Part shown: positions 1 through 33,631 of the stretch, in pieces
How positions within the stretch are numbered: position 1 is the stretch's first letter
How the letters are laid out: each line of letters starts with the position of its first letter
Origin: Anaerolineaceae bacterium
GTDB lineage: Bacteria > Chloroflexota > Anaerolineae > Anaerolineales > Anaerolineaceae
Assembly (NCBI GenBank): GCA_002702705.1
Contig: PABH01000021.1
Span: 1 to 33,631 of the forward strand
DNA: 33,631 bases
Direction of reading: 5' to 3'
Position numbers and translations under genes: made by a program
Notes under the pieces: generated by a model
Told to the model about the DNA's origin: nothing
Databases searched by the model: none
What the model saw: only the letters and a program-made list of their open reading frames with translations

Positions 1-297
1 CGCTTTCAATATCCGTCGAATTGTACAATGATGCGGTACTTCTTCTCGTGGCAGTTTTAGCAGTTTAACTAATCCTTCTTCCCGATGTTTGATCCATTCA
101 GATATTCCCGTTGGGTGGTTTTCTCCCCCCATTTTTGCTAGTAGTATCAATAATAATATGGTCCCCAGATGATATCGCACCCCTTTCGGTTTTCGTGGGT
201 CACTTACTTTTTCCAGAGATGCATATAAGCTGTTTATTTCGTAGATGAATCCCCAATTTGTGCACCCCTCATTTGTTTGAAGCGTGATAGAATCCAT
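1..297 (-). CDS. ISAs1-family transposase, N-terminal part (runs off window start)
   Basis: Reading the minus strand from an ATG at 297 gives 99 uninterrupted codons that continue past the window edge. The ATG is preceded by an AGGAGGG ribosome binding site at about 304-310. The translation contains LEKVSDPRKPKGVRYHLGTI, then a hydrophobic LLLILLAKMGGENHPTGISEW, then LKLPREEVPHHCTIRRIL. This is the order of conserved blocks in the N-terminal domain associated with DDE transposases of the ISAs1 / H-repeat family (DPR...H.L..IL, then I.EW, then LP...P...T.RR). The DDE catalytic domain lies outside the window, so intactness cannot be judged. The element's outer inverted repeat should lie between 298 and about 390; I could not delimit it. 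Family call is from motif recognition. Confidence 0.8.
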   Translation of the reverse strand, partial: MDSITLQTNEGCTNWGFIYEINSLYASLEKVSDPRKPKGVRYHLGTILLLILLAKMGGENHPTGISEWIKHREEGLVKLLKLPREEVPHHCTIRRILKA

Positions 298-384
298 TCA
301 GCCCTCCTTGGTTTTAGTGTGATGACACACCTATTTTACCTAGAAGGGCTTTTTTTGTCTTTTGTCAACCTACTTTGCGAATTG

Positions 385-474
385 CCGTGTAACCCGTATT
401 GGGACAAAAATGGTTTAACATTCGAAGACCCGGACGGTTATCGGGTTGTACTTCAACAAACTTCATGGGGATAA
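385..474 (+). pseudogene. C-terminal remnant of a VOC/glyoxalase-family protein
   Basis: The frame ending at a TAA at 472-474 reads NPYWDKNGLTFEDPDGYRVV followed by LQQTSWG. This matches the C-terminal strand pair of vicinal-oxygen-chelate proteins, where G-x-T-F-E-D-P-D-G-Y-R-V-V-L ends in a metal-binding Glu and a final Trp. Upstream of about 388 the similarity stops abruptly, and the next recognisable sequence is the promoter side of the ISAs1 transposase on the other strand. The simplest reading is that the insertion sequence landed inside a VOC gene and left this stub. The rest of the gene should lie on the far side of the element, outside the window. The stub has no start codon or ribosome site of its own that I would trust. 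Confidence 0.65.
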
Positions 475-535
475 TCGACTAAAATAATGTTAAAATTAGA
501 TCGTAACCAATCTTAATTAATTGAAAGGGAACCTT

Positions 536-1048
536 ATGGCTTCAAAACAATGGAAGAACCCACCGGAAATGGTGATTGACTCCGAAAAAAATTACACAGC
601 AACATTCAAGACGGAAAAAGGGGATATTGTCGTAAAATTATTTGCAAAAAAGACACCAAAAACTGTCAATAATTTTGTTTTTCTCGCTAGAGAAGGTTTT
701 TATGACGATACCATTTTCCACCGCGTGATTAATGATTTTATGGTGCAGGGTGGTGACCCGACCGGCACTGGTATGGGCGGTCCCGGTTATCGGTTTGCAG
801 ATGAATTTGACTCAAGCCTTCGCCATAACAAACCCGGCATCCTCTCCATGGCAAATGCCGGACCGGGAACCAATGGATCTCAGTTTTTCCTGACCCACGT
901 GCCAACCCCCTGGTTGGATAATAAACACACCGTTTTTGGTGAAATCACCGATGGAATGGATGTTTTGTTATCCATCCCGGAACGTAACCCAATGGATCGG
1001 AATGCGCCTGCCGTAAAATTAAACACGGTCGAAATCAGCGAATCCTGA
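536..1048 (+). CDS. Cyclophilin-type peptidyl-prolyl cis-trans isomerase
   Basis: This 170-residue protein is a single cyclophilin domain that catalyses cis-trans isomerisation of Xaa-Pro bonds. Visible active-site residues are Arg63 ([15 protein letters not shown]), Gln71, the [15 protein letters not shown] block around 104-118 and the W126-L-D-N-K-H131 block. All catalytic residues of cyclophilin A have counterparts, including the Trp that contacts cyclosporin. No signal peptide or lipobox is present, so the enzyme is probably cytoplasmic. I chose the ATG at 536 because a GAAAGGGA ribosome site ends six bases before it; the longer frame would need a TTG at 521 lying inside that site. It is a single-gene unit, closed by the hairpin at 1068-1100. 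Confidence 0.93.
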
Positions 1049-1067
1049 TCTTCCTTTTTTTCATCTC

Positions 1068-1100
1068 ACCGGCTGGCTTTGTTTACCCAGCCGGTTTTTT
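1068..1100 (+). terminator. Rho-independent terminator after the cyclophilin gene
   Basis: ACCGGCTGG (1068-1076) pairs perfectly with CCAGCCGGT (1087-1095) across a ten-base loop. Six T follow from 1095. It starts 20 bases after the cyclophilin stop codon. Confidence 0.9.
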
Positions 1101-1163
1101 GTTGCAACCTCATCAACTTTTTTGCGTATATCAGAATAGACACATACAACGAAGGAGAAAAAA

Positions 1164-2153
1164 ATGGAAAACAGGCGACCACGTTCGTTTTTTTGGCCCA
1201 TCTTATTAATTGGGATCGGAATCTTATGGTTATTAAGTAATATGGGGTTCATTTCGGGTGTAACTTTTGGCACTATCTTCCGATTTTGGCCCTTAATTCT
1301 TATTGTTATCGGTCTGGACTTAATTGTTGGCCGCTTTTCAGGCATTCTCAGTGCAGTCATTGCTATCCTGGCTGTTTTGATTTTAGCCGCCCTGCTCGTT
1401 GCTGCACCTTCCCTGGGATTACACAGCAGTGCAAATGCCAACGTCGAAACCTTCAGCGCACCGCTGGCGGAAGCCGAATTTGCGGAAGTAACCCTTGATC
1501 TCAGCAGTTACGCCACCACAATCAAAACCGTTCAAAACCAAAACAGTCTGTTTGATGCGGAGATAGGTTATTATGGCGAAATGCGCTTTACGGACAGTGG
1601 AACCACCAACCGGCGCATTCGATTGGAACATTACAGCAGCCCCGACAGCTGGTTTAATATTAATTTTGACCAACTTGCCCTGCGTTGGGATATTGGCCTC
1701 AACCCGGATGTGCCGACTGATTTATTCGTGGATGGCGGTTCAGGCTCCATCAATATGGACCTCAGTAAAATGGCTTTAACGGCGCTAACCTATGACGGTG
1801 GTTCCGGCAGTATGGATATGAGCCTGCCCACCAGCGCGGATGGTTACACAGCCAGCCTGGATACAGGCTCCGGCTCGGTGCGGGTGCGGATTTCCGGCAG
1901 CCAAAACCTGACCCTCGAACTGGATGGCGGCAGCGGCTCCACCAATATCACCTTACCCGCCAACACGGCAGTCCGCATCGAAGCGCTTGATGATGGTTCT
2001 GGGTCCTTAAGAGTACCCACTGGATTGGATCAAATTGAATTTGGCGACGACCGTGACGAAGGCGTCTGGCAGAGTGATGGGTTTGAAGCTGCGGAATATC
2101 AGATCATCATCCGCATCAAAGACGCTGGCTCCGGCAGTATCACGATCCGGTAA
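1164..2153 (+). CDS. LiaF-like membrane protein with GSGS-repeat (toast-rack type) outer domain
   Basis: This 329-residue protein begins with hydrophobic segments at about 9-30, 36-56 and 59-82, of the type seen in the LiaI/LiaF transmembrane region (FFWPILLIGIGILWLL, FWPLILIVIGLDLIVG). The rest (about 90-329) is beta-rich. GSGS occurs at 192, 213, 235, 256, 278 and 322, spaced 21, 22, 21, 22 and 44 residues, each after an acidic residue (DGGSGS, DTGSGS, DDGSGS, DAGSGS). This regular period fits the repeated-strand domains of DUF4097 / toast-rack proteins. Related proteins take part in envelope-stress sensing, but no partner kinase is nearby, so the role here is unknown. The ATG follows a GAAGGAG ribosome site. 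The gene stands alone between two terminators. Confidence 0.75.
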   Translation: MENRRPRSFFWPILLIGIGILWLLSNMGFISGVTFGTIFRFWPLILIVIGLDLIVGRFSGILSAVIAILAVLILAALLVAAPSLGLHSSANANVETFSAPLAEAEFAEVTLDLSSYATTIKTVQNQNSLFDAEIGYYGEMRFTDSGTTNRRIRLEHYSSPDSWFNINFDQLALRWDIGLNPDVPTDLFVDGGSGSINMDLSKMALTALTYDGGSGSMDMSLPTSADGYTASLDTGSGSVRVRISGSQNLTLELDGGSGSTNITLPANTAVRIEALDDGSGSLRVPTGLDQIEFGDDRDEGVWQSDGFEAAEYQIIIRIKDAGSGSITIR

Positions 2154-2175
2154 ATATCATACAATTTGGATAAAC

Positions 2176-2212
2176 AAAAAACCACAATCATTATTTTGAA
2201 TGTGGTTTTTTT
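2176..2212 (+). terminator. Rho-independent terminator after the LiaF-like gene
   Basis: AAACCACA (2179-2186) pairs with TGTGGTTT (2201-2208) around an AT-rich loop that can add TC/GA pairs. A run of T follows on the plus strand, and the A run on the left would make it work in both directions. Confidence 0.8.
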
Positions 2213-2378
2213 ATGTATATAAAATTCAAGGTTGGTCCTTTTTTAGAGAAAGAAACGGCTGAAAGGTTCCATTAAATCAGCAGATAATTAACAATTCGTT
2301 TCCCTCGTTAGGTATTCGGATGGTTTTGCGTTAAAATAAGGAAAGTATTCATTAATCAAGGTAACGGGGCACAATCTT

Positions 2379-4742
2379 ATGGATTTATATCTAACACCTG
2401 CGTCAATCAGCTTTTTGGCTCAAACCATTTTGTTTTTGGTGATCACCCTCTATCTGGTGTTTCTGAGCAACCGGTCCAAGGGGATTTTTTGGTTAGCCGG
2501 TTTTTATTCGCTGTTTGTGTTTGCCAGCCTGGCAAGTTTCATTTCTGTTTCAAGTTTATTATGGTTTGAGTATGGATGGTATATCCATAACGCGTTGGTT
2601 TTGGCAGCCCTGCCCCTGCTGCTGCAGTTTGTTTATAACTTTCCCAATGCAAACCCCAACCGAAAACGTGAAGCAGCCATTGTCACGGTCAGTTCAATTA
2701 TTTTAATGGTGATTGGTGTTTCGGCAACCTTTGTACATATTTTTTCCGTCAAAATTTTTGACCAATACCCCTTCCTGACAGGGATTATCCAGGGTATTCA
2801 AATCATCGAATTGGGTTGGGCGGCCTTTGTGCTGCTGAATCTCACCATTCGCGTGGCTGCTAACCGCAATGGGGCCACCTGGAATGAACGGCTTCGTTAT
2901 CCGAAAGGCCGGGCTGCTTTGGCTGCCCGGGGTTTCAGCTTTTCGTTATTAGGCATGTTGTTTTTTTGGATTTTAAGTTTTGTTTTTGAACTGATTGGAT
3001 ACCGTAACGTAGCATTTTTTGCCTTTACCATCAGCACAACCTGGGCATTGGTAATCTTTATCATCACCTTAATTAACCAAACCAATCAACGATCCGGCTT
3101 GCTGGTGAAATTAATTGGCCTGATTCTCGTTACCAGTTTCACCGGCATCACGGTTGCGGCATGGATATCCGCACCAGTCAGCACAGCCAATTTCCAGGCA
3201 GCCTATGCCATCCCAAACCGCCAAACCTTACACTTCGAACAAAATAATGCAACCTATTCCATCACCCAGGTTGATTTTAAATACGATTCCGATTTAGGCC
3301 GCAAATTGGTCTTTTTGGAAAATGAAAACTTCAGCACGGTTAATCTCCTTACCAGCTTCGCCTACGCCGGCCAAAATTGGGAATCAATTCAGGTTAGCCC
3401 AATGGGTTTTATTGTTTTTGGCGAAGAAGGAACAAAACAAGCAAAATTACAAACCGATGTCCCTTCCATCGCTGCCTTCTATTTACAAGATATGGTAAGT
3501 AATGAAAATGGCGGTGCTTTTGCCCATGTGACCGAAGAAAACACCATCATCACCTGGTATTCTGTTCCCAGAGCGGATGAACCAACGGCTTCAATCACCT
3601 CACAATTGTTTTTGTATCCGGATGGCTCTTTTGATATCACCTACAATGGGATTCGCACCAATTTCCAATACAATCCCTATGACATCAAAAACTTCAAACA
3701 AATTACCGGCTTCTTTATGGGAGAAAATGATCCAAACCCCACCCGTATTCAATTCAATAACCAGTTACCATATACTACTGGTGCATGGAACGGGGTTTAT
3801 CAGGATTATTATATTGATTTCCGGGCTTACTTGCACCAGAATATGTACATGCAGTTATATGCCCTCTTATTCACCATTTTGGTTCTGATCATTGTCATGC
3901 CAATCTTTTTCCATCGTAGTTTTGTGAAACCACTAAAAACTTTAAAACAAGGCTTTTCACAGGTTCTGCAAGGGGATTATGATTCCTGGTTAGAGCCCAA
4001 TTATAACGATGACATTGGCCGGACAACCATCGAATTTAATCAGCTTTTGGATTTTCTTTCGAAAGAAAAAACACAAAATACCCAAGTTGTGCATGAATTA
4101 AAATCGAAATTGATTCAACGAAATAGTGAACTGCAACAAGCAATCGACAAGCTAGCCGCTGAAATCAATGTACGCAAGACCGTCCAGGCGAACCTTGAAG
4201 ACTGCAAAAAACAAACTACACAGCTTATTACCCGGGATGATATGACCGGCTGTTATAACCGGGCTTATCTTCTGTCGTTGACAGAGGAAGAAGCCAAACG
4301 TGCCAAACGGTATAACAATCCCCTCTCCTTTGCCATCATTGACCCCGATTATTTAAGAATGATCAATGAAACCTACGGCACGCTCACCGGAGATGAATTA
4401 TTAAAATCCCTGGCTAAAGCATTACAAGAAACCCTGCGTGAAACCGATAGTTTGGGACGGGTTGGCGGAGAAGAATTTGCGGTATTAATGCCGGAGACCA
4501 ACGGTCAAGAAGCGTTACAAGCGGCGAACCGTTGGCGCAATCGCATTGGCGGTATTACCCTGGAAACCAGTAAAGGTCCCCTGCGGGTTTCGATCAGCGT
4601 TGGTGTGGTGCAAATGGCCTCGGAAGGCATCAGTTCAGTGGATATGCTCTTACATCAGGCCAATCAGGCTTTGGATGCTGCCAAAAACCAGGGCAGAAAC
4701 AGTGCCGTTTTATGGACAACCGATCTGGATAAAGCCGGATAA
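2379..4742 (+). CDS. Membrane diguanylate cyclase: 7TM-like region, outer sensor, HAMP, GGDEF
   Basis: The 787-residue protein has about seven hydrophobic segments within residues 10-262. An extracytoplasmic region follows at about 265-490, then a further membrane segment at about 490-515 (LYALLFTILVLIIVMPIFF). A HAMP-like linker (about 520-570), a coiled coil (about 570-615) and a GGDEF domain (619-787) complete it. The GGDEF domain should make c-di-GMP from two GTP. GGEEF is intact at 696-700, and Asp655 and Asp657 stand at the metal/substrate site (IIDPDYLRMINETYG). An RETD inhibitory site at 687-690 sits at the expected distance, so product inhibition is likely. The outer region suggests ligand sensing, but I cannot name the ligand. 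It heads a tight group with the next two genes. Confidence 0.88.
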   Translation: MDLYLTPASISFLAQTILFLVITLYLVFLSNRSKGIFWLAGFYSLFVFASLASFISVSSLLWFEYGWYIHNALVLAALPLLLQFVYNFPNANPNRKREAAIVTVSSIILMVIGVSATFVHIFSVKIFDQYPFLTGIIQGIQIIELGWAAFVLLNLTIRVAANRNGATWNERLRYPKGRAALAARGFSFSLLGMLFFWILSFVFELIGYRNVAFFAFTISTTWALVIFIITLINQTNQRSGLLVKLIGLILVTSFTGITVAAWISAPVSTANFQAAYAIPNRQTLHFEQNNATYSITQVDFKYDSDLGRKLVFLENENFSTVNLLTSFAYAGQNWESIQVSPMGFIVFGEEGTKQAKLQTDVPSIAAFYLQDMVSNENGGAFAHVTEENTIITWYSVPRADEPTASITSQLFLYPDGSFDITYNGIRTNFQYNPYDIKNFKQITGFFMGENDPNPTRIQFNNQLPYTTGAWNGVYQDYYIDFRAYLHQNMYMQLYALLFTILVLIIVMPIFFHRSFVKPLKTLKQGFSQVLQGDYDSWLEPNYNDDIGRTTIEFNQLLDFLSKEKTQNTQVVHELKSKLIQRNSELQQAIDKLAAEINVRKTVQANLEDCKKQTTQLITRDDMTGCYNRAYLLSLTEEEAKRAKRYNNPLSFAIIDPDYLRMINETYGTLTGDELLKSLAKALQETLRETDSLGRVGGEEFAVLMPETNGQEALQAANRWRNRIGGITLETSKGPLRVSISVGVVQMASEGISSVDMLLHQANQALDAAKNQGRNSAVLWTTDLDKAG

Positions 4743-4745
4743 ACC

Positions 4746-5117
4746 ATGTCGCAATCTTTTCCTTCTCGAAAATTTTGGCTTTCCCTTTTACAGCTAATCA
4801 ACCAACACCCGGTGGTCATTGACCGCCCCAAAGGCACGGCTCATCCGCGATATCCTGATTTAATTTATCCTGTTGATTATGGTTACCTGGAAGGGACCGC
4901 TTCGATGGATCAGGGTGGAATTGATGTTTGGCGCGGCAGCCAGAATTCACTCATTTTAAACGGCATCATCTGCACGGTTGATCTGACGAAGTCCGATTCT
5001 GAAATCAAACTGCTGTTGGGCTGCACTGAAAACGAAATCAACCAGATTTTTAATAAACATAACGAGTTTACTCAAGCCGGTTTATGGGTTCCCAATCCGC
5101 TGTTATCCGAAACTTAA
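4746..5117 (+). CDS. Inorganic-pyrophosphatase-like protein, active site reduced
   Basis: This 123-residue protein carries DRPKGTAHPRYPDLIYPVDY at about 26-45, then GYLEG and GGIDVWRGS. These resemble the first half of soluble family I inorganic pyrophosphatase (G-S-x-x-K-Y ... Y-P-x-[DN]-Y-G-[FY]-x-P ... D-G-D-P-x-D). The usual three-Asp metal cluster is not complete: the line that is normally D-G-D-P-x-D reads GGIDVWRGS, with one Asp. The protein is also shorter than the usual 165-180 residues. I therefore call it a family member by fold, with doubtful hydrolase activity. The ATG lies three bases after the diguanylate cyclase stop, so translation is probably coupled. Pyrophosphate is the by-product of c-di-GMP synthesis, but a functional link is only inference. 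Confidence 0.65.
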   Translation: MSQSFPSRKFWLSLLQLINQHPVVIDRPKGTAHPRYPDLIYPVDYGYLEGTASMDQGGIDVWRGSQNSLILNGIICTVDLTKSDSEIKLLLGCTENEINQIFNKHNEFTQAGLWVPNPLLSET

Positions 5118-5947
5118 TCCTTAACCTTATTGGTTTGTTGTTATTAACCGCTATCCTGAGCGCGTGTCAAAATACGGATTCTTTAACAACGCTGTATCCC
5201 ACACGGGCACGCACCCCTGTCGTGGTAACGGATTATCCAATACCAAAACCGGGTAGTAGCTTCAGCATCCAGTTCAGCGGAGAAATCAACCCGGAAGATT
5301 TAACCGGTGATGTGATCGACCTTGATCTTTTCGAAACCGAGCCGGAAATGGTTCAGGCACTTCAAGACCAAGACAAATTGGTGATGTGTTATCTTTCAGC
5401 CGGGTCTTGGGAAGATTGGCGGCCGGATGCAGACCTGTATCCCCCAGAGGTGATTGGAAAAAATTACGAAGGGTGGCCGGGGGAAAAATGGTTGGATATC
5501 CGACAAATTGAAACATTGGCCCCCATTCTGGAAAACCGCCTTGACCTTTGTTTGGAAAAAGGGTTTGATGGGGTAGAAGCCGATAATATGGATAACTACC
5601 AAAACAACACGGGATTTGATATTCAGCCAGAAGATCAACTTACTTTTAATCGCTGGATAGCTTTGCAAGCACACAACCGCGGTTTGTCGATTGGATTAAA
5701 AAATGACCCTGACCAGGCAGCAGAACTGGTCGAAGATTTTGACTGGGCTTTGGTAGAAGATTGTTTTGCAGAAGGTTGGTGTGATGAATATACGGTGTTT
5801 ATCAACCAGGGCAAGGCAGTGTTCGTTTTAGAATATTCAGACCGGTTTCCTGACAAAGAAACAACCTGCCAAAAAGCCCAATCCCTGGGGCTCACTGTTG
5901 TGTTCAAAAACCGCAGTTTGAATGAGTTTGCTGACAATTGTCCCTAA
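5084..5947 (+). CDS. GH114-type endo-alpha-1,4-polygalactosaminidase lipoprotein
   Basis: The 287-residue protein has a hydrophobic signal (about 10-27) ending in the lipobox ILSAC with Cys28, so it should be a surface lipoprotein. From about 57 onward it reads as the TIM-barrel domain of the GH114 family. Visible blocks are VMCYLSAGSWEDWR (100-113), FDGVEADNMDNY (161-172), IGLKND (203-208), ALVEDCF (222-228) and FVLEYSD (247-253). Known members cleave galactosaminoglycans, and the Asp/Glu residues in these blocks are candidate catalysts. The ATG at 5084 lies inside the end of the preceding gene (34-base overlap in another frame), so the two are probably translated together. Next to a diguanylate cyclase, a role in trimming a cell-surface or biofilm polysaccharide is plausible inference. 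Confidence 0.82.
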   Translation: MGSQSAVIRNLILNLIGLLLLTAILSACQNTDSLTTLYPTRARTPVVVTDYPIPKPGSSFSIQFSGEINPEDLTGDVIDLDLFETEPEMVQALQDQDKLVMCYLSAGSWEDWRPDADLYPPEVIGKNYEGWPGEKWLDIRQIETLAPILENRLDLCLEKGFDGVEADNMDNYQNNTGFDIQPEDQLTFNRWIALQAHNRGLSIGLKNDPDQAAELVEDFDWALVEDCFAEGWCDEYTVFINQGKAVFVLEYSDRFPDKETTCQKAQSLGLTVVFKNRSLNEFADNCP

Positions 5948-5996
5948 TTCCTTTTTGTGAAATTCCATATAATTAACCCAATCCAATGATTGAGAA

Positions 5997-6533
5997 ATGA
6001 CAATGACAACAGACAAACTCTCACTGATCCGCCCTACACCCGATTTGGCAACAGCATTCCACCAAACAATCCTCGAATTTCGGGAGAACGGGGAATTAAA
6101 TATCGAATCCATCTATGATCGTTCCGAGCGTGATTTTTCGGTTTACCAGCAGTTCTGTCTGGATGCGGAAACAGGAAAAAATTTACCCAGAGAATTTGTC
6201 CCCCAAACGACCTTTTGGATGGTTCGTAATAAACAATATATCATCGGGATCAGCCATCTGCGTCATTACCTGACACCCGGATTAAAAATTGAAGGCGGCC
6301 ATATTGGCTACAGCATCCGCCCTTCGGAAAGAAATAAAGGATACGGCACCCAACAATTGGCTTTAATTTTAAAAGTCTGTCGATTATTTGACCTCACAAA
6401 GGTGATGATCACCTGCGATTTTGACAATATTGGATCTCAAAAGATTATCGAAAAAAATGGCGGCATCCGATCCGGCGAAGCCATCTCGCCACGCACAAAT
6501 AAACTGGTTTACCATTATTGGATAACGCTTTAA
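5997..6533 (+). CDS. GNAT-family N-acetyltransferase
   Basis: The 178-residue protein has the GNAT acetyl-CoA-binding motif as GYSIRPSERNKGYGTQQLAL at about 104-123 (R/Q-x-x-G-x-G/A type loop), followed by a helix and strand (KVMITCDFDNIGSQKIIEKN) typical of the second half of the fold. It resembles the COG3981-type predicted acetyltransferases with an N-terminal extension. The substrate is unknown. An ATG at 6003 is an equally possible start, since neither has a clear ribosome site. Its stop lies three bases from that of the convergent small gene on the minus strand. Confidence 0.82.
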   Translation: MTMTTDKLSLIRPTPDLATAFHQTILEFRENGELNIESIYDRSERDFSVYQQFCLDAETGKNLPREFVPQTTFWMVRNKQYIIGISHLRHYLTPGLKIEGGHIGYSIRPSERNKGYGTQQLALILKVCRLFDLTKVMITCDFDNIGSQKIIEKNGGIRSGEAISPRTNKLVYHYWITL

Positions 6534-6536
6534 CCG

Positions 6537-6761
6537 TTATTTTTTCTTATTCTTTTTACGCTCCGCCCATTGATCCCAAAGATAACCAACCAAGGCACCC
6601 ACAGCTGTGCCAATAACCACAGCGTAATCCTTTGGTCCTACCGTGTATGCCAAAATAACACCGATCAAAATCCCCAATGCAGTACCTGCCGCCAGGCGGT
6701 TAAATTGGCGCGGTTTTTTTTCCGCGACTTTAAAATTAAAAGGTTTATCTGATTTTGGCAT
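6537..6761 (-). CDS. Small membrane protein with two glycine-rich helices
   Basis: A 74-residue protein of unknown function. A basic, Lys/Pro-rich N-terminus is followed by two hydrophobic segments at about 24-43 (AAGTALGILIGVILAY) and 48-64 (AVVIGTAVGALVGYLW) joined by a short turn, then a very basic tail (AERKKNKKK). The small-residue spacing in both segments (G-x3-G-x3-G) suggests a tightly packed helical hairpin in the membrane. I chose the ATG at 6759-6761 because an AGGAG ribosome site lies about nine bases upstream; the longer frame to 6794 has none. I recognise no family. Confidence 0.6.
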   Translation of the reverse strand: MPKSDKPFNFKVAEKKPRQFNRLAAGTALGILIGVILAYTVGPKDYAVVIGTAVGALVGYLWDQWAERKKNKKK

Positions 6762-6964
6762 AATGATTTCACTCCTGATGGATAATGCCTCCATTATAAC
6801 CTATGCCATTTTATTCCTTCAGGAACCGCTTTATTTTTTCACAAACTTTTAATAATTTTCCGCTTTTTGTTTAAAAATAGACATAAAAACATCTTTCTAA
6901 CCCAAAAACAACTCTCAAAATCTATCAAATCATACAAAATCGATCAAAAAACTTACACCTTAAG

Positions 6965-6993
6965 TTGAAGTCCGGGGTTATCATCCTTACAAT
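6965..6993 (+). promoter_or_regulatory. Candidate promoter of the CBS-pair gene
   Basis: TTGAAG (6965-6970) and TACAAT (6988-6993) are separated by 17 bases, close to the sigma-70 consensus. Transcription would start near 7000, giving a leader of about 48 bases to the strong GAAGGAGG ribosome site before the ATG at 7048. The 6762-7047 stretch holds nothing else that I recognise. Confidence 0.55.
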
Positions 6994-7047
6994 CATAATA
7001 TAAATTGTATTCATCTAAAATCACAAAACCGCGAAGGAGGCTGGATT

Positions 7048-7488
7048 ATGATTAGGACCCAACATATTCTCGATATTAAAGGGAATGATATTTGGACAAT
7101 TTCACCCGACGATAGTGTTTATAATGCGCTGCGGTTAATGGCACGCTGTGATGTGGGTGCGCTCCTGGTAACCGAAGGAGATAAACTAATCGGCATCCTA
7201 TCTGAACGAGATTATGCCAGAAAAGTAATTTTGTTTGGTAAAACATCCAAAGAAACCAAAGTGTCTGAAATTATGACCAGCAAAGTCATCACCATCCACC
7301 CCTTACAAACATTGGAAGAGTGCATGGATATCATGACAAAAAATCATGTCCGCCATTTGCCTGTTATGGATGGTGAAAAAATTGTCGGTGTCATCTCCAT
7401 CGGTGATGTCGTGAAAAATATCATCTACAAACAGCGAGAGACGATTAAAGATCTTACTTCAAAAACCTCAAGCAATTTGGTTGTTTGA
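7048..7488 (+). CDS. Tandem CBS-domain protein
   Basis: This 146-residue protein is a stand-alone Bateman module. CBS1 covers about residues 8-65 (SVYNALRLMARCDVGALLV, then LIGILSERDYARKV) and CBS2 about 74-132 (TIHPLQTLEECMDIMTKNHV, then IVGVISIGDVVKNII). Each ends with the V-G-[IV]-[LI]-S-x-x-D motif whose Asp usually contacts the ribose of a bound adenine nucleotide. Such pairs sense AMP/ATP/NAD(H)-type ligands and regulate a partner, which is not identifiable here. It is a single gene with a strong ribosome site, a candidate promoter and a hairpin terminator. Confidence 0.88.
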   Translation: MIRTQHILDIKGNDIWTISPDDSVYNALRLMARCDVGALLVTEGDKLIGILSERDYARKVILFGKTSKETKVSEIMTSKVITIHPLQTLEECMDIMTKNHVRHLPVMDGEKIVGVISIGDVVKNIIYKQRETIKDLTSKTSSNLVV

Positions 7489-7502
7489 TCCCCCAAACCA
7501 GG

Positions 7503-7535
7503 AAAACGGCAGGTAATTATCAACTGCCGTTTTCT
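7503..7535. terminator. Hairpin terminator between the convergent CBS and gnd genes
   Basis: AAAACGGCAG (7503-7512) pairs perfectly with CTGCCGTTTT (7524-7533) across an 11-base loop. The T run on the right serves the CBS gene. The A run on the left could serve the convergent gnd operon as well, which ends at 7589. Confidence 0.8.
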
Positions 7536-7588
7536 GCTTTAACCTGTCGTTTTTATTATTGTGTGTAACGATCACCAAAAATGTTTTT

Positions 7589-9016
7589 TTATTTTGGCAC
7601 TTTAGGATCGGCCCATTCGGTATGGAAAATACCTTCCCGGTCAATTCGGCGGTAGGTATGCGCACCAAAATAATCACGCTGCGCCTGGGTTAAATTAGCA
7701 GGCAGCCGTTTGGTACGGTACGCATCAAAATATGCCAGAGAAGAACCAATCGCTAACATGGGAATACCCAGATTGATTCCAGCGGTTACGATTGATCGCC
7801 ATGCTTCTTGGCGCTCCTCAATCGCGAGGATAAAACTATCATCCATTAATAAATTAACCAAATCCGGATTTTTTTGATAGGCATCCATAACATCGTTTAA
7901 CAATTCAGCACGAATAATACAACCAGCCCGCCAGATTTTCGCTATCTCGCGCAGGTTTAGATGATAGTCATATTCTTCAGACGCGATTTTTAACATACCC
8001 ATTCCCTGAGCATAGGCTGTGATTTTACTTGCATACAGCGCATCATGTGCAGCTTGAATGAAAACCGCTTTATCCGTATTTACGGAAATTTTTGGTCCCG
8101 AAATGAATTCCGATGCCCTTACCCGCTCTTCTTTCAGTCCGGAAAGAATCCGGCTTTCGACAGCAGCATTAATGGTTGGAATGGGTGCGCCGATATCAAA
8201 AGCGTTTTGACTGGTCCATTTACCGGTTCCTTTTTGTTTCGCTTCGTCTAAAATCAAATCAATCAAAGGTTTACCTGTCAGTTCATCGTTTTTCTTAAAA
8301 ATATCAGCCGTTATTTCAATTAAATAACTTTTTAAGGGGCCTTCATTCCAGGTGGAAAAAACTTCAGATAATTCCTCATTACTTAACCCTAGTCCACGGT
8401 GCAGCAGATCATAAATTTCAGCAATCATTTGCATATCGGCATATTCGATGCCATTGTGAACCATCTTAACATAGTGTCCTGATCCACGTGGACCAATATG
8501 AACAACACAGGGTTCTCCATCATCTGCTTTGGCAGACATCGCTTCTAAGATTGGCTTTAACGCTTCCCAAGCCGCAGGCTGCCCGCCTGGCATCATACTC
8601 GGTCCCCATAAAGCACCTTCTTCACCACCGGAAACGCCCATACCAACAAAATTTAAGCCCAGGGCTTCCAATTTTGTAGAACGACGTTCTGTATCCAAAA
8701 AATAGGAATTTCCACCATCAATCAGAATATCACCCGGCTCCATAAAGTCAATTAAGCCATTAATGGCGCTGTCCACAGCAGGACCAGCAGGAACCATTAG
8801 TAAGATTCGGCGTGGTTTTTCCAAAACTGCCATTAACGTTTTTGGAGAGGTTACTGAAAAGATGTTTTGACCTGCTGCTTTGCCTTCTAAAAAAGCGGTA
8901 ACTTTTTTCTCATCCAAATCCAAACCCGCCACAGTATACCCATTTCGAGCCATATTTAACGCTAAACTTTGCCCCATCACACCTAACCCTACCAGCCCAA
9001 TTGAAGCTTTCTTCAT
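7589..9016 (-). CDS. gnd: 6-phosphogluconate dehydrogenase (decarboxylating), probably NAD-preferring
   Basis: The 475-residue length is that of the long (GndA-type) family. The enzyme converts 6-phosphogluconate to ribulose-5-phosphate and CO2. Visible are the nucleotide loop GLVGLGVMGQSLALN (7-21), GMGVSGGEEGALWGPSMMPG (125-144), catalytic Lys184 in HYVKMVHNGIEY with Glu191, and the KQKGTGKWTS signature. At the end of the second strand, where E. coli Gnd has Asn-Arg-Ser contacting the NADP 2'-phosphate, this protein has Asp33-Leu34-Asp35. An acidic residue there normally favours NAD. The ATG follows TAGGAGGAAGG. It is the last gene of the minus-strand operon, 54 bases after the LarA homologue, which suggests catabolic use for sugar acids. 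Confidence 0.92.
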   Translation of the reverse strand: MKKASIGLVGLGVMGQSLALNMARNGYTVAGLDLDEKKVTAFLEGKAAGQNIFSVTSPKTLMAVLEKPRRILLMVPAGPAVDSAINGLIDFMEPGDILIDGGNSYFLDTERRSTKLEALGLNFVGMGVSGGEEGALWGPSMMPGGQPAAWEALKPILEAMSAKADDGEPCVVHIGPRGSGHYVKMVHNGIEYADMQMIAEIYDLLHRGLGLSNEELSEVFSTWNEGPLKSYLIEITADIFKKNDELTGKPLIDLILDEAKQKGTGKWTSQNAFDIGAPIPTINAAVESRILSGLKEERVRASEFISGPKISVNTDKAVFIQAAHDALYASKITAYAQGMGMLKIASEEYDYHLNLREIAKIWRAGCIIRAELLNDVMDAYQKNPDLVNLLMDDSFILAIEERQEAWRSIVTAGINLGIPMLAIGSSLAYFDAYRTKRLPANLTQAQRDYFGAHTYRRIDREGIFHTEWADPKVPK

Positions 9017-9070
9017 TCCTTCCTCCTAATCCACCCGATCATTCGGTGGTTTTTTAATCAGAATTATCTG

Positions 9071-10321
9071 TTATTGTTCCTTAATACGATACAACATTTC
9101 ACCGGCATGCGGGACAATCAGTATATTCTCTTTTTCCTTTTGTTTCCAATCTTCAAAAGAAATACTTGCCGGGTCCAGATAACCCAAATTAATGGTATCA
9201 CACCGTTGTTTGGAAATTCCGGTCGCAAGTGTAACCTGAATTCGAGGGGTTTCCAGACCAGTTTTTTCATCATAAAAACCCTTTCCTTTTACGTGCGTTG
9301 AATGTGCAAGAACTCCACCCGGATAATGTGAGAATTTTGTCCACTGTTTCAAAAAATAATCCCGACAATGATATCCAATTGTATCAATGATCGCTCCATG
9401 GGTATAACTTACTTCATTGATATGAGGCGCGTAAATAATTACCTCACCCCCATCGGCGATGACAGGCTCCATCTTATACATGCCTTTGGCAGCTGTCCAT
9501 AGGTCATCGTACATTTCCGGCATAACCGCGATAACACGCTTCACCGATTTATCAATATAAACAATATGGACTTTTGCCGAAAGTTGGGCTGCTTCCTGCC
9601 AGGCTGTTTTGGCATCACCATAAAACAAACCATTCATGCCGTGTTGTGTTACAACACTAGTAAAACACAATGTTGGGGTTGGAATAAGACTTGCCGCTTG
9701 GTCAATTACTGCCCTAACGGGGGTATAGCCGGCACCAATCACTTGATAAGAAGTGATTAATGCACCCAACCAATGCGTTAAGTTAATAATCTCCGGGCCT
9801 GCAATTCCCGGGAAAAAATATTTATTACCACCGGAAAAACCAACCACCTCATGCGGAAAGACAGGCCCACAAATAATGATCTGCTCATATTCAAGCACTT
9901 TTTTATTTAAAGTTACTGGTATCGATTCATTTAAGCGGCCTTCACTGATTTCAGCAATGTCGTGTGCTGGAATTTTACCTAAATTAATAAATGTATCCGG
10001 TTTTTCCCATTCATGATTATAGATATGAATGCCTTCAACCAACCCATTGATTACTTGTTGCCCAACCAAATTGCTTAATTGTTTATCATTCATGGCCTGG
10101 TGGGTGCCCAATGCCACTAAATAATCCATCTGTTTAACTTGTGGTTTCAGGATTCGTTTAAAAATATCAAAAAACAAGGCCAGCGGCATGGTTCGGGTCC
10201 CATCCGGAATCAGAATTAACACTCGTTTTCCGGTTAATTCGACTGACTCTAATCCCGTTCTTACAATTTCTTCGATTTGTTCCTGGTTCAGATAATCGTC
10301 CGGTGATCCATATCCAGCCAT
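9071..10321 (-). CDS. LarA-family nickel-pincer 2-hydroxyacid epimerase; predicted gluconate/mannonate 2-epimerase
   Basis: The 416-residue protein belongs to the lactate racemase LarA family, whose members use a nickel pincer nucleotide (NPN) covalently held by a Lys. All the key residues of LarA are present: PDGTR (Asp40, Arg43), LGTH (His74), FPHEV (His157), GFSGGNK (Lys167) and LTH (His183). The 157-167-183 spacing (10 and 16) equals that of His174-Lys184-His200 in Lactiplantibacillus LarA. Members of this superfamily include reported D-gluconate 2-epimerases. Lying between a fructuronate reductase and a 6-phosphogluconate dehydrogenase, the predicted reaction is D-mannonate to D-gluconate; this specificity is inference. 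Larger-substrate racemases of the family are the alternative. No larB/larC/larE cofactor genes are in the window. Start: AAAGGG site, then ATG. Confidence 0.85.
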   Translation of the reverse strand: MAGYGSPDDYLNQEQIEEIVRTGLESVELTGKRVLILIPDGTRTMPLALFFDIFKRILKPQVKQMDYLVALGTHQAMNDKQLSNLVGQQVINGLVEGIHIYNHEWEKPDTFINLGKIPAHDIAEISEGRLNESIPVTLNKKVLEYEQIIICGPVFPHEVVGFSGGNKYFFPGIAGPEIINLTHWLGALITSYQVIGAGYTPVRAVIDQAASLIPTPTLCFTSVVTQHGMNGLFYGDAKTAWQEAAQLSAKVHIVYIDKSVKRVIAVMPEMYDDLWTAAKGMYKMEPVIADGGEVIIYAPHINEVSYTHGAIIDTIGYHCRDYFLKQWTKFSHYPGGVLAHSTHVKGKGFYDEKTGLETPRIQVTLATGISKQRCDTINLGYLDPASISFEDWKQKEKENILIVPHAGEMLYRIKEQ

Positions 10322-10361
10322 CGTTTTCCCTTTGAAGAAGATTTTTTAAAGCTTTTTCTTT

Positions 10362-11195
10362 TTACACACCACTGAAAGCGGAAAAACCACCATCGACTGG
10401 TACTACAATGCCGGTAACAAATTCGGAAGCCGGGGAAAGCAGCCACAAAATAGTGCCTGTCAGATCACCAGGGTTACCAAATCGTCCCATAGGAGTGTGG
10501 TTTAGAATAGCTTTTCCGCGCGTGGTTAATTCACCCGTTTCTTTTTCAGTCAACAAAAATCGATTCTGATCCGTTAAGAAAAAGCCAGGTGCAATCGCAT
10601 TCACCCGAATTTTAGGAGAATACTCCTGCGCCATGTGAACGGCCAACCATTGTGTAAAATTACTTACCCCAGCTTTTGCCGCAGAATAGGCTGGAATCCG
10701 GGTTAACGGACGGAAAGCATTCATCGAGGAGATATTAAGAATGCTACCTTCACCCTGTTCCGCCATAACAGCGCCGAAGACCTGTGAAGGTAAAATCGTG
10801 CCCATCAGGTTAAGATCAAAAGTGATTTGCAAAGCCTCTTGAGGAAGATCAAAAAAACGGTGTTCGGGATTGGTCGTAGCTTTGGGGTGATTACCCCCAG
10901 CAGCATTAATTAAGATATCAATTTTTCCCCAGCGTGAAATAATATCTTTTTTATTTCTTTCCAATATGGCTTTATCTAACACATCGGATTGTAAATATAA
11001 CACCTCACAATCAAGTGAAACAAATTGATCAGCTAAGGTCATCGGGAGGTTTTCCACCCGATCAAGGATTGAAATATTAGCTCCACACTTTGCCAAAGTT
11101 AGGCATATTTCGCGACCCAGCAACCCAGCGCCGCCTGTAATCACAACGGATTTACCGGAAAAGTCAAACCAATTCATAAATTCATTTTTTATCAT
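10362..11195 (-). CDS. SDR-family oxidoreductase, predicted D-mannonate oxidoreductase (fructuronate reductase)
   Basis: This 277-residue classical short-chain dehydrogenase has the cofactor loop TGGAGLLG (20-27), NAAG (97-100), Asn129, catalytic Ser156/157 (NISSMNAF), and Tyr170-x3-Lys174 (YSAAK). Asp45 at the end of the second strand favours NAD(H). It resembles the SDR-type D-mannonate oxidoreductases found beside uxaC in Gram-positive and Thermotoga-like uronate operons (Bacillus YjmF type), which reduce D-fructuronate to D-mannonate. The specificity is inferred mainly from its place directly after uxaC (11 bases after its stop). The start at 11195 has a TAGGATGG ribosome site; an internal ATG seven codons on is possible but lacks one. 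Confidence 0.82.
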   Translation of the reverse strand: MIKNEFMNWFDFSGKSVVITGGAGLLGREICLTLAKCGANISILDRVENLPMTLADQFVSLDCEVLYLQSDVLDKAILERNKKDIISRWGKIDILINAAGGNHPKATTNPEHRFFDLPQEALQITFDLNLMGTILPSQVFGAVMAEQGEGSILNISSMNAFRPLTRIPAYSAAKAGVSNFTQWLAVHMAQEYSPKIRVNAIAPGFFLTDQNRFLLTEKETGELTTRGKAILNHTPMGRFGNPGDLTGTILWLLSPASEFVTGIVVPVDGGFSAFSGV

Positions 11196-11206
11196 AAACC
11201 ATCCTA

Positions 11207-12634
11207 TCAGTATTCAAGCCGGTATGCTTTTTTTGCCAGGTTATATGCCAAATCAACCACCATTTCTTGCGCATCAGTTTCATCCACAATGCCGCGAACC
11301 AGCAAACCTGCTACCCAATTGGCACTCATTCGGCGCCAGACAGCATGACGCACCGGAATGGAAAGAAAAGCACGGGTATCATCATTAAACCCAACTGTAT
11401 TATATAAACCAGCAGTTTCCATCACTTGATCAAAATAACGGGTTATTCCATTTAAACTATCATGGAACCACCAGGGTGGACCCAATTTTAAGGCAGGGTA
11501 ATGCCCTGCTAGTGGTGCCAATTCACGGGCATACGCACTTTCATCAAGGGTAAAAAGGATTAACTGAAACCGGCTATCGTTTCCAAATCGATTTAAGAGC
11601 GGTTTAATGGATCGGGTAAACTCGGTCTGTAAAGGAATATCAGCTCCTTTATCCGGACCAAAAACAGCATACAATAATGGGTTATGGTTCCGCGAAGAAC
11701 CAACATGCCACTGCATAACCAACCCATCTTCGATACTCATTCTCGCAAATTCCATTAACATGTGACCGCTAAACAATAATGCCTTTTCCGGTGTAACTGC
11801 TCCTTGTAAGGCATGTTGAAAAATTTCCTCCACCTCAAAAAGAGAAATTTCGGTTGTAAATGCCGTTTCAGTAGCGTGGTCAGCTGCGACAGCACCATGG
11901 TCTTTAAAATATTGGCGGCGTTCTTCTAATGCCTGTATAAAACGATGATATGAATTAATTTCATAACCACACACATCACTTAAAACTTGAATATTTTTTC
12001 TCCACCCGGGTTGAGTTATATCTACCAATTGGTCAGGCCGAAAAGTAGGCAAAATCCGCCCATGCCACCCCGACTCTTGAATTAATCGATGTTGTTCCAG
12101 GTTATCCGTGGCTGTGTCCGTTGTGCATAATACTTCAATATGAAATTGATCATATAAAGCTCGTGGAGAAAATGCTGGTTCTTTTAATTTTTTCTGGATG
12201 TGCTCATAAATGGTGTGTGCCGTGTCTGAATTTAACGGTTGATCCACATCAAACACCGTTTTTAAAGATTCCTTCAGCCAAATACCACTTGGGGTACCTC
12301 TGAACAAATAAAAATGATCCGCAAAACACTGCCAAATTTTATGATGGTCAGTTTCCACTGGTTCACCATCCAAACGATTAATCCCTAACGTTTCCAGGGG
12401 AATTCCATAAGCATACAGCATCCGTAAAATATAATGATCAGGCAAAATGAAGAGTTCGGTTGGACTTCCAAAACGAGTTTCAGGATCACTAAAAAGTTTT
12501 GGATCAACGTGGCCATGGGGTGCAATGATCGGCAGGTCTCTCACAAAGGAGTAAAGAGCAGCAGCCGTTTTTTTCTGAGCTTCACTCGGACCAAAATAGC
12601 GGTCTTTGGTTAAAACAGGGTTGGGGATTTCCAT
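11207..12634 (-). CDS. uxaC: Uronate isomerase
   Basis: The 475-residue protein matches glucuronate/galacturonate isomerase, which converts D-glucuronate to D-fructuronate or D-galacturonate to D-tagaturonate. The N-terminal metal site APHGHVDPKLFSD (about 38-50), the ...GSPTELFILPDHYILRML block, and the C-terminal block around GFNDDTRAFLSIPVRHAVWR are visible. The length is right for the family (about 465-475). It is the first gene of the operon, with GGAGAG before the ATG and a leader of roughly 60 bases from the predicted promoter inside the 30-bp palindrome. The neighbouring mannonate-type reductase and the absence of a tagaturonate reductase favour glucuronate as the substrate. Confidence 0.94.
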   Translation of the reverse strand: MEIPNPVLTKDRYFGPSEAQKKTAAALYSFVRDLPIIAPHGHVDPKLFSDPETRFGSPTELFILPDHYILRMLYAYGIPLETLGINRLDGEPVETDHHKIWQCFADHFYLFRGTPSGIWLKESLKTVFDVDQPLNSDTAHTIYEHIQKKLKEPAFSPRALYDQFHIEVLCTTDTATDNLEQHRLIQESGWHGRILPTFRPDQLVDITQPGWRKNIQVLSDVCGYEINSYHRFIQALEERRQYFKDHGAVAADHATETAFTTEISLFEVEEIFQHALQGAVTPEKALLFSGHMLMEFARMSIEDGLVMQWHVGSSRNHNPLLYAVFGPDKGADIPLQTEFTRSIKPLLNRFGNDSRFQLILFTLDESAYARELAPLAGHYPALKLGPPWWFHDSLNGITRYFDQVMETAGLYNTVGFNDDTRAFLSIPVRHAVWRRMSANWVAGLLVRGIVDETDAQEMVVDLAYNLAKKAYRLEY

Positions 12635-12655
12635 TCACTCTCCAAAACAGCGAAC

Positions 12656-12683
12656 TTGACAAAACTATCAATCTCGCTACAAT
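12656..12683 (+). promoter_or_regulatory. Predicted promoter of the LacI-family regulator gene
   Basis: TTGACA (12656-12661) and TACAAT (12678-12683) are 16 bases apart. The -10 box is the left end of the 30-bp palindrome, so the regulator would repress its own synthesis when bound. Confidence 0.7.
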
Positions 12684-12707
12684 AATGTTAGCGCTAACAT
12701 TATTGTA
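12678..12707. promoter_or_regulatory. LacI-family operator: perfect 30-bp palindrome
   Basis: Positions 12678-12692 are the exact reverse complement of 12693-12707. The core is TGTTAGCGCTAACA (12685-12698), with the central CG-containing symmetry typical of LacI/GalR operators. It lies between uxaC and the divergent LacI gene. Both predicted -10 boxes form the outer ends of the palindrome, so one bound dimer should block both promoters. Confidence 0.9.
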
Positions 12708-12730
12708 CAAATGCGGATTTTGTTTGTCAA
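12702..12730 (-). promoter_or_regulatory. Predicted promoter of the uxaC-SDR-larA-gnd operon
   Basis: On the minus strand TTGACA (12730-12725) and TACAAT (12707-12702) are 17 bases apart, a near-consensus sigma-70 promoter. The start site would be near 12695, inside the operator. This promoter faces the lacI promoter, so their early transcripts overlap. Confidence 0.75.
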
Positions 12731-12753
12731 GTTGGTTTTCTAAAAGGATACTA

Positions 12754-13767
12754 TTGAAAAAAAATAGCCCTACTCTCTCCGATGTCGCTCTTAAAGCCGG
12801 TGTGTCAATGATGACCGTCTCCAGAGTGATTAATAACAAGGGAAAGGTCAAACCCGAAACCCGAGAGCATGTTCTAAAAATTGCAGCAGAGGTTGGTTAT
12901 CGTCCAAACTACATTGCCCGCAGTTTAGCAACCAAACGCTCGACAACAATTGGTTTGGTGGTACCCGACATTACAAACCCTTTCTTCTCAGAGATCGCAA
13001 AAGGAGTAGAAGACGAAGCCTATCGTCTGGGATATAACGTCTTTTTATGTAATTTTGATGAAAATCCTGAACGAGAATTTGACGTTTTAACTTCTTTAGC
13101 GGAAAAACAAGTTGATGGTATTGTTTTGTGCAGTTCTCGCCAAAACAACAAACAGCTTTATCACTCATTGGGTCTGTTTAAACATGTTGTTTTAATCAAC
13201 CGGCAATTACCAGCACCATCCCATACTATTCAATCTCTGATTTTAGATGACTTTAATGGGGCCAAACTAGCGGTTGAGCATCTGCTTAGCCACAAAAGGA
13301 AACGAATTGTTTTGCTTTCAGGGCCTAAACAATCACACAGTGCCTTTCAAAAAGAAAAAGGGTACTTAGCCGCTCTGAAAAAACATAATATTGCGCATGA
13401 TCCGGAACAAATCAAACATTGTTCACCCACAATGATCTGTGGTAAAGATACCATGTCCATGCTTCTTAAAAATGATCCAACCATTGATGCTGTCTTGGCC
13501 TTTAATGACTTGCTTGCAATTGGTGCCATGCTGGCTTGCCAGGAATTCGGTAAAATCATTCCCCAAGAGCTGGAAATCATTGGGTTTGATGATATCCCAC
13601 TCTCGAAACTCATCATACCCGGTATAACAACCCTGACGTATCCAAAAAAAGAAATTGGCTCAATTGCCATGAAGATCATTTATCAAATGATGGATCAAGA
13701 TATCTCCCTCGATTTTCCAAAAACTTTTGCACCGCAATTTATATTTCGGCAAAGTTCACCGAAATAA
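12754..13767 (+). CDS. LacI-family transcriptional regulator of the uronate operon
   Basis: From a TTG at 12754 the protein has 337 residues, the usual LacI/GalR length. The N-terminal helix-turn-helix is at about 7-27 (TLSDVALKAGVSMMTVSRVI), followed by the hinge (YRPNYIARSLATKRS) and a periplasmic-binding-like effector domain (GLVVPDITNPFFSEIAKGVE, ... IDAVLAFNDLLAIGAM, ... IIGFDDIPLS). An AAAAGGA ribosome site six bases upstream of the TTG fixes the start; the longer frame would extend into the operator and add residues before the DNA-binding domain. It is divergent from uxaC across a palindromic operator, so it most likely represses uxaC and itself and is released by a uronate or an intermediate such as fructuronate or mannonate. 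The effector is inference. Confidence 0.9.
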   Translation: MKKNSPTLSDVALKAGVSMMTVSRVINNKGKVKPETREHVLKIAAEVGYRPNYIARSLATKRSTTIGLVVPDITNPFFSEIAKGVEDEAYRLGYNVFLCNFDENPEREFDVLTSLAEKQVDGIVLCSSRQNNKQLYHSLGLFKHVVLINRQLPAPSHTIQSLILDDFNGAKLAVEHLLSHKRKRIVLLSGPKQSHSAFQKEKGYLAALKKHNIAHDPEQIKHCSPTMICGKDTMSMLLKNDPTIDAVLAFNDLLAIGAMLACQEFGKIIPQELEIIGFDDIPLSKLIIPGITTLTYPKKEIGSIAMKIIYQMMDQDISLDFPKTFAPQFIFRQSSPK

Positions 13768-13922
13768 AAGTTAGGGTAAATCAATACATATAGATAAACC
13801 CGTATTCTAATAATGAATTTATCTTTATAACTCTTCAAACGCTGTCAATCTTCATATCAAAAAAATGCAGTACGAAGTTTGAACGATGACAAATACAACT
13901 TCTCTATGGTTTTGTGGCATAC

Positions 13923-13928
13923 TATAAT
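13923..13928 (+). promoter_or_regulatory. Candidate -10 box of the hutU transcript
   Basis: A perfect TATAAT lies 35 bases upstream of the hutU ATG. No good -35 box stands at the right distance (TTCTCT at 13900-13905), so confidence is limited. Confidence 0.4.
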
Positions 13929-13962
13929 TAATGAAATAAAAGATTTTCATTCGGAGGTAATA

Positions 13963-15618
13963 ATGACTGGACCACGACCAATTCACGCTCCACGGGGTAC
14001 ACAGCTTACTTGTAAATCTTGGCAAACGGAAGCCGTTTACCGCATGATTCAGAACAACCTTGATCCGGAAGTAGCTGAAAAACCGGATGAATTAGTTGTC
14101 TATGGTGGGCGTGGTCAGGCAGCCCGTAGTTGGGAAGCCTTTGACGCGATTTTGGACTCCTTAAAAAGCCTTGAAGACGATGAAACCCTGTTGGTGCAGT
14201 CTGGTAAACCGGTAGCCATATTTAAATCTCATACCAACGCTCCCCGCGTATTAATCGCAAATTCCAACCTGGTGCCGCATTGGGCAACCCAGCAGCATTT
14301 TGATGAATTATCCGCCAAGGGCTTAATCATGTACGGTCAAATGACGGCTGGTTCTTGGATTTACATCGGTACCCAGGGTATTTTGCAGGGCACGTACGAA
14401 ACACTCGGTGCTTTAGCCCACCAAAAAGGATGGGGATCATTAAAAGGCAAATTTACTCTGACAGCTGGTCTGGGAGGGATGGGTGGTGCCCAACCCCTGG
14501 CAATTACCATGAATGAAGGTGTCGCTTTATGTGTTGAAGTTGATCCGGAACGAGCCCGCCGCCGCCATGAAATTGGTTACGTGGATGTGTTGGTTGACTC
14601 ATTGGATGAAGCACTGGAATTGGTTAACCAGGCTGTGGCGGAAGAAAAAGCACTTTCCATTGGCTTGATCGCCAATGCCGCTGATATTTATCCCGAACTC
14701 GTCCGGCGAGGAATAACACCGGATGTCGTCACAGACCAAACTTCAGCCCATGATGTATTAATGTATGTCCCGAGTGGGTTAACTGTGGCAGAAGCCGATC
14801 AATTACGGCAATCTGACCCGCAAACCTATGAAGAACGCTCCATGCAATCCATGGCAGTGCATGTACAGGCCATGTTAGATATGCAAAAACAAGGGGCGGA
14901 AGTCTTTGATTACGGCAATAACATCCGCCAGCGTGCTTATGATCATGGTGTTAAAAATGCATTTGATTTCCCCGGATTCGTTCCAGCTTATATCCGCCCC
15001 TTATTCTGTGAAGGCAAAGGTCCCTTCCGTTGGGTGGCTTTGTCCGGTGATCCGGAAGATATTTATAAAACCGACCAGGCCATTAAAGAACTCTTTCCTG
15101 AAGATGATCATCTCCATCGTTGGTTGGATATGGCCAAAGAAAAAATCCCCTTCCAGGGCCTACCCGCTCGAATTTGTTGGCTGGGATATGGCGAACGGGT
15201 CAAAGCTGGGTTAAAATTTAATGAAATGGTTAAACAAGGCATTTTAAAAGCACCGATTGTAATTGGGCGCGACCATTTGGATGCCGGATCGGTAGCCTCA
15301 CCCAACCGTGAAACGGAAGGTATGCTGGATGGCAGTGACGCCATCTCGGATTGGCCAATTCTGAATCTACTCACCAACGCGATTGGTGGAGCGACCTGGG
15401 TTTCCTTCCATCACGGCGGCGGCGTAGGCATTGGTTTCAGCCAACACGCTGGTATGGTCATCGTCGCGGATGGCACAGAAGATGCAGCCCAACGGCTGGA
15501 ACGTGTGTTAACCACCGATCCTGGAATGGGTGTTGTCCGCCACGTTGATGCAGGGTATGATAAAGCAATCCAGGCTGCTAAAAAACACGGCATCCGCATT
15601 CCGATGATGAAAGGATAA
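13963..15618 (+). CDS. hutU: Urocanate hydratase
   Basis: The 551-residue protein is urocanase, which hydrates urocanate to imidazolone propionate in histidine breakdown using tightly bound NAD. Visible blocks include [53 protein letters not shown] (NAD loop), [15 protein letters not shown] with the conserved Cys, [20 protein letters not shown] and [17 protein letters not shown]. The length is normal for the family. The ATG at 13963 is preceded by TCGGAGG; the longer frame adds 28 residues with no family similarity. No hutH, hutI or hutF/hutG is seen in the window, so the other pathway genes must lie elsewhere or urocanate is imported. It is followed closely by two membrane-anchored proteins. 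Confidence 0.95.
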
Positions 15619-15682
15619 TTTTTCTATCAACCGTAAACGCCGATTCATCTGGTTTTTTATCACCATTCTTCTCGGACTGGTA

Positions 15683-15976
15683 TTGGGGTTAACCTTCGGC
15701 TGGATACGCAGCCCCCAGCAAGTGCAAGATACCGAGTTGGCCTCTTTACGTGCCGATTACCAGACAGATTATATTTTAATGGTAGCAGAAACCTACCTTG
15801 GGAACGGCAATCTCGAATGGGCAGAGCAGCAAATTCTAATTTTGGGCGGTGACTCTGCCCTACGCAGTGTTCAACAAGCCATCATCACTGCTGAATCCTT
15901 AGGGTATGATCATTTGGATGTAGAAACATTGGCAAAACTGGCAGGCGCATTCCAGGGAACACAGGTAGAGCCATGA
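15683..15976 (+). CDS. Short membrane-anchored protein, paralogue of the next gene; start codon uncertain
   Basis: The family is not recognised. The frame is open from 15611 and encodes a basic stretch (NRKRR), a transmembrane helix (FIWFFITILLGLVLGLTFGWI) and a soluble part of about 75 residues with two helices (DYILMVAETYLGNGNLEWAEQQI) like one TPR-type pair. The first ordinary start is the TTG at 15683, which would cut the membrane helix in half. I think translation begins upstream, perhaps at ATC 15626, about ten bases after AAAGGA and right behind the hutU stop. The same anchor-plus-helix layout (DTYRLMIASAYQYDQNLNRA) is found at the start of the next protein, so the two are probably tandem duplicates. 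The last codon overlaps the ATG of that gene (ATGA). Confidence 0.6.
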   Translation: MGLTFGWIRSPQQVQDTELASLRADYQTDYILMVAETYLGNGNLEWAEQQILILGGDSALRSVQQAIITAESLGYDHLDVETLAKLAGAFQGTQVEP

Positions 15977-16854
15977 ACTCTCGTTATCGCCGCGAACGCC
16001 GCCAACCGCCTTATTATTTACTGACCGGCCTCATTATTGGCACAGCTTTAGGGTTGTTATTTTCATTGGTCATCTTTCCGGTAAAATTTACCAACGTGCC
16101 GCCGGAAACCTTATCCACCAGTGGAAAAGATACATATCGGCTGATGATTGCATCGGCATACCAATACGACCAAAACTTGAATCGGGCTCAAACCCGTCTC
16201 AGTTTATTAAGGGAAGAAGATGCCATCAATGCACTACAAAATCAGGCAACCCGCAGCGCATCAAAAATCGATGCACAGGTTTTATTAAACCTGATGAAAG
16301 CCTTAAATTCATCAACCGCTGTAAAGACTTCCCCCACCGTTTCGCCAACAGTTGCACCCGTTACGTTCACCCTTACTCTTACGGAAACGACTGCACCGGA
16401 GTTAACCGCCTCCGTTACATCAACCAGCGACTCGCAGGCAATTCGGACAGCTACCCCGCAAGTAGAAATCACACAACCTGTTAATACCCCCCGTCCCAGT
16501 GCTACGATCAGCAGCGCACAATCTATTCCATTCGTGCTTTCGGAAAAACGCACGGTATGTAACCCCGCCTTACAAGAAAGCCTGATTCAGATTGAAGTGT
16601 TTGATGCGGACGGAACCCCATTACCCAATGCTGAAATTTTAGTCAGTTGGGCAGATGGCTCCAGTAAATTTTATACCGGATATTATCCCGAAATCAGCGC
16701 GGGGTATGCCGATTTTACCATGCAGGTAGGCACAAATTATCTTGTCAAAGTGGGCGAGATTGGCGAAATCGTTCAGAACCTATCTGCTCCCCAGTGTGAG
16801 GATGACAATCTGCCGTTCTGGGGCAGCATTTACCTGCGTTTTGATGAGCCATAA
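15973..16854 (+). CDS. Membrane-anchored protein with Thr-rich linker and beta-sandwich-like C-terminus
   Basis: This 293-residue protein starts with a basic tail and a transmembrane helix (about 15-37). A helical segment (about 50-110) follows, paralogous to the preceding small protein. Next comes a Thr/Ser/Pro-rich linker (about 113-180), then a C-terminal domain (about 185-293) with two Cys (CNPAL... and QCEDDN). The last domain has ADGTPLPNAEILVSWADGS, the pattern of a carboxypeptidase-regulatory or transthyretin-like beta sandwich. The linker and paired Cys suggest that it is outside the membrane. The start overlaps the preceding stop by four bases, indicating coupled translation. Function unknown; position after hutU suggests co-transcription but not shared chemistry. 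Confidence 0.7.
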   Translation: MNSRYRRERRQPPYYLLTGLIIGTALGLLFSLVIFPVKFTNVPPETLSTSGKDTYRLMIASAYQYDQNLNRAQTRLSLLREEDAINALQNQATRSASKIDAQVLLNLMKALNSSTAVKTSPTVSPTVAPVTFTLTLTETTAPELTASVTSTSDSQAIRTATPQVEITQPVNTPRPSATISSAQSIPFVLSEKRTVCNPALQESLIQIEVFDADGTPLPNAEILVSWADGSSKFYTGYYPEISAGYADFTMQVGTNYLVKVGEIGEIVQNLSAPQCEDDNLPFWGSIYLRFDEP

Positions 16855-16960
16855 AACCTAAAAGCGGCACATTTATTCCAAATAAATCGCTAAAAACGTG
16901 GCCAACGCCAAGTTCGTATATTGTAGAAATAAAAAGGGGGCTGCTGCGAAAAAAGAACCG

Positions 16961-19288
16961 CTACTTATTCCCATACTTAACTTGATGGAGAATTTGTTGG
17001 TAATCTTCCACATTCGGCGGATTAAGAGCGATGATGGCTTCCAGCATTTCAATCGCACCCCAGGTATCACCCTGATCTAATAACCGATCCGCAATGCGAT
17101 CCATATATTCAATCGTCCTTTTAACCTGATTGGCCCGCAAATAAATTTCTGCCAATCGGCGCAGTAAATCCAGATTGTCTTCCCGTTCTTTAATTAAATC
17201 ATTCAAAAACTGAACAGCTTCTTTTGTCTTTTTATGTTCTTCCAATAATTTAACATAATCATCCACTTCACTTAATGCGACCGCATCCTGCGCCAGGCGA
17301 AAATTAATGTCAACCAACTGCATGCGGGCATCCCGGTCCTCGGGCTGCAAAGTGCGTAATTGTTCAAAAATGCGTAAAGCCTGGCGCCAATCAAGACGCT
17401 GCATATCAATATCAGCCACTTTGGTAAGGATCTTGACGGCCCATTTACGGTTCGTGCGAGCCTGCTGCGCCAATCTTAAAGCGGAAAGATAGGATTGTCT
17501 CGCCAGATCCAGTTCTGCCAGACGGTAATAAATTTCTCCTAATTCCAGGTATTCCTGGATGGCTTCATCCACCCGGTTATTGCTGCTGAGCATTTCAATT
17601 AATTTACTGCGAACTGTCAGGTCCATGGGGGCCATCTTTGTTACCCTTTGTAAAACCCGAATCGCCTGGTCCACATCACCGCGCACTACATATAAATTTG
17701 CAACCAGGGTGAATTTTTCAGTTGCTTTTTGTAAGTATCCATCTTTTAATAACAATTCACCCATTTGGATGTGAAGTGGCAAATATGTGGGTGCGTAACT
17801 AAGCGCATGAAAAGCTTCTTCCATCGCTGAACGATGTTTTCCCTGAGCTGACAATTCACGCACACTGGATAAAGCCTCAATCACCTGGCTGGAACTTGAT
17901 TGTAATAACATTTCCATCAGCGGCAAGGGAGGGTTATTTTCATCCACAGGCGGCATTTGCGCTCGAGCTTTCTTTAAATATATACGCCAATCCGAACGAA
18001 CAAGTTGTGACCGAACACTCTGGCAAACTGTTAACAGGGTTTCTTCATTTTGTTCGTGGTTTTGGGCTTCTAAAATGGGTTCGTATAACTGCTGGAGTTC
18101 ATCCTGAAATTGTTCCGGCACGGTTTGTAAATCTGCCAACCGGAAAGCCTGCAAATACGCTGTGGCGGCTTCGTGCAGTTTACCCTTCTTTTCGTTAATT
18201 TTTCCGATTAATAAAAATGCACCCAGCGCATATTCCTGTCTGCGCAAGGCTGTTTTAAGATATTTTAACGCTTTTTCAGGGTCATCATCAACGAGCAGGA
18301 TACCTAAATCATAATAAACAGCTGTTTTTTCGAGGCCAATATCCAATACCCGTTTTAATTCTTCGGCGGCACGTTTATCGTTGCCTTGTGATTGAAGGTC
18401 GATGGCGTGCCCAAGATGTAACAAAATTCGGGTTCGTTCAGCCTGTTCTAAAGAAAGACCGCCCGTACCACGGGTTAACGAACTGATCCCGCGCCGGGCA
18501 ACCCGGCCATTTTCAGTTTGCTCTTCAGACTGATCAAATAACATGGCTGCCAAATCAACCATGGCTTTATGTCTCGCTTCTGCTACCGGGTCCATTTGGC
18601 GGTCACTACTCTCAATTTCACCACCGGGCAGCATCTGTAATTCATCCAAGCGAGTGGTAGATTGTTGTACTTGTGGTCGACCTGGTTTTGGCAATCGCTG
18701 GTTGGATTTAAGAATTTTCATCGCCGTTTGCACTTCAATATTATCTGGTGCAATTTGAAGACAATACCGGACAGCCTGCATGGCTTTATTCTGATCTCCG
18801 GCATGCTGCATTAATGCTGCGGCAGCCAGATATTCCTTGGCAGCGTTTGATTTGCGTCCCATTTTGTCATAAATCATCGCCAGACGAGTGCGGGCATTTA
18901 GATTTTGCGGATCCATACTGATAACATGAATCCAACTCTCTATTGATTTATCGGCATCACGCGCCCGAAGCTGTAATTCAGCAGCTTGCATACCCGCATT
19001 GACTGCTTCCCGAACGCGTCCCATATTTTCATAAATTCCAGCCATTTTTTCATAAGGCACTGGGTCATTTGGAGAAACATTGGCTGCACGTTGGTATTGC
19101 TCCAACGCCCCTTCATAATCCTGAAGTTCCAACATTGCCAATCCCATACTGATTAAACCCATCGGGTCATTTGGAAATTCTTTTAATGCACTGCGGTAAT
19201 GTTTAACGGCATCCTGCCATTTTTGGTCCCAGGCTGCTGAATGTCCCAAATTCATTGCGGTATGAAAAGCTTGTAGGTCTCCACTCAT
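16961..19288 (-). CDS. Large tetratricopeptide-repeat protein
   Basis: The 775-residue protein is almost entirely helical repeats. Near the N-terminus typical 34-residue TPR units follow each other (WQDAVKHYRSALKEFPNDPM, YEGALEQYQRAANVSPNDPV, and so on), broken by a low-complexity linker at about 185-260. A second long TPR array runs to the end (for example YLQKATEKFTLVANLYVVRG, VDQAIRVLQRVTKMAPMDLT, WRQALRIFEQLRTLQPEDRD). There is no signal peptide or membrane segment, so it is a cytoplasmic scaffold of unknown partner. I chose the ATG at 19288 (MSGDLQAFHTAM), ten bases after the polA stop with AGGAT upstream, rather than the longer frame that runs back into polA. It ends a three-gene minus-strand cluster. 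Confidence 0.85.
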   Translation of the reverse strand: MSGDLQAFHTAMNLGHSAAWDQKWQDAVKHYRSALKEFPNDPMGLISMGLAMLELQDYEGALEQYQRAANVSPNDPVPYEKMAGIYENMGRVREAVNAGMQAAELQLRARDADKSIESWIHVISMDPQNLNARTRLAMIYDKMGRKSNAAKEYLAAAALMQHAGDQNKAMQAVRYCLQIAPDNIEVQTAMKILKSNQRLPKPGRPQVQQSTTRLDELQMLPGGEIESSDRQMDPVAEARHKAMVDLAAMLFDQSEEQTENGRVARRGISSLTRGTGGLSLEQAERTRILLHLGHAIDLQSQGNDKRAAEELKRVLDIGLEKTAVYYDLGILLVDDDPEKALKYLKTALRRQEYALGAFLLIGKINEKKGKLHEAATAYLQAFRLADLQTVPEQFQDELQQLYEPILEAQNHEQNEETLLTVCQSVRSQLVRSDWRIYLKKARAQMPPVDENNPPLPLMEMLLQSSSSQVIEALSSVRELSAQGKHRSAMEEAFHALSYAPTYLPLHIQMGELLLKDGYLQKATEKFTLVANLYVVRGDVDQAIRVLQRVTKMAPMDLTVRSKLIEMLSSNNRVDEAIQEYLELGEIYYRLAELDLARQSYLSALRLAQQARTNRKWAVKILTKVADIDMQRLDWRQALRIFEQLRTLQPEDRDARMQLVDINFRLAQDAVALSEVDDYVKLLEEHKKTKEAVQFLNDLIKEREDNLDLLRRLAEIYLRANQVKRTIEYMDRIADRLLDQGDTWGAIEMLEAIIALNPPNVEDYQQILHQVKYGNK

Positions 19289-19298
19289 AATTTCAATC

Positions 19299-22085
19299 CT
19301 AGTGATTAAGAATAATAGGCTGCAAACTACCCCAATCCGATCCCCACCGGGCTTCGGTTTCAAGCGGAATATCGAGATGATAAGCATTTTCCATCACATC
19401 TTGAACAAGACGGACCGTCTTTTCCACTTCATCTTCGGGGCATTCCAACATGACTTCATCATGTACTTGCAATATCAGTTTAGCCTTTAATTGTTCTTTT
19501 TGCAAAGCTTTCGATAGTTGAATCATAGCAATTTTCATGATATCCGCGGCAGTGCCTTGAATAGGAGCATTAATCGCTTCTCGTTCTTCCCGATTACGAA
19601 CATTGGCGTTTGCACCGGCAGCCAAATTTGGAAAATAACGCCTACGGCCAGATAAGGTCTCAACATATCCTTGCTGCGCTGCCAGGCGGCGCATATTATC
19701 TAGATAGGCTTTTACCTTCGGGAATCGTTCAAAATATGCCTTCACGAAGTTTTCAGATTCACCCAAGGTCAGGTCCGTTGTGCGACTTAACCCAAAGGCA
19801 CTCATCCCATAAATCAAGCCAAAATTAATCGCTTTAGCATGGCGGCGTTTTTCTTTGGTTACGTCCTCCAAGGGAATGTCATAAATTGCAGCGGCTGTGG
19901 TGGCGTGAATATCCTGCCCGGCGCGAAATGCATTTAACATGGCTTCATCCTGCGACATATGTGCCACAATCCGAAGTTCGATTTGAGAATAATCTACCGA
20001 GACCAACACCTTTGGTTTTTCAGCCACAAAACCACAACGCACTTTTCGTCCCAACTCGGTGCGTGTTGGAATATTTTGTAAATTCGGGTTAATTGAAGAC
20101 AACCTGCCTGTGACAGAACCCGTCTGGCTGAAAGAAGTATGAACGCGTCCGGTAAGCGGGTTGATCTGGGTTGGAAGTGCATCCACATAAGTTGATTGTA
20201 ATTTTGCCAATTCCCGATACTCCAGAATCAAATCCACCACACGGTGTTCTCCCTGCATTTGTTCCAACACGGCAGCGTTGGTAGAATAATGCCCGCTGGC
20301 AGTTTTTTTCTTTTGCGGTGATTTTAAACCCAATGTCTCAAATAAAGCCACCGATAACTGTTGGGTGGAGTTTAAATTAAATTGATAACCAACAATCTGG
20401 TAAACCTGGTCTTCGATTTCTACCCGGCGTTGACCCAATTCTTTTGACATATGCTTAAAAAATGGCCTGTCCAGCTGAATGCCATTCATTTCCATTTCCG
20501 CTAACACCGGTACCAACGGCATTTCGATCTTTTCAAATACTGGCTCCGCGTTACGGTTTTTCATTTCCTTTTCCAAAACCGGGCGCATTGCCAGGGGAAT
20601 GGCAGCATCGGCGGCAGCGTACGCAGCGGCTTTTTGCACTTCTACCACAGCCATGCTCAATTGTGATTTACCACTTCCAATCAGGTCTTCAATATGGGTC
20701 ATTTTTACACCAAGATACTCTTCCGCCATTGCTTTTAAGCCCAGGTTATAGGACGCCGGGTTAATTAACCAACCGGCTAACATGGTATCAAACGCATAAG
20801 GTGTTACTTTGAGCCCATTTCTTTCCAAAATCAAACCGTCATATTTCAGGTTATGACCCAACTTTTTAATTTTCGGATTGGTCATGGCTGGGGTTAGGGC
20901 ATCAATCACTTTTGGAATCGAAAGCTGCTTTTCCGCATGAACATGGCCTACGGGAATATAATATCCCACACTCGGATCAACGGATAAGGAAATCCCGACC
21001 AGGTCTGCCAACATCGGGTCCGTGGATGTGGTTTCCGTATCAAAGCTAATCCAATCAGCTTTTCCAAGAACTTCTATGAGTTTTTTTAATTCAGCTTCCG
21101 TATCCACAACAATTGTTTCAATATCACTGCTGGGGGCGTTTCCGATTTGAGCAACAGGTTCTCCAAATAACGAAAGCTGACCCACCGGTCCCATCTCAGG
21201 TGAGAGATCAGCCAGTTTTCTTAATCGTCCCCTTAATGTACGGAATTCCAGTTCCTGAAATATGCGGTCCACTGCATCAAAATCCAGGTGAACCGTACTG
21301 GCCTTTTCAAGGTCAATCTGAATATCCACATCCAGGCGGATACGTGCCAATTTTTGGCTGATATAAGCCAAGTCTTTTCCTTCTTCGAGTTTATTCTTAA
21401 ACCGTGAAGCCACCTCATCAATATGAGCGTAGATATTATCAAGGGTTTCATACTCGGTTAATAGTTTTATAGCGGTTTTTTCACCGACCCCGGGCACACC
21501 AGGAATATTATCCGAAGAATCACCCATCAATGCCTTCAAATCCACAATTTGGTCGGGACGAACCCCCATTTTTTTAATCACATCTTGTTTAAAATAATCA
21601 CTGGCATCCGCCAAGGAACGCCCAGGTAAGTTGACCACAATTCGATCAGTTACCAATTGTAATAAATCACGATCACCGGTAATAATTTTTACCCCTAACC
21701 CTTTTTCCACGGCCTGGTTGGCAATCGTGCCTAAAACATCATCCGCCTCCATGCCTTCTGCTTCTAAGCGGGGAATATCAAAAGCATCAATGATCTGCCG
21801 AATTCGTTCAATTTGCTCGCGCAAATCATCCGGCATTTTTTCACGGGTAGCTTTATACTCCTCGTAAAAATCATGCCGGAAAGTTTTTCCCGTATCAAAA
21901 GCAACTGCCAGATATTCCGGTTTTTCTTTTTCCATCATGGAAAACAATACATTGATAAAACCATAAATGGCAGCAGTTGGTTCACCGCTGCTGGTCTGCA
22001 AACGATCCCCTGCGCTGGCCTGCATGGCAAAATAGGTTCGATAAGCTAAAGCGTGTCCATCAACTAAATACAAAATTGGCGGCAT
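19299..22085 (-). CDS. polA: DNA polymerase I
   Basis: The 928-residue protein has all three polA domains. The 5' nuclease (1-290) shows LVDGHALAYR, EAEGMEADDVLGT and GDSSDNIPGVPGVGEKTA. The 3'-5' exonuclease (about 325-505) keeps Asp349-x-Glu351, the HNLKYD block and Tyr489-A-A-A-Asp493, so proofreading should work, unlike many Gram-positive or Thermus enzymes. The polymerase domain contains motif A (VDYSQIELR), motif B (RRHAKAINFGLIYGMS) and motif C (QVHDEVMLE). It fills gaps and removes primers and damaged strands. The start has GAAAGGG before ATG. It follows the receiver/transposase-like gene by 63 bases and precedes the TPR gene by 10, so co-transcription is likely. Confidence 0.97.
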   Translation of the reverse strand: MPPILYLVDGHALAYRTYFAMQASAGDRLQTSSGEPTAAIYGFINVLFSMMEKEKPEYLAVAFDTGKTFRHDFYEEYKATREKMPDDLREQIERIRQIIDAFDIPRLEAEGMEADDVLGTIANQAVEKGLGVKIITGDRDLLQLVTDRIVVNLPGRSLADASDYFKQDVIKKMGVRPDQIVDLKALMGDSSDNIPGVPGVGEKTAIKLLTEYETLDNIYAHIDEVASRFKNKLEEGKDLAYISQKLARIRLDVDIQIDLEKASTVHLDFDAVDRIFQELEFRTLRGRLRKLADLSPEMGPVGQLSLFGEPVAQIGNAPSSDIETIVVDTEAELKKLIEVLGKADWISFDTETTSTDPMLADLVGISLSVDPSVGYYIPVGHVHAEKQLSIPKVIDALTPAMTNPKIKKLGHNLKYDGLILERNGLKVTPYAFDTMLAGWLINPASYNLGLKAMAEEYLGVKMTHIEDLIGSGKSQLSMAVVEVQKAAAYAAADAAIPLAMRPVLEKEMKNRNAEPVFEKIEMPLVPVLAEMEMNGIQLDRPFFKHMSKELGQRRVEIEDQVYQIVGYQFNLNSTQQLSVALFETLGLKSPQKKKTASGHYSTNAAVLEQMQGEHRVVDLILEYRELAKLQSTYVDALPTQINPLTGRVHTSFSQTGSVTGRLSSINPNLQNIPTRTELGRKVRCGFVAEKPKVLVSVDYSQIELRIVAHMSQDEAMLNAFRAGQDIHATTAAAIYDIPLEDVTKEKRRHAKAINFGLIYGMSAFGLSRTTDLTLGESENFVKAYFERFPKVKAYLDNMRRLAAQQGYVETLSGRRRYFPNLAAGANANVRNREEREAINAPIQGTAADIMKIAMIQLSKALQKEQLKAKLILQVHDEVMLECPEDEVEKTVRLVQDVMENAYHLDIPLETEARWGSDWGSLQPIILNH

Positions 22086-22148
22086 GATACCCTTTCCGTC
22101 TTCCCAGCAAATTTATCCGGATCCAAAACCGGGATTTTGCTGATTCAA

Positions 22149-24266
22149 TTAATTGTCCTGTGGTTCTAATCCCTGCCTTCGGCGGGTCTGTTGAATATAC
22201 TCTTCCAACATCTGTTGGGTGGGCGGCAGGAAACCACTCATCACCAAATAACCCGGGGCCCAAAAATCGTTGGCCGGGTTGTTTACCAGTAGTTCAGGCT
22301 GGTTCTTAAGTATACGCCGGGAGGTCTCTTCTCTTAAAATACGAACCATATAACCCGGTGATACTGTCGGTGGCACTTGAACAGTCCATTGAATATACCG
22401 CGGCCGGATGGATATCCGTTCAAGCCGCCAACCATAAGCGACACACAACTGCGGCAGCCACTCACCCAAACACTCAGCTAACTCACCTGCCAAAAATTGG
22501 GTCGGAAAACGTGGTAACAAAACACTGGTGTAATTTAAGCTAGAAACACCCGGTGAATGTGGTTCTAAAATTGGTTTCGGTGCACCGGATGCGGAACGAG
22601 GCGTTGTATCTTCCAATGGATTAATGGGCGGGAGATCTGCTGGAATAGTACGAGATTCTTTAAAATCGCGGCGAACAACCTGGGTTGGTTCCAAGGCAGC
22701 TTTGTCCAATTGATCTTCTCTATCTTCAGCCCCTATGGGAGAATCCGATTCAACGGAACCTTTGAACAATTCCTGTTTTTTAATCATCTCTGGCAAAGGT
22801 TCCAATAACTCGTCCGATTCCTCTGCAGATTCGAATTTTGAAAAAGAGGAGGTTTTTAATTCATTTTTTTGGTTAATTAAATCTGACAGTGAAAGAAGGG
22901 AATCATCCGCTGCCGCTGCGATTGGTGTCGCTTCCGGTTGCGTTTTTTTCACTTCAGGTTCCTCCGCCAACGAATTTAATACATCACCAAAATCTGTTGG
23001 TTTTTGTTCATCCCAGGGGAACACCAAATCCGCTAGAGGGTCTGTATCGGGTTCAATTTCATCCAATACATTAATCTCATCCTCATCCTCATCCTCTGTG
23101 GGCATGGTCAGCTCGGTTTCCTGCATTTCCGTCACAAAGGGTTCCGCATCGGCTATAAAATGATCCGTTTCCAAAAAAGGACTGATCGAATTAAATTCTT
23201 CATCCTGACTGGCTTTCAATTCTTCAACCTTCAGCGCTGTTACCTCTTGTGAAACAGGATCCACCTGCCATTGATCCATAACGGGGTCTATCAATTCAGT
23301 TTCATCATCATTCGGATCCGGATTCGGCATTGAAGCCAGCAGTTCTTCCAGATTAATCATTTCAGCTTCATCCAGGTCATCAAAATCATCTTCCCCGTCC
23401 ATCCAGTCCAAATCCTCTGCCAATAAGACCGGGGTTTCAAAGTTTGTAGAATCACTTATTTTGGTCGCAGATTGCTGCTGTGCCATAAATTTATCTTGAT
23501 TTACCATCCAGCCAGCAGGCGGATTTTTAATCTTACGGATGACAGTAGAAGTATGCAGCCTGGCGGAAGTGAGTGAAATCGTCCGTTCATACACTACCAC
23601 CAAAATCAAATCTGCATTAATCGCTGTGGCATAAAACAGATAATCTTTTCCACCATCTTGTAAACGTTTAAATCGGACCACATCACTTCGCCGGTCTGCA
23701 TTCCAATGCTGCATGATAATATTCATGATGTGGCTGGGAGAATTGGCATCAACATCACCAACAAAGGCAAAAGGTGCTTGATCCTTCACCAGTAAAATAG
23801 CTGCCGCTTCGCTTTCTTCTAAAATCAAATTCAGAATATATTGGTAACGTTTTGCTTCTGCATCTTCCGGAAGGGTTCGATCATCATGCTCCGCAAAAAT
23901 CGCGGCTTGTTTTAATAAAGTCTCTAAGATCTCCTGCAAATCTGGCAGGTAAAATGGTTTTTTCAAGAACGCATCCGCAGATAAAGCAGCCACTGCCGGA
24001 TGATCTGCTCTGTTATCGGGAGGAAAAACAACCAATTTTAAATTTTTATCTTGTTTTTTTAAATCACCCACTGCGGAAACAAGCGGCTGATCCGGTAAGT
24101 CGGCATCCAAAATCACCAGATCAAACCCCTGCTGATCTGGCAGCTCTTGCAATTCTTCCTTCGTTAAAACCACCTTAAGGTTATATTTACGGCTTCCGGT
24201 TAAACTATGGCGAAGTAAATCTGCAAAAGCTTGATGGGAACTGGCGATCAGAACCTTATTTTCCAC
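22149..24266 (-). CDS. Receiver-like / roadblock-like / acidic linker / Y1-transposase-like fusion protein
   Basis: The 705-residue protein starts with GTG. Residues 1-120 have the receiver fold (LVILDADLPD with Asp54, FLKKPFY with Lys103), but the N-terminal acidic pair is replaced by Ser-Ser and the switch Ser/Thr by Pro. Residues about 140-270 look like a roadblock/LC7-type domain (ILNLILEESEAAAILLVKDQ ... DYLFYATAINADLILVVVYE). An acidic, low-complexity linker covers about 290-570. The last 130 residues read like the IS200/REP-associated Y1 transposase fold: LAECLGEWLPQLCVAYGWRL, VPPTVSPGYMVRILREETSR, NDFWAPGYLVMSG, LEEYIQQTRRRQG. The HUH metal motif is absent (RPRYIQWTV in its place), although a Tyr is kept in the YIQQT helix. 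The likely role is nucleic-acid binding by a domesticated domain. No ribosome site is evident. Confidence 0.75.
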   Translation of the reverse strand: MENKVLIASSHQAFADLLRHSLTGSRKYNLKVVLTKEELQELPDQQGFDLVILDADLPDQPLVSAVGDLKKQDKNLKLVVFPPDNRADHPAVAALSADAFLKKPFYLPDLQEILETLLKQAAIFAEHDDRTLPEDAEAKRYQYILNLILEESEAAAILLVKDQAPFAFVGDVDANSPSHIMNIIMQHWNADRRSDVVRFKRLQDGGKDYLFYATAINADLILVVVYERTISLTSARLHTSTVIRKIKNPPAGWMVNQDKFMAQQQSATKISDSTNFETPVLLAEDLDWMDGEDDFDDLDEAEMINLEELLASMPNPDPNDDETELIDPVMDQWQVDPVSQEVTALKVEELKASQDEEFNSISPFLETDHFIADAEPFVTEMQETELTMPTEDEDEDEINVLDEIEPDTDPLADLVFPWDEQKPTDFGDVLNSLAEEPEVKKTQPEATPIAAAADDSLLSLSDLINQKNELKTSSFSKFESAEESDELLEPLPEMIKKQELFKGSVESDSPIGAEDREDQLDKAALEPTQVVRRDFKESRTIPADLPPINPLEDTTPRSASGAPKPILEPHSPGVSSLNYTSVLLPRFPTQFLAGELAECLGEWLPQLCVAYGWRLERISIRPRYIQWTVQVPPTVSPGYMVRILREETSRRILKNQPELLVNNPANDFWAPGYLVMSGFLPPTQQMLEEYIQQTRRRQGLEPQDN

Positions 24267-24419
24267 GTTAAGAAGTTTATCACTTCAAGGGTTTGGAAGC
24301 AAGCAAAGCAGGGCGAGAATTTTCTTGATAATTTGTAAAGCAAGAATTACGAACCATGGTGCAAAGAGATAATTTCAGTACTACTTTGCAAACAGTCCTG
24401 GTGAAAATTTTTATGAAAC

Positions 24420-24447
24420 TTGCAAGATCAATAACTTATGAGATAAT
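24420..24447 (+). promoter_or_regulatory. Candidate promoter of the wecC-wecB-GT transcript
   Basis: TTGCAA (24420-24425) and GATAAT (24442-24447) are 16 bases apart, and the wecC GTG is 40 bases downstream. The match to consensus is moderate. The rest of 24267-24486 is AT-rich and shows nothing else. Confidence 0.4.
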
Positions 24448-24486
24448 AAACGCATCAAAATTTTAGTGATTAAATCGAGGTTCTAC

Positions 24487-25767
24487 GTGAAATTTAATAA
24501 AATCTGTGTCCTGGGTTTAGGATATATCGGCTTACCCACAGCCAGCACATTCGCCACTTCCGGCCTTAAAGTAATCGGTGTGGATGTAAATCCGAGCATT
24601 GTAAAAGGTTTACAAAACGGGGAACTCCATATTTACGAACCCGGCTTGCGCACCCTGGTGCAGGCGGCCATTATATCAAATAAACTGGAGATTTCCGAGC
24701 AGCCCCAAGAAGCGGATGCTTTTATCATCGCCGTACCCACCCCATTTTATGGAGAAAAAAAAGCGGACCTGAGTTACGTTATCTCAGCGGCAGAAGCCAT
24801 TTTGCCCCATCTTCGTGCGGGTAATTTGGTTGTGCTCGAATCCACCTCCCCACCGCGCACCACGATCGATATTCTGGTGCCCATTCTCGAAAAAAGCGGC
24901 TTAAAAGCCGGTGTGGATTTTTATGTAGCCTATTCTCCCGAGCGGGTCTTACCCGGGCAGATTTTACGAGAATTGATTGAAAATGCGCGCGTCATTGGCG
25001 GCATTAACCCGGAATCCGCCCAGGCTGGGCACGATCTGTATAAAATTTTTGTCAAAGGGAAAATTATCACCACCACGGCGACCACAGCAGAAATGGTGAA
25101 GCTCATGGAAAACACTTATCGCGATGTGAATATTGCCATCGCCAATGAATTTTCGCGACTGGCGGAACGATTCGGGGTGGATGTATGGGAAGCAATTCAA
25201 ATTGCCAACCTCCATCCACGGGTAAATATCTTAAAACCCGGCCCCGGTGTGGGTGGACACTGCATCAGTGTCGATCCCTGGTTTTTTGTGGAAGCCGCAC
25301 CCGACCTGACCCCCCTCATCCATACCGCCCGTCAGGTGAACGATTCCCAACCCCATTTTGTGGTCAACAAACTCGAAACGATCTTAAATGGTTTGGAAGG
25401 CAAAACCATTACCGTGTTTGGTCTGGCTTATAAACCGGATGTTGATGATTTACGTGAATCCCCGGCGATTGAAATTGTGCAGTTGTTAAGCGAAAAAGGC
25501 GCCATCGTTAAGGCCTATGAACCTTTTAAGCCGGATTACCCTCTCAAACATGGCAGCATGGTAAAAACTTTGGAAGAAGCTTTGTTGGGAACCGATGCAC
25601 TGGCACTTTTGGTCGGACACCAACAATTAAGAGATCTCGATCCACAGGACATTCAATCCAAAACGGAGTGTAGAATTCTTCTGGACACCGTTAACGGTTG
25701 GGATTGTGCAGCTTGGAGCGAAGCCGGATTTGATACTTATCAACTCGGTGTCTCGCGCTGCGATTAA
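24487..25767 (+). CDS. wecC: UDP-N-acetyl-D-mannosamine dehydrogenase
   Basis: The 426-residue protein oxidises UDP-ManNAc to UDP-ManNAcA with two NAD. The N-terminal Rossmann loop is CVLGLGYIGLPTA (7-19). Catalytic Cys259 is in GPGVGGHCISVDPWFF, the form typical of WecC rather than UDP-glucose dehydrogenase (which has GGxCxPKD). The C-terminal UDP-binding domain starts at about 300 (FGLAYKPDVDDLRESPA). The GTG at 24487 is preferred because CGAGG lies six bases before it; the upstream GTG at 24466 has no ribosome site. wecB follows at 21 bases, so the two make the nucleotide sugar together. Confidence 0.92.
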   Translation: MKFNKICVLGLGYIGLPTASTFATSGLKVIGVDVNPSIVKGLQNGELHIYEPGLRTLVQAAIISNKLEISEQPQEADAFIIAVPTPFYGEKKADLSYVISAAEAILPHLRAGNLVVLESTSPPRTTIDILVPILEKSGLKAGVDFYVAYSPERVLPGQILRELIENARVIGGINPESAQAGHDLYKIFVKGKIITTTATTAEMVKLMENTYRDVNIAIANEFSRLAERFGVDVWEAIQIANLHPRVNILKPGPGVGGHCISVDPWFFVEAAPDLTPLIHTARQVNDSQPHFVVNKLETILNGLEGKTITVFGLAYKPDVDDLRESPAIEIVQLLSEKGAIVKAYEPFKPDYPLKHGSMVKTLEEALLGTDALALLVGHQQLRDLDPQDIQSKTECRILLDTVNGWDCAAWSEAGFDTYQLGVSRCD

Positions 25768-25788
25768 TAAAAGGAAATAAAAATTAAT

Positions 25789-26922
25789 ATGTCAAAAAAA
25801 ATCCGTGTTTTATCCATTTTTGGAACACGACCTGAAGCGGTAAAGATGGCACCGGTTGTCAAAGCACTCGAGGCGGAACCAACCATTGAGTCTGTGGTAT
25901 GCGTTACCGCGCAGCACCGTGAAATGTTGGATCAGGTATTGGCGACATTTGAAATCACACCGGACATCGATTTAAATTTGATGCAGCCCAATCAAAGCCT
26001 GGCACAAATTACCGCTTCCATCCTCACCAACCTTGAACCGGTATTAAAAGATATTAAACCGGATTGGGTGCTGGTGCAGGGGGATACTACCACCGTCATG
26101 ACGACCGCCTTATTATGTTATTATCACCAAATCCACATTGGCCATGTCGAAGCCGGTTTACGAACTGGTGATAAATGGCAACCATTTCCGGAAGAAATCA
26201 ACCGCAAAATTGCCGGTGTGGTGGCTGACCTACACCTGGCTCCCACTGAACACAGCCGAAAAAATTTACGAAAAGAAGGTGTTCCGGACAGTTCGATCGT
26301 CGTCACGGGAAACCCAGCCATAGACGCATTACGGTTCATTACCCAAAAACCAGCCCCACCCGAAGTGGAAAATTTACTCCAGCAGCATCACATCGGCCAA
26401 AATGGAAAACGCTTAATTTTGGTTACAGCACATCGCCGTGAAAACTTTGGGCAGCCGCTGGAAAACATCATTCAAGCCCTCAAACAATTAGCGGAACACT
26501 ACGGCGAAAAAATCCACCTCATTTACCCGGTACATCTCAACCCCAACGTGCAAAAACCTGTTTATGAGCAGTTGGGTAATATAAGCAATATCACCCTCTT
26601 ACCCCCCATGGATTATTTGCCAATGGTCCACCTCATGCAAAAGGCAGCTTTGGTATTAACCGATTCCGGTGGCATACAAGAAGAAGCAACCGGATTGGGT
26701 AAACCTACCTTGGTGATGCGAGCCACAACCGAGCGTCCGGAAGGCGTTGAAGCCGGCGTCTTAAAACTGGTGGGGACCGATACCGCTGCCATTGTCTCGG
26801 AAGCCAAAAACTTACTGGACAATCCGGAAACGTATCAAAAAATGGCACAAGCCGCCAACCCCTTTGGGGATGGTTATGCTGCTGAGAAAATTGCAAAAGC
26901 TATTCTTGACTTCAAGATCTAA
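25789..26922 (+). CDS. wecB: UDP-N-acetylglucosamine 2-epimerase (non-hydrolysing)
   Basis: The 377-residue protein interconverts UDP-GlcNAc and UDP-ManNAc, the substrate of WecC. Visible signature blocks are FGTRPEAVKMAPVVKALE (10-27), VQGDTTTVMTTAL (Asp), HIGHVEAGLRTGD (Glu), PFPEEINRKIAG (Glu), VTAHRRENFGQP (His) and TDSGGIQEEATGLGKP with TERPEGVEAG. All four residues linked to catalysis or UDP binding in E. coli WecB are present, and the length is normal. It is followed by a glycosyltransferase 17 bases later. Confidence 0.95.
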   Translation: MSKKIRVLSIFGTRPEAVKMAPVVKALEAEPTIESVVCVTAQHREMLDQVLATFEITPDIDLNLMQPNQSLAQITASILTNLEPVLKDIKPDWVLVQGDTTTVMTTALLCYYHQIHIGHVEAGLRTGDKWQPFPEEINRKIAGVVADLHLAPTEHSRKNLRKEGVPDSSIVVTGNPAIDALRFITQKPAPPEVENLLQQHHIGQNGKRLILVTAHRRENFGQPLENIIQALKQLAEHYGEKIHLIYPVHLNPNVQKPVYEQLGNISNITLLPPMDYLPMVHLMQKAALVLTDSGGIQEEATGLGKPTLVMRATTERPEGVEAGVLKLVGTDTAAIVSEAKNLLDNPETYQKMAQAANPFGDGYAAEKIAKAILDFKI

Positions 26923-26939
26923 TTACGAAGGAGAGTCAT

Positions 26940-27992
26940 TTGAATCCTCCCAAAAAACCGCAGGATGCGGGCAGTATCTGTCTGTTACCCAAATTGGAAG
27001 GCTTAGGCGGGCCAACCTCGTTTCAGGCAAAATTAACCCAGGGGTTAACCAAACGCGGCTACCGCTGCCATAATAACGCAGATGATCCCACCACAACAGC
27101 GATTCTGGTAATTGGTGGTACAAAATACCTCGGCAAAATTCAGCGCGCCAAAAAACGGGGCGTGCGCATTGTCCACCGCTTAAATGGCATGAACTGGATT
27201 CACCGAAAACGAAATACGGGGTTACGACATTATCTGCGGTCAGAATACGGCAATTTGATCTTATCTACCATTCGCAAAAGACAGGCAGACTTTATTGTGT
27301 ATCAATCACAATTTGCGCGCAGTTGGTGGCAAACCAAGTATGGAAAAGTCTCAGCACAGGCAGCAGTCATCTATAATGGTGTTAACCTGGATGTTTATAA
27401 CCCGGCAGGACCACACACCCGCCCCGAAGATCATATTCGCGTCCTGCTGGTCGAAGGGCATCTGGCGGGTGGCTATGAACAAGGCTTAGAATCAGCAATC
27501 GCATTGGTCACCAAACTGAGTGACCGTTTAGGGCAAAAAGTGGAATTAATGGTGGTTGGCCGGGTGGCTAAATCCGTTCAGCAGCGGCTTTCCGCACAAA
27601 GTGATGCTTGGATCACCTGGGCTGGTGTCGTGCCGCGTAACAAAATTCCGGAACTGGACCGCTCGGCTCATATTTTATTCTCTGCGGATCTGAATGCCGC
27701 CTGTCCAAATGCTGTGGTGGAAGCGCTGGCCTGCGGCTTACCTGTGGTCGCTTTTGCCACGGGATCTCTTTCCGAATTGGTAAGCGATGGAGCCGGAGAG
27801 GTTGCCCCCTATGGCGCTAATTATTGGGAACTCCAGCCACCCGACATTGATTCATTAACCGATGCGGCAGAAGAAATTCTCAACGATCTGGATCATTACC
27901 GTCAAAAAGCACGCGAACGGGCAGAGAAGCTCTTCAGCCTGGATCAGATGGTGGAAGAGTATTTAAACGTATTAATTCCGCCAGAAAAATAA
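26940..27992 (+). CDS. GT4-family glycosyltransferase
   Basis: The 350-residue protein is a GT-B glycosyltransferase. The N-terminal domain has GLGGPTSFQAKLTQGL near residue 20 and VYQSQFARSWW, and the C-terminal domain (from about 160) has VLLVEGHLAGGYEQGLESAI and CPNAVVEALACGLPVVAFATGS. In the usual E-x7-E motif the second Glu is kept (VVEAL), but the first position is Ala, a variation seen in some GT4 subgroups. The start is a TTG with GAAGGAG upstream. Following wecC and wecB, it probably transfers a sugar, perhaps ManNAcA, to a cell-surface glycan; donor and acceptor are unproven. No transporter or polymerase gene is in the window. Confidence 0.8.
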   Translation: MNPPKKPQDAGSICLLPKLEGLGGPTSFQAKLTQGLTKRGYRCHNNADDPTTTAILVIGGTKYLGKIQRAKKRGVRIVHRLNGMNWIHRKRNTGLRHYLRSEYGNLILSTIRKRQADFIVYQSQFARSWWQTKYGKVSAQAAVIYNGVNLDVYNPAGPHTRPEDHIRVLLVEGHLAGGYEQGLESAIALVTKLSDRLGQKVELMVVGRVAKSVQQRLSAQSDAWITWAGVVPRNKIPELDRSAHILFSADLNAACPNAVVEALACGLPVVAFATGSLSELVSDGAGEVAPYGANYWELQPPDIDSLTDAAEEILNDLDHYRQKARERAEKLFSLDQMVEEYLNVLIPPEK

Positions 27993-28613
27993 ATTCGGGG
28001 TAAAGTCCAACTTTTGTGATTGGCACTTATTTACCAGTAAAGAAACGATGTAAGCTCTATTGTCTTGCTGCTTAACAAACAAAGTCTAGACTTCTTAATC
28101 CTGTCATATATTAACCAAAAGTCGTGCTTTGGAGTCTATCGCCGCACTCTGAAATACGCCCCAATGTTTCCGCAACAGCAAACCAGATTAAACGACAAAA
28201 GCACGACTTTAATGTATCGCGAAGAAGTAGGGTAGGTTGGTTTGCGGCGTAAATGGTAATATGGCATTAATAATTAACTTTAACTTTAATCAAAATTCAA
28301 ACAACCTACCACAAAAAAACACCAAAAAATTCGCCAGTAAATAATTGGGGAATCCTGTGAAATTCGATTTTTAATTTGCCGTGGGTTGTTTGTTGCTTAC
28401 TCTAAATCAGGAATTCTTTTCCATCTCCGGTTCCCTTAAACACCAAACCAACCCACACTACCCAAAAATTAATTGTGGGTAAGGTTTAGCCGTGAAGGGG
28501 AGAATATGTAAAACTTTGTCAAAGCAGAATGATATAGTCCAACATCTATACAAAATTTTGGTTAACCTCTCATTATTTCTACACTTAAGTTGTGAATAAA
28601 TTTGGAGGTAAAC
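27993..28613. other. Gene-free 620-base region with short inverted repeats
   Basis: I see no supported gene here. AAAGTCGTGCTTT (28118-28130) and its exact complement AAAGCACGACTTT (28198-28210) enclose 67 bases. Further right, related short words recur on alternating strands (GTAGGTTGGTTTG near 28232, CAACCTACC near 28304, GTGGGTTGTTTG near 28382, CAAACCAACCCACAC near 28444), suggesting old repeat remnants. The last 20 bases hold the ribosome site of the next gene. Confidence 0.4.
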
Positions 28614-29114
28614 ATGCAATTTAATCTGGCAAAAGGCAAAAGAAAACGCCCCGCTTTCGCAAAAGACTATGGTATCCAGGAAAATGAAGAAGGACTCATC
28701 TCTTGGGATTGGGTAGATGAACAGCTTCTTTCTGCCCGTAATTATTGGGTTACCAGTGTTCGCTCCGATCAAAAACCGCATGCTGTACCCGTATGGGGCA
28801 TCTATCTGGATCAAATTGTATATTTCGGCAGCAACCGCAGCGCCCAAAAAACAAAAAACCTCCTTAAAAACCCCGCCATTTCACTGCACCTTGAAAGTGG
28901 TGATGATGTGGTCATCATCGAAGGCACAGCCAAAGTTGTCACCGATCCGGAAGACTTAAAACAAATTGCGACTGTTTATCATCGAAAATACCCCGGATAT
29001 GATCCGGAGTTAACCTTTGATGAAAACACGGTCATTTTTGCGGTACTGCCACACAAAGTTTTTGCCTGGACGGAGCAAAACTTTATACATGATGCAACCA
29101 GTTGGGTGTTTTAA
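28614..29114 (+). CDS. Pyridoxamine-5'-phosphate-oxidase-like split-barrel flavin protein
   Basis: The 166-residue protein has the FMN/F420-binding split-barrel layout. LLSARNYWVTSVRSDQKPHA then VPVWGIYLDQIVYFGSNRSA lead to KTKNLLKNPAISLHLESGDD and VVIIEGTAKVV. This is the pattern of the PNPOx-like general stress and F420-dependent oxidoreductase families (substrate and cofactor not readable from sequence). The C-terminus KVFAWTEQNF is typical as well. The ATG at 28614 follows TTGGAGG closely; four additional codons to 28602 would overlap the ribosome site. It is a single gene with no clear partner. Confidence 0.8.
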   Translation: MQFNLAKGKRKRPAFAKDYGIQENEEGLISWDWVDEQLLSARNYWVTSVRSDQKPHAVPVWGIYLDQIVYFGSNRSAQKTKNLLKNPAISLHLESGDDVVIIEGTAKVVTDPEDLKQIATVYHRKYPGYDPELTFDENTVIFAVLPHKVFAWTEQNFIHDATSWVF

Positions 29115-29495
29115 GAGGCATTGCACCACAAAACGTTGCGACCATGGTTATCAAATCGATTAAAAAGATTTGGTTTCGCAGCCAATGTCTTTGGTAGTTC
29201 AAACCCAGCCCTACAATAAAAACCATACAGGAAGCGAATTTGCAGTACCCCTTCGAGGCACAAGTATCCCTACAGGATAAAGGCGATACAGAAATTAATT
29301 ATTTTTTCTGTATCTCTGTAACTCGGTGTGAGCATAAATTAGTTAAAAACATAACAGAATGCCGTCTCGAAGATCACCAACAATGGATTGCGCGCCCTCC
29401 GGGAGGCATCCTTACAAGCTGTTAATTTAACAAGGGCTCCTCCCGGAGGCAAACCTTAAAATCAACCTCTCTTATTAATCAACGACCCTTGGCAT
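29115..29495. other. Gene-free 380-base region with a perfect hairpin and a GC-rich repeat
   Basis: GATACAGAAA (29285-29294) pairs exactly with TTTCTGTATC (29305-29314) over a ten-base loop, without a T run after it on either strand. A GC-rich inverted repeat follows at 29395-29449, described separately. No open frame here looks like a protein. Confidence 0.5.
29395..29449. repeat. GC-rich hairpin repeat, copy 1
   Basis: CCTCCGGGAGG (29396-29406) and its exact reverse complement CCTCCCGGAGG (29439-29449) are 32 bases apart. Each arm is itself almost palindromic. A second copy with nearly identical arm spacing stands at 33341-33396. This copy lies about 50 bases past the serpin operon's end. 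Confidence 0.7.
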
Positions 29496-30689
29496 TTAAC
29501 CATCGGCAGGGTTCAAGAGATTCCCCATAAACAGATAGATACCTGTTTGCTCATCCCGAATCAGGAACATAAAGGGATGGTCAAATACCAGCGGGATGGG
29601 AGGATCTTCGATCATTGCACCAGTTGCTTCCATAATTACTGCGGTTGCTGCGGCAGCTTCCGTCCCTTCTTCATCCACAGCCACATAAGCTTTATGGAAA
29701 ACATCGCTGATGAACAAGGGATCAGATTGCGGTTCAGACATGCGGCTGAAATTTGCTTGCCCTGGAGAAAAAGCGGACGCCATGCCCAAGGAACGCAAGG
29801 TATCTGCCACTGAAAAACCATCTTCAAACTCGAATTTTGGCATCGATAGAATGAGCTCACCACTCGACAATTTTTCCAGATCAGCGGATAAAGTTTGATG
29901 ATCCAGCGTTTGTTGGTAGGTTAATAAATCTTGCTCTTTTGGCATCACCAAAACCATACTGTATCGGGTATTTACATACGGCAGTTCAACAATTTGTAAA
30001 CGTTCATTATTTTTATAACGAAAACGGTCTTGCTGGCGCATCATTTCCACTGGCACGGTTTCACCATCCATCAGGTAAAAATCTTTGTTTTCCGTTAATT
30101 CTTTTACAAATTCATTTCGCCAGGCCGCGTTAAAATAAATGGCATTCGCCAACACCAATCGTGTTTCCGGATTTAAACTGCCCGGTGGGAGAAGATCCTG
30201 AATTTTATCCTGTGTTTCTTCTTCCACCCAATCATTTATATCCTGACGAACTTGTTCAGCCTGGTGTTTAAAATCAACCGCTCTTAAACCTGCACCATAA
30301 TTTTTCGCCAGCACATCCAGGTAGGTTGATAAAAATGGATAATCCGCCTGTCCCCAAATAGAATTCGCGACATTGAGGGAAAAACCACTTTCTTCGCCTT
30401 CCATATAATCAGGTATCACGTACAGGCTCTGGTCCAGGCTGTTTAATACTGCATGCAAATCACTTATAGAAACCGGATAATGAAAGACGGATGCCATTTC
30501 TTGCGCAGTTTCTCCATCCGCACCGGCGTAGGCCATGGTTAAAGCCAGGCTGATGCTGTAGGGGGAAAAGAATGTATTTTTGGGTTCTGTTTTACCAAGT
30601 TCACGATATAAATCCACCGCGAATTGATTTAAACCATCAGATAAAAAGACGTACATCTTCTGGTGCTGCATCCATGGATTGACGTTCAA
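29496..30689 (-). CDS. Serpin (serine protease inhibitor) domain of the second serpin; 5' end out of frame
   Basis: This frame holds a full serpin fold of about 375 residues: FAVDLYRELGKTEPKNTFFS then PYSISLALTMAYAGADGET, LVLANAIYFNAAWRNEF (breach strand), FISDVFHKAYVAVDEEGTEA with the Ala-rich hinge AAAATAVIM, and DHPFMFLIRDEQTGIYLFMG at the C-terminus. The hinge EEGTEAAAATA is typical of inhibitory serpins. The frame has only a TTG near 30689 and internal ATGs without ribosome sites. The natural start and lipoprotein signal (30849) are in the neighbouring frame, one base out. A single-base change in the five-T run at 30643-30647 would join them. It is either a recent frameshift mutation or a sequence error. 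Confidence 0.85.
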   Translation of the reverse strand: MNVNPWMQHQKMYVFLSDGLNQFAVDLYRELGKTEPKNTFFSPYSISLALTMAYAGADGETAQEMASVFHYPVSISDLHAVLNSLDQSLYVIPDYMEGEESGFSLNVANSIWGQADYPFLSTYLDVLAKNYGAGLRAVDFKHQAEQVRQDINDWVEEETQDKIQDLLPPGSLNPETRLVLANAIYFNAAWRNEFVKELTENKDFYLMDGETVPVEMMRQQDRFRYKNNERLQIVELPYVNTRYSMVLVMPKEQDLLTYQQTLDHQTLSADLEKLSSGELILSMPKFEFEDGFSVADTLRSLGMASAFSPGQANFSRMSEPQSDPLFISDVFHKAYVAVDEEGTEAAAATAVIMEATGAMIEDPPIPLVFDHPFMFLIRDEQTGIYLFMGNLLNPADG

Positions 30690-30849
30690 TAGGGGATTGT
30701 AAATTTTTATTGGAAATCACAACTTCTTCCGTTTCTGTAGCAGGTGGGCTAACCACCGGTTCTCCAACTGGTGTAGGAACAACCGCGTTACAAGCAGCAA
30801 CCCACGGAATCATTAAACCAATGAGTAAACTTTTAAGTTTTATTTTCAT
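30637..30849 (-). CDS. Lipoprotein signal and N-terminal stretch of the second serpin (frameshifted 5' part)
   Basis: From an ATG at 30849 (GAGGTG upstream) the product starts MKIKLKSLLIGLMIPWVAAC, a signal peptide with lipobox VAAC and Cys20. A Pro/Thr/Glu-rich spacer follows, and the frame stops at 30637 after EDVRLFI. Just beyond the same place the serpin sequence (LSDGLNQFAVDLY) is in the other frame. Skipping one T in the run at 30643-30647 gives a continuous ...EDVRL-LSDGLNQFAVDL..., which parallels the intact first serpin. The ATG is eight bases beyond the stop of that serpin, so the two form an operon. Confidence 0.7.
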   Translation of the reverse strand: MKIKLKSLLIGLMIPWVAACNAVVPTPVGEPVVSPPATETEEVVISNKNLQSPIERQSMDAAPEDVRLFI

Positions 30850-30857
30850 ACAACACC

Positions 30858-32261
30858 TCAATCTTCCAGCGGATTCATTACGCGGCCATAAAATAAAATT
30901 ACACCGGTTTCTCGATCTTGTAAAATAAAAAAGAAGGGAGAATTTAAATTGATTTCAACAGGTTCTTTTGCCGGCATTCCTTTGCCCGCCAAAAGGATGG
31001 CAGTGGCTGCCGCAGCTTCGGTCCCTTCTTCATTTACATCAATAAATGCTTTATGCAGTGCCGCATCAATGTAAATCTGTTCTTCTTTCGTGATATTTGA
31101 AAAATCAGCCCGGTCAGGATCAAAAGCACTCGGCATACCCATTTCAATTAAGGCGTCTGACAAATTAACATCCGTGCTGAATTGATACCGTGGTAAAGAA
31201 AAACGCACACTACCCCATTTTTGTTGTTCCCGGAGGGACTTTAACGTTTGAAGGGTTAATTCTTGCTCAAAAACGTCAAATTTATCCGCAGAAGGTTGGA
31301 TAAATACCATTTCTAATTTTCCGTCACTGTATGGAAATACAACCATCGAAAGTTCTTCTGTTTTTACATACGATAAATCCTGGGTCTGGTGCATCATCGG
31401 CACTTCAACCGTTTCTCCATTTCGTTGAAAAAATATTTCCTGGTTCGTATTTTCCGATTGGAAAGGAAAACGCCAGGGTGCCTTAAAATAAACAGCATTG
31501 ATTACAGCAAGGCGGGTCAGGGGGTGAATAGCTCCATCCGGAATCAAATCCATGATATGCTGATTTGTTTGCTCAGCGACCCAATCATTGATCTGTAGTC
31601 TGGCTGTTTCCGGTTCATTTTTAAAGTCTGCCAACCGTAAACCAGCACCATAATATTTAGCCAATAGATTCAGGTAAGTTTGTTCAAATGAATACCCGGC
31701 TTGTCCCCAAATCGCGTTGGTGATTTTTAGGTCAAAACCGGCCTCCTGTGTTTTGGGTGAATTTGCCCGGCTTTCAATCTCAGCAGAAAGGTTATTCCAG
31801 GCCGGGTATATCTGATCGCCAAGATCCTGGTCGTGTAAAACCTGGTGCATTTCAGTTTGTGTCTGACCTGATGCACTACCCGATACCATTGCCAGGCTCA
31901 AGTTGATCGAATAGGGAGAGATAACAATATTTTCGTTTGTATATTTTGATCTGATTTGTGAATAAAAATCAAATGCAAATTGGTTATTTGCCAACACCAA
32001 ATTCGATACCGTTTCAGGAGGAAGATTTTCCACCCCAATTCTTGGCAAATCTGACTTTATCATTTCAGTATTCATTTCCGCACCCTGTTGGTTTATCGTA
32101 TCAGTCATTATATTTTGCTGAACATTTTGGGAAGTTTCATCCAAATTAGATATTTGATCTGATGGGGACAGTTCTGTTTTTACAGCGGTACAAGCCGAGG
32201 TGAAAACCAAACCAAACAGCACCATCCAATAAAATAGACTGTGTTTTTTCTTATGATCCAT
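30858..32261 (-). CDS. Serpin lipoprotein (first of two)
   Basis: The 467-residue protein has a signal peptide (KKKHSLFYWMVLFGLVFTSAC) with a lipobox Cys at 22, a spacer of about 75 residues rich in Gln, Asn, Glu and Met, and a complete serpin domain (about 90-467). Landmarks are FAFDFYSQIR, VISPYSINLSLAMVSG, AVINAVYFKAPWRFPF, the hinge NEEGTEAAAATAIL and a C-terminal PFFFILQDRETGVILFYGRV. Serpins trap serine or cysteine proteases by loop insertion. By hinge counting the scissile bond is near GKGMP, with Lys as the probable P1, which would suit trypsin-like targets (inference). It should face outward. The ATG at 32261 follows AGAGGAG; the longer frame to 32312 lacks such a site and delays the signal peptide. 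Confidence 0.93.
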   Translation of the reverse strand: MDHKKKHSLFYWMVLFGLVFTSACTAVKTELSPSDQISNLDETSQNVQQNIMTDTINQQGAEMNTEMIKSDLPRIGVENLPPETVSNLVLANNQFAFDFYSQIRSKYTNENIVISPYSINLSLAMVSGSASGQTQTEMHQVLHDQDLGDQIYPAWNNLSAEIESRANSPKTQEAGFDLKITNAIWGQAGYSFEQTYLNLLAKYYGAGLRLADFKNEPETARLQINDWVAEQTNQHIMDLIPDGAIHPLTRLAVINAVYFKAPWRFPFQSENTNQEIFFQRNGETVEVPMMHQTQDLSYVKTEELSMVVFPYSDGKLEMVFIQPSADKFDVFEQELTLQTLKSLREQQKWGSVRFSLPRYQFSTDVNLSDALIEMGMPSAFDPDRADFSNITKEEQIYIDAALHKAFIDVNEEGTEAAAATAILLAGKGMPAKEPVEINLNSPFFFILQDRETGVILFYGRVMNPLED

Positions 32262-32312
32262 AAGACTCCTCTCTCCAATGGTAGGACGTCTTTTTTTCAG
32301 CATTTGTTCCAC

Positions 32313-32339
32313 AAAAAAACTCAGGCGGTTTGCCTGAGT
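32313..32339 (-). terminator. Rho-independent terminator after the phosphoribosyltransferase gene
   Basis: On the minus strand ACTCAGGC (32339-32332) pairs with GCCTGAGT (32326-32319) over a five-base loop, followed by seven T. It separates the phosphoribosyltransferase from the serpin operon. Confidence 0.9.
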
Positions 32340-32349
32340 TTGAAAGTGT

Positions 32350-32877
32350 TTATTCTTCGCTTATACCACCGTTGAGCAAAACAGCATCCGGTCCTCTGCT
32401 GATTTCCCAGGGATACATGATATAGGCATCCGTAATGGCAGCAAAATATTTCGGTCGTAGATTTCCAAACAGATTACGGTAAGGGTTAAAATGTAAAACA
32501 CAGGTATAAGCCACCCCACCAGCACTAACCACACGATTTCGTACTGCGGTAATGGTACGTCCCGAGCCCCACACATCATCCACTACCAATACTTTTTGGC
32601 CGGACATAACTTCATCTTCAGGGAACTGAATAAACTTTGGCCAGGCCAATAGGCGGCCTTTTTTCCGTTTATCATCCATCTCTAATTCGTTTGGAAAATC
32701 TACGGAAGCAGTTAGAATATTTTTTAATTGCATGGCCTCTGCTAACAAACCGCCAGGGATTATCCCGCCGTGTGTAATCATAATCATCGCGTCAAATTCA
32801 ATTTCAAATTGGGGCAGCAAATGATCAATTAATTTATCGACATCATTCCATGTTAAAACTTCTCGCCTGGGGAGCAT
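32350..32877 (-). CDS. Phosphoribosyltransferase (purine-type, XGPRT/HGPRT-like)
   Basis: The 175-residue protein has the type I phosphoribosyltransferase PRPP motif VLVVDDVWGSGRTI at about 94-107, preceded by a hood region and ITHGGIIPGGLLAEAM (33-48). The C-terminal part (YPWEIS) recalls xanthine/guanine phosphoribosyltransferases. It would transfer ribose-5-phosphate from PRPP to a base, but the base is not readable, and regulators such as PyrR share the fold. The ATG is preceded by AAAGGATGG. A terminator follows directly. A structured leader with an intrinsic-terminator-like hairpin lies upstream (32966-33071). Confidence 0.85.
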   Translation of the reverse strand: MLPRREVLTWNDVDKLIDHLLPQFEIEFDAMIMITHGGIIPGGLLAEAMQLKNILTASVDFPNELEMDDKRKKGRLLAWPKFIQFPEDEVMSGQKVLVVDDVWGSGRTITAVRNRVVSAGGVAYTCVLHFNPYRNLFGNLRPKYFAAITDAYIMYPWEISRGPDAVLLNGGISEE

Positions 32878-32965
32878 GTTTATAGTCCATCCTTTATTAA
32901 TAATAACAATCTGATTATAGCAGTAATTTGGGATTACTCACCAGAAAGAATATAAAGGTTAAACA

Positions 32966-32992
32966 AAAAAACCACGATTTCACGTGGTTTTT
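32966..32992 (-). terminator. Terminator-like hairpin in the leader of the phosphoribosyltransferase gene
   Basis: AAAAACCACG (32967-32976) pairs with CGTGGTTTTT (32983-32992) over a six-base loop, and T7 follows on the minus strand. It is 89 bases upstream of the start codon on that strand, with no gene visible further upstream in the window, so it could be an attenuator. Confidence 0.65.
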
Positions 32993-33002
32993 GAATTTTC
33001 TG

Positions 33003-33071
33003 ACCCCATAAAGGCTCCTGGAATTTAGGAGTGAACGGGAAAGGACAAAACAATTCCAGAAGCCCTGGGGT
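33003..33071 (-). ncRNA. Long imperfect hairpin, possible leader RNA element
   Basis: Three stems stack across one axis: ACCCC (33003-33007) with GGGGT (33067-33071), GGCT (33013-33016) with AGCC (33061-33064), and CTGGAATT (33018-33025) with AATTCCAG (33052-33059). In total 17 pairs, with two small internal loops and a 26-base apical loop that is pyrimidine-rich on the minus strand. It stands just upstream of the terminator-like hairpin. I do not recognise it as a known riboswitch. Confidence 0.45.
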
Positions 33072-33631
33072 TTACCCAAATATTACCCATCTTAGAAAGA
33101 TTTTATCAGCATTATGTTAACAAATGATTAAGCACCAGTTAACAATATGTTATTTTTAAGCAGCAATTTGTTAATACAACTGCTTTTCTCTAATTTTCAC
33201 CCTTAATATTATTTTATCATACAAGATAAGCTTGACTGGTAATAACCCACAAATAAGAAAGATATAACAAACTCTGCACAAATATTCCTCCACGCCTCCA
33301 AGAATTTCGAGGTCGAGTAAGCTCTCAAAACCGAGCACACCCCTCCGGGAGGTAAAATTTCAAGACAGACAAATTATCAATCTGCGCTCCCGGAGGTTGA
33401 ATCCATAACCGAGATTTTTGCCCTTAAAAGAGCAAATCATTTCCGGCTTACTTCGATCTGGGATAGCTTTTACGCCTTCCGTATTGTTATACATGATGCA
33501 TAGAGAAAATTGGGGGTCAAAAAACTTTTTTCAGTGCTACTTTTCAAAGATACTGTTGGTAAACTAAAATTGGCAATGAAGTATAACCCCAATGGACAAA
33601 ACCAAACCCATGCTCCGAATGGGTCTAAAAG
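33072..33631. other. Gene-free right end of the window
   Basis: I see no supported gene. TTAACAAAT (33117-33125) and ATTTGTTAA (33166-33174) form an inverted repeat with another GTTAACA (33138-33144) inside. Then comes AT-rich sequence, the second GC-rich hairpin repeat at 33341-33396, and more AT-rich sequence. An ATG at 33592 opens a frame of 13 codons to the window edge without a good ribosome site; it could be the start of a gene beyond the window. Confidence 0.5.
33341..33396. repeat. GC-rich hairpin repeat, copy 2
   Basis: CCTCCGGGAGG (33342-33352) faces CTCCCGGAGG (33387-33396) at almost the same distance as in copy 1 (46 versus 47 bases between the same points of the arms). The loops differ in sequence, so the arms are the conserved part. 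The two copies bracket the serpin and phosphoribosyltransferase genes. Confidence 0.7.

Follow-up and report, generated by a model that had tools for sequence, protein, structure and literature searches.

The window analysed here, that is, the whole stretch of 33,631 nucleotides, is likely to carry a LacI-controlled glucuronate operon which bypasses the Ashwell (KDG) branch and leads, through a GntE-type epimerase, to ribulose-5-phosphate. Both the route and this type of enzyme are already known; our additions are a palindrome, predicted to serve as the operator, and a mismatch between the epimerase, an enzyme of the nickel-pincer nucleotide (NPN) type, and the lar genes.

Gene order of the operon and its recurrence

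Four minus-strand genes, uxaC, SDR, a LarA homologue (LarAH) and gnd, follow one another in the ORF list, separated by 11, 40 and 54 bases, and both the ORF coordinates and the family matches agree with the order and spacing claimed in the sequence-only reading. The first gene, uxaC (11207..12634, 475 aa), encodes uronate (glucuronate) isomerase and matches the NCBIfam glucuronate isomerase profile with 507.3 bits (cut-off 387) and Pfam UxaC with 286.7 bits. It is followed by the SDR gene (10362..11195, 277 aa), a fructuronate reductase/D-mannonate oxidoreductase of the PRK08277 subfamily (NCBIfam 'D-mannonate oxidoreductase', 362.7 bits, cut-off 281), whose homologues, 55-68% identical, adjoin LarAH in relatives. 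The third gene (9071..10321, 416 aa) encodes LarAH, by sequence and model a putative NPN-dependent D-mannonate/D-gluconate 2-epimerase, and the fourth, gnd (7589..9016, 475 aa), the decarboxylating 6-phosphogluconate dehydrogenase (NCBIfam, 689.9 bits against a cut-off of 413). Neither KDG kinase nor KDPG aldolase was found among the operon's genes.

The conservation of this order, which had been put forward as a check, is borne out by the recurrence of the arrangement: UxaC, SDR, LarAH and gnd occur together in 10 of 136 loci (80 named and 56 class loci, two sets that overlap in some genomes), and in 9 of these 10 they stand in the same order, in some cases with UxaE, HAD or gntK in between. 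Within 5 kb of LarAH and on the same strand, SDR was present in 53/80 named and 32/56 class loci and gnd in 34/80 and 24/56, all of these counts being lower bounds because several loci end near the LarAH gene, and part of the class loci having been picked for gntK or LarC status. UxaE stood beside LarAH in 14/56 class and 22/80 named loci; its profile, PF16257, scored 472-528 bits in 5 of 10 proteins scanned. A conserved protein of about 298 aa, located between SDR and LarAH in relatives and suspected of being a kinase, belongs instead to the HAD family (PF13419 over cut-off in all three proteins scanned).

The LarA homologue

As judged from sequence and predicted structure, LarAH is of the GntE type. 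Its best NCBIfam match, NPN_18_hexonate, reached 196.5 bits, far under the cut-off of 500, and by sequence the protein is a relative of that equivalog, not a member; Pfam Lar_N gave 86.3 bits (cut-off 23.3). The nearest solved relative by sequence was 4NAR (227.2 bits, 32% identity), which is Thermotoga maritima GntE2 (Q9WYS3), an enzyme converting D-mannonate to D-gluconate with kcat of 197 per s and KM of 17 mM (PMC7583248). Lactate racemases scored at most 34.2 bits and malate racemase 32.4 bits. The predicted structure (pLDDT 93.6) had 4NAR as its top Foldseek match, with TM 0.91; the remaining 18 LarA-type chains, matched at E 0.001 or better, had TM values of 0.55-0.79. Bit scores, residues and fold all set the protein apart from lactate and malate racemases and closer to D-gluconate 2-epimerase, as had been anticipated, and on these grounds either racemase was rejected as the identity of LarAH.

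The alignment places the catalytic residues D40, H74, H157 and K279 and the NPN-binding residues R43, K167 and H183, with roles following the GntE2/LarA numbering in PMC7583248, and it confirms His74, His157, Lys167 and His183 at the positions read earlier from the sequence. All seven are invariant in 55/55 aligned GntE-type sequences: the window protein, 31 sequences from genomes with LarC and 23 from further genomes that, like this one, have none. Two loci whose ORFs are incomplete were excluded. The loop E158-V159 and W275 match the substrate-loop EV/S and the alpha-11 W of groups 18-20. A malate-type LarA encoded in the same genome keeps the catalytic and NPN-binding residues, but differs at E158, V159 and W275. 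In the tree GntE2 sits among the class LarAH sequences, on a very long branch; the other outside sequence was of the malate type.

Regulator and promoter region

Divergently from the operon runs a gene for a LacI-family regulator (12685..13767, plus strand), with LacI HTH and periplasmic-binding-like domains in Pfam. The inverted-repeat search revealed a perfect 30-bp palindrome (12678..12707, core TGTTAGCGCTAACA) with 15-nt arms, 100% complementary and without spacer, which is a probable LacI-family operator by its sequence. The listed ATG of lacI falls inside this palindrome; a TTG at 12754 appears the likelier start. The palindrome stands between two facing sigma-70-like promoters, each with 11/12 consensus bases: TTGACA-17-TACAAT directed towards uxaC (12702..12730, minus strand) and its approximate mirror image, TTGACA-16-TACAAT, directed towards lacI (12656..12683, plus strand), in a promoter scan that overall gave no excess over shuffles. 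Outer inverted arms of 11 bp lie at 12653-12663 and 12723-12733. No second copy of the palindrome was found in the window when its 16-nt core was searched at up to 3 mismatches; an identical 14-nt core is present upstream of SDR-LarAH in loci L028 and L146, which belong to one and the same contig.

Gluconokinase and UxuA

The gluconate kinase which the sequence-only reading required elsewhere was indeed found: a gluconokinase gene, gntK, lies on another contig of the genome (G000:C8:45382-45846; TIGR01313, 181.0 bits, cut-off 113.75). The palindrome core is absent from the 19 kb around it, and control of gntK by the operator of the operon was rejected. A gluconokinase hidden among FGGY kinases was also dismissed, as none of 9 proteins scanned exceeded the FGGY gluconokinase cut-off; their best families were xylulokinase, glycerol kinase and ribulokinase, with none for one protein. 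PF03786, the profile used to check for uxuA, matched 5 of 14 control genomes but had no match in this one. In two relatives all five genes (UxaC, SDR, LarAH, gnd and gntK) occur together, contiguously in L072 and with two ORFs separating LarAH from gnd in L063, and gntK was located within 5 kb of LarAH in 11 of the 16 class genomes having both.

On the other hand, several counts speak against the route, as do the missing lar genes (see below), the low NPN_18_hexonate score, the mere 32% identity to GntE2 and the position of gntK on another contig. A GntK-type kinase exceeded the cut-off in only 16 of 136 class genomes with LarAH, no more than expected, and gntK was found within 5 kb of LarAH in none of the 80 named loci; genome-wide, it was not linked to LarAH. 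UxuA-family proteins accompany LarAH in 46 of 136 genomes, a weak genome-wide link (34/162 in the comparison), and of the 7 genomes in which UxuA is matched over its full length at more than 400 bits, 5 also have LarAH.

Genes of the nickel cofactor

The lar genes which the earlier reading proposed to look for were not found: in a profile search of the genome (96.77% complete) none of larB, larC and larE exceeded the cut-off, and a working nickel-pincer enzyme in this bacterium is thus not secured, although the lack of these genes may reflect an assembly gap. The same three genes were all absent from 49 of 136 class genomes with LarAH, and from 25 of 60 such genomes of at least 95% completeness. 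All sampled LarAH genomes were without them in families f22 (6/6), f37 (4/4), f45 (4/4), f48 (3/3) and f2 (3/3), versus 0/15 in f38, and one LarAH clade of 16 sequences (support 100/100) comes solely from LarC-lacking genomes. Genome-wide, LarC was weakly linked to LarAH (81/136 vs 69/162). When neighbours were clustered at 55 loci, part of them picked for gntK, and clusters in at least 4 loci were considered, the cluster holding gntK was present in 11/23 LarC-lacking versus 2/32 other loci; across all 136 LarAH genomes gntK lay within 5 kb in 9/55 LarC-lacking versus 2/81 others. No marked enrichment in LarC-lacking loci was seen for the other clusters of these 55 loci, nor did a candidate NPN transporter emerge from them, several clusters being without annotation.

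Discussion

In the proposed pathway, UxaC would convert glucuronate to fructuronate, which the SDR would reduce to D-mannonate; LarAH would then use the nickel-pincer nucleotide for a hidden hydride transfer that inverts C2 and gives D-gluconate. Gluconokinase supplied from the other contig would form 6-phosphogluconate, and Gnd would release ribulose-5-phosphate and CO2, possibly recovering the reducing power spent by the SDR. LacI bound at the palindrome would repress both promoters. The epimerase substrate and the pathway flux are what we infer here. The route to ribulose-5-phosphate is the best reading because of the gene order, the families, the active site, the presence of gntK, the lack of a UxuA match and the gntK-containing relatives; in this respect the sequence-only reading holds, but the combined scheme is not new, having been proposed by Rodionova in 2012 (as cited in PMC7583248 and PMC6978723), and the epimerase was demonstrated in 2020 (PMC7583248).

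The position of the kinase step could be different. If mannonate were phosphorylated first, LarAH or another protein would epimerise 6-phosphomannonate to 6-phosphogluconate, a route shown in Lactobacillus suebicus cell extracts (PMC6978723). The closeness of gntK to LarAH in 11/16 co-occurring genomes fits either order of steps; however, GntE2, the nearest characterised relative, uses unphosphorylated D-mannonate (PMC7583248), and we regard the kinase-first order as very improbable. LarAH might also act on another hexonate or an aldarate, e.g. one derived from galacturonate, with gnd only loosely coupled. UxaC can also act on galacturonate, and LarAH falls into no curated equivalog. Moreover, the authors of PMC7583248, who give a KM of 120 mM for Corynebacterium glutamicum GntE1 with D-mannonate, suspect that this enzyme has a different substrate. 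Nevertheless, the recurrent neighbours SDR, gnd, UxaE, UxaC and gntK fit mannonate-to-gluconate conversion best among the hexonates considered, which makes another substrate unlikely.

The missing larB, larC and larE would also suit an enzyme idle for want of cofactor in a silent or decaying operon, to which we assign the least probability. The LarAH ORF is intact with every catalytic and NPN residue in place, and neither the promoter-like sites nor the palindrome has been lost. Another 23 aligned LarAH proteins from genomes without LarC show no variation at these residues, which is not how decay would look. An exception is G280, also LarC-lacking, which holds only a LarAH fragment with a stop. 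The absence of the lar genes from 49/136 genomes, although the NPN-binding residues are invariant in all 55 aligned sequences, leads us to suggest, at somewhat less than even confidence, that GntE-type LarA works in entire lineages unable to make NPN, where the cofactor or its precursor would be handed from one bacterium to another and scavenged like a vitamin, or the cofactor would be made by a second, novel route. The source of the cofactor is, again, something we infer.

With the glucuronate route proposed above, the GntE route known from Thermotoga would reach glucuronate catabolism in Chloroflexota; gene neighbourhoods suggest the same for Acidobacteriota and Nostoc-type cyanobacteria. 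The proposed route also offers candidate genes for a redox-neutral path from glucuronate to ribulose-5-phosphate. More importantly, the occurrence of NPN-type enzymes does not match that of the genes for NPN biosynthesis, which makes NPN sharing between bacteria versus alternative synthesis directly testable.

Among known systems, the T. maritima UxaR locus (aldH-pelB-gnd-uxaRED-gntEK), as given in PMC3750489, resembles the operon in that a LarA-family GntE joins mannonate to gluconate in the company of an oxidoreductase, gnd and gluconokinase, and its UxaE stands beside gntE, as in LarAH relatives. However, in T. maritima the starting point is galacturonate/pectin, UxaE takes part and the regulator is of the GntR family, whereas the window operon has a LacI-type one; uxaC of T. 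maritima belongs to a separate regulon (KdgR), whereas here it heads the operon; and T. maritima keeps kdgA-kdgK-uxuB-uxuA (PMC3750489), whereas UxuA was not found in the window genome. Similar by reported activity are C. glutamicum GntE1 (LarAH19) and Phytophthora LarAH15, described as D-gluconate 2-epimerases in PMC7583248 and PMC11770544. The isomerase-phosphoketolase hybrid pathway of L. suebicus is likewise akin: according to PMC6978723, UxaC and fructuronate reductase lead to 6-phosphogluconate and Gnd without KDG, and the pathway is redox neutral to ribulose-5-phosphate.

The operon and its LarA homologue

The four-gene operon is real: as the sequence-only reading had described, the ORF listing contains four minus-strand ORFs separated by gaps of 11, 40 and 54 bases. 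UxaC, the SDR of the D-mannonate-oxidoreductase type and Gnd score above the cut-off of curated models. The LarA homologue (LarAH, 9071-10321, minus strand) has Lar_N, and its closest curated model is NPN_18_hexonate, with a score far under the cut-off. That model was matched by 18/18 members of the class alignment (best E 2.6e-58), and the best malate racemase model reached E 6.5e-31 on the same 18-member alignment.

The assignment of LarAH nearer to gluconate epimerase than to lactate or malate racemases was upheld. In a search of solved-structure sequences, T. maritima GntE2 (4NAR) matched across almost the whole length with 227.2 bits, against at most 34.2 bits for lactate racemases and 32.4 bits for malate racemase. 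The AlphaFold2 model (pLDDT 93.6, 18-sequence alignment as input) superimposed on 4NAR with a TM of 0.91 and 32% identity; 18 other LarA-type chains (E ≤0.001) gave TM 0.55-0.79 and 15-19% identity. According to PMC7583248, GntE2 converts D-mannonate to D-gluconate, and a loop EV/S and a W in alpha-11 are common to LarA groups 18-20; E158-V159 and W275 are present in LarAH. On a 57-row tree, LarAH groups with rows from four other families, six rows in all (100/99), and GntE2 lies within the class sequences in an unsure position (branch of 4.5 changes per column, bootstraps not settled). The GntE-type reading of LarAH is well supported.

The regulatory region

A perfect 30-bp palindrome (12678-12707) contains the listed start of the divergent LacI-family gene (12685-13767, plus strand), for which TTG at 12754 is the likelier start. 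Two facing sigma-70-like promoters, near mirror images with 11/12 consensus positions each, place their -10 boxes at the palindrome ends; we rely on just these two best, symmetric sites because the overall scan gave 15 sites versus 15.0 in shuffles. The 14-bp palindrome core recurs exactly upstream of an SDR-LarAH pair on one contig of a Caldilineae MAG (L146/L028) and has no identical copy in the other 185/187 loci, so the putative operator is not widely shared; there is also no copy in 19 kb around the gluconokinase gene of the window's genome. Immediately downstream of the LacI gene lies a urocanate hydratase gene (hutU, 13879-15618, plus strand, 961.5 bits). Elsewhere, a 705-aa ORF (22149-24266) resembles response regulators at its N-terminus; towards its C-terminus there is a match of IS200/IS605 transposase type (53 bits, cut-off 55).

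The route and its gene neighbourhoods

The gluconokinase expected elsewhere in the genome was found, a GntK-type enzyme (G000:C8:45382-45846, 181.0 bits) not close to the operon. UxuA, which had also been proposed for search, gave no PF03786 match in this genome, the same search being positive in 5/14 control genomes. None of nine scanned FGGY proteins (0/9) reached the gluconokinase cut-off. We consider it probable that this is a glucuronate operon using a GntE-type LarA homologue, gluconokinase and Gnd toward Ru5P. Our confidence is slightly tempered because a GntK-type kinase exceeds the cut-off in only 16/136 LarAH genomes of the class sample (in 11 of those 16, gntK lies within 5 kb of LarAH), and because the gntK count below came from loci partly chosen for gntK.

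Neighbours were counted if they lay no more than 5 kb away and on the same strand as LarAH, at 80 named and 56 class loci whose genomes are partly shared. SDR occurred at 53/80 named and 32/56 class loci, gnd at 34 and 24, UxaE at 22 and 14, a HAD protein at 22 and 13, UxaC at 15 and 8, a PfkB-type kinase at 13 and 6, PFP at 9 and 11, and gntK at 0 and 11; the class loci are a non-random draw, some of them picked for gntK. UxaC, SDR, LarAH and gnd occur together in 10/136 loci. The order of the four genes in the window, whose conservation in relatives had been proposed as a check, recurs in L124 (Anaerolinea thermolimosa IMO-1) and L048; all four are contiguous with gntK in L072, and in L063 the five enzyme genes share one place, two extra ORFs separating LarAH and gnd.

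At the 13 named loci with a PfkB-type kinase in this 5-kb range (L108, L110, L111, L116, L121-L123, L126, L128, L136, L149, L161, L164), the kinase gene is often next to gnd, and its product could be the gluconate kinase where GntK is missing. In genome G253, of the window's family, the LarAH cluster includes a HipA_C-domain protein (L061:11420-12352) encoded between the SDR and PfkB-type kinase genes. Many relatives encode near SDR and LarAH a HAD-family protein of about 298 aa (L057:9583-10479, L054:10069-10968, L092:8384-9280), with a generic Pfam HAD_2 match alone (27-30 bits). LacI-UxaC-SDR-LarAH clusters were seen in Nostoc/Calothrix-type cyanobacteria (L159, L165, L170, L172, L174, L176-L178), which may have a glucuronate route with a GntE-type LarA; all 8 of these genomes have LarC.

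Undetected cofactor genes

LarB, LarE and LarC make NPN, according to PMC11770544. The search for their genes, also proposed earlier, came out negative in the window's genome: no LarC candidate, LarB at just 24.8 bits (cut-off 175) and LarE at 35.7 bits or less (cut-off 150). This genome encodes two LarA homologues; the second (G000:C55, L046:8961-10217) is of LarAH5 type, a malate racemase group, and scores 442 bits where the cut-off is 462.

LarAH was matched at E 1e-20 in 141/298 class-sample genomes, or 136 after five weak matches (E above 1e-35) were dropped; some matches are fragments, and that of G280 has a stop. LarC is absent from 55 of the 136. The LarB/LarE search covered 80/298 genomes, namely these 55 and 25 others: LarB exceeded its cut-off in 1/55 LarC-lacking LarAH genomes, 22/22 LarC-positive genomes and 0/3 without both LarAH and LarC, and LarE in 6/55, 21/22 and 0/3, respectively. 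All three are absent in 49/136 LarAH genomes, in 38/96 at least 90% complete (mean incompleteness 4.8%), 25/60 at 95% completeness (3.2%) and 14/33 at 97% (2.0%), fractions that are not a probability because the genomes are related. Every sampled LarAH genome of families f22 (6), f37 (4), f45 (4), f48 (3) and f2 (3) lacks all three, as do 0/15 of f38 and 0/5 of f47. A 16-row LarAH clade (100/100) comes entirely from LarC-lacking genomes, one of which (G020) has LarB and LarE; the LarC label requires 8 changes on the LarAH tree, or 4 when starred branches alone are trusted. NPN-binding and catalytic residues are invariant in 55/55 aligned sequences.

Incomplete assembly could account for some absences. 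The genes larE, larB and larC are clustered in G058, G118 and G289, and therefore one assembly gap could remove all three; they lie apart in G013, G015, G168 and, in the window's own family, G253. LarC was present in 39/50 named genomes searched, out of 80 that had been found; each of the 11/50 without it is titled MAG, and 6/6 records not so titled, five of them cyanobacteria, have it. Among seven other species of the window's genus, five have LarC and two lack it. Judged by title and abstract start, none of the four papers in the literature searched that mention nickel-pincer and salvage together is about NPN salvage, and there was none on LarA without LarB/C/E among the matches listed; the opposite case, larB, larE and larC without larA, occurs in about 15% of genomes according to PMC11796402. 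It is this disparity, NPN-type enzymes where the genes for NPN biosynthesis are not found, that merits follow-up.

Relation to known systems

No paper joining mannonate/gluconate epimerase with Anaerolineae was found in the literature searched. The T. maritima system was described earlier in PMC3750489, and PMC6978723 traces to Rodionova 2012 the proposal of a route in which mannonate is epimerised to gluconate, followed by gluconokinase and 6-phosphogluconate dehydrogenase, homologues of gntE being named for Lactobacillus, Acidobacterium and Terriglobus. A kinase-first variant was demonstrated in L. suebicus (PMC6978723), and a eukaryotic GntE was added by PMC11770544. The biochemical idea of the route is already known, and the operon is a further instance of it.
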